Shown here: positions 1 to 64,000 of the stretch, piece by piece
Position numbering within the stretch: position 1 is the stretch's first letter
Layout of the letters: each line of letters begins with the position of its first letter
Source of the DNA: Peribacillus frigoritolerans
GTDB lineage: Bacteria; Bacillota; Bacilli; Bacillales; DSM-1321
NCBI RefSeq assembly: GCF_040250305.1
Contig: NZ_CP158190.1
Location: forward strand, 5,054,001 to 5,118,000
Direction of reading: 5' to 3'
DNA: 64,000 nucleotides
The notes under the pieces: generated by a model
What the model saw: only the letters and a program-made list of their open reading frames with translations
Told to the model about the DNA's origin: nothing
Databases searched by the model: none
Program-made: the position numbers and the translations under genes

Positions 1-945
1 AGCTGGCTTAAAGACCGGCACTCCTGGCAAATCGATAAGAAGTGGATTTCATTCAGCTCCGGCGTCGTTTCCGCAATCGGTACAACGATCCAAGCATTCA
101 CGAACCCGGGCGATAAAATACTGTTACAATCTCCCGTCTATACCCCATTTTTTGATATGATCAAAAATAATGACCGGGAAGTGGTCAATAGTCCCCTTAT
201 CATAGAAAAGGACCGCTTTGAGATTGATTTCACTGATTTTGAGGACAAGCTGAAAAGCGGAGTGAAATTATTCCTTTTTTGCAGTCCGCATAACCCTGGC
301 GGACGCGTTTGGACAAAGGACGAACTCTTACGGATCGGGGAGCTATGTGAAAAATATGATGTAGTCATCGTCAGTGATGAGATACATGCTGACTTATTCC
401 ATACAACATCAAGGCATTATCCGATCGGCTCGCTTTCAGAAAAATTAGCGGATATGACCGTTACATTGATGGCGCCAAGCAAAACATTCAATATTGCCGG
501 CCTTCAGGCTTCATTCCTGATCACAAGTAATGAAAAATTGCAGAAGCAATTGCAAAAGGCGCAAACGAAACTGGCCTTCCATGGTCTTAACATCTTTGCT
601 TTAACAGCAATGGAAGCCGCATATCGGGAGGGCTTGGAATGGCTTGAAAACATGATCGGCTACATTGAGGAGAATATAAAAGTGGCAGAGGAATTCATTG
701 CAGCCGAAATTCCTTCACTGCATGTCATGCATCCGGAAGCCTCTTACCTTTTATGGATTGACTGCCGTGACCTTGGATTGACCGACAAGGAAATCAAGGA
801 TCGACTTATCCATCAAGGGAAGCTCGCATTGGAGCCTGGTTCTAAATACGGACCTGGCGGAGAAGGTTTCGTCCGAATGAATCTCGGTTGTTCACGCAGC
901 GTCATGATGGATGGGCTAAACCGTTTGAAATTGGCTTTTTCTTAA
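1..945 (+). CDS. patB: PatB/MalY-type PLP C-S lyase, 5' truncated by window edge
   Basis: The reading frame is open from base 1, so the gene begins before the window and only about 314 C-terminal residues are seen (the family is about 390 aa). It is a fold-type I aminotransferase-like enzyme. Visible signatures are SFSSGVVSAI, the SPVYTPFF stretch, FCSPHNPGGRVW, VVIVSDEIHADL with the cofactor Asp, and APSKTFNIAGLQ, whose Lys should bind PLP. In the family the enzyme cleaves cystathionine or related C-S bonds to homocysteine, pyruvate and ammonia. In B. subtilis patB lies next to kinB-kapB-kapD; here kapB and kapD follow about 4.5 kb downstream. A mobile repeat begins 7 bases after the stop. 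Confidence 0.9.
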   Translation, partial: SWLKDRHSWQIDKKWISFSSGVVSAIGTTIQAFTNPGDKILLQSPVYTPFFDMIKNNDREVVNSPLIIEKDRFEIDFTDFEDKLKSGVKLFLFCSPHNPGGRVWTKDELLRIGELCEKYDVVIVSDEIHADLFHTTSRHYPIGSLSEKLADMTVTLMAPSKTFNIAGLQASFLITSNEKLQKQLQKAQTKLAFHGLNIFALTAMEAAYREGLEWLENMIGYIEENIKVAEEFIAAEIPSLHVMHPEASYLLWIDCRDLGLTDKEIKDRLIHQGKLALEPGSKYGPGGEGFVRMNLGCSRSVMMDGLNRLKLAFS

Positions 946-952
946 ATAAAAG

Positions 953-1169
953 CTGTTTTCGCATACTTTGTTGCTATTTACTAAGTAGTGCGGTGTGGTT
1001 GATTTCCCCTCCAGATGCTCGCTTTCCGCGGGGCGGGCGGTGAGCCTCCTCGGCGTAAACGCCTGTGGGGTCTCACCTGTCCCGCTGCTCCCGCAGGAGT
1101 CTCGCACTTCCGCTCCAATCAACCTTAAATAGTTTCGTTTTAAAAACAACAATCTTTACGAAAAGAGCC
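953..1169 (-). mobile_element. 217-bp MITE-like element, copy 1
   Basis: This is the exact reverse complement of 24855-25071. On the plus strand the ends read CTGTTTTCG and CGAAAAGAGCC, giving imperfect terminal inverted repeats (CTSTTTTCG). The direct repeat TAAATAAAAG flanks it at 943-952 and 1170-1179, as expected of a target-site duplication. The interior is GC-rich with nested imperfect palindromes, including a GGCG-TAAA-CGCC hairpin and an inner GGTTGATT/AATCAACC pair. It has no transposase, so it would be non-autonomous. An internal minus-strand frame encodes a Ser/Gly/Arg-rich peptide that appears only because the repeat is open in that frame. Confidence 0.75.
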
Positions 1170-1177
1170 TAAATAAA

Positions 1178-1213
1178 AGAAGAACCAGGCTTAGAATCCT
1201 GGTTCTTCTTTTT
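1178..1213 (-). terminator. Intrinsic terminator of yteA
   Basis: AAGAAGAACCAGG and CCTGGTTCTTCTT form a long stem around an 8-nt loop, followed on the minus strand by CTTTTATTTA. It lies immediately after the yteA stop. Copy 1 of the mobile element is inserted at the end of its T-tract. Confidence 0.85.
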
Positions 1214-1969
1214 TCAATCTTTTTCATCATCCACATAAGGATCATGCTCATATCGGGGCAAATCCCCAAATGAGGTTTGAATATTCTCCTCAAAAAGTTC
1301 TTCCTTCAATTCTTCATATTGCGAGTTCGGATAAACCGTTATTTCCTTACCGTACATATCCACACCAACGAAATTTTCATAATTCTCGACATATCCCACA
1401 TTTTCTTCGGACTCGACATACATATCTTCATAATCGTTTGGCGGATTTACAAAATCGGAAGGCGATTCAGATGTTCCATAACTGGCAACATCCTGCCAAG
1501 AATCTTCCGCATCGTACGCAACCGATTCATGCCGGTCATCATAATCAAACTTTCCAAATGGAGGACCGAGCACTTCCTCTTCCACCGGCCGATTGTCCGA
1601 AGTTTCCTGTGATGGGGTATGCTCGACACAATAAGTCGTTGTAGGGATTGCTTTCAAACGTTCAAGAGGTATTTCCTTGGAACAGACCTCGCATTTTCCA
1701 TACTCACCTGCCTCGATCGCAGAAAGCGCTCGTTCAATATCCCTTATTTCATCCCGATCATGCTCGGAAAGGGCCAAATCCTTTTCCCGTTCATATAACT
1801 CGGTTCCTTCATCTCCGGGATGATTATCGTAACTTGATAACTCACCAGTAGAATCCTCCAGGCTTCTTCTTAAATCGTGGTTGCCTGAATCATTTAATCG
1901 CTCTTCCAACTCTTGCTTCGTTTGCTGCAATTGCTGTTGAAATTCTTTTAGCTGCTGATTGGATAGCAT
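1214..1969 (-). CDS. yteA: YteA-like DksA/TraR zinc-finger family protein
   Basis: A protein of about 251 aa. The N-terminal 40 residues are Gln/Glu-rich and likely a coiled coil. A DksA/TraR-like segment follows with the signature CEVCSKEIPLERL and then TTYCVEHTP. The long acidic C-terminal tail (DYDD, EDSWQDV, YEDMYVESEE) is typical of YteA proteins, whose role is not established. The canonical C4 finger is CxxC...CxxC; here the last Cys is His (CVEH), so metal binding would be C3H or absent. The ATG at 1969 was chosen because GAAAGG lies about 9 bases upstream; an ATG three codons earlier is too close to that site. Confidence 0.8.
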   Translation of the reverse strand: MLSNQQLKEFQQQLQQTKQELEERLNDSGNHDLRRSLEDSTGELSSYDNHPGDEGTELYEREKDLALSEHDRDEIRDIERALSAIEAGEYGKCEVCSKEIPLERLKAIPTTTYCVEHTPSQETSDNRPVEEEVLGPPFGKFDYDDRHESVAYDAEDSWQDVASYGTSESPSDFVNPPNDYEDMYVESEENVGYVENYENFVGVDMYGKEITVYPNSQYEELKEELFEENIQTSFGDLPRYEHDPYVDDEKD

Positions 1970-2112
1970 GTGCAACATCCTTTCAAAATCGTTCTTCCCT
2001 CTAGTATTTCTCTCTTCCCTTCATTCCATAAAGGTACTTTTTACCTTAGGAATAATTTAATTCAGATAACAGAAGCTAACTTAGAAATATTAATTTAAGG
2101 AGGGGCTTCCAT

Positions 2113-2970
2113 TTGTATTTCTATAAAGAAGACTTAATCAATATGATCGTTCCCGATAAGCCTGATCCGAATGCTGCAAAAGTGCTTCAGGAAACGCTTG
2201 GAGGGCAATTCGGTGAAATGCGGACGATGATGCAGTATTCTTTCCAAAGCGCAAACTTCCGCGGCAAGGCTAAACAATATCGTGATTTAATTCGTGGAGT
2301 TTTCTTGGAGGAACTGAGCCACGTTGAACTTGTCCAATCAACCATCAACCAGCTGCTGAATGGTGCTGGCGGAGATATGCCCGGAGATGTCGCTACCGAC
2401 GGCGCTCCATTGGATGAAGTCATCAAAGGCGGCGCAAACCCTCACCATTTCATCATCGGCGCGAAAGCATCCCTGCCCGTCGATGCTGGAGGCAATCCGT
2501 GGAATGGATCATGGGTTTATGATCACGGTAATCTTGTGGCGAACCTTTTGAACAATGTCATGCTTGAATCTACGGGTGTCCTGCAAAAGTCCAGGATTTA
2601 TGAAATGAGTTCCAATAAATCAATGCGTGAAACACTGGCATTCTTAATGGTTCGTGACAATGCCCACCAAAATGCATTTGCCAAGGCATTGGAAACTCTT
2701 GGGGTCGATTGGGGGAAAATCTTCCCTGTACCTAATTATGATTTGAACAAATATCCTGAATGCCGCAAATATGTGGATTTAGGCTACCATAATGCCCAAT
2801 TCAACTTCAGGATGGATCAAACTCAAATCAGCGAAATTTTCCAAGGGGAAACACCGAGCCGAAATGGCGGAAACCTTGCTGTTACCGAGCCGCCAAAAGG
2901 ATTCCCTGTCCCTGAAATGCCGGATATGCCAAATGAACACAGCCCTGGATTGACTGATTTGAACAATTAA
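2113..2970 (+). CDS. Manganese (non-haem) catalase
   Basis: A 285-aa member of the dimanganese catalase family, which converts hydrogen peroxide to water and oxygen in the cytoplasm or spore coat. Metal ligands fit the ferritin-like four-helix pattern: E35 in GQFGEMRTMMQYS, E66 and H70 in FLEELSHVE, and a second set in LESTGVLQ...RETLAF...RDNAHQNAF. The C-terminus is Pro-rich (PPKGFPVPEMPDMP), as in YdbD/CotJC relatives. The start is TTG at 2113, with AGGAGGGG about 8 bases upstream and no ATG before codon 11. It is probably a single-gene unit, with its own upstream gap and a terminator directly after the stop. Confidence 0.92.
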   Translation: MYFYKEDLINMIVPDKPDPNAAKVLQETLGGQFGEMRTMMQYSFQSANFRGKAKQYRDLIRGVFLEELSHVELVQSTINQLLNGAGGDMPGDVATDGAPLDEVIKGGANPHHFIIGAKASLPVDAGGNPWNGSWVYDHGNLVANLLNNVMLESTGVLQKSRIYEMSSNKSMRETLAFLMVRDNAHQNAFAKALETLGVDWGKIFPVPNYDLNKYPECRKYVDLGYHNAQFNFRMDQTQISEIFQGETPSRNGGNLAVTEPPKGFPVPEMPDMPNEHSPGLTDLNN

Positions 2971-3013
2971 AAAAGAAGGCGAACACATCATTCTGTGTTC
3001 GCCTCCTTTTTTA
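2971..3013. terminator. Bidirectional terminator between Mn catalase and yvbH
   Basis: GGCGAACACA (2978-2987) pairs with TGTGTTCGCC (2994-3003). A-rich and T-rich tracts flank both sides, so it can end transcription from both convergent genes. Confidence 0.9.
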
Positions 3014-3625
3014 ATTATTGATATATTTTTCAAAAACAAAGCCAAAATCTTTCACATGGTACTTTTTCCGGCTGTCCATTAACCATTCGAAAGCGGCGGA
3101 ATTAATTTCCTTGAAACTTGCAGCCATTTGGCTTCCATCAGTGCGAACTTGGTTCAAAGTGGAAGAAGCAAGGTTTACGCTTTGCTGGGCATATTGAAGG
3201 GCAAACTCATTCTCATGGCAAATTTCCGATATTTTCACGAGTGATTTAAACAAGTCCTTTAATTCTTCAATGAATTTCTTATGAACATCAATGGAGAAAG
3301 TCTTTGCACCGATCGAAAATTTTATTTCAGCATCCAAATCCACGGTCCCTGCGGTTTCAAGCGTGGCATTTGATATAGTATACTGGCTGTAGCTATATCT
3401 TGTTAGTGTACGCTTTTTGCTTATCGCACTTGTACCGTCCAAATGTATGAACGCTTGATTCGTGAAACAGTACTCATCCGTTTTTGATTTAATAAGGAAA
3501 TAAATTTTTTCCCCATCTTCATGCATGATATAGTCATCTGCATCCACCTTGTCATAATCAGCAGGACTAATCACACTTCCAATATCACTAAGACCAAGGG
3601 CATCTGCCGCCATTTTCTTGAACAT
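3011..3625 (-). CDS. yvbH: YvbH-like bacterial PH-domain protein
   Basis: About 204 aa. The N-terminal part (MFKKMAADALGL, DADDYIMHEDGEKIYFLIK, YCFTNQAFIHLDG, KRTLTRYSYSQY) matches the YvbH family with an N-terminal bacterial pleckstrin-homology domain. The C-terminal third is helical and carries the YvbH-type tail (SRKKYHVKDFGFVFEKYI). Function is unknown and there are no membrane segments. ATG at 3625 was chosen because AGGGGGAA lies 6-7 bases upstream; an in-frame extension of six codons lacks a ribosome site. It shares its 3' terminator with the convergent catalase gene. Confidence 0.85.
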   Translation of the reverse strand: MFKKMAADALGLSDIGSVISPADYDKVDADDYIMHEDGEKIYFLIKSKTDEYCFTNQAFIHLDGTSAISKKRTLTRYSYSQYTISNATLETAGTVDLDAEIKFSIGAKTFSIDVHKKFIEELKDLFKSLVKISEICHENEFALQYAQQSVNLASSTLNQVRTDGSQMAASFKEINSAAFEWLMDSRKKYHVKDFGFVFEKYINN

Positions 3626-3665
3626 TCCTATTCCCCCTATCAATATCCAGGTGAACTACACCTTA

Positions 3666-4148
3666 TTATAAGTATTTCTCCAGAATTATCTCGTCTCGGA
3701 TCGGAATTCCATCAAAACTGTAAAATGGAATTTCCGGCTTGATTTTCCGTGATTCTTCCACGGCATTTTTAACGACTTCCGAAATGACATAACCACGCTT
3801 TTGAAAAAACTTCAATGCCTGTAGATTATCGTTCGTTGTAATCGCTTTAATAGTATGGCAATTTTTTTCCTTAGCGATATTTTCCATCACATAAAGCAAT
3901 GATGAGCCAACACCTTGATTCTCATGCTCACTGTTCAAAGAGATGATCTGACATACATGGTCGGACAATTTGTATGTTCCCAACCCCGTGATTTTTTCAT
4001 TTTCGTCCATCACCCCAAAGCCCTCAAGTTCCGCATAATGAAACAAGCCTCTTGAAAAAACGACTTGGGTCGTCTCCCAGTGCTGAATGAAAAAATCCTT
4101 GACCGTATCTGCCGCAATCATTCTTTTAGCTACGATTTGCATAACCAA
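3666..4148 (-). CDS. GNAT family N-acetyltransferase
   Basis: A 160-aa single-domain protein with the GNAT acetyl-CoA-binding pattern. Motif A is visible as HVCQIISLNSEHENQGVGSSLL (Q-G-V-G-S loop), followed by AITTNDNLQALKFFQKRGY, the usual motif B region. Substrate cannot be inferred. The start is probably TTG at 4148, because GGGGGCG lies 6 bases upstream; the ATG two codons later is the alternative. It is transcribed in the same direction as yvbH with a 40-bp gap, so the two may be co-transcribed. Confidence 0.85.
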   Translation of the reverse strand: MVMQIVAKRMIAADTVKDFFIQHWETTQVVFSRGLFHYAELEGFGVMDENEKITGLGTYKLSDHVCQIISLNSEHENQGVGSSLLYVMENIAKEKNCHTIKAITTNDNLQALKFFQKRGYVISEVVKNAVEESRKIKPEIPFYSFDGIPIRDEIILEKYL

Positions 4149-4317
4149 TTTACGCCCCCAAAATTTCTATCTCTATGCTTATAGTATAAAATGCTTATGC
4201 TGATAAGGGAACATTTAATTCTTTACGCCCTTCTAACAAAACATAATACCATTCATATTCAGATAATCAATATTCAAAAAACGGGGGCACCCTAGTGATG
4301 CACGGCATCTTCCGGGA

Positions 4318-4542
4318 TCAAGAAATGGTATCATCCTTTATACGCTGGTTCCTTCTGGTGACCTCATCTTCGAATTGCTTCGTTTTCAATTCTTCCTTCT
4401 TTGAATATCTTATAATTGCCCTCATCGTAAAAACGGCCGCCACTAAAAAAATGAAGCAAGTTATACCAGCTGAGATATATTCAGTCTTGTCTTCCGGAAA
4501 GTAAAGAAACAAACCTAGTAAAGCATGATTGAGAAAGTCCAT
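4318..4542 (-). CDS. Small membrane protein, unknown function
   Basis: A 74-aa product not recognised as a named family. It has one clear hydrophobic helix (AGITCFIFLVAAVFTMRAII) preceded by a shorter hydrophobic stretch (ALLGLFLYF), then a charged, Lys/Glu/Arg-rich C-terminal tail likely to be cytoplasmic. ATG at 4542 was chosen because AGGAAGG lies 9 bases upstream; an upstream in-frame ATG has no clear ribosome site. Surrounding plus-strand frames have no such site and are treated as shadows. Confidence 0.6.
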   Translation of the reverse strand: MDFLNHALLGLFLYFPEDKTEYISAGITCFIFLVAAVFTMRAIIRYSKKEELKTKQFEDEVTRRNQRIKDDTIS

Positions 4543-4637
4543 CCGATACATCCTTCCTGATAGGGAATTAAACTGCATTATCCCATTATATCAATTACCA
4601 GAACAATCCACTAGTGGGCTTAATCTACTAAACCCCG

Positions 4638-4663
4638 AAAAAAAGAGAGGCACTGAGCCTCTC
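4638..4663 (-). terminator. Intrinsic terminator of ppiB
   Basis: On the minus strand GAGAGGC-TCAGT-GCCTCTC is followed by seven T residues, just after the ppiB stop. Confidence 0.9.
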
Positions 4664-4676
4664 GCTTCTCTTTTAT

Positions 4677-5267
4677 TTATAAAATGGTGATTCCTTTAAT
4701 GACCACGTCCACTGCAGGCTTGTCTCCCGCAACTGTCTCTACGTTAGCAATCGTATCAACAACGTCCATGCCTTCGACCACTTGTCCAAAGACAGAGTGT
4801 TTATGATCCAGCCATGGTGTGCCGCCTTGCTCCATATAAGCACTGATGATTTCTTCCGGATAACCGGCTTGCTTCATTTGCTCACCCATCCTGCTGTCCA
4901 CATGCTGGGCTTGTACAACGAAGAATTGGCTGCCGTTTGTTCCTGGGCCTGCATTCGCCATGGAAAGAGCACCTCGCAAATTGAATAATTGCATGGAGAA
5001 CTCGTCCTCAAATGGAGTTCCCCAGATACTTTCTCCACCCATTCCAGTGCCTGTCGGATCTCCGCCTTGAAGCATGAAATCCTTGATGACACGGTGAAAG
5101 ATGATTCCTTCGTAATATCCGTTTTCAGCATGTGTCAAGAAATTCTCCACCGTCTTTGGAGCCAGTTCAGGGAATAGTTTAATTTTAATATCGCCCATCG
5201 TCGTTTGCATGATGACCGCTTTTTCATTTTCCAAAACTTCACTTGTTAATTGTGGAAAGTTTGTCAT
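4677..5267 (-). CDS. ppiB: Cyclophilin-type peptidyl-prolyl cis-trans isomerase
   Basis: A 196-aa cytoplasmic cyclophilin that catalyses proline isomerisation. Conserved catalytic segments are [21 protein letters not shown] (Arg and Phe of the active site), NGSQFFVV and the [12 protein letters not shown] loop. There is no signal peptide. Compared with the minimal E. coli PpiB it carries an insertion around [18 protein letters not shown] before WLD, typical of Bacillus homologues. ATG at 5267 has GAGG about 9 bases upstream; the in-frame extension of 20 codons is Lys/Arg-rich and unsupported. It is monocistronic, with its own terminator. Confidence 0.93.
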
Positions 5268-5445
5268 TTTACATAACCTCTTTCTTTTTAAAATTAAATG
5301 GCATGAAACACCATTTTCCATCTTCATTTGTACACTTTACACGATTTTCATAAAAAAAGCATCTTTACGAAATTGAACAAATTCGCTGTGAAAAATCGTC
5401 GTTCTTATGTATCATGAAGGAAGTTAAAAGAAAGGTGGTAGGGAA

Positions 5446-5832
5446 ATGTCAGAACAGGATTTTAAAATCGGCGATAAGGTTACCGCCATATATAAAACTG
5501 GAAAATACATCGGGGAAGTCACCGATATCAGACCTGCTGCATATCTTGTTAAAGTGTTGGCTGTCTTGAAGCATCCCATGCAGGGAGATCTTCATAACCC
5601 GAAGCAAACGGAAGTGTCCATGTTCCATCAGCGGCGTGCTCTAGCTTTCCGGGAGCAAACCAATGTACCAAAGAATATGGTCAGGAACTTTAATGAGGAG
5701 ATTCCTGAGTATAAGGAATCCTTAAGAGAAGCTGTTGAGAAAATGAAAGGCACTTTAAGCGAAGCCCAAACAGAGTGGAATGATAAAAGCTTACAGTTGC
5801 TTGAAGATCTAGCGGCGGATTATTTTAAATAA
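5446..5832 (+). CDS. kapB: Kinase-associated protein B (KapB)
   Basis: A 128-aa protein matching KapB: IGDKVTAIYKTGKYIGEV in an SH3-like beta-barrel, followed by a helical C-terminus (EYKESLREAVEKMKGTL). In B. subtilis KapB is required for KinB-dependent entry into the sporulation phosphorelay and is encoded directly after kinB. No kinB lies upstream here; the preceding gene is ppiB on the opposite strand. No lipobox is visible, despite the historical 'lipoprotein' name. AAAGGTGG lies about 6-8 bases before the ATG. It converges with kapD through a shared terminator. Confidence 0.88.
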   Translation: MSEQDFKIGDKVTAIYKTGKYIGEVTDIRPAAYLVKVLAVLKHPMQGDLHNPKQTEVSMFHQRRALAFREQTNVPKNMVRNFNEEIPEYKESLREAVEKMKGTLSEAQTEWNDKSLQLLEDLAADYFK

Positions 5833-5840
5833 AGCATGAT

Positions 5841-5875
5841 AAAAGCCAAATCAGTAGTATATGATTTGGCTTTTA
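5841..5875. terminator. Bidirectional terminator between kapB and kapD
   Basis: AAAAGCCAAATCA and TGATTTGGCTTTT form a perfect 13-bp stem with an 8-nt loop. The kapD stop codon lies inside the 3' arm. Confidence 0.9.
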
Positions 5876-6496
5876 TAACGCTAAATGATTCAATACTTTT
5901 GATAAATCAATGCGATCGCCAATTGTCGTCGGTTCATGATTTTTCATATAACTTTTATCTTTCTCCACTAGCTTAAAGATATTATATGTCGTAATCGCAT
6001 CATCCAGCGCCCGGTGATGCTTGCCTGTCCCTTCCTTGCCATAGGCCTGTACAGCTTTCCAAAGCCCGGTTTGATTTTGATCCCCGAAAAAGCGTTTATA
6101 CTCCAGGCAAAGATCGCTTTGTTTCCCTGAAAAAGGGAAATCCAATCCTGCTTTCTGACAGTTCTGGCGAAGTACCTTCATGTCCATATTTCCCCAGGTA
6201 ACAATCGTCGTCGGGTGCTGCTCATCAATTTTCTTCAATAAATTAACCAGCTCTTCAAATGAAATCCCCCGGTCCACCTGATCCTGGGTAATGTTCAAGA
6301 ACTTTTTGCATCTTCCCGTTAAGACTGGAAATTTCATTGGGTTAACAAAAGATGAGAATTGTTCCTGAATGGTCTCATTAATGACGGTGACTAAGCCAAC
6401 CTCAATGATTTCCGGATAAAACCCTACTGGATTGGCTTTTCCTTCCGGCATCGTAAATTCAAAATCAATGAATACATATTGCTGTTGTTCCTCCAT
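5873..6496 (-). CDS. kapD: KapD, DEDDh 3'-5' exonuclease-fold inhibitor of sporulation signalling
   Basis: A 207-aa protein with the DEDDh exonuclease pattern: FIDFEFTMPEG (Asp and Glu of ExoI), VTWGNMDMKVL (ExoII Asp) and GKHHRALDDAITT (ExoIII His-x4-Asp). All expected metal and catalytic residues are present. In B. subtilis KapD inhibits the KinA route to sporulation; its nucleic acid substrate is not defined. ATG at 6496 was chosen because AGGGGG lies about 8 bases upstream. It is transcribed towards kapB. Confidence 0.88.
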   Translation of the reverse strand: MEEQQQYVFIDFEFTMPEGKANPVGFYPEIIEVGLVTVINETIQEQFSSFVNPMKFPVLTGRCKKFLNITQDQVDRGISFEELVNLLKKIDEQHPTTIVTWGNMDMKVLRQNCQKAGLDFPFSGKQSDLCLEYKRFFGDQNQTGLWKAVQAYGKEGTGKHHRALDDAITTYNIFKLVEKDKSYMKNHEPTTIGDRIDLSKVLNHLAL

Positions 6497-6755
6497 TTTT
6501 ATGACCCCCTTCATATTCCTGACATCAACATATAAACAAAAAATGGTTTTTTCTTACGAGACTATTATAACAGAAGATTTAGAAAGTTTTTCGTAACCCC
6601 ATCCGGATACGTTATTGCCGTCATACCTAATTTACCCAAAACTCTTTATTGTCTATCTTATTTGGATTATGATGGATGAATAAACCAAAAGTACCATTTT
6701 TCCACCCCTTCAATCCAAGGACATACTAAAAATATATTAGTTAGGAAGTTGAACT

Positions 6756-8615
6756 ATGCGCACGTATCTTGGTTATATCACGATTTTCCTCTTAATTCCC
6801 GTATTGATCCTTTTCATTTTCCTTTCCTATCAGGAGTGGTCCTTAGCTCAATCTCCCTATCATGTACTAGACGAGCGAATTCCCATTGAATCGATAGAAC
6901 TGGCTCAGAATAGTTACATGAAGGCCGCAAATGGAAAGGTCATCAGTGAAATTTCCACTGGTGAGAAACGGACTTACCTAAAACTTGAAGACATCCCCCT
7001 CTTCCTGGAAAATCTATTCATCGTTACAGAGGATCAGAAATTTTATGATCATGCTGGCGTTGACCTATCCGGCATAAGCAGGGCGCTTCTTATCAATTCA
7101 CAAAATAAAACAATCGAACAAGGCGGCAGTACCATTACCCAGCAACTGGCCAGGAATGTTTATCTTTCACATAATAGGACGTATAACCGAAAACTCAGTG
7201 AACTCATTTACGCCTATCAGATAGAGCGAAAAAAATCAAAACCGGAAATCATGGAGCTGTATTTGAATGCCATATATTTCAGTAATGGAGCTTATGGAAT
7301 CGAAGCTGCTTCCCAATATTATTTCAGCAAACCGACTGGAGAGTTATCCAAGGCGGAACTTGCCTTCCTGGCCGCAATCCCTAATAATCCGGAAAACTAT
7401 AACCCTCTTAAACATTTCGATGCGACGAAAAAGCGTCAGGAGAGATTACTGAATCAAATGGTGGCCGAAGGTGATTTAGAACAGGCCGAGTACGAGAAGC
7501 TTATTAAAAGTACGATTAAATTAGACTTGTCCACCCCGGTCGACTTATATCCCGATTATGTGACATATGTTCATCAGGAATTGAAAAACCTGGTGGCATC
7601 CTCCGAGGGTCTTGACAAATCTCTGCAAAGCCCTGAAGTCGCCATCCGTAAGAAAGCGGAAGCTGAGCTGGATAAAAAGGTCATAAAGCTTTTGAATTCC
7701 GGTGTAACCATCCATACCGCACTCGATACCAAGCTGCAAACACAGTCAAAGACTGCCGTACAATCAAAAATCGGTGTCAATGATATCGAGGGAGCTTTAG
7801 TGGTTATACAGCATCATACGCACGAGCTTGTCTCTTTGATTGGGGGAAAAGATTATAAAAAAAATTCTTTCAACCGTGCATACCAAAGCTATAGGCAGCC
7901 AGGATCAGCCATTAAGCCGCTTCTCGATTACGCTCCCTATTTGGAGGAAACGGATGCAGACATCAATCAGCTAGTTAGCGGAGCAAGCTATTGCAGCAAT
8001 AGCTATTGTCCAAAGAATTATAGCGGCGACAGCTACGGGATGGTCACACTAAGAACTGCCTTCGCTCAGTCCTATAATACACCCGCCATAAGAATTTTTG
8101 AAAAGACGGGAGTGGAAACGAGTTTCAAGCACCTCGATGCTTTCGACTTTAAAAAGGTGAGCAAAAAAGACCACCATACGAGTTCGGCCATAGGCGGATT
8201 CGAATATGGCATGAGTCCCCTTGAACTGACAAATGCCTATACTTCCTTCAATGACGGAAACTATCAGCCGGCGCGCGCCATTATTAAAGTCACCGATCAA
8301 GAAGGTAAAGTCCTTTATAAATGGAAAGACCGCTCCAAGGAGATATGGAGCAAAAGCACCGTAACCAAGATGCGGCAGCTGCTCCATGAAACGATCATTT
8401 CCGGGACAGCCCGCAAAGCCTACTTTCCTACAGAATATGTCGGCGGTAAAACCGGTACGACCAATGATGTGAAAGACATGTGGTTTGTCGGCCTGACAGC
8501 AAACTATACAACGGGGGTTTGGATTGGAAGGGACAAGCCATCCAATCTACAATCCATTTATTCACATACACCCCATGTATTGATTTGGAAAGATATCAGC
8601 CAGACTGCCGAGTGA
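6756..8615 (+). CDS. pbpD: Class A penicillin-binding protein (PBP4-type)
   Basis: A 619-aa bifunctional peptidoglycan synthase. Residues 7-25 form an N-terminal membrane anchor. The GT51 glycosyltransferase follows, with catalytic E92 in VTEDQKFYDHAG and the EQGGSTITQQLARN motif at 121-134. The C-terminal transpeptidase carries S384-A-I-K387, S439-Y-N441 and K565-T-G-T. It acts at the outer membrane face, polymerising and cross-linking lipid II. pbpD also follows kapD in B. subtilis, supporting the name. No strong ribosome site is seen; TTAGGAAG precedes the ATG by about 7 bases. Confidence 0.93.
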   Translation: MRTYLGYITIFLLIPVLILFIFLSYQEWSLAQSPYHVLDERIPIESIELAQNSYMKAANGKVISEISTGEKRTYLKLEDIPLFLENLFIVTEDQKFYDHAGVDLSGISRALLINSQNKTIEQGGSTITQQLARNVYLSHNRTYNRKLSELIYAYQIERKKSKPEIMELYLNAIYFSNGAYGIEAASQYYFSKPTGELSKAELAFLAAIPNNPENYNPLKHFDATKKRQERLLNQMVAEGDLEQAEYEKLIKSTIKLDLSTPVDLYPDYVTYVHQELKNLVASSEGLDKSLQSPEVAIRKKAEAELDKKVIKLLNSGVTIHTALDTKLQTQSKTAVQSKIGVNDIEGALVVIQHHTHELVSLIGGKDYKKNSFNRAYQSYRQPGSAIKPLLDYAPYLEETDADINQLVSGASYCSNSYCPKNYSGDSYGMVTLRTAFAQSYNTPAIRIFEKTGVETSFKHLDAFDFKKVSKKDHHTSSAIGGFEYGMSPLELTNAYTSFNDGNYQPARAIIKVTDQEGKVLYKWKDRSKEIWSKSTVTKMRQLLHETIISGTARKAYFPTEYVGGKTGTTNDVKDMWFVGLTANYTTGVWIGRDKPSNLQSIYSHTPHVLIWKDISQTAE

Positions 8616-8650
8616 AAAAAGAAGGTGCCGAGATGGCACCTTCTTTTTTA
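8616..8650. terminator. Bidirectional terminator between pbpD and yufK
   Basis: GAAGGTGCC (8621-8629) pairs with GGCACCTTC (8635-8643), with A and T tracts on the two sides. Confidence 0.9.
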
Positions 8651-8653
8651 TGG

Positions 8654-9211
8654 CTATATGGGAAGGCTTGCAATGACGCTGTTATAAAGCTTCAATCCTG
8701 CATAAGCTACTATTGAAATCAGTGCCGTCCAAACGAAGATTGGAAAGAAAACCAATCCCACTAACCTCGACAAATTCAGGCTCGGGCTTAACTTATTGAC
8801 AAAATAAATTAAAGCAACGACATTCGTTGCGATAAAGATGGACCCAAGCCCGATGATGAATTGAACACTGAACAATGAACAGGCACCGCCAATCACATAT
8901 ATGACAGACCCCTTTCTTACACTGTTCAGGGCTTTACCTTCAGAATCCTTGGAAAAGAATAATAAAGACAGCTCCAATATCGTATCGGAGATCAGCTTCA
9001 ATGCGGCAAAAACCATGAAGAATAATAAGAGCAATACGATCAGCAGCGCCAGCTTAATGCCGGTTTCAGAAAAAAACTCCAGCATCCCTTGGTAGATTCC
9101 CAAGTTTCCAAATAAAGAGAGCATTTGCATTTCCCCATAAATGGCAAAGGAGAGGCTGAATAATAGAATTGAAATGATTGGTAAATAGCTAAGTAAATAT
9201 GTGTTTTTCAT
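8654..9211 (-). CDS. yufK: YufK-like membrane protein (DUF5366 type)
   Basis: A 185-aa integral membrane protein with about five or six hydrophobic segments, including YLPIISILLFSLSFAIY, LALLIVLLLLFFMVFAALKL, VIYVIGGACSLFSVQF, IFIATNVVALIYFV and LVGLVFFPIFVWTALISIV. Assignment rests on length, topology and position between pbpD and the mrp operon, as in B. subtilis. Function is unknown. ATG at 9211 has GGAGA 5 bases upstream. No enzymatic motif is visible. Confidence 0.7.
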   Translation of the reverse strand: MKNTYLLSYLPIISILLFSLSFAIYGEMQMLSLFGNLGIYQGMLEFFSETGIKLALLIVLLLLFFMVFAALKLISDTILELSLLFFSKDSEGKALNSVRKGSVIYVIGGACSLFSVQFIIGLGSIFIATNVVALIYFVNKLSPSLNLSRLVGLVFFPIFVWTALISIVAYAGLKLYNSVIASLPI

Positions 9212-9543
9212 GATTTCTCCATCCACGCGTCTTTTATCCTATATTATGCAAGATAATCCACCATTTCACAATGGATACTCTACTAATTCACCCTGGAAAA
9301 ACTTTTTTCAATAAATTTTTCTGGTGGGTTTCCCCTCCTTTTCTACCTATATATAAAACATCATTCAAGTTGGCCTTCACCGTTTTTAATGCCATGCAAA
9401 CCCACATAAATTGCGTTATACTTTTAAGCGAGACAAGCATTCGATAATAAAATACATATTCAACGAAGATTTCCTAACGTCTAGGATTGCGCGAAAAAAG
9501 CATAATAAGACGACTGACTTCGTTTTAAAAAAGGGGGGAGTTT
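9212..9543. other. Intergenic leader of the mrp operon
   Basis: This 332-bp divergent gap between yufK and mrpA contains no credible gene. A plus-strand frame starting at 9411 runs into mrpA in another frame and has no ribosome site. A TATACT-like hexamer is seen at about 9417-9422, but no convincing -35 partner. The only firm element is GGGGGGAG just before the mrpA ATG. Confidence 0.6.
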
Positions 9544-11949
9544 ATGTCTTTACTTCATTGGGCGGTATTATCACCGTTTCTTTTAGCACTTATTGTACCA
9601 ATATTGTACAAACTATTTCGACAAATACATACAGGATGGTTTGTTTTGATTTTACCTATTCTCCTTTTCACCTATTTTTCAAGGTTCATTTCCTTAACCA
9701 AACAAGGGGATATCATTATGGAAAGGGCAACATGGATTCCTTCTCTTGGAATTCATGTTGATTTCTATATAGATGGACTAGGGCTTTTGTTCGCCTTGCT
9801 CATTACAGGTATAGGTTCACTCGTCGTTCTGTATTCAATTTTCTATTTATCGAAAGAGAAAGAAAAGCTGAACCAATTTTACGTCTTCCTATTGCTTTTC
9901 ATGGGAGCAATGCTTGGTGTCGTCCTATCCGATAACCTAATTGTCCTCTATTCGTTTTGGGAATTCACGAGTTTATCATCTTTTCTATTGATAGGATATT
10001 GGAATGAAAGGGAGCGTTCACGTTATGGAGCGCAGAAATCCCTGCTGATCACCGTGCTTGGAGGCTTAAGCATGCTTGGTGGGATAATTCTCCTTACCGT
10101 TATGGGGAACACATTCAGCATACGTGAATTGATTGCACAAAGCGGGGAACTTATGGACCACTCGCTCTTCACTCCTGCACTTTTGCTTGTGCTGCTTGGC
10201 GCGTTCACTAAATCCGCACAGTTCCCGTTCCATATCTGGCTTCCTGACGCTATGGAAGCCCCGACACCGGTCAGTGCTTACCTTCATTCCGCCACAATGG
10301 TCAAGGCCGGAATTTATTTGGTTGCCCGATTAAGCCCTGTATTTGCAGAATCAGGATTATGGTTCTGGCTCGTTTCGATCGCCGGATTGATCACCCTGTT
10401 CTGGGGCTCATTCTCTGCTATCAAGCAGACTGATTTAAAGGGGATTCTCGCTTTTTCCACCATCAGTCAGCTCGGATTGATCATGTCGCTTTTGGGACTT
10501 GGTGCGGCTGCCCTCCACTATGAATCTTTAGGGGAAAATATATACTTGGCAGCTACGGTTGCAGCAGTATTCCACTTGATTAATCATGCGACCTTCAAAG
10601 GCAGCCTTTTCATGGTTGCAGGCATCATTGATCATGAAACCGGTACCCGTGATATCAGAAAGCTAGGCGGATTGATGCAGTTGATGCCAATCACTTTCAC
10701 CGTCGCTGTCATAGGTGCTTTTTCAATGGCTGGACTTCCGCCCTTCAATGGTTTTTTGAGCAAGGAAATGTTCTTGGCCAGCATGGTGAATGTATTGGAA
10801 TTGAATATCTTCAATATGGAGACATGGGGGGGCCTGTTCCCTGTGGTGGCTTGGGTAGCCAGTGTATTCACTTTTATTTATAGCATGATTGTCGTGCTCA
10901 AACCCTTTACAGGCAAACTTCAGTTACAACTATTGGAAAAGAAGCCCCACGAGGCGCCGATCGGGATGCTGATATCCCCGATCATCCTTGCTTCGTTGGT
11001 TATCGTTTTCGGTATTTTTCCAAACTTGCTATCTTCATCAATCATTAAACCTGCGGTAGCCGGCATACAGCCAAGCTTGGCGGGACCGGATTTCCAAGTC
11101 CATATCGCCTTCTGGCATGGATTCCAACCTGAAGTATGGATGACCATCGGAATCATAGCATTTGGAATCCTTTTATACAAAACGCTTCCGAAGTGGCAGA
11201 AGATCACTCAGTGGATTCCTGAACGTATATCCCTGAATGCTTTTTATGATAACGGGGTAAGAGGTCTCGAACGCTCAGCTTCCTTCGTCATGAAAGTATT
11301 AATGACAGGTTCTATTCGGACGTATCTGCTTTCAATCTTCCTTTTCTTCATTCTTTCCTTGGGCTTTACGCTCTATTGGAAGGATGCATTTAAATTGGAT
11401 ACAGGGAATTTTGCCCGGATCAGCATATATGAATTGGTATTAGCTTCGATCATCGTGATTGGCTCGATCGCCATTCTGTTTGCAAGATCCCGTTTAACTT
11501 CCATAATCATCTTAGGAGCCGTCGGTTATACGATTTCCCTATTTTTCGTTTTGCTACGGGCACCGGATTTAGCCTTGACTCAACTAGTCATCGAAACGAT
11601 TTCGGTATCGCTGTTTTTGCTCTGTTTCTTCCACCTTCCTTTAATGGCAAGCAGAAAGGAAGAACGGATGACATTCAAGTTGAATAATGCCCTGATATCC
11701 ATTGGTGTAGGGGTCATCGTGACATTGATTGCCTTATCGGCACATAGCAATAAACTATTTGATTCCATATCCAATTACTATCTTGAAAATGCTTATAAGG
11801 AGGCAGGCGGGAAAAACGTCGTAAATGTCATTCTCGTTGACTTCCGCGGACTTGATACGATGTTTGAAATCAGTGTCCTTTCCATCGCTGCGCTCGGAAT
11901 ATTCGCGATGATCAAATTGCGTTTGACAGGGGGGAAAGATAAATCATGA
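9544..11949 (+). CDS. mrpA: Na+/H+ antiporter subunit MrpA
   Basis: An 801-aa polytopic membrane protein, the largest subunit of the Mrp secondary antiporter and homologous to the NuoL/NuoM proton channels of complex I. Characteristic segments are NLIVLYSFWEFTSLSSFLLIGYW (conserved helix 5 Glu), AFTKSAQFPFHIWLPDAMEAPTPVSAYLHSATMVKAG with TM7 Lys and loop His/Asp, and HLINHATFKGSLFMVAG. A C-terminal extension of about 200 residues (APDLALTQLVIETISVSLFLL) matches the MrpA-specific domain related to NuoJ. GGGGGGAG stands 5 bases before the ATG. The stop overlaps the mrpB start (ATGA), implying translational coupling. Confidence 0.95.
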   Translation: MSLLHWAVLSPFLLALIVPILYKLFRQIHTGWFVLILPILLFTYFSRFISLTKQGDIIMERATWIPSLGIHVDFYIDGLGLLFALLITGIGSLVVLYSIFYLSKEKEKLNQFYVFLLLFMGAMLGVVLSDNLIVLYSFWEFTSLSSFLLIGYWNERERSRYGAQKSLLITVLGGLSMLGGIILLTVMGNTFSIRELIAQSGELMDHSLFTPALLLVLLGAFTKSAQFPFHIWLPDAMEAPTPVSAYLHSATMVKAGIYLVARLSPVFAESGLWFWLVSIAGLITLFWGSFSAIKQTDLKGILAFSTISQLGLIMSLLGLGAAALHYESLGENIYLAATVAAVFHLINHATFKGSLFMVAGIIDHETGTRDIRKLGGLMQLMPITFTVAVIGAFSMAGLPPFNGFLSKEMFLASMVNVLELNIFNMETWGGLFPVVAWVASVFTFIYSMIVVLKPFTGKLQLQLLEKKPHEAPIGMLISPIILASLVIVFGIFPNLLSSSIIKPAVAGIQPSLAGPDFQVHIAFWHGFQPEVWMTIGIIAFGILLYKTLPKWQKITQWIPERISLNAFYDNGVRGLERSASFVMKVLMTGSIRTYLLSIFLFFILSLGFTLYWKDAFKLDTGNFARISIYELVLASIIVIGSIAILFARSRLTSIIILGAVGYTISLFFVLLRAPDLALTQLVIETISVSLFLLCFFHLPLMASRKEERMTFKLNNALISIGVGVIVTLIALSAHSNKLFDSISNYYLENAYKEAGGKNVVNVILVDFRGLDTMFEISVLSIAALGIFAMIKLRLTGGKDKS

Positions 11950-12368
11950 GGCAAAATGACCTAATTCTCCAAACGGTTACGAAAGTCGCCGCCTTTGTTA
12001 TCTTGCTGTTTGCGGTAGCCATCTTTTTAGGCGGGCATTATTCGCCAGGAGGCGGGTTTGTCGGCGGGTTAATGACTTCAGCCGCGATTGTCCTGCTGTT
12101 GCTCGCTTTCGACATTAAAACCGTCACCGGCATCCTGCCGATTGACTATAAATTAATGATCGGGTCAGGCTTGTTCATATCAAGCCTGACCGTAGCCGGT
12201 GGGCTATTTTTCGGGGTGCCCCTCATGACACATGTTTATCATTATGTTGATTTACCGCTCCTTGGGCACATCTCGCTCCATACCGCGGTACTTTTTGATC
12301 TGGGTGTTTATCTTGTGGTTGTTGGTGTAACGATGACCATTATTCAAACGATAGGGGAGAGTGAATAA
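11946..12368 (+). CDS. mrpB: Na+/H+ antiporter subunit MrpB
   Basis: A 140-aa membrane protein with four predicted helices and the MrpB signature [22 protein letters not shown]. MrpB forms part of the heptameric antiporter. Its start overlaps the mrpA stop by 4 bases and its stop overlaps the mrpC start by one base (TAATG). Length is normal for the family. Confidence 0.94.
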
Positions 12369-12709
12369 TGGAACTTTTAATGGCCATTGTCATTGGAATA
12401 CTATTTATGTGTGCGACCTATTTAATGCTTTCCAAAAGCATTTTAAGAATCATAATCGGTACAGGGCTGCTCAGTCACGGCGCCCACCTTTTGATTTTGA
12501 CGATGGGCGGTTTGAAAGGCGGTTCCGTTCCATTGCTAAGTGATGAAGCTGCATCCTATGTCGATCCGCTTCCGCAAGCGCTTATCTTGACGGCGATCGT
12601 CATCAGTTTCGGAGTCACATCATTTTTGCTGGTACTTGCTTATCGGACCTACCAGGAACTCGGTACGGATGACATGGAAGAAATGAGAGGTACGGAAGCG
12701 AATGAATAA
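12368..12709 (+). CDS. mrpC: Na+/H+ antiporter subunit MrpC
   Basis: A 113-aa three-helix protein related to NuoK of complex I. Visible family features are [26 protein letters not shown] and the [23 protein letters not shown] segment with the conserved [10 protein letters not shown]. Its 3' end overlaps the start of mrpD by 8 bases. It is translated from a TAATG junction with mrpB. Confidence 0.94.
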
Positions 12710-14183
12710 TCTTACTTTCATGCCTGTTTTATGGCCGCTTTTCACAGGCATCCTTCTCATATTCTTTGCCAAAAAAATCAAGCTGCAAAGAGGGATATCC
12801 CTTACTTCCTCTCTTATCGGAATTGGGATTTCCCTTTATCTAGTGTATACAGTCCATTCTCAAGGGATCTTGACTTTAGGTGTCGGCAGCTGGGATGCGC
12901 CATTCGGCATCGTGATCGTCGCAGATATGCTTTCTTCGCTGCTCGTACTGACCACGAATGTCATTGGATTGGCTATACTGCTTTATTCGTTTTACTCCAT
13001 AGGGGAGGAACGTGAAAGACATTATTATTATCCTGTATTTCAATTTTTGCTGATTGGAGTAAACGGTGCCTTTCTAACGGGGGATCTTTTTAATCTATTC
13101 GTATTTTTCGAAGTCATGCTGATGGCTTCCTACGTGCTGCTGGTACTGGGAGGGACGAAAATCCAACTCAGGGAATCATTGAAGTATATCATCGTCAATG
13201 TGCTTTCCTCTTCCTTTTTCGTCATCATGGTAGCGTATCTTTATTCAGTTCTAGGCACATTGAACATGGCGGACATCAGCCAGAGGATAACGGAAGTCAA
13301 CCAGCCTGGAATCATCTCGGTGATAGCGATTGGCTTTCTGATCGTATTCGGTTTGAAGGGAGCCATTTTCCCGCTCTTCCAATGGCTGCCTGGGTCTTAT
13401 TATGCTCCGCCGATTCCAGTGATGGCCCTTTTCGGGGCATTGCTGACAAAGGTCGGGATCTATTCCATTTTCAGGACCTATACACTCATGTTTTATCATG
13501 ACCAGGATTTCACCCATACTTTCCTTGCGATACTTGCTATCTTGACCATCATTATCGGTGTCATTGGTGCGATAGCCTATTGGGATGTAAAAAAAATCAT
13601 CATTTACAATATCATCATCGCCGTCGGGGTTATCCTATTCGGAATCTCCGTCATGAATGAACAGGCCTTATCAGGCTCCATTCTATATATCATTCATGAC
13701 ATGCTGATCAAGGCTGCGCTCTTCCTGCTGGTTGGCATCATGATCAAAATCAGCGGATCGGATGATTTGCGGAACATGGGCGGCTTGATCAAGCAATACC
13801 CGGCCGTTGCATGGACCTTCTTCATAGCTGCCATATCGCTGGCGGGAATCCCGCCGTTCAGCGGTTTTGCAGGCAAGCTCCTGATTCTTCAGGGAGCAGC
13901 AGAAAAAGGGGCATACTTAGGAATGGCCATTGTCTTGCTTTCGAGCTTGATGGTCCTATATTCCGTCATGAAAATATTCATGAATGGCTTTTGGGGAACT
14001 CCAAAAGCTGATTATGCCTTAACTAATAAAACGGTAAATAAAATGCTGGTTCCGGCAGTCCTCCTCGTCATCATTTCCGTTTTATTCGGAGTAGGGACAG
14101 AAGCGGTTTACCCATACATTACACAAGCTGTAGATTCATTAATGAATCCCGAAATCTATAACAAAGCGGTTTTAAAGGAGTAG
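12702..14183 (+). CDS. mrpD: Na+/H+ antiporter subunit MrpD
   Basis: A 493-aa NuoN/NuoM-like proton-channel subunit. [21 protein letters not shown] contains the conserved helix 5 Glu. [40 protein letters not shown] contains the helix 7 Lys and the Pro-rich loop, and [17 protein letters not shown] the later Lys. With MrpA it is thought to provide the ion translocation routes. It overlaps mrpC and is followed six bases later by mrpE. Confidence 0.95.
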
Positions 14184-14189
14184 TGCCTG

Positions 14190-14666
14190 ATGTCATTCCA
14201 AATTTTACTGAATGTGTTCCTTGCGTTTATCTGGATGTTTTTAAAAAATGAGTTTAACGGGAGCACTTTTATCATCGGATATATATTGGGGCTCGGCATC
14301 ATGTTCGTCTTCCGTCATTTTTTCAATGATCGTTTTTACTTGAAAAGGGTGAATGCCGTCGTTCTATTGCTGCTCATATTCGCAAGGGAACTCATACTTT
14401 CCAACATTAGCGTCCTTAAGGCCGTGCTTAAACCGAACCTGGATATGAGACCTGGCATATTCGCATTTGAAACCGTGCTGGCCAAGGATTGGGAAATTAC
14501 GATACTATCGAATCTAATTACGCTGACACCAGGAACACTTGTCGTTGAAGTATCGGAAGATAATCGGATTCTTTATATCCACGCGATGGATATTGCCGAC
14601 AAAGATGAGGCCGTTGACAGCATTAAAAATACATTTGAAAAAGCGATTATGGAGGTGAGCAAATAA
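14190..14666 (+). CDS. mrpE: Na+/H+ antiporter subunit MrpE
   Basis: A 158-aa protein with two or three N-terminal helices (ILLNVFLAFIWMF, FIIGYILGLGIMFVF, VVLLLLIFARELILS) and a soluble C-terminal domain. The family segment ILSNLITLTPGTLVVEVSEDNRILYIHAMD is clear. GGAGTAGTGCCTG stands before the ATG, and the stop overlaps the mrpF start by one base. Confidence 0.93.
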   Translation: MSFQILLNVFLAFIWMFLKNEFNGSTFIIGYILGLGIMFVFRHFFNDRFYLKRVNAVVLLLLIFARELILSNISVLKAVLKPNLDMRPGIFAFETVLAKDWEITILSNLITLTPGTLVVEVSEDNRILYIHAMDIADKDEAVDSIKNTFEKAIMEVSK

Positions 14667-14950
14667 TGTTCGATCTAATGCTTAAAATCGCACTGCTAGG
14701 TGTTTCGCTTTCCATGATTGGATTCTTATACCGTTTAATCAAAGGGCCTTCCGTACCGGATCGGGTCATCGCACTCGATGCAATGGGAATCAATCTTATC
14801 GCAATCGTTGCACTTGCCTCCATTGTCATGGATACAAGCGCATATCTGGAAGCCATTCTTCTGCTCGGAATCCTATCTTTCATCGGAACGGTCGCTTTCG
14901 CTAAATTCCTTGAGAAAGGGGAGATAATCGAAGATGACCGCAATCGTTGA
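14666..14950 (+). CDS. mrpF: Na+/H+ antiporter subunit MrpF
   Basis: A 94-aa three-helix membrane protein. The segment YRLIKGPSVPDRVIALDAMGIN carries the conserved G-P-x-x-x-D-R-V-x-A-x-D signature of MrpF, whose Asp is considered functionally important. GGAGGTGAG lies just before the start, inside the mrpE end. Its 3' end overlaps mrpG by 17 bases. Confidence 0.94.
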   Translation: MFDLMLKIALLGVSLSMIGFLYRLIKGPSVPDRVIALDAMGINLIAIVALASIVMDTSAYLEAILLLGILSFIGTVAFAKFLEKGEIIEDDRNR

Positions 14951-15272
14951 AATCCTATCGGCCCTATTCCTTTTAATGGGAGTCTTTCTCTTTTTAGTCT
15001 CGGCTTTCGGCATCATCCGGCTACCCGACGTCTATACAAGAAATCACGCTGCCTCAAAAAGCTCGACACTTGGAATCATGTTCATCCTGATCGGCACCTT
15101 GTTATATTTTTATTATAAACATAGCCATTTCGATTTCCGGGTCGTGCTTGCGATCATCTTTATCTTCATGACCAGCCCTGTTGCCGGACATTTAATCATG
15201 CGCTCGGCTTATCATACTGGCGTAAAAATGTGGGATCGGAGTGTCCAGGATGATTTAAAGAAAACCCGGTGA
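14934..15272 (+). CDS. mrpG: Na+/H+ antiporter subunit MrpG
   Basis: A 112-aa three-helix protein ending the mrp operon. The family signature is FGIIRLPDVYTRNHAASKSSTLG, followed by two helices and MTSPVAGHLIMRSAYHTG. The full set A to G in uninterrupted order means a complete Mrp antiporter, which in Bacillus exports Na+ (and bile salts) and supports alkaline pH homeostasis. A terminator follows 14 bases downstream. Confidence 0.94.
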   Translation: MTAIVEILSALFLLMGVFLFLVSAFGIIRLPDVYTRNHAASKSSTLGIMFILIGTLLYFYYKHSHFDFRVVLAIIFIFMTSPVAGHLIMRSAYHTGVKMWDRSVQDDLKKTR

Positions 15273-15283
15273 TTCCTGCCATT

Positions 15284-15322
15284 GCAAAAGAGCTGCCCTG
15301 ATTACAGGAGCAGCTCTTTTCT
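15284..15322. terminator. Terminator of the mrp operon (bidirectional)
   Basis: AAAAGAGCTGC and GCAGCTCTTTT pair, with an inner CCTG-ATTA-CAGG stem extending the hairpin. T-tracts face the mrp operon on one side and the MOSC gene on the other. Confidence 0.9.
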
Positions 15323-15325
15323 GTC

Positions 15326-16045
15326 TCAATCCTTTAAAAATACCTCATCGCCCACTCTGATTTCACCTGTTTGCACGACCGAGGCATATACGCCAAAATG
15401 ATTTTTCCTTTCCTTGACGACAGTTTTCAGGAGTGATGGATCTCTATGTGAATCGCTTGGATCGACAGTTATGATCATACAGCGTTCACAATGCCTTTTG
15501 ATCTCCAATTCCACTTCATTTCCGATTAGAATCCTTTTTCCGAACCATTTCTCTTCTAAAAAGGGCGTTTTGTTCACTAAAGATAGCACTAAATTTTGCC
15601 TGAATCTCCTGCCATCCAGTTCTTTTCCCCAAAGTTTTGTCAATTCGCCAATCGAGGCATCACTGACAAGCAGGATGTTTTCTTCTTCAATCGCTCCTAA
15701 CGGAATATGTGCAGGGTGATAAACAACGGGTGCTGCCTCCTGTTTTAACAATCGTTCCATTTCTTCCTGAAAGGCTTCCTCTCCCCATGTCAGCACGTTT
15801 CCTGAAGGAGTCTTCACTTTGATTTCCGGATATTGGCCAAGGGTTTCCTCACCAGAAAAAACAGCTTGATAACAGACCATCTCCGGGACTTGGGTTATCG
15901 TCAGGAACTTCCCATTTTTATCTTTAAAAGCATGACTGCGATCTCCATATAGTCCATAGTCCATCACCTTCGTTTTCTGTACCTGTTCACCAGTGAATGA
16001 TTTTACAGGATGACGGGTGATTTCTTGTATATGACCCACCAGCAT
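15326..16045 (-). CDS. MOSC domain protein (YcbX/mARC-like)
   Basis: A 239-aa cytoplasmic protein. The N-terminal beta-barrel starts VGHIQEITRHPVKSFTGEQV with GLYGDRSHAF. The C-terminal MOSC domain has RRFRQNLVL and IKRHCERCMIITVDPSDSHRDP, whose Cys residues fit the molybdenum-cofactor-sulfur ligand position of the YcbX/mARC group. These proteins reduce N-hydroxylated compounds or handle sulfur on Moco, but the specific substrate is unknown. ATG at 16045 has GAGG about 7 bases upstream; 12 in-frame upstream codons are discarded. Confidence 0.85.
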   Translation of the reverse strand: MLVGHIQEITRHPVKSFTGEQVQKTKVMDYGLYGDRSHAFKDKNGKFLTITQVPEMVCYQAVFSGEETLGQYPEIKVKTPSGNVLTWGEEAFQEEMERLLKQEAAPVVYHPAHIPLGAIEEENILLVSDASIGELTKLWGKELDGRRFRQNLVLSLVNKTPFLEEKWFGKRILIGNEVELEIKRHCERCMIITVDPSDSHRDPSLLKTVVKERKNHFGVYASVVQTGEIRVGDEVFLKD

Positions 16046-16140
16046 AAAAAAACCTCTTTTCATACAATAGTCTACTGCCATATTATACTTAAACCGGATA
16101 CTGTAGAATCATTGCGTCAATTTGCGATTGTTCTTTTGAT

Positions 16141-16539
16141 TCACTTTGACTTCGGTAAGTCGATAACGGCCAATGTACAGCGTGAAATGCAGATAAGATG
16201 ATCCTCTTCATCACGTATCTTCACGTCCCACACCATCGTCGTCTTCCCGCGATGGATGATGTTCCCTTCTGCGGTAACAAAACCTGAACGGACGCCCCTA
16301 ACATGATTGGCATTGATTTCAAGGCCGACGACAGCTTGTTTTGTACTATCTACCAGCTGCATCCCGCCAAAGCTTGCAACGGATTCCGCAAGGGCAACGG
16401 ATGCTCCCCCATGCAATAAACCATACGGCTGCCTAGTCCGTTCATCCACTGGCATCGTCGCAATGACTTTCCCCTCGCCGACTTCTTTCATTTCAATCCC
16501 AAGCGTGCCTATCAATGACTGTTCAATATTTCTCTCCAT
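16141..16539 (-). CDS. yuxO: Hotdog-fold thioesterase (YuxO/MenI-like)
   Basis: A 132-aa PaaI/YdiI-type thioesterase. The active-site region is RTRQPYGLLHGGASVALAESVASFGG, with the conserved HGG and catalytic Glu, followed by VGLEINANHVRGVRSGFV. The family hydrolyses acyl-CoAs; relatives act on 1,4-dihydroxy-2-naphthoyl-CoA in menaquinone synthesis. In B. subtilis yuxO lies between comA and the mrp operon; here it keeps the mrp neighbour but comQXPA is not seen. GGGGGT lies before the ATG. Confidence 0.88.
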   Translation of the reverse strand: MERNIEQSLIGTLGIEMKEVGEGKVIATMPVDERTRQPYGLLHGGASVALAESVASFGGMQLVDSTKQAVVGLEINANHVRGVRSGFVTAEGNIIHRGKTTMVWDVKIRDEEDHLICISRCTLAVIDLPKSK

Positions 16540-16602
16540 CCCATTACCCCCGACTCTCTTGTTTTTTTACCAAAAAAATGAACCACTATTCATATTAGTA
16601 TA

Positions 16603-16637
16603 CAAAAAAAGGATGACCCAAGTCTATCAAGTCATCC
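16603..16637 (-). terminator. Terminator of the rib-like four-gene operon
   Basis: On the minus strand GGATGAC-(13-nt loop)-GTCATCC is followed by seven T residues, 18 bases after the nucleotidase stop. It separates that operon from yuxO. Confidence 0.85.
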
Positions 16638-16655
16638 GTCAATAATGTAAATGTA

Positions 16656-17219
16656 TTATTTGGAGAGGATTTCTTTTAATTCAAACCAGCTTGTCAGTCT
16701 TGGAATATCCAATTCCCTGTTATAGGAGTTATCCATTGCATACACTTTCGTTGGAATATCCAATAAAGTTTCCAGCACTGCCGGTTTATCATCAAAATAA
16801 TAATCCAATCCCAATTTGCGGATCGTATCAATTTTTTCATGATCCTTCATCCCGCAGTAAAAATGGTCTTCCTTAACCGGAAAGCCATTTTCAATCAGCC
16901 ATTTTTTCGTCCGGTCACCATGCTCCGCTTTTCTGGCTGTGATGTAATAGATTTCGTGACCATCGCGCTCAAGCTCCTGCAGCGTTTCCACTGCGCCCTC
17001 GAAGGCTGGACAGGATGAATAATACACTTCATCGGCAAGGCTGTTCCACATTTTGCCCCCAGCCTCTTTATCAAGCCCGAAAGCTTCATGGATCTCCAAC
17101 GTCTTTAAAGCTCTGAATTTCGTTAACTCTATATTCGTCTTAAGCTTTTCATTATAAAGATGGAACGCGAACTCCCTCAAGTTAATAAGGGTATCGTCAA
17201 TATCGAAACCGAATTTCAT
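16656..17219 (-). CDS. HAD-family 5'(3')-nucleotidase-like phosphatase (YqfW type)
   Basis: A 187-aa haloacid-dehalogenase phosphatase of the NT5C/YqfW group. Motif I is FDIDDTLIN with D6 and D8, motif II is IYYITARKAEH, a Lys follows in the HEKIDTIRKL region, and motif IV is YYFDDKPAVL. All catalytic residues are present, so it should remove phosphate from a small phosphorylated metabolite or nucleotide. It is the last gene of a four-gene unit, 16 bases after the monooxygenase. A natural inference is that it dephosphorylates the RibD product, a step done in B. subtilis by other HAD enzymes. Confidence 0.85.
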   Translation of the reverse strand: MKFGFDIDDTLINLREFAFHLYNEKLKTNIELTKFRALKTLEIHEAFGLDKEAGGKMWNSLADEVYYSSCPAFEGAVETLQELERDGHEIYYITARKAEHGDRTKKWLIENGFPVKEDHFYCGMKDHEKIDTIRKLGLDYYFDDKPAVLETLLDIPTKVYAMDNSYNRELDIPRLTSWFELKEILSK

Positions 17220-17235
17220 ACTCCTTCACTCCTAT

Positions 17236-18333
17236 TCAAACATAAGCTGCGGCAAACTGTGATGCGAAGGACATTTCCTTGTCCTCCTGAATGGCCTGCA
17301 ATCTTTCAATCTCGGCTTTTCTTTTTGGCTCAGCCATTTTAAGTCCAAGGAAGCCAGTATCCTCCTGCAGGATGCCCCCAGAAATAAGCTCGGCCAATAT
17401 ATCGGCATCCTTCATGGCACAATTGAGTCCGAACGCACCTGTAGGTGTCATCGTATGGGCTGCATCACCTAATAAAGCAACGCCATCCTTTGTCCACGTT
17501 TCACAATAGCTGCTGTAAACATCCAATAAAATGAAGTCCTGCCAAGAGCGGATCTTTTCATACACAACCTTTTTTAATTCTGGAAAGGCAAAAAGCAAAT
17601 CTTCTATGAACGGTTCAAAATGCTGTTTTCGCAAATGGGGAAATGAACCATGATCTATATTCCAGCCAATTTGGATGTAACCTCCAGCCTGGGTAAAGAG
17701 GGCAACCTGGGAGCCATTGACCAATGCCATTTTGATCGAAGGCTTCCATCCCTCCGGAGCAGGAATTTTTGCCCATAGTAAATCATAGCCATGATTTTTA
17801 ATCACGACTGGAATTCCCGCTTTTTTTCGAACGATGGAAAATCTGCCGTCCGCTCCGATTATCAATGAACTTTGCACTTCCAGGTCATTTCCGCCATTTC
17901 GAGCCTTGACTCCCGTAAAACGACCCATTTCATCCTGTATCAAGCCGGTAACCCTCGTATTCATCATCAATTGAAAAGAGTCCAGCTTTTCAGCTTCATT
18001 CAATATAGCTGTAAGCAGATGATTTTGAGGGACATGTATCCCAACATGATCGACCGGCCATTCAGGGAAAATCCTTTTGAATATTTGGCCTTCATGCCAA
18101 TATTCAATTTGTTCCATCCTTAGCAAGCCAAGTCTTTCCACACTCTTGAATAAACCGTGCTTTTTAAGAATGCCCTCTCCTTCATCGTTCAAGAACTCGC
18201 CCCTGAACTCCCTTGAAACCTCAGAATGCCTTTCAAGCAAAACGACTGAAATGTCCTGCTTGGCCAATAGGTAAGCCAGCAGGGCTCCTCCAGGACCTGA
18301 TCCGACTATGCATACATCTGATTTAACCAACAT
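17236..18333 (-). CDS. FAD-dependent monooxygenase (PHBH/UbiH fold)
   Basis: A 365-aa group A flavoprotein monooxygenase. FAD is bound by VCIVGSGPGGALLAYLLA with Glu at the end of strand 2 (VLLER). The DG motif appears as IIGADGRFSIVRKKAG and the GD motif as ALLGDAAHTMTPTGAFGLN. Such enzymes hydroxylate or epoxidise aromatic or isoprenoid substrates using NAD(P)H and oxygen. There is no membrane segment. It sits 24 bases after ribD in the same transcript, so its substrate could be a pyrimidine- or flavin-related metabolite; that is inference. Family assignment is firm, substrate unknown. Confidence 0.88.
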   Translation of the reverse strand: MLVKSDVCIVGSGPGGALLAYLLAKQDISVVLLERHSEVSREFRGEFLNDEGEGILKKHGLFKSVERLGLLRMEQIEYWHEGQIFKRIFPEWPVDHVGIHVPQNHLLTAILNEAEKLDSFQLMMNTRVTGLIQDEMGRFTGVKARNGGNDLEVQSSLIIGADGRFSIVRKKAGIPVVIKNHGYDLLWAKIPAPEGWKPSIKMALVNGSQVALFTQAGGYIQIGWNIDHGSFPHLRKQHFEPFIEDLLFAFPELKKVVYEKIRSWQDFILLDVYSSYCETWTKDGVALLGDAAHTMTPTGAFGLNCAMKDADILAELISGGILQEDTGFLGLKMAEPKRKAEIERLQAIQEDKEMSFASQFAAAYV

Positions 18334-18357
18334 GCCTCTTCACCTGTTGTCTATTTT

Positions 18358-19452
18358 TTATTTAGGATAAGCCGTGATGCGTATGTCCTCACCAAACGTT
18401 TCCACGCCAGAGAAGGAAACATCCATCGCTTCATCCATCGTATCCACATTCACTCCAGTAAACGGTGTTAGTGAGTTTCTTCCGCCCAATAGTTTAGGGG
18501 CTATATAAATCAAGTATTTATCGATGAGCCCTTCCCTAAGGAATGAGGCATTCACTTCGCTTCCGCCTTCCAGCAAGACATCCGTAATCCCCTTTTTATA
18601 CAGCTCTTCCATTAATGCCTTAAGATTCAGTCCCGTCTCGTTTTTGGGGACGAAAATGAATTCGATCCCTTTTTCACGTAAAAGGTCCATTTTATCCGCA
18701 GGTGCATTTTGCTGCGTTACGATCAAGGTTTTCGCATCTGATACCTGTACAACATTGGCATCCAATGGAACCCGTAATTCACTGTCTAAAATGATCCTGA
18801 TCGGATTTTTCCCTCCGCCCTCCGGAAGTCTGGTCGTCAGTGATGGATCATCGGCCAACACAGTCCCGATACCAACGAGAATGGCATCCACCTCATCACG
18901 AAGCAAATGAACGGAATAACGTGATTCTTCTCCTGTTATCCACTTTGAATGGCCTGTGTGGGTTGCAAGTTTTCCATCGAGCGTCATCGCATACTTCGAT
19001 ATGACAAATGGACGATTCGTCAGCATATTGTGAATGAAACGCTCATTCAGCCTTTGAGCTTCCTTTTCCAGGACGCCGACTTCCACTTCAATGCCTGCAT
19101 CCTTTATGATCGATATCCCCCTGCCGGCTACTTCCGGATTCGGATCTTGAGTCGCAACCACCACTCGCCGGACACCTGATTCTTTCACCAAATTTGCACA
19201 AGGAGGTGTCTTTCCATAATGGGAACAAGGCTCAAGAGTCACATATAGCGTTGCACCTTCTGCATACTCACCCGCCATTTTGAAAGCATGCACTTCCGCA
19301 TGCGGTTCACCCGCTTTTCGGTGGATCCCTGTCCCGGCTATCACACCGTCTTTGACTATGACGGCTCCGACCACTGGATTTGGATTCGTCTTTCCTTTTG
19401 CACTGGCTGCCAAATCCAGTGCAAGCTTCATGTAATATTGATCATCATTCAT
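18358..19452 (-). CDS. ribD: Bifunctional riboflavin-pathway deaminase/reductase RibD
   Basis: A 364-aa two-domain enzyme. The N-terminal deaminase has zinc ligands in HAEVHAF (H51, catalytic E53) and EPCSHYGKTPPC (C76, C85). The C-terminal reductase starts at about residue 147 with PFVISKYAMTLDGKLAT and includes GIGTVLADDPSLTTR and the VLLEGGSEVNASFL loop. In the normal pathway it deaminates and reduces the GTP cyclohydrolase II product to 5-amino-6-ribitylaminouracil phosphate. Both domains look intact. AAGGAG lies 9 bases before the ATG at 19452. It follows the cyclohydrolase by 13 bases. No ribE or ribH lies here, so this unit alone cannot make riboflavin. Confidence 0.93.
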   Translation of the reverse strand: MNDDQYYMKLALDLAASAKGKTNPNPVVGAVIVKDGVIAGTGIHRKAGEPHAEVHAFKMAGEYAEGATLYVTLEPCSHYGKTPPCANLVKESGVRRVVVATQDPNPEVAGRGISIIKDAGIEVEVGVLEKEAQRLNERFIHNMLTNRPFVISKYAMTLDGKLATHTGHSKWITGEESRYSVHLLRDEVDAILVGIGTVLADDPSLTTRLPEGGGKNPIRIILDSELRVPLDANVVQVSDAKTLIVTQQNAPADKMDLLREKGIEFIFVPKNETGLNLKALMEELYKKGITDVLLEGGSEVNASFLREGLIDKYLIYIAPKLLGGRNSLTPFTGVNVDTMDEAMDVSFSGVETFGEDIRITAYPK

Positions 19453-19465
19453 ACTATAGCTCTCC

Positions 19466-20215
19466 TTATACAATCAAAGTTGGCTTCTTTTCGGGAATAT
19501 GTCCAGACTTCTTAACCTTTGTATCGAGATAGAAACTATTATCTTCCGTCAAACCGCCCCAAAGCGGAATATGGTCCTTCGCCGCAAGTCCATTCTTCGT
19601 GAGGGCGTCCAGCTTTTTGGGGTTGTTCGTGATTAAAGTCACCGGATCCTCGCGCAGTTCCCTCAACACGCGGATGGCTCCCTCGTAAGATCGCGTATCG
19701 TCTTCGAATCCTAAAGCCTCATTCGCCTCGACCGTGTCATAACCTTCCTGCTGAAGCAAATAGGCAAGAGATTTGGAAAACAGGCCGATCCCTCTTCCTT
19801 CATGGTCCGCAAGGTAAAAAATGGCCCCGCACCCATGCTCGGCTATCATCTTCATCGATTGGTGGAGCTGGTAGCCGCAATCACAGCGTTTACTGCCGAA
19901 GATATCACCTGTGTGACAGATGCTATGCATCCGGACAAGTGCATCCTCCGACTTTTTAAAGTCACCATACACCAATACGGAGGATTGCTGTCCAAAAGCG
20001 AGGTTGGCTTCCGAAAGCGAATCAAGCACCGCTTCCTTGTCATTATCCGCGCCGTCAAGCTGTAGCCATGTATACCATTGGAAAACCGTTGAGAAATCTC
20101 CTTGCTCAACAGGCAGGTTCACAGGCCCTACAAGGCATATATCAGCTTTTCCCGGTGTTTTTATGATATTCATTTTATCTATTAAAAGTTTTTTTGTTTC
20201 CTCGGTTATTTTCAT
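19466..20215 (-). CDS. ribA: Standalone GTP cyclohydrolase II (RibA) paralogue
   Basis: A 249-aa GTP cyclohydrolase II without the DHBP synthase domain that Bacillus RibBA normally carries. Zinc ligands C100, C111 and C113 are in RMHSICHTGDIFGSKRCDCG, catalytic Y134 is present, and D173/R175 occur in EDDTRSY, with TNNPKKLDAL near the end. The loop after Y134 reads YLADHEGRGIGL, where the usual family sequence is YLRQEGRGIGL, so RQ is replaced by ADH with one extra residue. The N-terminal 90 residues are also unusual. It would open the GTP imidazole ring to start a pyrimidine pathway. AGGTGAT precedes the ATG. First gene of the operon. Confidence 0.88.
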   Translation of the reverse strand: MKITEETKKLLIDKMNIIKTPGKADICLVGPVNLPVEQGDFSTVFQWYTWLQLDGADNDKEAVLDSLSEANLAFGQQSSVLVYGDFKKSEDALVRMHSICHTGDIFGSKRCDCGYQLHQSMKMIAEHGCGAIFYLADHEGRGIGLFSKSLAYLLQQEGYDTVEANEALGFEDDTRSYEGAIRVLRELREDPVTLITNNPKKLDALTKNGLAAKDHIPLWGGLTEDNSFYLDTKVKKSGHIPEKKPTLIV

Positions 20216-20256
20216 GTTAACATCACCTATTTTATAATTTATAGTGTGCCTTCTCC

Positions 20257-20273
20257 TTACTTTAGGTAAGTAA
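20257..20273. promoter_or_regulatory. Palindromic operator candidate (TACT-N7-AGTA)
   Basis: TTACTTACCTAAAGTAA (read on the minus strand) has perfect TTACTT/AAGTAA arms and abuts the -10 element of the ribA promoter at its downstream edge. It fits the TACT-N7-AGTA pattern known for DUF24/HxlR-type MarR repressors such as YodB and CatR in B. subtilis. Identity of the regulator is inferred; no such gene is in the window. Confidence 0.5.
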
Positions 20274-20301
20274 GTATATTACTATACACTATACCTGTCA
20301 A
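20273..20301 (-). promoter_or_regulatory. Sigma-A promoter of the rib-like operon
   Basis: TTGACA (20296-20301, minus strand) and TATACT (20273-20278) are separated by exactly 17 bases, a near-perfect housekeeping promoter about 58 bases upstream of the ribA start. No FMN riboswitch lies between it and the start codon. Confidence 0.8.
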
Positions 20302-20470
20302 TGAAGCAGTTTACAAATAATAGTGTGTCTTTGATCATAATTTTCAAGAAGTTTTTTTGCAGAAGAAAGGTCATTCCCAAACCGCTATCATATCGGCTGG
20401 CCTTTATACATATTTTAACGTATAACGAATACGTGTCTATAGACAGACTTAAGGAAAGGAAGGAAACCTT

Positions 20471-20866
20471 TTGGAGGATTTCCCTTATTTTTTATATGAT
20501 CCTATCCTGTTTCCGCCTCACGCGAGAGCAATGAATATGAATCGGGAATGGGAAGGAACGTTGCGTCCCTACTCGGCAACCAATCCGGATCTGCTAGTTA
20601 AATCGGCAAAGACCTCGCAATCCTTAATGGTTGATGTAAAAAAAGTCATGGATACTTTAGCCACATCCAAGCCCTTCTCGAACCGGTTGATGACTGCTGC
20701 CCAAGCATCGCAAAAAAATGTCGTGATCGATATGATCAAAAAGATAGGAATTAAGAACGAACCTGATATCACGTATAACCCCGATGGGATCCGTTTTGAT
20801 TTCTATCCTAAAGCAGGGGAAGAAAATTGTCATATCATCGTCAGCTTGAAATGGAGGGATGCATAA
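20471..20866 (+). CDS. Conserved hypothetical protein, unknown function
   Basis: A 131-aa soluble protein that I do not recognise as a named family. The N-terminus (MEDFPYFLYDPILFPPHARA) is Pro/aromatic-rich. The middle is helical (KSAKTSQSLMVDVKKVMDTLA) and the C-terminus is a beta-rich stretch ending YNPDGIRFDFYP and CHIIVSLKWRDA. No membrane segments or catalytic motif are seen. The start is TTG at 20471, supported by GGAAGG about 8 bases upstream. It is divergent from ribA and separated from pepA by a shared terminator. Confidence 0.7.
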   Translation: MEDFPYFLYDPILFPPHARAMNMNREWEGTLRPYSATNPDLLVKSAKTSQSLMVDVKKVMDTLATSKPFSNRLMTAAQASQKNVVIDMIKKIGIKNEPDITYNPDGIRFDFYPKAGEENCHIIVSLKWRDA

Positions 20867-20887
20867 CGTCCGTCCAACACCTATTTG

Positions 20888-20919
20888 GTAAAAAAACCGA
20901 AGCCTATTTTCGGCTTCGG
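20888..20919. terminator. Terminator of pepA (bidirectional)
   Basis: CCGAAGCC (20897-20904) pairs with GGCTTCGG (20912-20919). On the minus strand it is followed by a T-tract, so it mainly serves pepA. Confidence 0.85.
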
Positions 20920-20929
20920 ATATTTGGGT

Positions 20930-22435
20930 TCATCTTGTTTTCGTTTCAAAGGTTTCAACCAATAGTGCAAGCGTGCGTGCCATGACACCGGTAGCCCCCG
21001 CCGTGCACAATTCGGAGTTGTTCGAGGTTGTGGAAGTTCCGGCAATATCCAGATGGACCCACGGAGTGTCTTCGGCAAATTCACCGATGAAGGCGCCGCC
21101 CATGATCGCATGTCCCGCCCCTCCAGGTGAATTATTCAAATCCGCTATTTTACTGTTGCGTACCCGCTCTTTATCCTTTTCTGTAATCGGCAATCTCCAA
21201 ATGGGCTCCCCGGCCTCCTCTGAGGCTTTGACCACTTGTTCATAGAATTCCGTGTCATTTGTCATTGCACCCGTCATATCCATGCCCAGCGCGGTTATGA
21301 CACCACCCGTTAAAGTGGCAACGTCAATAAGATAGTCTGCACCATGATGTTTAGCGTATGTCATGGCATCTGCCAAAACCAGCCGGCCTTCCGCATCCGT
21401 ATTCAATACCTCTATCGTCTTGCCGCTCATGGCAGTGATCACATCATCCGGCTTGAATGCATCACCGCTGATCATATTATCAGTGGAAGGAATGACCGCC
21501 ACGACATTTTGGTCCGGTCCTAATTCGCCGATTATTTCCATTGCTCCTAAAACAGCTGCCGCACCGCCCATATCCGTCTTCATTCCAACGATTCCGGCCT
21601 TCGTTTTCAATGAGTATCCACCCGTATCGAATGTGATGCCTTTACCTACCAACCCGATAACATCCTTCCATTCATCCTTACCTTGATACTTCAGGACGAT
21701 CATTTTCGGAGGCTCGACCGAACCTTGATTGACGGCAAGGAGTGCACCCATTCCCAACTTAAGCATATCCTCCTTCTCAAGGATCTCCACTTCAAAACCA
21801 TAACGTTCACCCAAGGCAGATGAATAATCCGCCAAATCCGTGGAAGTCAACAAATTGCCTGGTGTATTGACCAATGTTCTCGCGGAGTTCGTCGCCCTTC
21901 CGAAGATCCTCCCTACATGAAGCGCGGCACCGACCTCTTCTTGATCAAATTCACTGTAAACCGTAATCGATTCAAGGCTTTTTTCGACCTGGTTCGATTT
22001 TTGCTTGTATCCGCCAAATTTATAGGAAGCAAGTTCAAAAGCCTCGGAACAAGCATGCGCTGCGTCCAATGCATCCAGATTTTCAGTCGTGAATGTATCC
22101 AACGCGATTGAAAGTGTCGTAATCTTGGATTCTTTTATCGTCTTACGAGCTTTTCCCAATGCTTCGCGGAGCGTTTCAAAGGATAGCTCCTTTTCCTTGC
22201 CCAACCCTACAAAAATCAATCTCTTTATGCCTAATTTACCTAATGTATGTATTTTGACCACTGATTTTTTCCTGGAAGAGATTTCTCCCTCCTTCACTAA
22301 CTCTGTTAGCTGGCCGTCCAATCGTTCATCCGCTTCTTTTCCTATGCCTGAGAATTTTACAGGTTTGTCAAATACGCCTAGAATCAGGCATTCGTCAATC
22401 AAATCTATATTCAAGGAATCTTTTACTGTGAACAT
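20930..22435 (-). CDS. pepA: Leucyl aminopeptidase (M17)
   Basis: A 501-aa cytosolic dizinc aminopeptidase. The catalytic C-terminal domain carries [17 protein letters not shown] (metal Lys and Asp), [16 protein letters not shown], and [14 protein letters not shown] with the metal Asp/Glu and catalytic Arg. The N-terminal Macro-like domain occupies about the first 170 residues. It removes N-terminal residues, preferring leucine. Length is standard. It corresponds to yuiE of B. subtilis, consistent with yuiD, yuiC and yuiB following. It is monocistronic. Confidence 0.94.
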
Positions 22436-22705
22436 TCTGCTACCTCCTCCATTCGATTACATTCATTATAACGAAATCTTCAAAAATTTTCGAATAAGGC
22501 CCGCAAAAATAATAATAACAAGTGATATTGTTTAGAATGAGTGACTTTAGAGTAATAGTATAAGAAAGATCATATTTATACTTATACCAGCAGGGAATCG
22601 ACAGGACTGAATGGAACTAATAATAAGGGCCTTATTCCGAGCAGGATGTAATTACCCATATATGGTTTTCATCTTTACTTATAACTAGAAAGAAGGCTGA
22701 TACTC

Positions 22706-23188
22706 TTGGAATTATTACTCAACTTCCCTTTAATCGCAGCATTGATTGCCATTTTCTTTGCTCAATTCATTAAAGTGCCCATCCACTTCATAGCATTTCG
22801 TAAAGTGAACTGGTCACTCATTAACTCAACAGGCGGTATGCCAAGCTCCCACTCAGCGGCCGTGTCAGCCCTAACCGTAGCGGTAGGGATCGAAACCGGT
22901 ATGAAATCCCCTGTATTTGCCGTTGCCGCGATTTTTGCAGTCATCACGATGTTCGATGCGACAGGTGTGAGACGGCAGGCAGGAGAACAGGCGGCCGTCT
23001 TGAACCAGCTCGTTACGGACTTCAATACATTTGTCGAGCAAGCAAAGAACTGGCAGAAAAAAGCAGATAAACAGAAACAGCAACAATTAAAGGAACTGTT
23101 GGGACATAAGCCAATCGAGGTATTTTTCGGAGCCTTGACCGGAGTATTCATTGCGCTGGCACTTCACTTTTTCATCTTTCAAGGGTAG
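22706..23188 (+). CDS. yuiD: YuiD-like divergent PAP2 family membrane protein
   Basis: A 160-aa membrane protein of the DUF212/DivPAP2 family. FAQFIKVPIHFIAF and NSTGGMPSSHSAAVSALTVAVGIETG carry the conserved G-G-M-P-S-S-H-S motif of acid-phosphatase-like enzymes, then TMFDATGVRRQAGEQAAVLNQLV. A cytosolic helical stretch rich in Lys and Gln precedes the last membrane helix. The substrate is unknown. The start is TTG at 22706 with AGAAGG about 9 bases upstream. The next gene starts within 9 bases of the stop, suggesting a two-gene unit. Confidence 0.82.
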   Translation: MELLLNFPLIAALIAIFFAQFIKVPIHFIAFRKVNWSLINSTGGMPSSHSAAVSALTVAVGIETGMKSPVFAVAAIFAVITMFDATGVRRQAGEQAAVLNQLVTDFNTFVEQAKNWQKKADKQKQQQLKELLGHKPIEVFFGALTGVFIALALHFFIFQG

Positions 23189-23197
23189 GTGTTCAAT

Positions 23198-23986
23198 TTG
23201 AAAATAATCTCTCTTTGCCCCAGCAATACGGAACTCTGCACATATCTAGGGATTGAAGATCAGCTGATCGCCATCGATGACTACTCTGATTGGCCTGAAA
23301 CCTTACAGCACCTTCCTAAGGTGGGGCCCGATTTATCCATTGATATCGATCATGTAGAATCACTAAAACCCGATTTGGTGTTGGCTTCACTAAGTGTACC
23401 GGGCATGGAAAAAAATATTGAGGGGCTAAAAGAACGGAACATCCCTCATATCATCTTCAACCCGCAATCACTTGAAGATATCGCAAAAGATTTACTGACC
23501 TTGGGCGATGCCATGAATCTTAAGGAAAAAGCAGAGGAACAGGCTGCCAAATTCCGTGATGCCATCCTTCAATACAAAAACGTCGCAGACAAAATCGAAA
23601 CAAAGCCGTCGCTGTATTGGGAATGGTGGCCTAATCCCTTATTCAGCCCCGGGGGAGTTAATTGGTTATCCGAGATCAGCACGCTTGCGGGAGGATATAA
23701 CCTATTCGAAGATGTCGACATGGCAAGCATTCAAGTCACTTCCGAAGAGGTCCAAAAAAAGGATCCCGACCATATTTGCTTAGCTTGGGTCGGTGTCCCT
23801 TTACGAAAAGTAAACCCGGCGCTTGTCAAGAAACGGAAAGGGTGGACTGATATGAAGGCAGTCCGGAATAACAATATTCACATAATGGAAGAGCCTTTAT
23901 TCTGCCGCCCCTCCCCGCGATTACTGGATGGCCTTTCCAAATTGGCAAAGACTCTGCATCCTGAAGCCTACAAAAGCATGGACTAA
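23198..23986 (+). CDS. Cytoplasmic BtuF-like periplasmic-binding-fold protein
   Basis: About 262 aa with the class III (BtuF/FhuD) solute-binding fold. SLCPSNTELCTYLGIEDQLIAID is the first strand-helix, VGPDLSIDIDHVESLKPDLVLA the linker, and TLAGGYNLFEDVDMASIQVTSEEVQKKDPDHICLAW follows. There is no signal peptide or lipobox, so it should stay in the cytosol, unlike true transport receptors. No ABC permease or ATPase gene is adjacent. TTG at 23198 is preferred because AGGTG lies 6 bases upstream; GTG at 23189 is possible. It probably binds a corrinoid, haem or similar ligand, but the function is unproven. Confidence 0.78.
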   Translation: MKIISLCPSNTELCTYLGIEDQLIAIDDYSDWPETLQHLPKVGPDLSIDIDHVESLKPDLVLASLSVPGMEKNIEGLKERNIPHIIFNPQSLEDIAKDLLTLGDAMNLKEKAEEQAAKFRDAILQYKNVADKIETKPSLYWEWWPNPLFSPGGVNWLSEISTLAGGYNLFEDVDMASIQVTSEEVQKKDPDHICLAWVGVPLRKVNPALVKKRKGWTDMKAVRNNNIHIMEEPLFCRPSPRLLDGLSKLAKTLHPEAYKSMD

Positions 23987-24015
23987 GGCGTCCCGAACGG
24001 AAAACAGACAATCAA

Positions 24016-24043
24016 AAAGGCTGCCTCAATTGAGGCAGCCTTT
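24016..24043. terminator. Bidirectional terminator, BtuF-like gene / yuiC
   Basis: AAAGGCTGCCTCAATTGAGG and the following bases form a perfect 28-base palindrome between two convergent genes. Confidence 0.85.
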
Positions 24044-24064
24044 CGCTTTCACCTTTGTCCATCA

Positions 24065-24757
24065 TTAAAAAGCAAAGGAAGCTACATTATCGTTCAATGT
24101 TTTCTGAGCGATTTTAGGCTTGAATACCTGCCTGATCTTGGTTTCATTCAACTTGCTTAACTGTTCTTCGGATAACTCGCCGTTCCCTTTTTGGACAACA
24201 TATACTTCAAGGGTTTTCTTCCCCCAATTCTCATATACATCTTGTACCGTTTCATAGTATAGATCCAGGTGGTTTCCTTTGATTGCACCACCCTTGTCCG
24301 CTACAACCCCATATCCATAGCCCGGAATCCAAAGGATGGTTCCGAGAGGGAATACGGTAAGATCGGCGGCAATGGTGGAAAACAGATCCCGTTTCACCTT
24401 CACCCCTGAATAAGTGATACCATAGGATGGGCTTTCCGGGTACTTTCCGGTTGATTCATACCCTGCTGTATATCCTGTAGCCAAAACTTCATGCTTCGGG
24501 TATTTCGAGAGCTCGATTGCCTCCGCTATCGTCGTGGGACCATTGCTCGCGGATGCCGATGCCATTAGCGTTGCCACTTGACCTCCACTATGGATCGCTT
24601 TATATTCGAGACCAAGCATTCGATGTTGTCTCATTGCCTCATCAAAAGGATGATCTTCAGGCACAGCCCCAAAAACATGATTTAAGGTCGATTCGATGGC
24701 CAAGATAAATAATATGATAATAGCAACCCTCAAAAATAATGCCTTTACAATCTTCAT
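24065..24757 (-). CDS. yuiC: YuiC-like 3D-domain protein
   Basis: About 230 aa. An N-terminal membrane anchor ([19 protein letters not shown]) is followed by an exported 3D domain: [49 protein letters not shown]. The three Asp residues of the domain are visible. The family has a double-psi-barrel fold related to MltA and lytic transglycosylases; B. subtilis YuiC cleaves peptidoglycan and is linked to stationary phase and spores. ATG at 24757 is chosen although the GGAG site is about 13 bases away; in-frame codons upstream lack a better site. Confidence 0.85.
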
Positions 24758-24854
24758 ATGTATTAGTTCCACTCCTCTCACAAGGATATTTGTTCCCTTT
24801 ACGGAGTGAAAGTATTCATAAAGCATGGAAAGAACCAATTTTTCTTACAAAAAA

Positions 24855-25071
24855 GGCTCTTTTCGTAAAGATTGTTGTTTTTAAAACGAAACTATTTAAG
24901 GTTGATTGGAGCGGAAGTGCGAGACTCCTGCGGGAGCAGCGGGACAGGTGAGACCCCACAGGCGTTTACGCCGAGGAGGCTCACCGCCCGCCCCGCGGAA
25001 AGCGAGCATCTGGAGGGGAAATCAACCACACCGCACTACTTAGTAAATAGCAACAAAGTATGCGAAAACAG
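24855..25071 (+). mobile_element. 217-bp MITE-like element, copy 2
   Basis: Identical to copy 1 at 953-1169 but in opposite orientation. The ends are GGCTCTTTTCG and CGAAAACAG. The direct repeat CTTACAAAAAA occurs at 24844-24854 and 25072-25082, different in sequence from the repeat around copy 1, as expected for independent insertions. The right-hand repeat coincides with the T-tract of the yuiB terminator on the minus strand. The element lies between yuiB and yuiC, which are in the same orientation. The frame at 24872-25096 is a by-product of the repeat. Confidence 0.75.
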
Positions 25072-25076
25072 CTTAC

Positions 25077-25108
25077 AAAAAAAGGCCCGTCCATAAATGA
25101 CGGCCCTT
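25077..25108 (-). terminator. Terminator of yuiB
   Basis: On the minus strand AAGGGCCGTC and GACGGGCCTT pair with one mismatch, followed by seven T residues that merge into the repeat flanking the mobile element. Confidence 0.8.
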
Positions 25109-25115
25109 CTCATTA

Positions 25116-25433
25116 TTAAAACATTTGATATCCTTTATTCCTTAGAATCCTGATGACCACACCAGCTAAAACCGCGCCAAGCAGCCCGCTAGATAAAATA
25201 ATGATGTCTGCCGTATGCAAGGAAGTTAGGTTCGTTCCAAGATTAGAAAAAGATATTCCCGGATTTCTAAAATATTCTATTAGCTTTGTTTCATTGACAA
25301 TGATGATGAAGACGATTGGAAATAAGATGACCATGATCCACGAAGAACGAAAGAGCATATTCAACAAAAAGCCAATTCCGAAAAACAATATGAAAAATAA
25401 GAGTATTGAGATAATTAAAACAGGCAATGGCAT
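25116..25433 (-). CDS. yuiB: YuiB-like small membrane protein
   Basis: A 105-aa membrane protein with three hydrophobic helices: LIISILLFFILFFGIGFLL, WIMVILFPIVFIIIV and a C-terminal IIILSSGLLGAVLAGVVIRIL. Named from length, topology and position between yuiC and yumB as in B. subtilis. The function is unknown. GGAGG lies 12 bases upstream of the ATG, slightly far. The mobile element now separates it from yuiC. Confidence 0.72.
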   Translation of the reverse strand: MPLPVLIISILLFFILFFGIGFLLNMLFRSSWIMVILFPIVFIIIVNETKLIEYFRNPGISFSNLGTNLTSLHTADIIILSSGLLGAVLAGVVIRILRNKGYQMF

Positions 25434-25541
25434 GTTATTCTTGACCCTCCTTAAAAAGCGACACCTTTAGTTTACTGAAAAAATAATTGCTGCGTCAACG
25501 ACTTATACCAAATAATTCCGAAGAAAAGATAATTACCCAAA

Positions 25542-26024
25542 TCACATGAATAATTTATATGATGTATACCCAAATTGATCTCCCGGATTCAATCCGTCAA
25601 GCATCGTCTGCATTCTTTCCTTTTTAAAAGCTAACAGCTGTTCCAATAATAATGATTGCTTCCCTTCCTGCATGAGTAAATCAGGGTCATAAAATTTAGC
25701 TTCATATAGTTCATCCGACTGAGCGGTTACTTCAAAACTGACCGGTTTAAGTAAAAATATCAACATATTATCACTAATATTCCCTTTGATGACTCCGCTT
25801 CTCACTCCTACAATGCCTTCAATTTCTGTATGAATACCCGTCTCCTCCAACACTTCCCTTACGACAGCTTCATCGACGGTTTCATCATTTTTGACAAAAC
25901 CTGCCGGAAGCGACCATTGCCCTTTCAATCCGCCATACCTTTTATTTACGACCAGCCATTCACCTTTATCAGATATCACAAGGCCGGACACTGCAAGCCA
26001 AACATTTTTGCATCGTTCCACCAA
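25542..26024 (-). CDS. Nudix hydrolase
   Basis: A 160-aa pyrophosphohydrolase. The Nudix box G-x5-E-x7-R-E-U-x-E-E-x-G is present as GFVKNDETVDEAVVREVLEE followed by TGI, after SLPAG. The fold starts LAVSGLVISDKGEWLVVNKR. It would cleave a nucleoside diphosphate linked to another group; the substrate cannot be inferred. The start is probably TTG at 26024, with GGGGGAAG about 6 bases upstream; GTG in the next codon is the alternative. It may be read together with yuiB, 108 bases downstream. Confidence 0.87.
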   Translation of the reverse strand: MVERCKNVWLAVSGLVISDKGEWLVVNKRYGGLKGQWSLPAGFVKNDETVDEAVVREVLEETGIHTEIEGIVGVRSGVIKGNISDNMLIFLLKPVSFEVTAQSDELYEAKFYDPDLLMQEGKQSLLLEQLLAFKKERMQTMLDGLNPGDQFGYTSYKLFM

Positions 26025-26175
26025 GACCCACTTCCCCCTATATTCATTATTATTGTAAACTTCAAACAGCAGAAGAACATAAGATTAAGCTCCGTCATCC
26101 TTACCCATTATATTCCATATAAGAACCGTGCATACTCCAATAGTTGGCACACTCACCCATTGATGGGATGTCAAT

Positions 26176-26211
26176 GAAAAAGCCATTCAGGGAAAATCCC
26201 CAAATGGCCTT
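26176..26211 (-). terminator. Terminator of yumB
   Basis: On the minus strand AAGGCCATT pairs with AATGGCTT around a loop containing a GGG/CCC inner stem, followed by TTTTTC. It lies 20 bases after the yumB stop. Confidence 0.8.
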
Positions 26212-26230
26212 TATTAATATATAGAAAAAA

Positions 26231-27445
26231 TTAAAGGACGTTGAATTTACCTTTTTTAGCAACAAGGGAAGCTCCGCCAATCATTAACAACGCTCTGTTA
26301 TCAACCATTTTCTTCATGAATGATGCAGTCTTACCTGTAACTTTCTTGCCGAATACAACACCAATCGCGTTGTCTTCACCAAGTGAACATACCGTTCCTT
26401 TGTTTTCGAAAGTGAACGTTTCAAGGTCGCTTTCATTACGAACCAATTTAGTCAGGTTCTTCGCAATGACCTCACCTTGCTGCATCGCGATTTGTGCGGT
26501 AGGCGGATATGGACGGTTAATTTCCTCGTTGATGATCAAAGCGCAGTCCCCTACGATAAAGATATCGTCATGACCCGGTGCCCGCATGTCAAGGTTCACT
26601 TTAATACGTCCGCGCATAGCTTCAAAACCGGAAGCCTCTATCACGGAGTTACCACGTACGCCAGCTGCCCACACTACGGTTCCCGCTTTGATTTCTTCCA
26701 CTTCATCTTCGCCTTTTGCCACGATGATGCCTTCAGGAGTCGCCCCCTTGATCGGTGTACCGATTTTGAATTCGACACCTTTTTTCTCAAGGTAAGATAC
26801 TGCATAATCCACCAATTCCGGGTCGAAGCCAGGGAGGACTGCTGGTGCTGCCTCCACACAATACATACGAACCTTTTGGAAATCGATGTCGTATTCTTTA
26901 CAAAGTTCAGGGACACGGTTAGCCAATTCGCCTAAGAATTCGATTCCCGTAAATCCTGCTCCTCCGACAACGATCGTCAAGCGGTCTTCATTCTTCTCGA
27001 CCTCGGAACTGTACGTAGCGAATTGCAATTGGATATGGTCACGGATTTTACGTGCCGTGTTCACGTTAGAGATAGAGAAAGCATATTCTTTTAGCCCTTG
27101 GATTCCGAACGTTTCCGATTCAGGTCCAAGACCAATCACTAAGTAATCATAAGAAATTTCGCCGTTTTCAAGGATGACTTTTTTGTTCTCCGTTTTCACT
27201 TCCAAAACGGAATCCTGGATGAATTTAACTTTGTTGTTAATGACACTTTTGATTGGATAGCGCACACGATCATGATGAAGCGTTCCAGCCGATGCTTCAT
27301 GCAGCCATGTTGTTTCATAGTGGTAATCATTTTTGTTAACTAATACGATTTCTGCTTCATTTTGACCTAATGCCTTCTGTAAGCGAGTAACAGTCATCAA
27401 TCCACCATAACCTGCTCCTAAAACAACGATAGTTGGCTTTTTCAA
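26231..27445 (-). CDS. yumB: Type II NADH dehydrogenase-like flavoprotein YumB
   Basis: About 404 aa. The FAD Rossmann motif is [19 protein letters not shown], the NADH motif is [19 protein letters not shown], and the late FAD motif is [31 protein letters not shown] is the conserved quinone-site region. The C-terminal basic amphipathic end ([12 protein letters not shown]) fits membrane attachment. The reaction is NADH:menaquinone oxidoreduction without proton pumping. TTG at 27445, preceded by AAGGTGG, gives [10 protein letters not shown] as in B. subtilis; 15 in-frame codons upstream were discarded. A Rex-like box lies about 103 bases upstream. Confidence 0.9.
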
Positions 27446-27523
27446 AAGTATTCTTCCACCTTTACGATATTTTCTTGTGATGCTTTCCATAACTAAAATA
27501 TATTGTCTATCTTATTAATTTCC

Positions 27524-27553
27524 ATTATAAAAAGCACTCTTATACATTTGTGA
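27524..27553 (-). promoter_or_regulatory. Probable promoter of yumB
   Basis: On the minus strand TATAAT (27524-27529) is preceded, 18 bases upstream, by TCACAA (27548-27553), a weak -35. It is the best sigma-A candidate in the 482-bp gap between yumB and yumC; the rest of the gap shows no gene. Confidence 0.55.
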
Positions 27554-27565
27554 CGTATTTCACGT
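27548..27565. promoter_or_regulatory. Rex-like operator
   Basis: TTGTGACGTATTTCACGT fits the Rex consensus TTGTGAA-N4-TTCACAA at 11 of 14 specified positions. It overlaps the -35 region of the yumB promoter, a position suited to repression. Rex senses the NADH/NAD+ ratio and controls ndh in B. subtilis; control of this gene is inferred. Confidence 0.55.
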
Positions 27566-27927
27566 AACACTTCGTAATTGTCATAAAAAATTCATAAAAA
27601 TTTTACCAAATGATGTCTAAGTAAATATTAGTCTTTTTCCATACCTTTTTCAAGTAACAAACCGAACTTTTTCGGGTTAAAATCAAGCTGAAAAACGTTA
27701 CTTTTCAACTAGTTCCATACCATATTTATACGATATGCTTAACATTGGCAAAGGGTAATTTTACCCACTTATGAAAGCGGATAAAGACCATTCATCATGA
27801 AACCGCCCTTATATAGTCAAAACTTTCTTACTTTTCTAACTTTCTCCGTTTTTTAAAAGATCATCTATGTTAAAATAAGAGAATAAATTTCAGCAAACCT
27901 AGTATCTAGTATATCGGAGGGATAACG

Positions 27928-28920
27928 TTGGAAGTTAATGAAAAAGTTTATGATATTACCATCATTGGCGGAGGCCCGGTTGGATTATTCACTGCATTTT
28001 ATGGAGGAATGAGACAGGCATCCGTAAAAATCATCGAGAGCCTGCCACAATTAGGCGGACAATTGTCAGCCCTTTATCCTGAGAAATACATCTATGATAT
28101 CGCTGGTTTCCCTAAAGTGCGCGCTCAGGAGCTAGTGAATAATTTGAAAGAACAAATGGCAAAGTTCGAACAGGATGTTGTCCTAGAGCAAGCCGTTAAA
28201 GAAGTGGAAAAGCAAGCCGATGGAGTCTTCAAGTTAACGACTGATAAAGAAATCCATTACTCCAAAACGATTATCATCACAGCTGGAAATGGGGCTTTCC
28301 AACCCCGCCGCATCGAAATTGAAGATGCAAAAAAATATGAAAACGGCAACCTTCACTATTTCATCGACGACCTCAATCATTTTGCCGGCAAAAAAGTGGT
28401 GGTTTTCGGTGGTGGGGATTCGGCAGTGGACTGGGCCTTAATGCTCGAGCCGATCGCCGAGAAAGTGAGCATCATTCACAGAAGGGATAAATTCCGTGCC
28501 CACGAACATAGTGTAGAAACACTTAAAAATTCAAAAGTTGAAATAAAGACTCCTTACATACCTTCAGAGTTGATTGGTACAGACGGACGGATCCATACGG
28601 TTGTCATCAAGGATACAAATGGTGAAGATACAGAGACGATGGAGGTGGATGCAGTCATCGTCAACTACGGCTTCGTTTCTTCTCTCGGTCCCATTAAGGA
28701 ATGGGGACTTGATATCCAGAAGAACAGTATTTTGGTGAATTCCAGAATGGAAACGAATATCCCGGGAATTTATGCAGCAGGTGATATTGCAACATATGAT
28801 GGAAAAGTCAAATTAATTGCAAGTGGTTTTGGTGAGGCACCCACTGCCGTCAATCACGCCAAACAATATATTGACCCAAAAGCAAAAGTTCAGCCGATGC
28901 ATAGTTCCTCCATGTTTTAA
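27928..28920 (+). CDS. yumC: Ferredoxin/flavodoxin-NADP+ reductase (YumC type)
   Basis: A 330-aa thioredoxin-reductase-like FNR without the CxxC disulfide. The FAD motif is [21 protein letters not shown], the NADPH motif [17 protein letters not shown] with [10 protein letters not shown], and the final FAD motif [13 protein letters not shown]. It moves electrons between NADPH and ferredoxin or flavodoxin and, in Firmicutes, supports Fe-S, nitric oxide synthase and bacillithiol-linked redox. TTG at 27928 has GGAGGG 6 bases upstream. It is divergent from yumB. Confidence 0.92.
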
Positions 28921-28928
28921 AATTACGC

Positions 28929-28960
28929 AAAAACCCGACTTTCATAGCCGGGTTTTTTTT
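28929..28960 (+). terminator. Terminator of yumC
   Basis: AAACCCG (28931-28937) and CGGGTTT (28949-28955) form the stem, followed by a run of T. Confidence 0.85.
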
Positions 28961-29073
28961 ATTGTCCCCAATTCGGTTATTGTGGATAACTTTTCCCATT
29001 ACTTATCCACAGCGCTTACTTTTGTCATACTAAGGGTAAAGAGTAGGAGAAGCCATGAAAGGAGAATGCATCT

Positions 29074-29715
29074 ATGAATATTTTAATTGCAGGAGCCAAT
29101 GGAACGACAGGAAAGCAGATCATTGGGGAATTATCAAAAAATCCGCAAATGACTGTTTACGGAATGATCCGGAAAGAAGAACAGGCCCAAACGATAAAAG
29201 CACTCGGCGGGCATCCAATCCTTGCCGATTTAGAGGGAAATGTGGATAAAGCAGTGGATAACATGGAGGCCATCATTTTTGCAGCAGGATCTGGACCGAA
29301 AACAGGGCCGGATAAAACGACAGCTGTGGATAAGAATGGAGCCATTAAACTGGTTGATGCCGCCAAAAAGAAGGGGATCGAACGTTTTGTCATGCTGAGC
29401 TCTGTCGGTTCCGATAATCCGGAACAAGCCCAAGAAGAAATGCACCATTATCTCGAAGCAAAGCATGATGCCGATGAACATTTAAAAGCAAGCGGGCTGA
29501 CATACACGATTGTCCGGCCGGTTGCTTTGACAAATGAACAAGCCATCGGAAAAATATTTGTTGATGAGAAAGTGGATCATGCTGACAATTCCATTCCAAG
29601 AGCCGATGTCGCCACCGTTCTTGCCAAATCAATCACAGAAGAAAAAACATTCAATAAAACATTCGAAATTTCCAGCAGCACCCTCCCAATCAAGGAGGCC
29701 CTGAACAATATTTAA
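29074..29715 (+). CDS. NAD(P)-binding atypical SDR protein (YhfK-like)
   Basis: A 213-aa Rossmann-fold protein of the NAD(P)H-binding atypical SDR group. The nucleotide motif is NILIAGANGTTGKQI, followed by MIRKEEQAQTIKALGG, IIFAAGSGPKTGPDKT, VMLSSVGSDNPEQ and YTIVRPVALTNEQ. The usual SDR catalytic Tyr-x3-Lys is replaced by YLEAKHDADEHL, with the Tyr and Lys in place. Relatives include YhfK of B. subtilis and flavin/biliverdin reductase-like proteins; the substrate is unknown. A GGAGA site 9 bases before the ATG supports the start. Confidence 0.85.
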   Translation: MNILIAGANGTTGKQIIGELSKNPQMTVYGMIRKEEQAQTIKALGGHPILADLEGNVDKAVDNMEAIIFAAGSGPKTGPDKTTAVDKNGAIKLVDAAKKKGIERFVMLSSVGSDNPEQAQEEMHHYLEAKHDADEHLKASGLTYTIVRPVALTNEQAIGKIFVDEKVDHADNSIPRADVATVLAKSITEEKTFNKTFEISSSTLPIKEALNNI

Positions 29716-29733
29716 AGCAGCAAATAAGCATGA

Positions 29734-29966
29734 AAAAGGGCACTTTTTTTAGTGCCCCCTAGACTGTAGTCAAATTTGATGTTTGCCTGGTTTTTTCTTT
29801 AATAAACGCTCCAGCTGTTTTCAGCTGAAGCGTTTATTCGACCGTTCTCAAACTTTATTCGTCCGTCCATGTACCTAGCCTATTTTCAAATCATGGTTCG
29901 GGATGAGACCATTCCAAATCCCTTTTGCCTATAAACTAAGGGGGACACTTGTTAAAGTGCCCCCCC
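29734..29966. terminator. Cluster of three hairpins between convergent genes
   Basis: Three inverted repeats lie in this gap. GGGCACT/AGTGCCC at 29738-29757 is followed by TTTTTC on the minus strand. AATAAACGCT...AGCGTTTATT with an inner CAGCTG pair spans 29801-29838. GGGGGACACTT/AAGTGCCCCC spans 29940-29966 and is the likely yutM terminator. The first and third share the GGGCACT/AGTGCCC core. Confidence 0.65.
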
Positions 29967-29987
29967 TTTCTCAATGATAAGAGTTTC

Positions 29988-30350
29988 TTAGCAGTTCTCC
30001 GGCGTACCGGCGTTTTTAGCCGTTTTGAAGGAAGACCCGCAACCGCATGAAGCGATAGCATTTGGGTTTTCGATCGTAAAGCCTCCACCCATCATCGTTT
30101 GTTTATAATCAATTACCGTTCCATTCAATATATCTGCATCCTGGGAATCAACAAGGATCTTAATTTCAAACTGTTCCAGCTGGCTATCTTTTTCTCCGGG
30201 TTCTTGTTCAAAACCCATTCCGTAGGATAATCCACTGCAGCCTCCGCCTTTAACGGCCACTCTTAAAAAGGAACCCTCTTCACCATTTTGTTTCATCATT
30301 TCTTTTATCTGAAAAGCGGCAGCTTCCGTTATTTGAACAACTTCACTCAC
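29988..30350 (-). CDS. yutM: A-type Fe-S cluster carrier (YutM)
   Basis: A 120-aa HesB/IscA-family protein. The three cluster-binding Cys are visible: GGGCSGLSYG, then SCGCGSSFKT near the C-terminus. An extension (AKNAGTPENC) follows with one further Cys. A-type proteins carry assembled Fe-S clusters to targets, fitting the suf operon and lipA elsewhere in the window. GGAGG lies upstream of the ATG at 30350. Confidence 0.92.
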   Translation of the reverse strand: MSEVVQITEAAAFQIKEMMKQNGEEGSFLRVAVKGGGCSGLSYGMGFEQEPGEKDSQLEQFEIKILVDSQDADILNGTVIDYKQTMMGGGFTIENPNAIASCGCGSSFKTAKNAGTPENC

Positions 30351-30521
30351 AATAAATCCCTCCTTCTTCTGATATGTGAGATAGAACTATTACTCTTTAT
30401 AGTATATACCAAAGAAATTCCCACGCTCAATTTTCCAGCTTGAAAAAATCATATTCCCCCACCTATTTTACCAACAAAAATTAGTTTATAATAAAGACTG
30501 TAGGTATAATTAACCGTTCCA

Positions 30522-31265
30522 TTGGGCCCAATCCCAAATTACAGTAAGGGGGTAATCACCATCGAAGGCATACATCCTCTATATGATAAAAGCATGGAAT
30601 GCCTTTTATGCAAGCAAAAATCAACCACTAAAAAGGTACGGTCGCGTTTTGTAAAAGTTTCTAAATATGACACGGACTTTTGCCCCATTTATGCTGATTC
30701 AGCCGTTAACGCACTTTACTATAATATCTTTGTTTGCCCTCACTGCGGCTTTTCGTATTCGGAGGATTTCTCCCGGTACTTCCCCCCCACTACAATGGAA
30801 ATCATTATGGAAAAAGTAAGCTCCCAGTGGGTTCCCCACCATTTTAGCAAGGAGAGATCCATTAAAGATGCGATCAATACATACAAGCTAGCGAGTTATT
30901 GCGGAGCTTTAAAAAAGGAAAAACATATAATCCTTGCCGGAATCTGTTTACGGATAGCATGGTTATATAGGATCCACAAAAGCAAGGAACAAGAAGAAAG
31001 ATTTTTGAAGTTCGCCCTAAAGGAATATGAAGCATCCTATTCAACAGGAGACTTCAGCGGCACTCAGGTATCCGAAGCCAGAATCCTCTATCTCGCTGGT
31101 GACATCTCAAGGAGGTTAGGAAATGAAAAGGCAGCCATCAAGTATTTTTCATTAGTGTTCGAAAGTCAAAAAAATGCCCGGGAAGCCTCCATCATCCAGA
31201 TGGCCAGGGACCGATTTCAGGAACTCAAGCAGCAATTAACAACCCACTCGTTGCTGCAGCACTGA
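30522..31265 (+). CDS. DUF2225 protein with two zinc-binding Cys pairs
   Basis: About 235-248 aa. The N-terminal domain has CLLCKQKSTTKKVRSRFVKV and FVCPHCGFSYSEDF, two CxxC pairs likely to bind zinc. The rest is helical and TPR-like (ILYLAGDISRRLGNEKAAIKYFSLVFESQ). The function is unknown. The start is uncertain. TTG at 30522 opens the frame but lacks a ribosome site. AAGGGGG at 30546-30552 lies 8 bases before an in-frame ATC at 30561 that aligns with where homologues usually begin. The next ATG (MECLLC, 30594-30608) would cut the conserved PLYDKS segment. Confidence 0.75.
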   Translation: MGPIPNYSKGVITIEGIHPLYDKSMECLLCKQKSTTKKVRSRFVKVSKYDTDFCPIYADSAVNALYYNIFVCPHCGFSYSEDFSRYFPPTTMEIIMEKVSSQWVPHHFSKERSIKDAINTYKLASYCGALKKEKHIILAGICLRIAWLYRIHKSKEQEERFLKFALKEYEASYSTGDFSGTQVSEARILYLAGDISRRLGNEKAAIKYFSLVFESQKNAREASIIQMARDRFQELKQQLTTHSLLQH

Positions 31266-31267
31266 TA

Positions 31268-31303
31268 TTAAAAAGGCTGTCCACGAAGGAACAGCCTTTT
31301 TGT
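31268..31303. terminator. Bidirectional terminator, DUF2225 gene / yuzB
   Basis: AAAAAGGCTGT and ACAGCCTTTTT form the stem around a 10-nt loop, between convergent genes. Confidence 0.85.
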
Positions 31304-31316
31304 TCGCCGTTGATGA

Positions 31317-31553
31317 TTAAAACATTTGAAATTCATCAATGTACTTATATATTTTATCAACCAATTCATCCGTTGTGTCACCAAAAACCACTTCACCGTT
31401 TACAAGCGCATATAAGTTACTGGAGCATCTGCCGCAATAACCCAGACAACCATATTCTATGATATCCAAATTCGGATCCCGCTCCAATCTTTCCAGAGCC
31501 TCCTGAGCGCCGCTGGCCAGATTGCTTACACAAAATTCAATAATCGGGTACAT
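31317..31553 (-). CDS. yuzB: YuzB-like DUF1450 protein
   Basis: A 78-aa thioredoxin-like protein with the Cys pattern IEFCVSNL...[19 protein letters not shown], resembling [2Fe-2S] thioredoxin-like ferredoxins. The role is not established. Its place between yutM and yutJ matches B. subtilis. Confidence 0.85.
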
Positions 31554-31841
31554 TGTTTCACCTCACAGTTACTAACAAACCATCTTATTACTTTTCCCTT
31601 CTACAGTCAATATTTACGCATAAAAAATCAGCCGATTTCAAGATATCGGTTGTGATTTCCTTTTATATTCGTTATACTTTTGTCGGGGTACGTAAATTAA
31701 AGAAAATTAACTAATTTTTTATTCTTGCTACTAATTGGGGTATATATATTTAATTAAACTTTAAAGGGGACCATTTGGGGGAATCCTATAGTTAAATGCT
31801 AGTCAAATTTTTCAAGAGATCAAATAAAGGGGAAAAATCAT

Positions 31842-32909
31842 ATGAAGAATCTAGTCATACTTGGTGGCGGGTATGGTGGTATGCGCATGTTGCAAAGATT
31901 GCTGCCTAATCAGCTTCCTGAAAATGTGAGCATCACGCTTATCGACCGTAATCCTTATCACTGCTTAAAAACGGAATATTATGCTTTAGCAGCAGGTACC
32001 ATTCCAGATCAGCACATCCGTGTTGCATTTCCTGAACATCCTCGCTTGAAGAACGTGTACGGAGAAGTACTTTCCATCGATATGGAAAATAAACAAGTCA
32101 TTATAGAAAATCAAGATCCTGTCGTTTATGATGATTTAGTCATTGGCCTTGGCTGCGAAGATAAATACCACAATATTCCTGGAGCAGACACACATACCTA
32201 CAGTATCCAAACAATCGATAAATCACGCCGAACATATTCAGCCTTGAATAATTTAGGTGCCGGTGCAACCGTTTCTATCGTTGGTGGCGGACTGAGTGGT
32301 GTTGAGCTTGCAAGTGAATTGATTGAAAGCCGTTCAGATTTAAACGTTAAATTATTCGACCGTGGACCGCATATTCTATCTGCTTTCCCAGAAAGATTAA
32401 GCACCTTTGTCGAATCATGGTTCGATAAACATACAATCGAAATCGTCCATCATTCAAATATAACGAAAGTTGAACCAAACCTTCTTTATAATGGCGACGA
32501 AGCCGTTCAAAGCGACGTCATCGTATGGACAGCTGGAATCCAGCCAAGTAAGATCATCCGCGATATGGATATTGAAAAAGACCGTCAAGGAAGAGCCGTT
32601 CTGACTCCTCAGCATTTCCTTCCTAATGATGACAGCATCTTTGTGGTCGGCGACTGCGCAAGCCTGCCGCATGCACCTAGTGCTCAATTAGCGGAGTCCC
32701 AAGCTGAGCAAATCGTACAGGTTCTTGTAAAGAAATGGGCAAATGAACCACTTCCAGAAAGCTTCCCGACAATGAAATTAAAAGGGACATTAGGTTCTCT
32801 TGGGAAGAAACAAGGGTTTGGTCTTGTTGCAAATCGCCCAATCACCGGCAGAGTGGCCCGCCTGATGAAATCAGGCATTCTCTGGATGTATAAATACCAT
32901 AACGGTTGA
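31842..32909 (+). CDS. yutJ: Type II NADH dehydrogenase-like protein YutJ
   Basis: A 355-aa flavoprotein of the NDH-2 family. FAD motif NLVILGGGYGGMRMLQRL, NADH motif ATVSIVGGGLSGVELASELI, final FAD motif DSIFVVGDCASLP, and AQLAESQAEQIVQVL where YumB has AQIAMQQGE. It is shorter than YumB and the C-terminal membrane tail is less pronounced (RLMKSGILWMYKYHNG). It probably oxidises NADH or another donor; the acceptor is uncertain. AAGGGGAAA precedes the ATG. The 288-bp upstream gap is AT-rich with no gene. Confidence 0.87.
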   Translation: MKNLVILGGGYGGMRMLQRLLPNQLPENVSITLIDRNPYHCLKTEYYALAAGTIPDQHIRVAFPEHPRLKNVYGEVLSIDMENKQVIIENQDPVVYDDLVIGLGCEDKYHNIPGADTHTYSIQTIDKSRRTYSALNNLGAGATVSIVGGGLSGVELASELIESRSDLNVKLFDRGPHILSAFPERLSTFVESWFDKHTIEIVHHSNITKVEPNLLYNGDEAVQSDVIVWTAGIQPSKIIRDMDIEKDRQGRAVLTPQHFLPNDDSIFVVGDCASLPHAPSAQLAESQAEQIVQVLVKKWANEPLPESFPTMKLKGTLGSLGKKQGFGLVANRPITGRVARLMKSGILWMYKYHNG

Positions 32910-32937
32910 TTCCAACCCATCTATGCTACATTTTATA

Positions 32938-32984
32938 AACTGGCCCAATGAGCTGCATGCAGCTCATTCATGGGTCAGTTTTTC
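32938..32984. terminator. Terminator of yutJ (bidirectional)
   Basis: AACTGGCCCA pairs imperfectly with TGGGTCAGTT around an inner perfect TGAGCTGCATGCAGCTCA palindrome, then TTTTT. Confidence 0.85.
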
Positions 32985-33003
32985 TTATTTCTTCCATTAT
33001 ATA

Positions 33004-33333
33004 TCATACTTGTATTGTATATCCGTATTTTTCCATCGTTTCCACCACTTTTTTGAGACGCACATTTCCTTCTGCGATGATTTCTCCTTCGATGAGGACC
33101 AGTGGATAAAATAAATCTTCCTCGATCATCTTCAAGGCAAAGCTCTTTTGCTTTTGCGTTTCTGGAGGATTAAACATATCTATATAGGATATTTTGAATT
33201 TCTGCTCAGGAAACTTCCTCGTTAAAGCGGCTTCAAGCCACTCGCAGGTATCTTTCGAAGAAGGGAGATTCACACAACTTGCGCAAATTTGCTCCGCACC
33301 ATACACTTCTATCTCAATTTCTTTCATTACCAC
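33004..33333 (-). CDS. yuzD: YuzD-like DUF1462 protein
   Basis: A 109-aa protein with a thioredoxin-like beginning: EIEVYGAEQICASCVNLPSSKDT carries a CxxC, followed by IDMFNPPETQKQ and YPLVLIEGEIIAEGN, where the Pro-Leu-Val corresponds to the thioredoxin cis-Pro region. The role is unknown; it neighbours the Nfu-type gene as in B. subtilis. GTG at 33333 is preferred because GGAGG lies 6 bases before it; ATG two codons later is possible. Confidence 0.83.
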   Translation of the reverse strand: MVMKEIEIEVYGAEQICASCVNLPSSKDTCEWLEAALTRKFPEQKFKISYIDMFNPPETQKQKSFALKMIEEDLFYPLVLIEGEIIAEGNVRLKKVVETMEKYGYTIQV

Positions 33334-33425
33334 ACTCTTCCTCCTTCATTTTGAATAATGTTTAAAAACTTCACCTGTTTCCATCATACCAGAATAATAT
33401 AGATTATATTTCCGCAAAGTTACAG

Positions 33426-33455
33426 TTGGATTTTTTACTACCTTCGCTTTATAAT
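33426..33455 (+). promoter_or_regulatory. Sigma-A promoter of yutI
   Basis: TTGGAT (33426-33431) and TATAAT (33450-33455) are 18 bases apart and lie about 25 bases before the yutI start. Confidence 0.65.
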
Positions 33456-33480
33456 ATGATTAGGAAAGGAGTCGATTGCA

Positions 33481-33717
33481 ATGTCTGAACAAACAATGGA
33501 AGTTCAAGTTCAAGAAGTCCTAGATAAGCTTCGTCCGTTTCTTCTTCGTGATGGCGGTGACTGTGAACTAGTTGACGTAGAAGATGGAATTGTAAAATTA
33601 CGATTACTAGGAGCCTGCGGAAGCTGTCCTAGTTCGACCATTACGCTAAAAGCTGGGATTGAGCGTGCCCTTCTTGAAGAAGTTCCTGGTGTAGTGGAAG
33701 TTGAACAAGTTTTCTAA
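33481..33717 (+). CDS. yutI: NifU C-terminal-domain (Nfu-type) Fe-S scaffold/carrier
   Basis: A 78-aa single-domain Nfu protein with the cluster motif [15 protein letters not shown] (CxxC) after [20 protein letters not shown]. Nfu proteins bind a [4Fe-4S] cluster at a dimer interface and deliver it to targets such as aconitase or lipoyl synthase. AAAGGAG lies 9 bases before the ATG. Confidence 0.93.
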
Positions 33718-33821
33718 TGGCCCTTTAAATAACAACAGCGTATGGATGAAGGCTCACTTCATCTATACACGTTCAACCTTTTTCATACAGGCCGGAATCT
33801 TTTCCGGGCTGCAATAAAAAT

Positions 33822-33882
33822 AAAGCTGACTCGGCTTTTGCCCTATCAAATTGATACGGCTTGACGCGAGTCAGCTTTTTTA
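33822..33882. terminator. Bidirectional terminator, yutI / thrB
   Basis: AAGCTGACTCG (33823-33833) pairs with CGAGTCAGCTT (33867-33877), with an inner partial stem, and T-tracts on both strands. A weaker CCGGAA/TTCCGG hairpin lies just upstream at 33788-33811. Confidence 0.85.
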
Positions 33883-33906
33883 TATGGACAATGAATGAAG
33901 CATGGC

Positions 33907-34851
33907 TCACGATTTCAAAAATTTCAATTCATTTTTTTCCTGTTCTGAAAGGGTTGCCGTATAGCTGCCTTCATTATCGATTTCCAATTCTCTCACAAGA
34001 AATTCCGGAAATTTTTCCTTCAATACTGTGAGCAAACTTTCACTATTTTCTGCGGATGATAAGCATAAAACAGTTGGGCCTGCTCCGCTTAGGGCTGCAC
34101 CAAATCCGCCTTCATTGAGGACAACTTCTTCAATAAGCGCTAAATGAGGGACCAACTCTGCTCTATATGGTTGATGGAAACGATCACTTTGCATCATTTC
34201 ACCAACAAGCTTCCAATCTTTAGATAGAACTCCTGCAAGCATTACATTTGCGGCTGCACTTCCGCTTATCGCCTCTTTATAGGAAAGCGAATTCGGAAGG
34301 ACATTTCTTGAATCTTCCGTAAGCAATTCAAAATCGGGAATGACAGCAATCACCTTAACTCCCTCGATTGGAAACGACACGACATCCGTTCTTTCCTCCG
34401 TATGCAGGCCCACAACCAATCCACCATACACTGATGCCCCCGCATTATCCGGATGCCCTTCAAAGAGGGAAGCATGCCTATTCTTCTCCTCTTCGGATAA
34501 ATGAAGTTCACCAACGATGTTCGCCAATTCAATCCCCGCCACAATGGCAGAGGCACTGCTTCCAAGACCCCGTGCCAGTGGAATTTCGCTAGAGACGAAA
34601 AGCCGGCATGGGGAAAGTTCCTTTCCATAGGATGCCGCCGTTTCCTTGGCAATTTGGACGATATAATTACGATCATCCGTTGGAAAAACAGACATTTCCT
34701 CTGAAAGTGGAACGACTTCCCATTGATTTGATGAAGATCCGTGTATTTCCAAGTAAAGTCCTAGCGCCAAGCCGATGGAATCGAATCCTGGTCCTAAGTT
34801 GGCCGTACTTGCTGGTACACGGATCAAGAACATCTCTGATTCCGCACTCAT
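33907..34851 (-). CDS. thrB: Homoserine kinase
   Basis: A 314-aa GHMP kinase that phosphorylates homoserine in threonine synthesis. It shows [20 protein letters not shown], the ATP loop [15 protein letters not shown] and [17 protein letters not shown] at 34851 overlaps the thrC stop (ATGA), so the two are translationally coupled. Last gene of hom-thrC-thrB. Confidence 0.95.
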
Positions 34852-35909
34852 GCCTGTTTCACACCCTGCAGATGTTCTAAAATGACCTCTTCATCCATTG
34901 GCAGCAATGTCGGCTGAATCGTGCTTGTATTTACTGCCACATTCGGATCTTTCAATCCATTTCCAGTCAAAACGGCAACAATCTTACTTCCTTTTTTGAT
35001 TTCACCGCTTTTTAATTGTTTATAGATGCCTGCAATGGAAGCACATGATGCCGGCTCTGCAAATACCCCTTCTTTTTTAGCGAGGAAATGATAGGCTTCC
35101 AGAATTTCTTCGTCCGTCACCTCATCAATTTTGCCTTTGGATTCATTTGCTGCTTCCACAGCAAAGCTCCAACTTGCAGGATTTCCAATCCGGATGGCTG
35201 TTGCAATCGTTTCTGGATTTTCAATAATGCTATCCCGGACAATTGCAGCCGCACCTTCAGCTTCGAACCCTCTCATTTCAGGAAGGCCCGTTTGTTTCGA
35301 TTCGTTATATTCTTTAAAACCTTTCCAGTAAGCCGTTATATTACCTGCATTCCCAACTGGAAGCGCCAAAATATCCGGTGCGGAGCCGAGGGCATCACAA
35401 ATTTCGAAAGCCGCTGTTTTCTGCCCTTCAATCCGGTATGGGTTGACCGAATTCACAAGAGTTATCGGTGAGCTCTCACTAAGTGAACGGACGATTTTTA
35501 AAGCCTGGTCGAAGTTCCCTTCGATCGAGATGATTTCCGCTCCGTACATGACGGCTTGGGCAAGCTTGCCCATGGCTATTTTCCCTTCAGGGATGACAAC
35601 GATACAGCGCAGGTTGGCCCGGGCCGCATAAGCGGCTGCAGCTGCCGATGTATTCCCAGTGGAAGCACAGATGATCGTGTCGCTGCCCTCTTCTATCGCT
35701 TTGGCGACAGCCATGACCATGCCGCGGTCTTTAAACGACCCAGTTGGATTCGCCCCTTCATATTTTACATGTAAGTCGATTCCCCACTCTTCGGATAATC
35801 GATTCAGTCTGATTAAAGGTGTATTACCCTCCAAAAGGGTTAGTGCAGGTGTGTTTTCATTAACGGGTAAAAATTCTTTATACGTGCTTATAAGTCCTTG
35901 CCAGCTCAT
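34848..35909 (-). CDS. thrC: Threonine synthase
   Basis: A 353-aa PLP enzyme making threonine from O-phosphohomoserine. PLP should bind K60 in [10 protein letters not shown]. It also shows [18 protein letters not shown] and the phosphate loop [16 protein letters not shown]. It overlaps hom by 4 bases upstream and thrB by 4 bases downstream. Confidence 0.95.
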
Positions 35910-37204
35910 TTGATGTCCTCTCCTTCAACTCTGTATGTGCTTTTCACTTCTCTTACCATATTGTAATCATTTAATTTCTGTATTATTTGCTCAAATGCAG
36001 CCTTTGTGGCAGTGTGCGTAACCAATACAATTTCGGAAGATTCCTTTTCATCCAGAGGCAATTGAAGGATTTTATCGAATCCTACTCCATGCTCTGCAAA
36101 TAAATTCGTGATTCTGGCTAAAACGCCAACTTCATCCTGAACATGTAATCGAATGAAGAACTTAGCGAAAATCTCAGTGGCATCTTTTAATTGTTTCGGG
36201 TACTGAGGTGAAACGGCACTGCGGCCATTTACGCCCAGCCTCATATTCTTGATGACCGTCACCATATCCGAAACGACTGCAGTCGCAGTAGGAAGACTGC
36301 CGGCGCCTGGTCCGTAAAACATCGTTTCCCCTACTGCTTCCCCATAAACGTATACAGCATTATACTCATTATTTACCGATGCTAACGGATGTGCTTCCGG
36401 AAGAAGTGCAGGCTGGACACTTACTTCGACCCTATCCCCTGCCCTGGAAGCGACGCCGATCAATTTCATTGTATATCCAAGCTTCTTACTATATCTCAAA
36501 TCCTCTTCGGATATCTCGGTAATGCCCTGTACCTCAACATCATTCAAACCAATGTTCATTGAGAACCCGAGTGTTGATAGGATCGCCATTTTACGGGCCG
36601 CATCCAATCCGCCTACATCGGCTGTCGGATCGGCTTCAGCAAATCCCAGCTCCTGAGCTTCCTTCAATACGTCATCATAAGCTCTGCCTTCCTTGCTCAT
36701 TTTCGTTAAAATGAAGTTTGTCGTTCCATTGACGATTCCCATCATTTTCGTGATGCGGTCAGAAGATAATCCATCGACAAGACCGCGTAATATCGGAATT
36801 CCCCCTGCAACACTTGCTTCATAGAACAAATCACATTGATTCTCCGTGGCCAATTCCAGCAGTTCCGGTCCATATAAAGCCATTAGGTCTTTATTGGCCG
36901 TAACGATATGCTTTTTATTTTTTATAGCTTCTATCAGATAACTGCGTGTTTCTTCGATTCCACCCATCACTTCTATTACAACATCAATCTCGGGATTCGA
37001 AAGGATATCCTCAGGATTGTCAGTTAACATTCCTTTATCGACCTCGACAAGCCGCTCCTTCGTCGTGTCTTTGACTAGTATCTTCTTAACGGATATGGAA
37101 CAGCCCACTTGATGCATGAGCTTGTCCTGATGGCTTTCAATGATTTGTACGACTCCTGATCCGACTGTACCTAACCCCAATAAACCGATCGAGATGGCTT
37201 TCAT
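35906..37204 (-). CDS. hom: Homoserine dehydrogenase with C-terminal ACT domain
   Basis: A 432-aa enzyme reducing aspartate semialdehyde to homoserine. The NAD(P) motif is [18 protein letters not shown]. The catalytic domain includes [35 protein letters not shown] and [18 protein letters not shown]. The C-terminal ACT domain ([23 protein letters not shown]) fits threonine feedback control. ATG at 37204 has AAGGGGG about 9 bases upstream; 21 in-frame upstream codons were removed. First gene of the operon; no T-box leader was recognised upstream. Confidence 0.95.
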
Positions 37205-37394
37205 AATTTGGTTCCCCCTTAAAAACTGTTTGTCTGAAGAAAACATTTGTATTTGTATAGTAGACATTATAAGTTTAATTCATATAATTATCAATAGTTA
37301 GAAAAGATGGATGCACGAACTTTTTTCGTCCATCCCTTGAACGAGTAAGAACGGGTAAAGCTGATTTTTTTATGGGAAACCATTTTGATGATTA

Positions 37395-38309
37395 TTATTT
37401 AACGCTCTTCAATGAATCATTTGTACCCATTACAATATGTGGTTTTTGCACGGGATCCATCCATTTCAGTAAACTGAGGACATTCTTTTCAGCTGTGGCT
37501 GTACATCCCGCCGTCGGCTTTGTATCTCCTCTCCATACATGAAGAAAGATTGCACTGCCTTTTCCTTTTATGATGGGATTCGTATTATAATTGATGACCG
37601 CGCCATACTTATAGAGTTCATGATTCATCCTTTCGAAAGACTTCCATTTAACTGCAGGATTTCCTTTATAGGTTTTCCACTTGTTATAATCCTTGGATGT
37701 CTGATCATCAATCCAGTAGTCATATTTGGTCGTTTTCTTATAACTCATTTTCATTCCGGCTGGCTTCGTTCCACTTCCAAAGGACGTACCGAATGAATAA
37801 ATTCCAACCGGGGATTTTCCATCACCCTCTTTTTTGCTCTTCGTGAAGCCGTTCTTCCCAATGACACCCTCCATCTTCTTCAATGCCCGGCGCCATTCCC
37901 CTTGTTTCTTTTCATACGTTTGGATCGTGACCTTTGTATCACTCATCACTTTTCCTGTCACCGATACAACTTGGTTAACGCCTTTTCTACTATCGAATTT
38001 CTTTAGAAGGGCTTTTTCACTGGTACCGAAAACCTCTTTAGCATCTGCCACATTGATATATGCTGTCTTTTTAGAGTGACAGACCTTATACCAGTTCCCA
38101 GTTCTTCCACTTGTCGATAATTCTTTGTTTTTCTTATAAGTTATTAATGTTTTGCTTGCAGCCGACGCTTTTTCCTTCACATCCGCAGCAGACTTCATGA
38201 CAATCTTGAATTGATTTGCTTCGCAACTTGTTTTCGTTTCAGCTTTTGCAAGATTTGTCATTTGGATGATTAAAAGGGCTAAAAGGGCGGCCATCATCAA
38301 TCTTTTCAT
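37395..38309 (-). CDS. Secreted L,D-transpeptidase family protein
   Basis: A 304-aa exported protein. The signal peptide is MKRLMMAALLALLIIQMTN with likely cleavage after AKA. An SH3-like region follows (VKEKASAASKTLITYKKNKEL...GNWYKVCHSKKTAYI), then a YkuD-type catalytic domain ending AIFLHVWRGDTKPTAGCTAT, with catalytic His and Cys but TAGC in place of the usual SHGC. Such enzymes form or edit 3-3 or other peptide links in peptidoglycan. It is monocistronic, downstream of yutH in the same direction. Confidence 0.85.
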   Translation of the reverse strand: MKRLMMAALLALLIIQMTNLAKAETKTSCEANQFKIVMKSAADVKEKASAASKTLITYKKNKELSTSGRTGNWYKVCHSKKTAYINVADAKEVFGTSEKALLKKFDSRKGVNQVVSVTGKVMSDTKVTIQTYEKKQGEWRRALKKMEGVIGKNGFTKSKKEGDGKSPVGIYSFGTSFGSGTKPAGMKMSYKKTTKYDYWIDDQTSKDYNKWKTYKGNPAVKWKSFERMNHELYKYGAVINYNTNPIIKGKGSAIFLHVWRGDTKPTAGCTATAEKNVLSLLKWMDPVQKPHIVMGTNDSLKSVK

Positions 38310-38414
38310 GGTCCCATCCTTCCATAGCGATTAAATATCTAATTATTCTAAAAAATCTTGTTATCATCATAACATAGTAAGTTAGGATGAATCATATTTC
38401 TTTCCCGTTTTTAT

Positions 38415-39416
38415 CTAAATCCAGTCAATTTTAGGCAAATCATATTGCTTGGCCGGGACCTCTGCCAATTCATAAAAATGTTTGAGGAAGGATTCATATT
38501 GTTGGGAGGATTTCGTTATTGAAGATATTTTATCCTCCAACTCATTCGACCTTGATTCCGTCGTTTTTGAAAAATACTCTTCCACAGTTTCAAAATAATG
38601 AATGGGAAACAGCATCCTCGAATATAACAACCGGGCTGAAAAGCTGGAGAAATGTTCTATGGATTGATATTCGTGAAAGAATTGGCCGATGCCCCGTTGA
38701 TGGGTATGAACATTTTGAAAATAGTGTTCCCTCACCCATTCCGCGACATCCCTGGTTCCGTGGTCGAATACCCAATCGAACGGATTTTTCATCCACTTAT
38801 TGCTTTTCCAGGTATCATGTAAAAAACGTTCATAACAAACCGTTCCACTATCGACAATTTGCGGGGTATCATCAATTTCCGTGTCGACTAAATATTGAAT
38901 CGCATTTTCACCTAGGACCATATAATAGGGAAAGGTTTCTATGAATAATTTTTCAAACTGGTTATCAGGATGGGCGTTGAGCTTATCCCGCCAAATCTTT
39001 TCTAACTGATCGATCCTTTGTTCCCAGAGTTCTTTCCATTTTCCGATCCTTGAGCATGTTCGAATCGTTTCATTAATATTTCTCCCCCGCTGATGAAATC
39101 TTGCCAGACGTCGTCCTGGGTTGAAATTTTTCGGACCTTCCAATGCCTGATTGGCAAGAAGGATGAATAATTGTTCATCCGCTTCCGAAACATAACTTCC
39201 ATGATTGGCAAGGACAAAGGCGGATACGTGACGATCTCCTTGAGAAATCAGATGTTGAGACATTTTATACCGTTCCACTAATTCCTCCTGCTCCATATTT
39301 TCAATGGGAACGATGCTGTAAACCATATTTCCTGAACGGAAGCTTGGAAACCTGCTATTGGCTTCTTCAAGCTCCACCTTTATGCCATAATTATTAAAAA
39401 TGATTTCTTCTATCAT
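38415..39416 (-). CDS. yutH: YutH-like spore coat-associated protein
   Basis: A 333-aa protein of the CotS/YutH group with an aminoglycoside-phosphotransferase-like fold: GRRLARFHQRGRNI, then TVCYERFLHDTWKSNKWMKNPFDWVFDHGTRDVAEWVREHYF where kinases have their Asp-containing catalytic and metal loops. In B. subtilis YutH is a spore coat protein. ATG at 39416 is used; the GGGGG site lies about 4 to 8 bases upstream. Confidence 0.85.
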   Translation of the reverse strand: MIEEIIFNNYGIKVELEEANSRFPSFRSGNMVYSIVPIENMEQEELVERYKMSQHLISQGDRHVSAFVLANHGSYVSEADEQLFILLANQALEGPKNFNPGRRLARFHQRGRNINETIRTCSRIGKWKELWEQRIDQLEKIWRDKLNAHPDNQFEKLFIETFPYYMVLGENAIQYLVDTEIDDTPQIVDSGTVCYERFLHDTWKSNKWMKNPFDWVFDHGTRDVAEWVREHYFQNVHTHQRGIGQFFHEYQSIEHFSSFSARLLYSRMLFPIHYFETVEEYFSKTTESRSNELEDKISSITKSSQQYESFLKHFYELAEVPAKQYDLPKIDWI

Positions 39417-39622
39417 GGAATGGCCCCCTTCATCAAATGGATATAATAGAAATATTGGACATCATATACTTATATATATGTGGAATAACCCGTTTTCTGA
39501 ATGATTATCGAAACCTTATTAGAAATTCGGATCAAAACATCCTTCATGGGTTTTCATTTTAATTAGATCAAACTACCTGCATTAGAACTATCCCTTTAAA
39601 ATATAGAGAAATGGGTGATGAC

Positions 39623-40120
39623 ATGGCTAATATTGAACAATCAATGTCTGAAAAAACGGCTCGAAGATGGCTAATTGAACGAGGAGTGAAATTGGAGGAT
39701 ATCGCTGAGCTTGTCATGTATTTACAATCTGGCTACCATGAAAATCTCCAAATGTCCGATTGCCTTCACAATGTCGAACGGGTCCTTTCAAAACGCGAGG
39801 TCCAAAATGCCATCCTTACCGGCATTCAGTTGGATATTCTAGCTGAGAAAAAACTGCTCGAGGAGCCTCTGCTGAGCATAATTGAAATAGATGAGGGCCT
39901 ATATGGGGTCGATGAAATATTGGCTTTTTCAATTGTGAATGTATATGGATCAATCGGCTTTACCAATTATGGTTTCATCGATAAACAAAAGCCGGGGATC
40001 TTAAAATATCTAAACGATAAAAGCACTGGTAAGGTGAACACCTTTTTAGATGATATCGTTGGGGCGATTGCAGCTGCCGCTTCAAGCCGGCTTGCCCATA
40101 GAACCGAAAATGCAGAATAA
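39623..40120 (+). CDS. yutG: Phosphatidylglycerophosphatase A-related protein (YutG)
   Basis: About 165 aa, of the PgpA family, soluble variant. The segments ARRWLIERGVKLEDIAELVMYLQSGYHENL and SKREVQNAILTGIQLDILAEK are family features, and VDEILAFSIVNVYGSIGFTNYGFIDK matches the conserved C-terminal block. The transmembrane helices of E. coli PgpA are absent, so phosphatase activity on phosphatidylglycerophosphate is uncertain. ATG at 39623 has GGGTGAT about 4 to 8 bases upstream. It converges with yutF. Confidence 0.83.
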   Translation: MANIEQSMSEKTARRWLIERGVKLEDIAELVMYLQSGYHENLQMSDCLHNVERVLSKREVQNAILTGIQLDILAEKKLLEEPLLSIIEIDEGLYGVDEILAFSIVNVYGSIGFTNYGFIDKQKPGILKYLNDKSTGKVNTFLDDIVGAIAAAASSRLAHRTENAE

Positions 40121-40130
40121 AACGACATGA

Positions 40131-40168
40131 AAAAAAACAGGCCTGCAATCGCAGGCCTGTTTTTTTTC
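40131..40168. terminator. Bidirectional terminator, yutG / yutF
   Basis: ACAGGCCTGC and GCAGGCCTGT form a perfect 10-bp stem with an AATC loop, flanked by seven A and eight T residues. Confidence 0.92.
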
Positions 40169-40934
40169 ATTCGAAACGCCATAAGTCGAGAGTGTCCACC
40201 ACATGCGTAGGCTGCTCCTTATATTGCTTTAGGCGTTCTTTTGTCGTCACGCCAGTATGTACAAGCAGTGTATCGATCCCTGCATTAATGCCGGCAAGGA
40301 TATCCGTATCATAGTTATCGCCAACCATGATTGTCTCTTCTTTAGGTACCCCTAATACTCTTAGTGCTTGCTCCACTATGACGGATTCAGGTTTTCCAAT
40401 GAAAATCGGCTGTACCTGAGTCGAAACGGAAACAACGGAGGTCAAGGAACCATTCCCAGGCAAAAGGCCTTGCTCAGTAGGAATGGCAATATCACCATTG
40501 GTCGAAATGAAAACAGCACCATTTCTAACAGCAAGACAGGCTTTTGACAACTTTTCATAATTGACGCCGCGATCGATGCCCATTACCAGAAAATCTGGAT
40601 GCTCTTCGACAAGCTTCATTCCTTTTTCCTTAAGAGCCTCGATGATGCCTTCTTCACCCACCACATAGACCGATGCATCCTTCTTTTGTTCGGCTATGTA
40701 ATTGGCAGTGGCCATGCTTGTCGTGAAAACCTGTTCATCCTCTGTTGAGATGCCGATGCTTCTTAACTTATCCGCTACTTGTGCCGGAGTCCGGGATGAA
40801 TTATTGGTGACGAATAAATAAGGGATATCCCTTTTCCTTAGGTCATTAATAAACCCTGCCGCTTCCGCAATTTGTTCAGTTCCGCGATACATGGTGCCAT
40901 CTAAGTCAATTAAATATCCTTTATACGACTTCAT
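40167..40934 (-). CDS. yutF: HAD-IIA family sugar/nucleotide phosphatase (YutF, NagD-like)
   Basis: A 255-aa HAD phosphatase with a type IIA cap. Motif I is YLIDLDGTMYRG, motif II is LFVTNNSSRTP, Lys in IGKPESVIVEQAL, and motif IV is IMVGDNYDTDILAGINAGI. The natural substrate is not known; relatives act on nucleotides and sugar phosphates. It starts 23 bases after yutE and is probably co-transcribed. Confidence 0.9.
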   Translation of the reverse strand: MKSYKGYLIDLDGTMYRGTEQIAEAAGFINDLRKRDIPYLFVTNNSSRTPAQVADKLRSIGISTEDEQVFTTSMATANYIAEQKKDASVYVVGEEGIIEALKEKGMKLVEEHPDFLVMGIDRGVNYEKLSKACLAVRNGAVFISTNGDIAIPTEQGLLPGNGSLTSVVSVSTQVQPIFIGKPESVIVEQALRVLGVPKEETIMVGDNYDTDILAGINAGIDTLLVHTGVTTKERLKQYKEQPTHVVDTLDLWRFE

Positions 40935-40957
40935 TTGAATTCGCCTTCCTAACGCTG

Positions 40958-41395
40958 CTAGTTTTTAAAAGCTGATACAGGTCCCAATTCATTTGTTAAA
41001 TAGTTCCTCACCAAATCAGGGAATTGCTTGAATGCCTCGATATTTTCCGAAAATACGGCATGCAGTTCTTTGTGATTCACTTCAATGAAGTCTTGAACCA
41101 GCATTTTCCTTAATGGCAAAACCTTTTTGAATTGTATCGCTTTTTCTTCTGAAATCACTTTTTCATCTTGAAGGATATCGATAATATCTTCATAACTTCC
41201 TGGATCACGCATAATGAAACCATCAATTACCGCATTTCCTACATCCAACACGGAATCGATGGAAGTTTGTATCAGCCTTTCTGCGATAAGTTCCGAAAGG
41301 TCTCCATCCCAATTATCATGCCCTTCAAAAAGTCCAAGCTGCTTTTCAAGAAAACCTAATATTTGTTCAATTTTTTGGCGGTCTACAAAGTACAT
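40958..41395 (-). CDS. yutE: YutE-like DUF86 (HepT-fold) protein
   Basis: A 145-aa all-helical DUF86 protein. LAERLIQTSIDSVLDVGNAVIDGF is the conserved helix pair. The HepT RNase motif R-x4-H-x-Y should fall in LPLRKMLVQDFIEV; here Gln and Phe replace His and Tyr, so ribonuclease activity of the HepT type is unlikely. No MntA-type nucleotidyltransferase partner is adjacent. It is probably a housekeeping YutE protein of unknown function. Confidence 0.82.
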   Translation of the reverse strand: MYFVDRQKIEQILGFLEKQLGLFEGHDNWDGDLSELIAERLIQTSIDSVLDVGNAVIDGFIMRDPGSYEDIIDILQDEKVISEEKAIQFKKVLPLRKMLVQDFIEVNHKELHAVFSENIEAFKQFPDLVRNYLTNELGPVSAFKN

Positions 41396-41822
41396 TATTT
41401 CCAGATCCTTTCTGATCTAAGATGATATAGGGAATCATTGGTTGAATGATCGGCATAGGTAAAACCCTGTGCCGAACCAACCTTATTCATTGATAATACC
41501 ATAGCTTCTCCCTTCCTCTCAATTCCTTCAACCACAACCATTGCACCATCCAATTACTAACAGGAGCGCTGACTTACACATTGCCTTTTCTACAGGGGGG
41601 CATTTTTCGACGTCCACTCCAAGAAAACCAATTCATGATCCCATTTATATTCTTAACCATTTTCATTTAATCGATGAACGCAATGATTGCTGGAGATTCA
41701 TAAAGCATCATGAGGAGGGATTAATTTCTCCAGCCAGCAGACCAGAAAAATGTCTGTTCCCCTATTGAAGTCACTTTGTTATGATGGAACTACAAATGTG
41801 AAGATAAGAAGGGAATGAGACT
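41396..41822. other. Intergenic region between yutE and a DUF3055 gene
   Basis: This 427-bp divergent gap has no supported gene. A frame at 41541-41768 (75 aa) has a TTG start without a ribosome site and no family resemblance. A structured element at 41440-41482 pairs GGTTG, GGCATAGG and their complements in an interrupted hairpin without a T-tract. Confidence 0.5.
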
Positions 41823-42089
41823 ATGGAAGATCGTTTTTATTTATACAATGACGTCGTTGATTCAAAAACCCGGTTCATAAGCTTCATGGGAGAGGAATCG
41901 AGATTCGATCTGGCCATTACGACTACCGATCGGTTTTATGGAAAGAAGCTTGTTTTGAATATGCAGAGTAACCGTTTTGCGATAATTGGGCCTGATGATT
42001 TAGAAGAGGAAGGCTATCTTGAGCATGCCTTTCAGTTGTCAGAAGCGGAAGCCGAGGAACTACGTCACTTTTTAATGGAAATCGTCTGA
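41823..42089 (+). CDS. DUF3055 family protein
   Basis: An 88-aa soluble protein matching the DUF3055 (SAV0927-like) family: MEDRFYLYNDVVDSKTRFISF, ESRFDLAITTTDRFYGKKLVLNMQ, and an acidic C-terminus with SEAEAEELRHFL. Function unknown. AAGGGAATGAG lies just before the ATG. Confidence 0.82.
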   Translation: MEDRFYLYNDVVDSKTRFISFMGEESRFDLAITTTDRFYGKKLVLNMQSNRFAIIGPDDLEEEGYLEHAFQLSEAEAEELRHFLMEIV

Positions 42090-42161
42090 GTGCTGAAGTT
42101 TTTTATCTTAAACGGGAAAACCTACTGAATGTAAGATCGATTACATGAGGGGGGGATTATC

Positions 42162-42449
42162 TTGGACAAAGAAGAATACCACGATTTTTCCAATGTCGAA
42201 AAACAGAGGGATTATTTAATTCCTGAAGAATTTCCCGAAGGACCTTTTGGATCACCCATTGCAAAAGATGCACCAGTCCAGAATAAAAACACACCGTGGC
42301 AGGAAGGGCAACGATATCAAAGTGCCTTCAATTATGAAAATAAATCGTTGCACGAAGGCTTACCTCGACAATATCCTGGTGCTCATCCGACACATGATGA
42401 TCCAGAAAAAGATGAACAGCCTCCATATAAAGGATATGGTAACTCTTAA
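42162..42449 (+). CDS. Hypothetical small acidic, Pro-rich cytosolic protein
   Basis: A 95-aa hydrophilic protein with no clear fold: DYLIPEEFPEGPFGSPI, NKNTPWQEGQRYQSAFNYENK and PPYKGYGNS at the C-terminus. It is probably intrinsically disordered. The start is TTG at 42162 with GAGGGGGG about 7 bases upstream, which makes translation convincing. Similar proteins are annotated as 'cytosolic protein' near yutD/yutC in bacilli; no function is known. Confidence 0.75.
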   Translation: MDKEEYHDFSNVEKQRDYLIPEEFPEGPFGSPIAKDAPVQNKNTPWQEGQRYQSAFNYENKSLHEGLPRQYPGAHPTHDDPEKDEQPPYKGYGNS

Positions 42450-42479
42450 CATGGAAGGCCAGAGTAGATTCTGGCCTTT

Positions 42480-42755
42480 TTATTTCTTTACTTTCTTCAC
42501 GACGAAATAAGGACAGCCAAAATTGCAGTATTCATATAAATATTCACTAAGCGTGCTTATTTTCGTATCGAAGGTCGCTTTCTGATTGGAATCATCAAAA
42601 AATCCACGCAGCCTCAATTGCCCGTAACCCCAATCCCCCACTATATAATCATACTTCGTTAAAATCTCACTGTATCTGGCTTTAAACGCTTCTTCGTTAT
42701 AGCCTTCCCTTTCATCCTCAATTATTTCATAGGTCATGTTATTGATGTTAATCAT
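42480..42755 (-). CDS. yutD: YutD-like protein
   Basis: A 91-aa protein matching YutD (DUF1027): YEIIEDEREGYNEEAFKARYSE, YDYIVGDWGYGQLRLRGFFDD, and a C-terminal YCNFGCPYFVVKK with a Cys pair. The function is unknown. ATG at 42755 was chosen because AGGTG lies 6 bases upstream; GTG three codons earlier overlaps that site. Confidence 0.87.
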   Translation of the reverse strand: MININNMTYEIIEDEREGYNEEAFKARYSEILTKYDYIVGDWGYGQLRLRGFFDDSNQKATFDTKISTLSEYLYEYCNFGCPYFVVKKVKK

Positions 42756-42868
42756 TGTTTTCACCTCTCATATATACATTCCTTCTTTAAATTATAACTG
42801 ATTCCCCATCAATTACTAAGCGAAAAATAGAGAAATATGTTCATCCTAAAGTTACGGGGGTGTTATTG

Positions 42869-43531
42869 ATGAAAAAAACGATAATAACGATAGGTTTAAG
42901 CTCGATTATTGCACTAACTGGATGTGCTGATAATGAAGATGATCAGGGGCTCGGTGCAAAAAACAATGCAGGCAACCCAACAAACGTAAATAATCCAACT
43001 CAATATTATGATGAGGATTATCGTAATAATGACAACAAAAGTGATGATTTTGGATTTACCCGCACCAATAGTGCAACCATTGACGGCCGTAACATTTCCA
43101 ACAAAGCTGCTTCCATTGACCGTGAACAACTTTCTGATGTCATTTCTAAATTGAGTGTTCAGATTCCAAATGTCAATGACGCCGCTACACTCGTTACTGA
43201 TGAGGAAGTACTTGTCGTATATGATACCAATAACAAGGATCGGACGGAAACCGCCGACCAAGTTAAACGAACTGCCATGTCCGTCGTGCCTCGCTACTAT
43301 CATGTCTACGTCAGTGATGATTATCAAAACCTTGCCCAAGATGTCGAGAATTTCGCTACAGTGAAATCCGGCAGCAAAGGTATTGACTATACGATCGAAC
43401 AAACGATCAAAAGAATGCTGAAATCGCCTCAAGGGTACAAAATGAGTGACGCAGAAAATGAAAATGGAGAAATGGTTAACGATAAAAGAGATCATCATGA
43501 TAACATCCATCAAAAAATGGATAACCGTTGA
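42869..43531 (+). CDS. yutC: YhcN/YlaJ-family sporulation lipoprotein (YutC)
   Basis: A 220-aa lipoprotein. The signal peptide MKKTIITIGLSSIIALTGC has a lipobox with lipidated C19. An Asn/Asp-rich linker follows, then the YhcN/YlaJ domain (DREQLSDVISKLSVQIPNVNDAATLVTDEEVLVVYD) and a His/Asp-rich tail. The family is found in spores and may affect germination. ATG at 42869 has GGGGGTG about 6 bases upstream. Confidence 0.88.
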   Translation: MKKTIITIGLSSIIALTGCADNEDDQGLGAKNNAGNPTNVNNPTQYYDEDYRNNDNKSDDFGFTRTNSATIDGRNISNKAASIDREQLSDVISKLSVQIPNVNDAATLVTDEEVLVVYDTNNKDRTETADQVKRTAMSVVPRYYHVYVSDDYQNLAQDVENFATVKSGSKGIDYTIEQTIKRMLKSPQGYKMSDAENENGEMVNDKRDHHDNIHQKMDNR

Positions 43532-43532
43532 A

Positions 43533-43563
43533 TAAAAAAGGACCGAATTTTTCGGTCCTTTAT
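43533..43563. terminator. Bidirectional terminator, yutC / lipA
   Basis: AAAGGACCGAA and TTCGGTCCTTT form the stem around TTT, between convergent genes. Confidence 0.88.
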
Positions 43564-43569
43564 TTCACT

Positions 43570-44484
43570 CTATTTCAATAATTCTTCACCTTTGTTTTGC
43601 TTATGTTTAGCCGCAGCATTAACCTGTTCATCCGCATGGTAGGATGAACGGACAAGCGGACCGGATTCACAATGGCTGAAGCCTTTTTCCAATGCACGTT
43701 CTTTCAGTTCGGCAAATTCCTCAGGCGTGTAGTATTTCAGCACCTTTAAATGCTTTTTAGTCGGCTGTAAATACTGGCCGATTGTCATGATATCGACATT
43801 ATTAGCCCTTAGGTCATCCATGGTCTCGAGTATTTCCTCCCGCGTTTCACCAAGACCTACCATTAAACTGGATTTTGTCGGGATTTCCGGATACAGTTCC
43901 TTTGCTCTTCTTAAAAGCTCCAAAGAACGTTCGTACTTGGCCTGAGCCCGTACACGGTCGGATAAACTTCTGACAGTCTCTATATTATGGTTCAGGATAT
44001 CTGGTTTAGCATCCATCAAAGTCTTGATATTTTCAAACACCCCGCCCATATCAGACGGTAATACTTCAATAGAAGTAAATGGATTTTTGCGACGGATTGC
44101 ACGGACTGTTTCAGCGAAAACTTCAGCGCCTCCATCCTTTAAATCATCACGGGCAACAGCTGTAATGACGACATGCTTTAAATTCATCAAAACAACGGAA
44201 TCGGCAACACGCTCAGGTTCAGCCCAGTCCAATTCATTCGGACGTCCGGTTGTAACAGCACAAAAACGGCATGCCCTTGTACAGATTTCACCTAAGATCA
44301 TGAAAGTAGCCGTTCTTCTCACTGCCCAGCATTCGTGAATATTCGGACATTTTGCCTCTTCACAGACTGTATGAAGATTTTTCTCGCGCATCATATTTTT
44401 TAAACCGAGGTAATTTTCGTTAGTATTAAGCTTTATTTTCAACCAATCTGGTTTACGAAGAATTTCTTTATTTGTAGAAGACAT
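43570..44484 (-). CDS. lipA: Lipoyl synthase
   Basis: A 304-aa radical-SAM enzyme inserting two sulfurs into octanoyl groups of lipoate-dependent proteins. The auxiliary cluster Cys set is [13 protein letters not shown] and the radical-SAM motif is CTRACRFC. The C-terminal RSSYHADE carries the conserved Ser ligand. ATG at 44484 has GGAG about 10 bases upstream. It needs Fe-S clusters from the SUF/Nfu machinery also encoded here. It is divergent from yunA. Confidence 0.95.
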
Positions 44485-44671
44485 GAAAATGCCACTCCAT
44501 TCTATAGAAATTAACACACCCTACTTTAACAATAAAAAAGCATTTATACAAGTTATAGTTGGTTTCCCATTATTTATTTTTCATGTTTATAGCTAAATCA
44601 GCAAAACTATAAACGATGGATGGACTGATGTATTTTAATTACGGAGAATGTCATGAAAGGAGCCTGCCCCG

Positions 44672-45664
44672 TTGAAAAAATTATTCCTTCTTACGATAAC
44701 TTGTTTGTTAATTTTGAATAGTGCACCAGGCCAAGTGGCTGATGCTGCCGATACCCCAGATGCTTATCCCGGGAGAATGGAGCTATATAAAAATATGGAG
44801 GCTACTCTCCAAATCCCGTGGTATTACCTTGCTGGAGCTGATCAATATGAGCATAGCCTCAGGGCTGCACGAAGGGACTTAGAGCCGGCAAAGGGTTTAA
44901 TAGGCATCCACATCGAGCCTTCAAAGTGGAGCGGGGCCCTCAATCCTGACTTAAACGACGTGAACCCGCTCACGATCACATTTTTTGATGGATTGGGCCA
45001 GGATGGCAATGGTGATGGCAAAGCTGATATCAATAATGATACCGATCGATTGTATGCTTTTTCGAAGCATCTCCAATCTTATGGCGCAGATGAAGATAAT
45101 ATCCGGATCGGCTTGTGGGATTATTATAAACGAGATAAAGCAGTCAGCATCATTATCGGCAATGCCGAGATTTATAAGAAATATGGCCGGTTGGATTTAC
45201 ATGAAAAGGCCTTCCCTGTTCCAGTACGGACTCATTATACGTACTTGAATACATGGGGAAGCGCTCGTGGATGGGGCGGAAGGAGAATCCATGAGGGCAC
45301 TGATATTTTTGCCGATTATAGCCTTCCCGTTCGTTCCACCAGCTATGGAATCATCGAGATGAAAGGCTGGAATAAATTTGGCGGTTGGAGGATAGGGATA
45401 CGGGATTTAAATAATACCTATCATTACTTTGCCCATTTAAGCGGCTTTGCCAAAGGGTTGAAAGTCGGACAAATCGTCGAGCCCGGACAAGTCATCGGAG
45501 GTGTCGGCAGTACAGGTTACGGTCCTCCAGGAACTTCGGGAAAATTCCCACCGCATCTTCATTACGGGATGTACAAAGACAATGGAATCACAGAATGGAG
45601 CTTTGACCCTTACCCCTATTTAAGATTGTGGGAAAGGAAAGATTTAGCTAAAAAACGAAAGTGA
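44672..45664 (+). CDS. yunA: Secreted M23-family (LytM) peptidase YunA
   Basis: A 330-aa exported protein. The signal peptide (MKKLFLLTITCLLILNSAPG) is followed by a domain with a Ca2+-like acidic repeat DGNGDGKADINNDTDR, then the LytM peptidase: RIHEGTDIFADY (zinc His and Asp), FAHLSGF and PHLHYGMY (HxH). All zinc-site residues are visible, so it is probably an active peptidoglycan endopeptidase. The start is TTG at 44672, with AAAGGAG about 9 bases upstream. In B. subtilis yunA is next to lipA (yutB) and yunB. Confidence 0.9.
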   Translation: MKKLFLLTITCLLILNSAPGQVADAADTPDAYPGRMELYKNMEATLQIPWYYLAGADQYEHSLRAARRDLEPAKGLIGIHIEPSKWSGALNPDLNDVNPLTITFFDGLGQDGNGDGKADINNDTDRLYAFSKHLQSYGADEDNIRIGLWDYYKRDKAVSIIIGNAEIYKKYGRLDLHEKAFPVPVRTHYTYLNTWGSARGWGGRRIHEGTDIFADYSLPVRSTSYGIIEMKGWNKFGGWRIGIRDLNNTYHYFAHLSGFAKGLKVGQIVEPGQVIGGVGSTGYGPPGTSGKFPPHLHYGMYKDNGITEWSFDPYPYLRLWERKDLAKKRK

Positions 45665-45694
45665 GCGGCGTAAATTTTACGCTGCTTTTTTTTG
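45664..45694 (+). terminator. Terminator of yunA
   Basis: AGCGGCGTAAA and TTTTACGCTGCT form an imperfect stem followed by a T-run. Confidence 0.8.
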
Positions 45695-45750
45695 ATTTCA
45701 ACATAAACCCCTAAACTTGATGCATAGGTATTAGTAAAGGGGGCTAAAGC

Positions 45751-46500
45751 GTGTTCCGAAAAAGATTTCGACCGAAGAAATTCCGAAAAAAGGGGCCTCT
45801 TCCCACCAGGAAAGTATTTCTCTATTCATTTATCCTGTTCATCATATCAAGCATCATGACTCTTTGGTACGTGGACAAATCAATCGAACCCGTGATCATG
45901 AGTGTAGCCGAATATGAAATCAAACGGATTGCAACGGAAACGATTCATGAATCGGTTGATGAGAATATAGCCAAGGTTGATATGAACAAAATCATCACCA
46001 ACAATAAGGGTGGTAAGGACTCCAGTTCCTCCTATAGCTTCAATCCGGTCATATACAGTGAATTGCGGGCTAACATAACGAAGGACATTCAAAAGAAACT
46101 TGGCATCAAACAGGGAAACCCTTTTAAAACAGGTTCAGCAAAAATAAATGATGAACAATATAAAAGTGTGGTCTATTATATACCATTTGGTGTTGTAACC
46201 GGGAATAATCTCCTTTCCAATTACGGACCAGAAATCCCAGTGAAAATGTCAGTCATCGGGAATGTTGAATCGGATTTGAGGACAAAACTGACAAACGCAG
46301 GCATCAATAATGTTTATTATGAATTGATTGTGGATTTTGATGTCAATATTCAAATCGTCATCCCCTCTTTCACGAAGGAGACCAAGGTGAGTCAGGAAGT
46401 GACAGTCGGAAGTCTGCTGATCGAGGGTGATGTTCCAAGTTATTTTAGTAATGGAAACGGTTCGGTGGCACCTGCGATCATGAAGGAAAACAAGGAATGA
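45751..46500 (+). CDS. yunB: Sporulation protein YunB
   Basis: A 249-aa protein with a basic N-terminus (FRKRFRPKKFRKKGPLPTRK), a single membrane anchor (VFLYSFILFIISSIMTLWYV), and an external domain: IKRIATETIHESVDENI, GVVTGNNLLSNYGPEIPVKM and TKVSQEVTVGSLLIEGDVPSYF. It is a conserved sporulation protein in Bacillus; the molecular role is unclear. GTG at 45751 has AAAGGGGG about 7 bases upstream. Confidence 0.9.
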   Translation: MFRKRFRPKKFRKKGPLPTRKVFLYSFILFIISSIMTLWYVDKSIEPVIMSVAEYEIKRIATETIHESVDENIAKVDMNKIITNNKGGKDSSSSYSFNPVIYSELRANITKDIQKKLGIKQGNPFKTGSAKINDEQYKSVVYYIPFGVVTGNNLLSNYGPEIPVKMSVIGNVESDLRTKLTNAGINNVYYELIVDFDVNIQIVIPSFTKETKVSQEVTVGSLLIEGDVPSYFSNGNGSVAPAIMKENKE

Positions 46501-46502
46501 CA

Positions 46503-46534
46503 AAACCAGCTTATCCTTGAAGTTAGGCTGGTTC
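46503..46534. terminator. Hairpin between yunB and the HD-GYP gene
   Basis: AACCAGC and GCTGGTT pair around a 16-nt loop followed by CTTGTAT on the plus strand. The end of the convergent HD-GYP gene lies within it. The T-tract is weak. Confidence 0.55.
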
Positions 46535-47620
46535 TTGTATATTGAGACATTTCATGATAAGCAAATGCAGGTTTTTATTTAAGTCCACTTCATAGGGCTC
46601 TTTTATCTGCTCCCCATCTTCTTCCAGTATCCTTATCATGGGGCGGTCTCCAATCCCCTCATTTTGAGCGGATACTATTCCTTTCCTACCATCATTCAAT
46701 TCTACTGATAGACCATTAGGATAAATGGCAACCGCCCTGCGGAAAGCCTCGATGATCGTATTGTCGAACTTTTTCCCGACTCCGGCATAAAGGACTTCCA
46801 AACCCTGATGCGGCAGCATGGCTTTACGGTAAACCCGATTGGAAGTCACGGCATCAAACACATCGGCAACGGCAATGATCTTGCCGAAATAATGGATTTC
46901 ATCCCCCTTTATCCCACGGGGATATCCAGAGCCATCTAACCTTTCATGATGCTGATAGGCACAATTCGCAACTAAAAGTGAAACGGTATGAACATTTTTG
47001 ATTAGATGAAATCCGTAATCGGCATGTTTTTGGATTTGTTCAAACTCCTTTTCCGTCAGTTTGCCGGGTTTACGGAGGATTTCCAAAGGCACGAGCATTT
47101 TGCCGACATCATGTAAAATCGCCCCCAGCCCAAGAATTTCGAGATTCTTATTATTGATATTCAATTCCATCCCGATCGCCAGGGTATATAAGGTCACATT
47201 GAAGGAATGCGTAAAGATATAGTCATCGTATGTATAAACGTCGGCCAATAAAGTCATTAACTCTTTATTCCTTTTCAGCTCGTCCATGATGTTCCGGACT
47301 ATTTGAGTGAACTTGACGTTAGCCTGCTCTATCGTGAATGATCCATCAAAGTTCATTTTGTTTTTCATGTCCAGGAAAGTGGTTTCAATCGTATTAATGG
47401 CTTCTCTTCTAAGTTTCCCGGACACTGGGGGCATTGGAATGATATCATCCGTCCTGGAATCTTGAATGTAAACAAAGGGTATATTAAGGGACACCAGTCG
47501 ATTGATCATTTTCTGCGTTAATGTAAGACCCTCGCACAATAGCACATGGCCCCGCTCATTATAGATGTTTTTACCGAGCCTTGCTCCAGGGCTTAGGGAC
47601 TTTGTAATAGCTAGCCTCAT
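46523..47620 (-). CDS. HD-GYP domain protein (c-di-GMP phosphodiesterase-like)
   Basis: A 365-aa protein. The N-terminal region (MRLAITKSLSPGARLGKNIY, NRLVSLNIPFVYIQDSR) is a DUF3391-like domain. The HD-GYP domain has FTHSFNVTLYTLAIGM, GAILHDVGKMLVP, QHHERLDGSGYPRG, and VADVFDAVTSNRVYRKAM, so HD and GYP motifs are complete. A C-terminal beta-strand extension follows (VELNDGRKGIVSAQNEGIGDRP). It probably hydrolyses a cyclic dinucleotide. ATG at 47620 has GGGG 7 bases upstream. No GGDEF or EAL gene is nearby. Confidence 0.88.
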   Translation of the reverse strand: MRLAITKSLSPGARLGKNIYNERGHVLLCEGLTLTQKMINRLVSLNIPFVYIQDSRTDDIIPMPPVSGKLRREAINTIETTFLDMKNKMNFDGSFTIEQANVKFTQIVRNIMDELKRNKELMTLLADVYTYDDYIFTHSFNVTLYTLAIGMELNINNKNLEILGLGAILHDVGKMLVPLEILRKPGKLTEKEFEQIQKHADYGFHLIKNVHTVSLLVANCAYQHHERLDGSGYPRGIKGDEIHYFGKIIAVADVFDAVTSNRVYRKAMLPHQGLEVLYAGVGKKFDNTIIEAFRRAVAIYPNGLSVELNDGRKGIVSAQNEGIGDRPMIRILEEDGEQIKEPYEVDLNKNLHLLIMKCLNIQEPA

Positions 47621-47795
47621 ACCTGTACCCCATCTCCCCATTCAATATTTGTAAATCAAACCGTTTCTTTCCTTTATAAAGATTATCGGAAAAAATTTTG
47701 ATAAATGAATCTGTTTGAATATATTTATTGAAAAAATATCAGCATTTGCATATAAATAAATAAGGCCCCCTTCTGAAAAAAGAAAGCCCGCTTTT

Positions 47796-48098
47796 TCAAA
47801 TCATTTTGATTAATGCCTCTTTACCAATCATTCCTGGATGAATGCCCTTTTCCACAGCCTCCCAGGTAACCGATTCAAGCGGCGCTTCCAATAACTCTTC
47901 AATCGATTTAACTCCTGTGGCCCTCCCTGCAAGGATTTTACGATCTCTCAATTTATCGTTCAGCAGTCCAACATCTAACGCACCGCACATTATATACCCT
48001 TTTTCGGACGCGACAGCAAGTAAATTCGTTTTCGGCAGTCGGACAGAAATGGCTAGGAATGTATGATTATCAAGAATTATTGGGATCATGTTAATCAA
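47796..48098 (-). CDS. yunC: YunC-like DUF1805 protein
   Basis: A 100-aa protein of the DUF1805/YunC family: TNLLAVASEKGYIMCGALDVGLLNDKLRDRKILAGRATGVKSIEELLEAP. The function is unknown. The start is TTG at 48098 with AGGGGCG about 8 bases upstream. It follows yunD by 61 bases in the same direction. Confidence 0.83.
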   Translation of the reverse strand: MINMIPIILDNHTFLAISVRLPKTNLLAVASEKGYIMCGALDVGLLNDKLRDRKILAGRATGVKSIEELLEAPLESVTWEAVEKGIHPGMIGKEALIKMI

Positions 48099-48159
48099 TT
48101 GGTTTCGCCCCTTCCTTCCCCATACTTTATGAAAAAAAGGGCAAAACCGTGATTTCGTA

Positions 48160-49545
48160 TCAGGGGTTAGTGTGTATTTTTTTCAGCTTCCATAAAAGGA
48201 TATCCCGTAAGAATTCCGGCAGTAAGTATTCCTTGCGATTGGAGCGATGGATACTTGGAAAGAAGTGCCCGAACGTGAACATATCAGGTATTGCCAATTT
48301 ATAGGACTTATCCGCCTGCAGTTTCTCTCCTTTTATAAGGATCCCTTTTACGATTCCATTCTCCATTTCGTTAAATTCAATTTGATCATAATGCATGACT
48401 CCCATGATTTTTCCGCGGAAACCGAAACCTTTCACCTGAATATGAGGCCACTCTTCATTTCTCGATTGCATTAAGATTTCCTTTAATTCATTCCCATCGA
48501 CTTCAACGACGCAAGGATTGATGGGATGTGGGCAGATTCTGTGAATATCCCCTTTTGTGACAGGTCCCTTCGGAAGCCCCTCGAGCAGAAGACCTGCATT
48601 CAAAAAGGAACAATCCGCCTGACTCCACTCCCTTAGGGCCTCCCCAAGGATTTCCGTCAAAGGACTTCGTTTGAACCAATCATTATCCAGTGCCATCGGT
48701 AAGTCCACAGCAACCTGTTTTAGCGTTTCCCCCCCGGCCTGGTATATCTCTTCAATCCATGACCGTTCATTCTCCAATTCCCAAAAGTCATTGGTATCAT
48801 AAAGAATGGCTCTCTTCTGGCTAATTTTCTTTTCCTGATTGACGGTCATTTCCACCTGCCCAACAAAGAAGCCATATTTCCCTGCACCGCAAAGGAGTGT
48901 GTCATTGATCAATTTACCTTGGTGGAGGATGTGGTGGGTATGCGCGCCAAGTATGATGTCAATCTCCGGAAAGTCCTCTGCCATCCTCTCATCATCATGG
49001 ATGCCCAGGTGGGAAAGGATGATGATTACATCCGCCTCTGTTTTGACCCTTTCAAGCTGTGCCTTTAACTCCACGAATGGTTCTGTTATTTCCCAGCCCA
49101 TCGCAGAGTAAAACTTTTGAAAAAAGGCTGTCAAACCTATCATCGCGATCTTGGTGCCTTTTACCGTTGTATGTATCCAATATGGCAGCGCCCATTCCGG
49201 CCTTTCATTATCACCGTAATAAATATTGGCTGCCAAGACCTTGAACCTTGCATGATCATATAAGGAGTCCAACGCATCATGAGGTAAAGTGATCCCTTCA
49301 TTATTGCCGATGGTCACATATTGGTAGCCCGCTTCATTAAGCAGTTCAATATTTCCTTTACCCAACGTACCTTCTGTATATGGGTGCCAGCGGTCCACAT
49401 GATCGCCTATATCCAGTATGATCGCTTCTTCTCCCGTTTCTTGATGAAGTTGTCTTCTTTCTTTAAGAAACTTATCAATACGAGGCCAATTCTCAAAATG
49501 ACTATGGAGATCATTGGTGTGATATAAATGAATGATTTCTGACAT
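48160..49545 (-). CDS. yunD: Bifunctional metallophosphatase/5'-nucleotidase (YunD)
   Basis: A 461-aa member of the UshA/CpdB family without a signal peptide, so cytoplasmic. Metal motifs: LYHTNDLHSHFE, ILDIGDHVDRW, TIGNNEG, LSHLGIHDD and LGAHTHHILHQG. The C-terminal nucleotide-binding domain starts at about residue 290. YunD homologues act on nucleotides or other small phosphates; specificity is not known. ATG at 49545 (or the adjacent ATG at 49548) has GGAGG just upstream. It forms an operon with yunE and perhaps yunC. Confidence 0.88.
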   Translation of the reverse strand: MSEIIHLYHTNDLHSHFENWPRIDKFLKERRQLHQETGEEAIILDIGDHVDRWHPYTEGTLGKGNIELLNEAGYQYVTIGNNEGITLPHDALDSLYDHARFKVLAANIYYGDNERPEWALPYWIHTTVKGTKIAMIGLTAFFQKFYSAMGWEITEPFVELKAQLERVKTEADVIIILSHLGIHDDERMAEDFPEIDIILGAHTHHILHQGKLINDTLLCGAGKYGFFVGQVEMTVNQEKKISQKRAILYDTNDFWELENERSWIEEIYQAGGETLKQVAVDLPMALDNDWFKRSPLTEILGEALREWSQADCSFLNAGLLLEGLPKGPVTKGDIHRICPHPINPCVVEVDGNELKEILMQSRNEEWPHIQVKGFGFRGKIMGVMHYDQIEFNEMENGIVKGILIKGEKLQADKSYKLAIPDMFTFGHFFPSIHRSNRKEYLLPEFLRDILLWKLKKIHTNP

Positions 49546-49561
49546 CATTTTCCCTCCTCGT

Positions 49562-50389
49562 TTATCCTGTAATGCCTTGGTATATAAGACGTAAACCAAT
49601 GATTATCAGCACTATTTTCAACATATTTTCCAGCGACGCACTCTTTAGGCGCGTATTGATGAATGCGCCCAATTTAGCACCGAACCATGCACCCGGAATC
49701 AGGGCAAAAGCATATGGCCAATTTACATTTCCAAGGGAAATATGGGTAATCGAATTAGTGATGGATGATAAAAATACCATGAACATCGAAGTCGCTACAG
49801 CCATATGCGGAGGGAAGAAGAAAAGAAGCATCATGACGGGAACCATCAAGGCCCCACCGCCAATTCCAAATAATCCGGAGCTGAATCCCACGACAAAGGA
49901 AATCAATACAGCTAACACGGGGTGATAACCATAAGAAAATGAATGTCCATTTTCAGTTTCATACGTTTTCACTATTTTCCCTTTTCCAGGCTTGAAAAGC
50001 ATTGGCTTCAAACGATTTTTCACTAATAGCACAATGGCCATGAAAACCATGAAAATACCAAAGTACAATGAAAAAGCTTCGGCGTTAAGGTTTTTATTCA
50101 CATATGCCCCCATTATTCCACCAGGCGCACTGCCAATAAAAAAGATTAAGCCGGCCTTATAATCCACCACTTTATGTTTTAAATAAGATAAAGTCGAAGA
50201 TAAGCCGGTAAAAATCATGATTACGGTTGAAACACCAACGGCGACCTGTGGAGTCAGCTCATCGATAATATTTGTAGATGTACCTAAATATAAAAGGGAA
50301 GGCACAATGATGATGCCGCCGCCCAGACCGACAAGAGCGCCGATTGATCCCGCTAATAATCCAATACCCACTAATACTAACCATACCAT
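49562..50389 (-). CDS. yunE: TauE/SafE family anion exporter (YunE)
   Basis: A 275-aa membrane protein with about eight helices and the duplicated family motif: GSIGALVGLGGGIIIVPSLLYLG near the N-terminus and GFSSGLFGIGGGALMVPVMMLLF in the second half. The family exports sulfite or organosulfonates. It ends 16 bases before yunD starts. Confidence 0.87.
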   Translation of the reverse strand: MVWLVLVGIGLLAGSIGALVGLGGGIIIVPSLLYLGTSTNIIDELTPQVAVGVSTVIMIFTGLSSTLSYLKHKVVDYKAGLIFFIGSAPGGIMGAYVNKNLNAEAFSLYFGIFMVFMAIVLLVKNRLKPMLFKPGKGKIVKTYETENGHSFSYGYHPVLAVLISFVVGFSSGLFGIGGGALMVPVMMLLFFFPPHMAVATSMFMVFLSSITNSITHISLGNVNWPYAFALIPGAWFGAKLGAFINTRLKSASLENMLKIVLIIIGLRLIYQGITG

Positions 50390-50473
50390 GTAGAAATCCG
50401 CCTTTACCTGTTTGTGAGGATATAACCTCTACTAGTTGTCACAATATCTCTTTATTTAATTATATATATCCTC

Positions 50474-51322
50474 TTAAAACAAACCAAGCTGCTTAGGAGC
50501 CAGTCCTTCATATTCTATACCAAGCAGCTCAATCATTTGTTTGGCATTATCAGCGGCATCTCCGCCTGAATTATTATTGAACAGGATATATATATCCTTG
50601 GATTCCTTTTCCAATATCCTGATTTTCTCCACCCATTCAGTCAATTCCTGCTGATTATATCGATATAAGTACCTGACCTCACGCCAATTATCACCCGAAG
50701 AAGGCCTTTGCCAACCATGCAGGTTACGGCCATGAAAGCGTACCAGGGTTTTATCTTTATCCATGGCCTGCAGAACGACAGGAATGGATCCCTCTCCAGC
50801 CTGCGGCTCATCGCATACAGTATGGATCCAGCCTTCCTTTTCGATAAAATCCAAAGTTTGCTGAACTACGTTGGGCCTGTACCAGCTTTGATTCCGGAAC
50901 TCTATGGCAACTGGAATATCGCCCATTTCAGCTTTGCACCATCGCAGGTAATTGACATTTTCACGTTTACAATCAAACCATGGTGGAAACTGAAATAAGA
51001 CCATCGCGAGCTTTCCGGACTTCTGATAAGCTTCCAGAGAGTCGCAAAATGCCTTGAACATTTCCTTCTTACTTTCAAATGGAATTTCCCCACGTTGATG
51101 TCCCGTCATCCCCTGATAAGCTTTAACGACAAATTGAAAGGATGCAGGCGTCTCGGACACCCACTTTTCACTATTCCGTTTTGGCTGAACCGCATAAAAC
51201 GAAGCATCTACCTCCACAACAGGAAAATGGGCTCCATACTCTTTCAATTTATCACGCTGGGACACACCGCCATCATACAAACTATCATGATCGCCCCAAC
51301 CAGTCACCCCAACATAAATCAT
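50474..51322 (-). CDS. yunF: DUF72 (YecE-like) family protein YunF
   Basis: A 282-aa TIM-barrel protein of the DUF72 family: IYVGVTGWGDHDSLY, HFPVVEVDASFYAVQP, VLFQFPPWFD, VAIEFRNQSWY, LVRFHGRNLHGW and DIYILFNNNSGGDAADNA. The role is unclear. ATG at 51322 is chosen with AAAGGGG 9 bases upstream. Confidence 0.87.
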   Translation of the reverse strand: MIYVGVTGWGDHDSLYDGGVSQRDKLKEYGAHFPVVEVDASFYAVQPKRNSEKWVSETPASFQFVVKAYQGMTGHQRGEIPFESKKEMFKAFCDSLEAYQKSGKLAMVLFQFPPWFDCKRENVNYLRWCKAEMGDIPVAIEFRNQSWYRPNVVQQTLDFIEKEGWIHTVCDEPQAGEGSIPVVLQAMDKDKTLVRFHGRNLHGWQRPSSGDNWREVRYLYRYNQQELTEWVEKIRILEKESKDIYILFNNNSGGDAADNAKQMIELLGIEYEGLAPKQLGLF

Positions 51323-51426
51323 CTGTATCATCCCCTTTTGGACAGGCTTCCCATACTATATTTTTACCCTGTATAATCGCATATACACTTGGTGTAATAC
51401 CGAAAAACATCACTTCAAAAACTAAA

Positions 51427-51456
51427 GAACCTGCCAAGTCTCCCCGGCAGGCTTTT
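51427..51456. terminator. Orphan hairpin CCTGCC/GGCAGG
   Basis: CCTGCC (51430-51435) and GGCAGG (51446-51451) pair, followed by CTTTTATA on the plus strand. No gene on the plus strand reads into it, so it may be a relic terminator. The rest of 51323-51671 shows no supported gene. Confidence 0.5.
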
Positions 51457-51671
51457 ATATGAATGGTTATGCTATATTCGACTAATAGGCATGCCACCCG
51501 GTCATTCTTCGATGGAGCCTTCCGTATCGAGGTTGATCGATTGAAGCTTACAATCTTTTAAGGCTTTATTTTTAGTCTAATGATAATACTCTTTTCAGGA
51601 TGCATCAAGTTTTATGAATTATGCTCCATATGGCACAATTTCTAAGTGTTGACCAATAAAGATAAAATGCT

Positions 51672-52238
51672 TCATCCTAGCCTATTGTATTTCACTAAAT
51701 TTTCCAGGTAGAATTGAAAATAATAATCATGTATATTCTCTTCAAACTCTGCCGTTCCATGGAACAGCTTCGCCCCCACTATTAACGAATTAAGATATCC
51801 ATCCAGATAATCACATCTAGCTTTCACCTTACTTTCAGAAACATAATGTCCATCTTTACTTTCAAGAACAATATCGATTCTCCTGCCTTCATGTTCATCG
51901 ATAATCATTTGATTATAATTTTGATCAAGCCAGTTTTTTTTCATTTTACTTTTTTTAAGTGGGTAGCGTCGATTGTCCTGCCGTTGTTCTTCATGAAATT
52001 TTAGTTCATGAGGCAGGAAAACTTTTTTCAACACATCACTATCACATATTTTGAGGCAAAGAAATATCTTCTCATAATCAAAATGCTCATCCCTTGGCAA
52101 ATCAAGAATTTCCGCTTTACTGAATTCCACTGCCTTAAACTTTTGCTTCACCCTAGTTACAATCTCTTCTTTATTAAAAACCAAGTGTTGTTTATTTTTT
52201 AAGTACTTTTTATAAATCTCCTCGTAATTAAAATTCAT
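51672..52238 (-). CDS. Hypothetical protein, probable immunity protein
   Basis: A 188-aa soluble, highly charged protein that I cannot assign to a family. Lys/Glu/Asp-rich helices dominate: MNFNYEEIYKKYLKNKQH, VTRVKQKFKAVEFSKAEIL, IIDEHEGRRIDIVLESKDGHYVSESKVKARCDYLDGYLNSLIVGAKL. It lies 17 bases downstream of a truncated toxin-like C-terminus on the same strand, the usual order of toxin then immunity gene in polymorphic toxin loci, and in a visibly AT-rich stretch between yunF and sufB. GGGGGGAG precedes the ATG at 52238. Function as an immunity protein is inferred from context only. Confidence 0.55.
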   Translation of the reverse strand: MNFNYEEIYKKYLKNKQHLVFNKEEIVTRVKQKFKAVEFSKAEILDLPRDEHFDYEKIFLCLKICDSDVLKKVFLPHELKFHEEQRQDNRRYPLKKSKMKKNWLDQNYNQMIIDEHEGRRIDIVLESKDGHYVSESKVKARCDYLDGYLNSLIVGAKLFHGTAEFEENIHDYYFQFYLENLVKYNRLG

Positions 52239-52255
52239 AACACTCCCCCCATCAT

Positions 52256-52450
52256 TTAACAGGTCCCCCCATAAAAAGCATGAGCATTTGGTGTTTTTTT
52301 ATAGGGATGCCAATGCAAATAATAACCTTTTTTAGGTTTACCACCCATCTTATCCACTTCTGCAAAAGGCTTACCTGAAGGATTAGCGCCTTGTGCTACA
52401 CCTTGTGCTTGATTACTTGAGACTGACCATGTATCTTTTTTAGATTTCAT
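52256..52450 (-). pseudogene. Truncated polymorphic-toxin C-terminal tip
   Basis: A 64-codon frame ending GKPFAEVDKMGGKPKKGYYL, then HWHPYKKTPNAHAFYGGTC. The compact His-rich block HWHPYK...NAHAFYG resembles the C-terminal nuclease-like tips of LXG/RHS-type toxins. There is no ribosome site before its ATG and an in-frame TAA stands a few codons upstream, so the N-terminal delivery region is missing. It may be an orphan toxin cassette left by recombination. Family assignment is by resemblance only. Confidence 0.5.
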
Positions 52451-52842
52451 TTTTTTGTAAAATTAACCAAAATCCAAGTACTTTAAGTTTATATTTTCTA
52501 CAATAAATATTCAATTGGCATTATTAATGTATTAATTACATAAAAACAACAATTAATATTCAAAGAAAATATATAATTTTATAAAAAATAGCAACAAAGC
52601 TCTTATTCATATATTTCTAAGTGAAGTTAAGCGGACTCGAACATCTACGGTTCCTTAATATGTGTAGGACTTAGTACTAAAATAATTGAATTTACTTCAA
52701 GCATGCTTTTAAATATAGCGAACAAAATAAAAGAAGACGAACAATAAAGTTCGTCTTCTTTACTAGAAGGTAATCTGAATCTGCACCAATGGTACACTTC
52801 AAAATTACCTGGTTTAATTTTTCATCAACATCTTACAGCTTA
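52451..52842. other. AT-rich intergenic stretch upstream of the toxin remnant
   Basis: About 390 bases, very AT-rich between 52490 and 52620, with no supported gene. It contains the sufB terminator at 52727-52765. The GTTCGAGTCC string (minus strand, about 52633) is discussed as rejected. Confidence 0.5.
52727..52765. terminator. Terminator of the suf operon
   Basis: AAGAAGACGAAC (52731-52742) pairs with GTTCGTCTTCTT (52749-52760) around AATAAA. T-rich flanks lie on the minus strand about 80 bases after the sufB stop. Confidence 0.82.
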
Positions 52843-54240
52843 TTATCCGATGGAGCCTTCCATTTCGAACTTGATCAGACGGTTCATTTCAACCGCATAT
52901 TCCATTGGAAGTTCTTTTGTAAATGGTTCGATGAAGCCCATTACGATCATTTCCGTTGCTTCTTGCTCAGAAATTCCGCGGCTCATCAAGTAGAACAATT
53001 GTTCTTCAGATACTTTGGAAACCTTCGCTTCGTGTTCAAGGGAAATGTTATCATTCAAGATTTCATTGTAAGGGATCGTATCAGATGTAGACTGATTATC
53101 CATGATTAATGTATCACATTCAATGTTGGAACGAGCTCCATCCGCTTTACGTCCGAAATGAACGATACCACGGTATGTTACTTTACCGCCCTGTTTAGAA
53201 ATTGATTTTGATACAATCGTTGAAGATGTATTTGGCGCTAGGTGAATCATTTTCGCTCCAGCGTCTTGGTGTTGGCCTTTGCCGGCAATGGCAATCGATA
53301 ATGTCATACCGCGAGCGCCTTCACCTTTTAAGATGACAGCAGGATATTTCATTGTCAATTTGGAACCGATGTTACCATCAATCCATTCCATTGTTGCGTT
53401 AGCGTCACAAACCGCACGTTTCGTAACCAGGTTAAACACGTTGTTTGCCCAGTTTTGGATCGTCGTGTAACGGCAGTAAGCATCTTTCTTGATGACGATT
53501 TCAACAACCGCACTATGAAGGGAGTTAGTTGTATAAACAGGAGCTGTACAACCTTCTACATAGTGAACGGATGCGCCTTCATCAACAATGATTAGCGTAC
53601 GTTCGAATTGCCCCATGTTTTCAGAGTTGATCCGGAAATAAGCTTGAAGCGGAGTATCCACTTTAACGCCTTTCGGTACATAGATGAATGATCCACCTGA
53701 CCAAACTGCCGAGTTCAATGCCGAGAATTTATTGTCAGTAGGCGGGATCGTTTTTCCAAAATGCTCACGGAAGATATCTTCATTTTCACGAAGTGCTGAG
53801 TCCGTATCTTTAAACACGATACCCAAGTCTTCCAATTCCACTTTCATGCTATGGTAAACCACTTCAGATTCATATTGGGCAGATACACCGGCAAGGTATT
53901 TTTGTTCGGCTTCAGGAATTCCCAATTTATCAAAAGTCTGTTTGATTTCATCAGGAACTTCATCCCAAGACTTCTCTGATTTCTCTGATGGCTTAACATA
54001 GTATGTGATTTCATCAAAGTTCAGGCTCTGCATGTCGCCGCCCCATTGAGGCATTGGCATGTTGTAAAAATGCTCCAATGATTTCAAACGGAAATCAAGC
54101 ATCCATTGCGGTTCATCCTTCATTCGAGAGATTTCTTCCACGATTTCTTTTGTCAGACCACGCTTTGAACGGAAGATGGAAACATCTTTATCCGCAAAGC
54201 CATATTTATAATCGCCGATATCAGGCATTTTCTTTGCCAT
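52843..54240 (-). CDS. sufB: Fe-S assembly scaffold SufB
   Basis: A 465-aa beta-helix scaffold protein that assembles Fe-S clusters with SufC and SufD. It shows [47 protein letters not shown] (conserved Cys) and [24 protein letters not shown]. Last gene of sufCDSUB. GGAGG lies about 9-12 bases before the ATG. The 55-base gap to sufU holds no terminator. Confidence 0.96.
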
Positions 54241-54295
54241 AGCTCGTATTCCTCCATTTCAAATGGCTGAATTACAACAGCTCATTTTAATTTAA

Positions 54296-57244
<2,949 letters not shown>

Positions 57245-57259
57245 TGCAAATCCTCCTAC

Positions 57260-58045
57260 TTACGCTTCTTCGCCAACAGTTTCGTCTTCAATGCCCAATT
57301 CTTGTTTAATCCAGTCATAACCTTCCGCTTCCAAGCGGGCAGCAAGTTCAGGACCGCCTGATTTTACGACACGTCCTTGCATCATTACATGTACAAAATC
57401 AGGAGTGATGTAATTTAATAGACGTTGGTAGTGAGTGATGATCAAGCATCCAAAGTCTTCTCCGCGCATTTCGTTGATTCCTTTTGAAACGACTTTAAGT
57501 GCATCGATATCTAGACCTGAATCAATCTCATCCAAGATTGCAATTTTAGGTTGGATCATCATTAATTGAAGAATCTCGTTGCGTTTTTTCTCTCCGCCTG
57601 AGAAACCTTCATTCAAATAGCGTTGCGCCATATCTTCATCCATTTCAAGGAATTCCATTTTTTTGTCCATTTGACGGATGAATTTCATCAATGAAATTTC
57701 ATCGCCTTCTTCACGGCGTGCGTTAATGGAAGAACGTAAGAAGTCTGCGTTTGTAACACCGCTGATTTCACTTGGATATTGCATAGCTAGGAATAGACCG
57801 ACACGAGCGCGCTCGTCTACTTCCATCTCCAAAACATCTTCACCATCGAATGTGATGCTTCCGCTAGTTACCTCATATTTAGGGTGACCCATGATTGCTG
57901 ATGATAAAGTGGATTTACCAGTTCCATTTGGTCCCATGATCGCATGGATTTCTCCACCTTTAACTTCAAGGTTTACCCCTTTTAAAATCTCTTTGCCTTC
58001 AATTGATACGTGAAGATCTTTAACCGTTAATGTAGAAGCTGACAT
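57260..58045 (-). CDS. sufC: SufC ATPase
   Basis: A 261-aa ABC-type ATPase energising the SufBCD scaffold. Walker A is IMGPNGTGKSTLSSAIMG, signature motif LNEGFSGGEKKRNEILQ, Walker B with Glu in PKIAILDEIDSGLDIDAL, and the H-loop ITHYQRLL. ATG at 58045 has CGGAGG about 7 bases upstream; nine in-frame codons upstream were dropped. First gene of the operon. Confidence 0.96.
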   Translation of the reverse strand: MSASTLTVKDLHVSIEGKEILKGVNLEVKGGEIHAIMGPNGTGKSTLSSAIMGHPKYEVTSGSITFDGEDVLEMEVDERARVGLFLAMQYPSEISGVTNADFLRSSINARREEGDEISLMKFIRQMDKKMEFLEMDEDMAQRYLNEGFSGGEKKRNEILQLMMIQPKIAILDEIDSGLDIDALKVVSKGINEMRGEDFGCLIITHYQRLLNYITPDFVHVMMQGRVVKSGGPELAARLEAEGYDWIKQELGIEDETVGEEA

Positions 58046-58105
58046 AATAATACCTCCGTGAACTAATTCCAATTTTATTACCAGAAAGTAAAGATTACTT
58101 TCATT

Positions 58106-58143
58106 ACTATAATTTACGTAAAAGCATTCTCACTTTATTCTCA
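58106..58143 (-). promoter_or_regulatory. Candidate suf promoter with tandem TGAGAAT sites
   Basis: On the minus strand two TGAGAAT heptamers (58137-58143 and 58126-58132) are spaced exactly 11 bases start to start. TATAGT (58106-58111) lies at the -10 position 17 bases downstream of the -35 region, which the repeats overlap. The heptamer resembles Fur half-sites. The regulator is inferred; no protein was identified. The remainder of 58144-58496 shows no gene. Confidence 0.45.
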
Positions 58144-58496
58144 TTCCAATTTTATAACAAATCCAATTTGGAATCAACTAAATAGATAGGGGTTTCCACT
58201 TCGGCCATGTTAAAAACCTGTCCTATTCTTACAATACTAACAGATATGGCCTGTTTACTGCATATTCATACTTATTTTAGCTTTTGTTAAAATTATCTTA
58301 TTATTCGGCAAATCTTCGTCCTTATTAATATATGTTCAAAGAATTTGATTGCAAGGTATGAACGTTCCGCTTTAAAAAGAAAAAAATCGGACTGTCAGGT
58401 ATTATGTAAGTTTATCCAATAAGGAAATCCTTATTTTATGGACCACTTTCCATTTTACCTCTACAGGCCGATCTTTTAAAGAACTCTTTTATATGC

Positions 58497-58700
58497 TTAG
58501 CCGTGAATTTTGCGTTGAAGGTCCTGGACCATTTTGTTGCACTTTACATGTTCCCTATCCCGTTCTTTCTCAACCTCGATACGGAGGTCTAAGTTTCTAC
58601 TGTACTCACTGTAGCCAATCCCATGTGAAGACTGCATCGCCTTTTCCATTTCGCTTGTTACATTTAAATCCAGAGTATTGATAGTGAACCATCCTTTCAA
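58497..58700 (-). CDS. Small hypothetical protein
   Basis: A 67-codon frame with a coding-like look: LDLNVTSEMEKAMQSSHGIG, then SEYSRNLDLRIEVEKERDREH and a helical end MVQDLQRKIHG. I do not recognise it. The TTG at 58700 lacks a ribosome site; GAAAGGATGG lies 6 bases before an in-frame ATC at 58682, an unusual possibility for the start. It may be a real small gene or an unexpressed frame. Confidence 0.4.
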   Translation of the reverse strand: MKGWFTINTLDLNVTSEMEKAMQSSHGIGYSEYSRNLDLRIEVEKERDREHVKCNKMVQDLQRKIHG

Positions 58701-58863
58701 ATTTGTGTATCATTTTTTTTCCTTCATTATCTCTATACCCTTTCCTTTCCTGATTAAACATGAAAGGAATTAAATTAAGCCGCAGACTGAAACAAACTGG
58801 ATCATCAATGAGTTTGTCTACAGTTTTTTAGGTTTTTAGGTTTTCAAAATTTGAACGTTACTT

Positions 58864-58986
58864 TCCACTTCAGGTACTCGCTTTCCGCGGGCGGTCCGGA
58901 AGCCTCCTCGGCGCTTTTGCGCCTGCGGGGTCTCCCCTGACTCGCTTTTCCCGCAGGAGTCTCGTACCTTCCGTTCCAATCCACTA
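58864..58986. repeat. Diverged GC-rich palindromic repeat related to the MITE core
   Basis: It shares GGCTTCC-like, CTCGCTTTCCGCGG, CCTCCTCGGCG and CCCGCAGGAGTCTCG blocks with the interior of the 217-bp elements, but differs in the arms. It forms nested hairpins: GGCGC-TTTT-GCGCC at the centre and an outer GGTAC/GTACC pair. The terminal CTSTTTTCG repeats are not evident and no target duplication was found. Probably an older or different family member. Confidence 0.65.
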
Positions 58987-59119
58987 AGACTAAACAATCA
59001 GATAGAATCACTTTCACCTAAGGTTTCCAAAATGAAGTGCCTCACTTCTCTAAGTCCGGAAAAAATTATGAGCGACGCATTTTGTAAAAGCTGAACGGAC
59101 AAACCAGCTTGCTTATTCA

Positions 59120-59275
59120 TTTATGCGGCAGCAGACCGTAACGATAGTAACACCCGGAAATACTCATGATACTCGTATTAAGAGCCTCTGATTGAACATG
59201 TGATTAAGAAAGTTAGAAAACCTGAAGCTGTTGACGCAGATTCCGCAACCATGGCTATGTGTAATATGAGCGTTT
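59120..59275 (+). pseudogene. Decayed IS1182-like transposase fragment
   Basis: Read through one frameshift near 59184, the frames give VTIVTPGNTHDTRIKS then PLIEHVIKKVRKPEAVDADS. The V-x-P-G-N-x-H-D and A-D-S/A-D-A blocks are typical of IS1182-family DDE transposases around the second catalytic Asp. Stops and a frameshift make it non-functional, and no ends were identified. Confidence 0.5.
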
Positions 59276-59369
59276 TGGTTGTTATCTCTGCCTATCGGCA
59301 CTCAACAACAAATATAGAATGCTATCGTGAGTACAAATCGCTTTAACTGCTTCAAATCCAATAAAAAAC

Positions 59370-59407
59370 AAAAAGGTTTCGGAATGAGACCATTCCGAAA
59401 CCTTTTT
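59370..59407. terminator. Terminator downstream of metQ
   Basis: AAAAAGGTTTCGGAATG and CATTCCGAAACCTTTTT form a perfect 17-bp stem around AGAC, lying 47 bases past the metQ stop. Confidence 0.88.
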
Positions 59408-59453
59408 GTTTACAAACTGCGGTCTGAATTAAATCAGGTCGCCCATTCTTGAA

Positions 59454-60290
59454 TTATTTATCCGCCGGTACAACTGCACCTTTGTATTCTTCAAGAATGA
59501 AATCTTGAATTTCTTTAGAATGCAATACTTCTACAAGCGCTTTGATTGCTTCTTTATTTTCGTCACCTTTGTTTACGGCAATGACATTCACATATGGTGA
59601 TTCCGAATCTTCAATCGCAATCGAATCTTCAAGCGGATTCAAACCGGCGTCAATCGCATAGTTGGAGTTGATCAAGACTGCATCGCCTTCGCCACTCTCA
59701 TAAATTTTAGGAAGCAGGGCCGCTTCATAATCGGCATCGAATTTAAGGTTTTTCTTATTTTCAACGATGTCTTTCGTTGTAGCCGTCGTTTTATCGATCC
59801 CTTCTTTCAAAGTGATCAGGCCATTCTTTTCCAAAAGGGATAAAGCGCGTCCATGATCAGCGACAGAGCTGCTCATAATGATTGTTGCGCCTTCCGGAAG
59901 TTTATCAATGCTTTTATATTTTTGTGAATATAGGGCAATCGGCTCGATATGGATTCCGCCAGCATTAACGAAGTCATATCCATTTTCTTTAATTTGCCCC
60001 TCTAAATATGGAATGTGTTGAAAGTAGTTAGCATCCAATTCCTTATCATTCAACGCCTTATTCGGTAAAACATAGTCCTGGAATGTTTCGATTTCCAATT
60101 CGATTCCTTTTTCTTTAAGAAGCGGCTTGGCTTCCTCAAGGATTTCAGCATGAGGAACATTTGATGCCCCTACAACTATTTTCTTCGATTCTTTTTCCGT
60201 ATCACTGCCGCTTTTATCCTTTTCACTTCCACAAGCAGCCAAAGCGATAGATAACACTAAAATTAATGCAAATCCTAAAAACTTTTTCAT
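59454..60290 (-). CDS. metQ: Methionine ABC transporter substrate-binding lipoprotein
   Basis: A 278-aa NlpA/MetQ lipoprotein. The signal peptide MKKFLGFALILVLSIALAAC has lipidated C20. The domain has VGASNVPHAEILEEAKPLLK, FQDYVLPNKALNDKELDANYFQHIPYL and ALINSNYAIDAGLNP-like segments (seen as VLINSNYAIDAG). It captures methionine outside the membrane. ATG at 60290 is preferred over the one three codons earlier because AAAGGGAG then lies 9 bases upstream. Confidence 0.93.
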   Translation of the reverse strand: MKKFLGFALILVLSIALAACGSEKDKSGSDTEKESKKIVVGASNVPHAEILEEAKPLLKEKGIELEIETFQDYVLPNKALNDKELDANYFQHIPYLEGQIKENGYDFVNAGGIHIEPIALYSQKYKSIDKLPEGATIIMSSSVADHGRALSLLEKNGLITLKEGIDKTTATTKDIVENKKNLKFDADYEAALLPKIYESGEGDAVLINSNYAIDAGLNPLEDSIAIEDSESPYVNVIAVNKGDENKEAIKALVEVLHSKEIQDFILEEYKGAVVPADK

Positions 60291-60305
60291 CCTTTTCATC
60301 TCCCT

Positions 60306-60974
60306 TTATCTTTTGTCCAATTTAGATGTAATCACATCTCCAATAATTTGAATTATGAAGACGATAATTAGAATAACGATCGTCGCTACAAGCGTAACGT
60401 CATTTTGATTTCTTTGATAGCCGTCCAAATAGGCCAGATTACCAAGCCCGCCTGCGCCGATGACCCCGGCCATTGCGGTATATCCAACCAATGCAATCGA
60501 TGTTACCGTAATCCCGGAAATAAGGGCAGGCATCGACTCTGGAAGAAGGACCTTCCAAATGATCGTGCTCGTTTTTGCCCCCATCGATTTAGCGGCTTCA
60601 ATTACACCTTTATCGATTTCACGAAGGCCGATTTCAACCATACGCGCATAAAATGGTGCCGCACCGATAATAAGTGCCGGCAGTGCAGCGTTCTCTCCGA
60701 TCATGGAACCGACAAGCGCTTTAGTGAAAGGAATGAGCAGCACGATCAAAATAAGAAATGGAATGGAACGGAATATATTGACGACAGCACTCATGACCCC
60801 GTTGACTGCCCGGTTTTCCCACATATTACCCTTCCCCGTCAGGAACAGGATCAATCCTAATATTATGCCTATAAAAAAGGTTGCCACTACAGAGACGCTT
60901 GTCATGTAAAGCGTTTCCCTCGTAGCTTCAATAATGTCTTCCCAATCAACATTCGGCAATAATTCTTCAAGCAT
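60306..60974 (-). CDS. metP: Methionine ABC transporter permease
   Basis: A 222-aa inner-membrane permease of the MetI type with five helices and the EAA loop: GLREIDKGVIEAAKSMGAKTSTIIWKVLLPESMPALISG. Typical is ETLYMTSVSVVATFFIGIILG near the N-terminus. It overlaps metN by 8 bases, and metQ starts 16 bases after its stop. Confidence 0.93.
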   Translation of the reverse strand: MLEELLPNVDWEDIIEATRETLYMTSVSVVATFFIGIILGLILFLTGKGNMWENRAVNGVMSAVVNIFRSIPFLILIVLLIPFTKALVGSMIGENAALPALIIGAAPFYARMVEIGLREIDKGVIEAAKSMGAKTSTIIWKVLLPESMPALISGITVTSIALVGYTAMAGVIGAGGLGNLAYLDGYQRNQNDVTLVATIVILIIVFIIQIIGDVITSKLDKR

Positions 60975-62001
60975 GAGTAATCACCTCCACGCCTACCTGC
61001 TGTGCTTTAATGAATTCTATTGCGTGGAGCATTTCATCCTCTTTGCCATCAAGATGGATAAACAATGTTCCATATGAACCGCTTCTTGTTTGGGATATCT
61101 TACCTTGAACGATATTGACATCCAACTCGAAGTTACGTACAAGCTTGGTAATCAATGGGCTTTCTGCATGATCACCTACAAAGGTCAATTGAATTACTTT
61201 GCCTGCAGGATAGCGCTCGAGCAAATGGTCCATCGTTTCTTTCGTTTCTTCCGGTTCCGTTACCTGTTGCACGAAACGCTTCGTCATTTGTTCTTTAGGA
61301 TTCTTGAAAACATCAAGGACAGGACCCTGTTCAACAACCTGCCCGCTTTCCATCACGGCGACGCGATGGCAGATTTTACGTATTACATGCATTTCATGTG
61401 TTATCAAGACGATCGTCAATCCCAGGCGCTGATTGATGTCAACAAGCAATTCGAGTATGGAGTCGGTAGTCTGCGGATCCAAGGCAGAAGTCGCTTCATC
61501 ACACAGCAGCACTTTAGGGTCATTTGCCAGAGCCCTGGCTATTCCCACCCTTTGCTTTTGCCCTCCGCTTAATTGTGAAGGATAGGCCTTTTCCCTGCCT
61601 TCCAGTCCGACTAACTTGATCAATTCGTTCACACGCTTGGTTCGTTCAGGTTTAGAAACTCCTGCAATTTCCAATGGGAAAGATATATTCTCCTGAACGG
61701 TCCTTGACCATAATAGATTGAAATGTTGGAAAATCATGCTGATTTCTTGACGGGCCTTACGGAGCTGAGCGCCTTTAATTTTTGAAATTTCCTTCTCAGC
61801 CACCACAACGGATCCCTCTGTAGGTGTTTCCAACCCATTGAGCATTCTGATCAAAGTACTTTTCCCCGCTCCACTGTAACCGATAATACCGAAAATCTCG
61901 CCTTTATTTATTTCAACATTCACATTATTTACAGCCTTGATCGTCTCACTGTTTCCTTTTCCTGTTCGGAACAGCTTACTGACTTTCGTCAATGTAATCA
62001 T
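60967..62001 (-). CDS. metN: Methionine ABC transporter ATP-binding protein
   Basis: A 344-aa ATPase. Walker A GYSGAGKSTLIRMLNG, signature LSGGQKQRVGIARALA, Walker B LLCDEATSALDP and the H-loop ITHEM. The C-terminal NIL domain (about residue 265 onward, IQLTFVGDHAESPLITKLV) binds methionine and inhibits transport when it is abundant. The operon is metN-metP-metQ behind an S-box leader. Confidence 0.95.
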   Translation of the reverse strand: MITLTKVSKLFRTGKGNSETIKAVNNVNVEINKGEIFGIIGYSGAGKSTLIRMLNGLETPTEGSVVVAEKEISKIKGAQLRKARQEISMIFQHFNLLWSRTVQENISFPLEIAGVSKPERTKRVNELIKLVGLEGREKAYPSQLSGGQKQRVGIARALANDPKVLLCDEATSALDPQTTDSILELLVDINQRLGLTIVLITHEMHVIRKICHRVAVMESGQVVEQGPVLDVFKNPKEQMTKRFVQQVTEPEETKETMDHLLERYPAGKVIQLTFVGDHAESPLITKLVRNFELDVNIVQGKISQTRSGSYGTLFIHLDGKEDEMLHAIEFIKAQQVGVEVITHA

Positions 62002-62102
62002 TAATCCTCACCTCTTTTATCCAATAAAACCTATGAACTTAGTTGATTTCTCTACATTATTAGTCTGTTTCTCATATCATGCAAAGGGTTTCCCCCATTA
62101 AA

Positions 62103-62134
62103 ATAGAAAAAACCTTTCTGCATGAGCAGAAAGG
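62103..62134 (-). terminator. Riboswitch-controlled terminator before metN
   Basis: CCTTTCTGC and GCAGAAAGG pair around TCAT on the minus strand, then TTTTTTC. It is the expression platform of the adjacent S-box. Confidence 0.88.
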
Positions 62135-62152
62135 CAGGTGAAGAAACAGGCC

Positions 62153-62270
62153 TTCCTCTCATCTTCCAAAGTGATTAAACTTTGTGTGAATTGGCACCTT
62201 TCCAAGGAAATCTCCTTGTCGGTTGCCGGGTTTCATCGGGCACATCCCTCCACCTCTCTTGATAAGAGCT
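62153..62270 (-). ncRNA. SAM-I (S-box) riboswitch upstream of metNPQ
   Basis: Minus-strand blocks match the S-box core: CTTATCAAGAGAGGTGGAGG, CGATGAAACCCGGCAACC, AAGGTGCCAATTC and GGAAGATGAGAG, in order and correctly spaced. SAM binding should favour the downstream terminator, shutting off methionine uptake. Confidence 0.95.
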
Positions 62271-62377
62271 AATATATAGAATATTTGTACATCATTAAGT
62301 TCTTTAGTATGGTGAAATTTTATCATAGATAAAAAAGGAGCGCAATGTATATTATTTCTAGTACACAGAAACTTTAC

Positions 62378-63688
62378 TTAAACCGTTTTGGATGTCAAGG
62401 AGACGATATTCGTCGCTTTTTCAATTGCCTGCTCCAAATCTTCTATTAAATCGTCTACATTTTCAATCCCAATGGATAAACGGACTTGATCAGCACTCAC
62501 ACCCGCTTTCGCAAGACCCGCCTCATTCAATTGTTGATGGGTCGTACTTGCTGGATGGATGATCAAGCTCTTCGCATCCCCCACATTCGCTACATGGGAC
62601 CATAATTCCACCGAATTGATAAGCTTTGCGCCAGCTTCGCGATTACCTTGTATTCCAAAAGTCACGACAGATCCAGCTCCCTTAGGCAAATATTTATCCG
62701 CAAGGGCTTTATCGGGATGATCCTCATCACCAGGATGTGAAACCCAAGTCACTGCAGGGTGGTTTTTTAAATATTTAATGACAGACTTGGTGTTTGACAG
62801 ATGCTCTTTCATCCTTACATGCAGTGTTTCAAGCCCAAGCGTAAACTGGAATGCACTTTGGGCACTTAGCGCAGGGCCTAAATCACGAAGTAACTGCACT
62901 CGGGCTTTCGTTATGAATGCAGCAGGTCCAACTGCCTCGGCGTATACCAGATTGTCGTAGCTTGGGTCAGGCTCCGTGAAGCCAGGATAATTTGGCGAGT
63001 TCCAATCGAATTTCCCTCCATCCACGATGACACCGCCCAGCGTGGTTCCATTTCCCAGAAGCCATTTTGTAGCGGAATGGATGACAATATCCGCTCCAAA
63101 ATCAATTGGTCTGCATAGATATGGTGTCGCGAAGGTATTATCAATGATCAAAGGTATTCCGGCATCATGGGCGATTTTCGCTACCGCTTCAATATCAAGC
63201 ACCCTCAAACTTGGATTTCCGATCGTTTCAGCAAAAATGGCTTTAGTTCTTGGCGTTATCGCCCTTTTGAAATTTTCAGGGTCATCGGGAGAAACGAACT
63301 TCACTTTGATCCCATATTTAGGAAGAGTATTTTCAAAAAGGTTATACGTACCGCCATATAATGTAGAGGCTGAAACAATCTCATCTCCAGCAGCGGCAAT
63401 ATTCAGGATTGAAAGTGAAATGGCCGCCATTCCGCTTGCTGTTGCCAATCCGCCGATACCGCCTTCCAATAAGGCCATTCTTTCCTCAAAAACGCTGACC
63501 GTGGGATTATGAAGTCGTGAATATATATAACCATTCTCCTTTAGACCAAATAAATTCGCTGCATGGTCGGTGTCTTTGAACAAGTATGCATTGCTTTGGT
63601 AGATAGGAACTGCACGAGCACCTGTTTCATCAGCTTGCAGACCGCCATGAACACTCAATGTTTCGAAACGCAACTTTTTCTCTGACAT
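62378..63688 (-). CDS. metY: O-acetylhomoserine sulfhydrylase-type PLP enzyme
   Basis: A 436-aa Cys/Met-metabolism PLP enzyme. PLP should bind K208 in VIHSATKWLLGNGTTLGG. Typical segments are LSVHGGLQADETGARAVPIYQS, YIYSRLHNPTVSVFEERMALLEGG and FAETIGNPSLRVLDIEAVAKIAH. Length and the GNGTTLGG loop favour the MetY group, which makes homocysteine from O-acetylhomoserine and sulfide, over MetB/MetC. The S-box leader agrees with a methionine role. Confidence 0.9.
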   Translation of the reverse strand: MSEKKLRFETLSVHGGLQADETGARAVPIYQSNAYLFKDTDHAANLFGLKENGYIYSRLHNPTVSVFEERMALLEGGIGGLATASGMAAISLSILNIAAAGDEIVSASTLYGGTYNLFENTLPKYGIKVKFVSPDDPENFKRAITPRTKAIFAETIGNPSLRVLDIEAVAKIAHDAGIPLIIDNTFATPYLCRPIDFGADIVIHSATKWLLGNGTTLGGVIVDGGKFDWNSPNYPGFTEPDPSYDNLVYAEAVGPAAFITKARVQLLRDLGPALSAQSAFQFTLGLETLHVRMKEHLSNTKSVIKYLKNHPAVTWVSHPGDEDHPDKALADKYLPKGAGSVVTFGIQGNREAGAKLINSVELWSHVANVGDAKSLIIHPASTTHQQLNEAGLAKAGVSADQVRLSIGIENVDDLIEDLEQAIEKATNIVSLTSKTV

Positions 63689-63747
63689 ATGATTTCACCT
63701 TTTTCTATGGATTTAGTTGGAATTATATGATACCTGGCCTTTTATAA

Positions 63748-63778
63748 ACAAAAAAACCACTTCAATAAGAAGAGGTTT
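63748..63778 (-). terminator. Riboswitch-controlled terminator before metY
   Basis: AAACCTCTTC and GAAGTGGTTT pair with one mismatch around a TTATT loop on the minus strand, followed by TTTTTTG. Confidence 0.85.
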
Positions 63779-63786
63779 CTAGAATA

Positions 63787-63893
63787 CACCTCATCTACCA
63801 GAGCCAACACTCTGCTGGAATTAGCACCGTATATAAATTTATACCGGTTGCCGGGCTTCGTCGGGCCAGTCCCTCCGCCACTCTTGATAAGAA
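63787..63893 (-). ncRNA. SAM-I (S-box) riboswitch upstream of metY
   Basis: The minus strand shows GTTCTTATCAAGAGTGGCGG, CCCGACGAAGCCCGGCAACC, ACGGTGCTAATTCCAGC and GTAGATGAGG, the complete S-box order. It should terminate transcription when SAM is high. Confidence 0.95.
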
Positions 63894-64000
63894 CTATTAA
63901 ATTCTGCCGTTACTTAATTCAAAATATAGCATTTTAGAATAAATCAGTCAATGAATTGTTAGAATATTCTTTGTTTAATTTCAATCTCGCATTCAAATGT

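Follow-up and report, generated by a model that had tools for sequence, protein, structure and literature searches.

A four-gene unit of Peribacillus frigoritolerans encodes the first half of riboflavin synthesis in a split pathway, with possible redox control and a proposed partner monooxygenase

Four minus-strand genes of Peribacillus frigoritolerans (contig NZ_CP158190.1), encoding a GTP cyclohydrolase II (GCHII), RibD, an FAD monooxygenase and a HAD hydrolase, raise the question of whether they lead GTP away from riboflavin or serve its synthesis. The first-pass annotation of the window (the whole stretch of 64,000 nucleotides analysed, contig positions 5,054,001 to 5,118,000) had taken them for a self-contained unit diverting GTP. 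The four tightly packed genes and the intergenic gaps that it described (13, 24 and 16 bases, in the order GCHII, RibD, monooxygenase, HAD) were confirmed, the gene identities proved correct, and the consensus promoter, start-site palindrome and terminator-like hairpin were all present as stated. The features are as follows.

20273..20301, minus strand: sigma-A type promoter TTGACA-N17-TATACT (11/12 consensus; conserved in the footprint)
20257..20269, minus strand: TTAC-CTAAA-GTAA palindrome over the expected start site, a proposed DUF24/HxlR-type operator
19466..20215, minus strand: GCHII gene, 249 aa (PF00925, residue pattern, tree)
18358..19452, minus strand: RibD gene, 364 aa (TIGR00326)
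17236..18333, minus strand: class A FAD-dependent monooxygenase gene, 365 aa (PF01494; closest to PRK06185 models)
16656..17219, minus strand: HAD hydrolase gene of NT5C type, 187 aa (PF06941), a proposed phosphatase of 5-amino-6-ribitylaminouracil (5-A-RU) 5'-phosphate
16604..16637, minus strand: intrinsic-terminator-like hairpin and T run (hairpin 16637-16611, 11 pairs)

Upstream lies a gene that we take to be PepA, named from its sequence and not by a profile, while genes for a thioesterase and a MOSC protein stand downstream; clustered tailoring or export genes are lacking.

The GCHII scored 156 bits against PF00925 (cut-off 23.3). With 10 closely similar loci left out of the count, residues C100, C111, C113, R141 and Y152 were found in 54/54 rows and R175 in 53/54 (one row was cut short); we take these to represent the zinc Cys triad, EGR, and the catalytic Tyr and Arg. 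The protein fell below the TIGR00505 equivalog cut-off (173.5 vs 205.85) and exceeded that of the subfamily model NF001591 (191.4 vs 148), and its residues and tree position (14 closely similar loci were left out of the two trees built) mark a distinct subfamily with an extended N-terminal part and the signatures HSICHTGD and HEGRGIGL. An enzyme stopping at the formylated intermediate was rejected because the relevant Tyr, presumably the residue replaced in enzymes that do so, is kept. RibD, scanned without its first two residues, scored 404 bits against TIGR00326 (cut-off 156.35) and 205 bits against PF01872 (RibD_C); its best solved match was 2b3z (366 bits), and simple patterns for the zinc deaminase motif were present in 68/68 rows, canonical ones included. 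The HAD protein scored 43 bits against PF06941 (cut-off 24.8), and its motif patterns occurred in 50/50 rows. Where three- and four-gene units were read, its gene follows downstream of that for RibD; it is missing from the 5 GCHII-RibD pairs read, and in one case (locus L269) it is found on the strand opposite to a neighbouring two-gene unit that lacks RibD. The enzyme is proposed to dephosphorylate 5-A-RU 5'-phosphate and may be related to YcsE, YwtE and YitU. The formation of 5-A-RU by GCHII, RibD and a HAD phosphatase, as the annotation had it, would agree with the known reactions of these families.

The window unit contains the only full-length RibD of the genome, two further RibD_C matches lying in open frames of 196 and 183 aa. 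There is one DHBP synthase and one lumazine synthase, and riboflavin synthase, ribB and ribH form a distant operon behind an FMN riboswitch. RF00050, the FMN riboswitch model, matched the genome twice, at 613193 and 3561102, neither near the unit; an Rfam search of positions 15000-22000 gave no match at E<=1, in agreement with the claim that no FMN riboswitch precedes the unit. A second full riboflavin set was rejected, as RibD, DHBP synthase and lumazine synthase are single and the 15 kb read at a second GCHII (2195296) contain no RibD. Since the genome has no other full RibD, riboflavin must draw on the window unit; the pathway is split, with its first half encoded here, and the unit does not lead GTP away from riboflavin. 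The DHBP, lumazine and riboflavin synthase genes reported as absent are indeed missing from the unit but present elsewhere in the genome. The idea of a self-contained unit did not hold, nor does a complete ribDEAH operon occur elsewhere, the distant riboswitch operon having no full RibD; this is in substance the outcome that the annotation had named as refuting the diversion.

Each of 36 genomes of the genus had one full RibD, and the arrangements were 1) a canonical ribD-E-BA-H operon behind a riboswitch in 5, 2) a GCHII-RibD-HAD unit in 8, and 3) that unit with the monooxygenase added in 23, the four-gene order thus being conserved in 23/36. Each of the 31 non-canonical genomes proved to have a riboswitch-linked ribE-ribB-ribH at another place, and no FMN riboswitch lay near the first half (31/31; riboswitch searching covered the genus only). 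Two of the 31 (G009 and G026) still have the RibBA fusion in the riboswitch operon, an intermediate stage. The stages within the genus are the canonical riboswitch operon; a GCHII-RibD-HAD unit, with the old ribD gone and RibBA kept; loss of the GCHII half of RibBA; and addition of the monooxygenase. The monooxygenase was missing at E<=1e-10 from the 8 genomes with the GCHII-RibD-HAD unit, and G008 has a broken copy, 87% complete, in an assembly where the thioesterase, MOSC, ribE and ribH likewise match in pieces. A link to thiamine, from tenA and thi genes downstream of the unit of G039, was rejected, a TPP riboswitch lying in between.

Promoter-like sites numbered 14 in the region (9.0 +/- 2.8 in shuffles) and terminator-like sites 5 (4.5 +/- 2.5), so such scans alone prove little; hairpin 16637-16611 is the longest of the five. 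The promoter hexamers and the palindrome (TTAC-N5-GTAA) were identical in 13/13 aligned core rows, representing 13 of the 23 four-gene genomes, whereas the sequence further upstream was variable. This conservation argues that both are more than chance. Variant forms of the footprint were seen in G002 and G003; in G010, G011 and G023 the palindrome is kept and the hexamers are absent, and in G012 a similar promoter stands without the palindrome.

The site at the promoter (20257-20269) fits the operator consensus of DUF24/HxlR redox regulators. It was found within 300 bases upstream of 51/84 related units or lone genes (shuffle mean 0.95), rows that are not independent, many being close Peribacillus, compared with 0/13 canonical operons and 19/546 neighbour ORFs, 11 of the latter being an HxlR gene. 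G008 (locus L098), whose monooxygenase matches in pieces, was left out of the 84 and its site, checked apart, was present. The palindrome thus occurs in 29/31 split genomes: 22/22 with four genes, G008, and 6/8 with three-gene units, which have no monooxygenase. In genus g47 the monooxygenase stands alone with the site in 5/5, and an unlinked GCHII-RibD pair has it in 4/4 read (of 5 genomes). It was absent from two-gene units (0/3 GCHII-first, 0/5 monooxygenase-first; in L185 the VOC gene, not the unit, has it upstream), from g79 (0/4), g163 (0/7) and 4 other lone monooxygenases, from 3/4 three-gene units outside the genus and 2/4 f49 units, and upstream of L093, L094, L217 and the second GCHII of the own genome. 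An HxlR-type gene faces the unit at 11 loci, spread over three other genera, and has an N-terminal Cys in 11/11 (the one profiled matched PF01638); no regulator gene stands beside the unit in P. frigoritolerans. Judged from sequence, a DUF24/HxlR thiol-based regulator responsive to quinones or other electrophiles most likely uses the palindrome as its operator.

The monooxygenase scored 145 bits against PF01494 (cut-off 22), and simple patterns for the GxGxxG, DG and GD motifs were all found in 59/65 rows, the window's included, the other 6 deviating in one or two. Its median dN/dS of 0.131 (20 of the 23 four-gene genomes) indicates purifying selection, on which ground decay was rejected, and is the highest of the unit (vs 0.058-0.082). 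Its surroundings were read in an order sample of 34 genomes with the gene (31 with several kb of flank; G285, G402 and G421 left out) and a further class sample of 31 (20 with long flanks, 9 with 1.5 kb; G495 and G516 left out); G748 was fetched and left out of the classification, and reading of RibD loci did not extend to G552 and the g173 genomes. In 12/19 genera examined the gene is found together with the same GCHII subfamily, in five gene orders; in 7/19 no GCHII adjoins it. Monooxygenase-GCHII two-gene units occur in 8 genomes, and all four whose RibD locus was read (G411, G164, G044, G302) have a ribD-E-BA-H operon besides. It was noticed that a monooxygenase with its own GCHII is odd in a genome having the full riboflavin operon, which counts against mere cofactor supply. 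Adjoining genes encode a VOC-superfamily protein (L185), DoxX and an MhqD-like esterase (L270), two pirins (L269), and a WrbA-like oxidoreductase in 4/7 loci of g163, where a MarR-type gene faces in 7/7. Curated equivalog cut-offs are not reached by the VOC, esterase and WrbA-like proteins, and typing of the VOC protein gave only weak glyoxalase I, FosB and similar matches. Such neighbours point towards quinone/catechol-type stress in only 4/19 genera; those in g47, g79, g142, g143 and g197 give no stress hint. A plasmid search gave three matches (32-48% identity), and a literature search for the substrate of structure 8uiu found no paper on that structure.

Our preferred reading, held tentatively at a probability of about 0.47, is a redox-controlled flavin supply, together with a partner aromatic monooxygenase, a system that has taken over half of riboflavin synthesis. 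GCHII would convert GTP to 2,5-diamino-6-ribosylamino-pyrimidinone phosphate, RibD would deaminate and reduce this product, as expected from the families, and the HAD enzyme would take off the phosphate to give 5-A-RU, from which RibB, RibH and RibE of the separate riboswitch operon would complete riboflavin. Control of the first half would have passed from an FMN riboswitch to a promoter with its start site covered by the palindrome, at which a DUF24/HxlR regulator sensing quinones or other electrophiles may act, so that the unit would supply riboflavin at a basal level, and additional flavin during redox or electrophile stress. The monooxygenase would be a co-regulated partner, probably hydroxylating an aromatic or quinoid stress compound; restriction of the stress-type neighbours to four genera weakens this reading.

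The same RibD family and reactions are found in the ribD-E-BA-H operon of the B. subtilis type with its FMN riboswitch, from which the window unit differs in that the first half is split off, GCHII is unfused to RibB, a palindrome at the start site stands in a unit without riboswitch, and HAD and monooxygenase are added. With the DUF24/HxlR and MhqR quinone-stress regulons (catDE, mhqED, azoR) it has in common a site of the TTAC-N5-GTAA type; HxlR-type genes with an N-terminal Cys adjoin related units, and the kinds of neighbours are similar in four genera. The available literature text names no riboflavin genes in these regulons. E. coli ribA, a stand-alone GCHII gene like that of the window, belongs to the SoxRS regulon according to PMC6092379; redox control of the window unit is proposed by analogy, with a different regulator family, and here RibD, HAD and monooxygenase join GCHII. 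According to PMC4510997, sigH overexpression in C. glutamicum raises riboflavin genes. Toxoflavin and pseudoiodinine clusters likewise bring GCHII and RibD homologues together, but the window RibD is the housekeeping copy, and extra cluster genes of the toxoflavin type were not found beside it (the neighbours being PepA, thioesterase and MOSC protein). The pseudoiodinine cluster holds further genes, e.g. for a WD-40 protein and a sulphatase-modifying-factor-like protein, and the main text of the paper on it does not contain the word monooxygenase (PMC9911603).

Repeated linkage to the same GCHII subfamily (12/19 genera, five gene orders), also as a two-gene unit beside a full operon (4/4 read), leaves room for a GCHII-pathway pyrimidine as the substrate of the monooxygenase. 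It is doubtful, though, that it oxidises the GCHII product or 5-A-RU (ipso-hydroxylation or N-oxidation at C5), yielding an undescribed metabolite or clearing a reactive intermediate with the unit supplying riboflavin as well, for the monooxygenase is missing at E<=1e-10 from 8 genomes of the genus with GCHII-RibD-HAD, 7/19 genera have no GCHII beside it, four have neighbours of the quinone/catechol-stress kinds, and tailoring or export genes do not cluster with the window unit. We regard as unlikely a bolder version: across Bacilli, this GCHII subfamily and the monooxygenase would form the heart of an electrophile-inducible pathway, so far undescribed, that makes an oxidised diaminopyrimidine from GTP, and in Peribacillus this pathway would have taken in the RibD and phosphatase steps to become the only route to 5-A-RU. 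An ordinary housekeeping half-operon, with the monooxygenase a hitch-hiker having an unrelated job, would suit the single RibD, the three-gene versions, the fastest-evolving gene (0.131 vs 0.058-0.082) and its unlinked state in 7/19 genera, but five gene orders with one GCHII subfamily and a site common to the unlinked parts in g47 are hard to get by chance, and we consider it quite improbable. Least credible is a feedback in which the regulator, replacing the riboswitch (absent near the first half in 31/31 split genomes, the palindrome present in 29/31), senses electrophilic oxidation products of diaminopyrimidines and the monooxygenase removes excess intermediate: an electrophile-type regulator family does face related units, but these ligands are conjecture and 8 split genomes have no monooxygenase.

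The genus shows the stepwise dismantling and rewiring of an essential vitamin operon. Should the proposed operator prove functional, redox stress would govern one half of the pathway and FMN the other; no description of such divided control was found in the literature text available. The monooxygenase scattered over Bacilli now has a testable link to flavin supply, quinone stress or a new pyrimidine pathway.

The window lies at positions 5054001-5118000 in a single contig of 5.6 Mb, and the unit consists of four minus-strand genes separated by gaps of 13, 24 and 16 bases, as claimed in the first-pass annotation, whose four gene identities also agreed with Pfam and NCBIfam profiles.

Features of the unit and its surroundings
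20257-20269: operator-like palindrome
20215-19466, minus strand: GTP cyclohydrolase II (GCHII), PF00925
19452-18358, minus strand: RibD, TIGR00326 (NCBIfam, 404 bits; cut-off 156)
18333-17236, minus strand: class A FAD monooxygenase, PF01494 (top NCBIfam models PRK06185, below their cut-offs)
17219-16656, minus strand: HAD hydrolase, NT5C-type by profile match
16141-16539: MOSC-domain protein gene
15326-16081: hot-dog thioesterase gene (MenI-like, below cut-off)

The claimed promoter was present, matching 11/12 consensus bases, and a terminator-like hairpin was also found; taken alone, the scans were little above shuffles (promoter-like sites, 14 vs 9.0 +/- 2.8; terminator-like sites, 5 vs 4.5 +/- 2.5). 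No FMN riboswitch preceded the unit, zero Rfam families being detected within 15000-22000 at E<=1. Median dN/dS values in 20 Peribacillus sequences were 0.058 (GCHII), 0.078 (RibD), 0.131 (monooxygenase) and 0.082 (HAD); all four genes are under purifying selection. Eleven named relatives with 79-96% monooxygenase identity were Peribacillus and Bacillus species, which makes Peribacillus the likely host genus. The thioesterase and MOSC genes, found downstream of the unit in 23/23 and 21/23 four-gene genomes, respectively, lie beyond the hairpin, which parts them from the operon.

The host genome contains one full-length RibD, that of the window, and two further RibD_C matches, whose open frames measure 196 and 183 aa. 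The earlier proposal that the unit diverts GTP was not borne out, since the genome has no other full RibD. The DHBP, lumazine and riboflavin synthase genes were indeed missing from the unit, but they are present in the genome (one DHBP and one lumazine synthase gene), headed by an FMN riboswitch at 613 kb, ~4.5 Mb from the window along the contig or ~1.1 Mb if the contig is circular; the search for a complete ribDEAH operon elsewhere yielded this riboswitch operon, but no second full RibD. A second FMN riboswitch sits ahead of an ORF, presumably ribU. Because the only full RibD is the window's, riboflavin made in the host should therefore run via it.

A second GCHII of the host (match at 2195296; locus L011 7207-7965, genome 2195206-2195964) belonged to the same subfamily (57% identical), stood alone with no RibD adjoining, and lacked the palindrome within 300 bases. 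In the tree, the unit GCHIIs (50 rows) were split from 11 RibBA-type domains by a very long, fully supported branch. They retained the zinc Cys triad along with EGR, Tyr and Arg, and the subfamily marks (Glu to Ile 99, Leu/Met to His 101, extra Ala 136, Gln to His 138) were found in 54/54 members, as compared with 11 canonical rows. The HEGR form was common to unit GCHIIs and the RibBA of entry 4i14, which we take to be that of M. tuberculosis.

One full RibD occurred in each of 36/36 genus genomes, within ribD-ribE-ribBA-ribH in five, GCHII-RibD-HAD in eight, and the surveyed four-gene order in 23, window included, among which genome G008 had its monooxygenase matches in pieces. By coordinates, an FMN riboswitch lay immediately 5' of ribD in 5/5 canonical genomes and nowhere near ribD in the other 31, all of which carried riboswitch-linked ribE-ribB-ribH at a separate locus; RibB retained the GCHII domain in two of these (G009 and G026). 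These states suggest a series, in an order that we infer, in which a GCHII-RibD-HAD unit was added, ribD was lost from the old operon, the GCHII domain was lost, and the monooxygenase was gained. The ribE-ribBA-ribH loci without ribD (L132 in G026, L133 in G009) represent an intermediate stage of the operon split. Genome G029 carried an additional RibD fragment, a truncated 114-aa ORF beside a second GCHII with a shortened open frame (L104 6695-7787), both ~60% identical to the window copies, which looks like a decaying additional copy. Weak FMN-riboswitch-like matches below the gathering score were seen at G015:C23:44681-44769 (40.7 bits) and G009:C17:43143-43279 (34 bits).

At E<=1e-60, the monooxygenase was found in 34/397 genomes (10/135 genera) of the order sample and 33/398 (12/146) of the class sample, 20 genera combined, of which 19 were examined and g184 (34% identity) was left out. 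In 12 of the 19 it had a linked GCHII from the window unit's subfamily.

Gene order around the monooxygenase, by genus
GCHII-RibD-monooxygenase-HAD: g1, g162, g212
GCHII-RibD-HAD-monooxygenase: g3
monooxygenase-GCHII-RibD-HAD: g26, g92
GCHII-monooxygenase: g78, g6, g113
monooxygenase-GCHII: g135, g173, g206
no linked GCHII (7/19): g47, g79, g142, g143, g163, g197, g209

Canonical ribD-E-BA-H coexisted with the two-gene unit in the four genomes checked of eight (G411, G164, G044, G302), and G411 additionally carried a GCHII-RibD-HAD unit. It is mainly because of such two-gene units that oxidation of a pathway pyrimidine by the monooxygenase, as first proposed, is possible. Two of them, of the GCHII-monooxygenase order, are faced by an HTH-cupin regulator (L199 10043-10597, profiled; L200 5814-6344), which is another regulator type than HxlR. 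In another genus, at L122 5270-14765, the GCHII-RibD-HAD-monooxygenase unit of G039 lies directly 5' of a TPP riboswitch, beyond which are genes that we read from their ORFs as tenA, an ABC transporter and the thi type.

The sequence CTTAC-CTAAA-GTAAG spans the expected start site of the unit, and promoter hexamers and palindrome were identical in 13 core rows aligned; G002 and G003 had variant forms, G010, G011 and G023 had the palindrome without these hexamers, and G012 had a similar promoter without the palindrome. TTAC-N5-GTAA is taken here for the type of operator bound by CatR, a DUF24 regulator. Published sources describe CatR as a MarR/DUF24 regulator sensing catechols (PMC6212828), and HypR, YodB and CatR as sensing HOCl, quinones and diamide through an N-terminal Cys (PMC6943732). 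The exact pattern, counted <=300 bases 5' of GCHII or monooxygenase, whichever came first, occurred in 51/84 units or lone genes vs 0.95 expected (first-order resampling), the rows including many close kin and thus not being independent; it occurred in 0/13 canonical operons (300 bases upstream of ribD).

Occurrence of the exact site
four-gene Peribacillus units: 22/22 (G008, counted apart, also has it)
monooxygenase-first four-gene units: 10/10
three-gene units: 6/8 in genus, 1/4 outside
GCHII-RibD pairs: 4/5
lone monooxygenases: g47 5/5, g79 0/4, g163 0/7, others 0/4
unit group f49: 2/4; G039 unit: 1/1
GCHII-monooxygenase: 0/3; monooxygenase-GCHII: 0/5
host second GCHII: 0/1; G029 fragment: 0/1

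In g47, the unlinked monooxygenase and the GCHII-RibD pair both carry the site, which argues for one predicted regulon. Among neighbouring ORFs the pattern preceded 19/546, of which 11 were the HxlR-type gene; the remaining 8/535 included VOC and DoxX genes adjoining the monooxygenase. The 11 HxlR-type proteins, one profiled as PF01638, cluster together and all retain an N-terminal CPRFEK.

Stress-type neighbours of the monooxygenase were found in four of the 19 genera. In G411, a two-domain VOC-superfamily protein, presumably resembling CatE, is encoded directly 5' of monooxygenase-GCHII; it scored far under cut-off with the NCBIfam HpaD and catechol 2,3-dioxygenase models and matched solved structures weakly, mostly glyoxalase I and FosB. 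DoxX and MhqD-related esterase genes (esterase 65.9 bits, cut-off 325) precede the monooxygenase in G581 (g209), and two pirins precede monooxygenase-GCHII in G552. In g163, a WrbA-like oxidoreductase gene (below cut-off) precedes the monooxygenase in 4/7 loci and a MarR-type gene faces it in 7/7, one protein of each having been profiled. The remaining genera without a linked GCHII, namely g47, g79, g142, g143 and g197, showed no such neighbours. Quinone-stress regulons include dioxygenases, MhqD and quinone reductases, according to PMC6798810.

Among the matches listed, no open-licence paper dealt with GCHII-monooxygenase linkage, with its HxlR-type control or with Peribacillus riboflavin genes. 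The reading of redox control is weakened by absence of the site from several unit forms and by the restriction of stress-type neighbours to a minority of genera. Stress-linked flavin supply has precedents in E. coli, where ribA belongs to the SoxRS regulon (PMC6092379), and in C. glutamicum, through sigH (PMC4510997). The former source also describes hydrolysis of 8-oxo-dGTP by E. coli GCHII, by analogy a possible further stress role. Judged from sequence, the unit is probably the housekeeping source of 5-amino-6-ribitylaminouracil with an accessory monooxygenase, probably under a predicted redox-type control.
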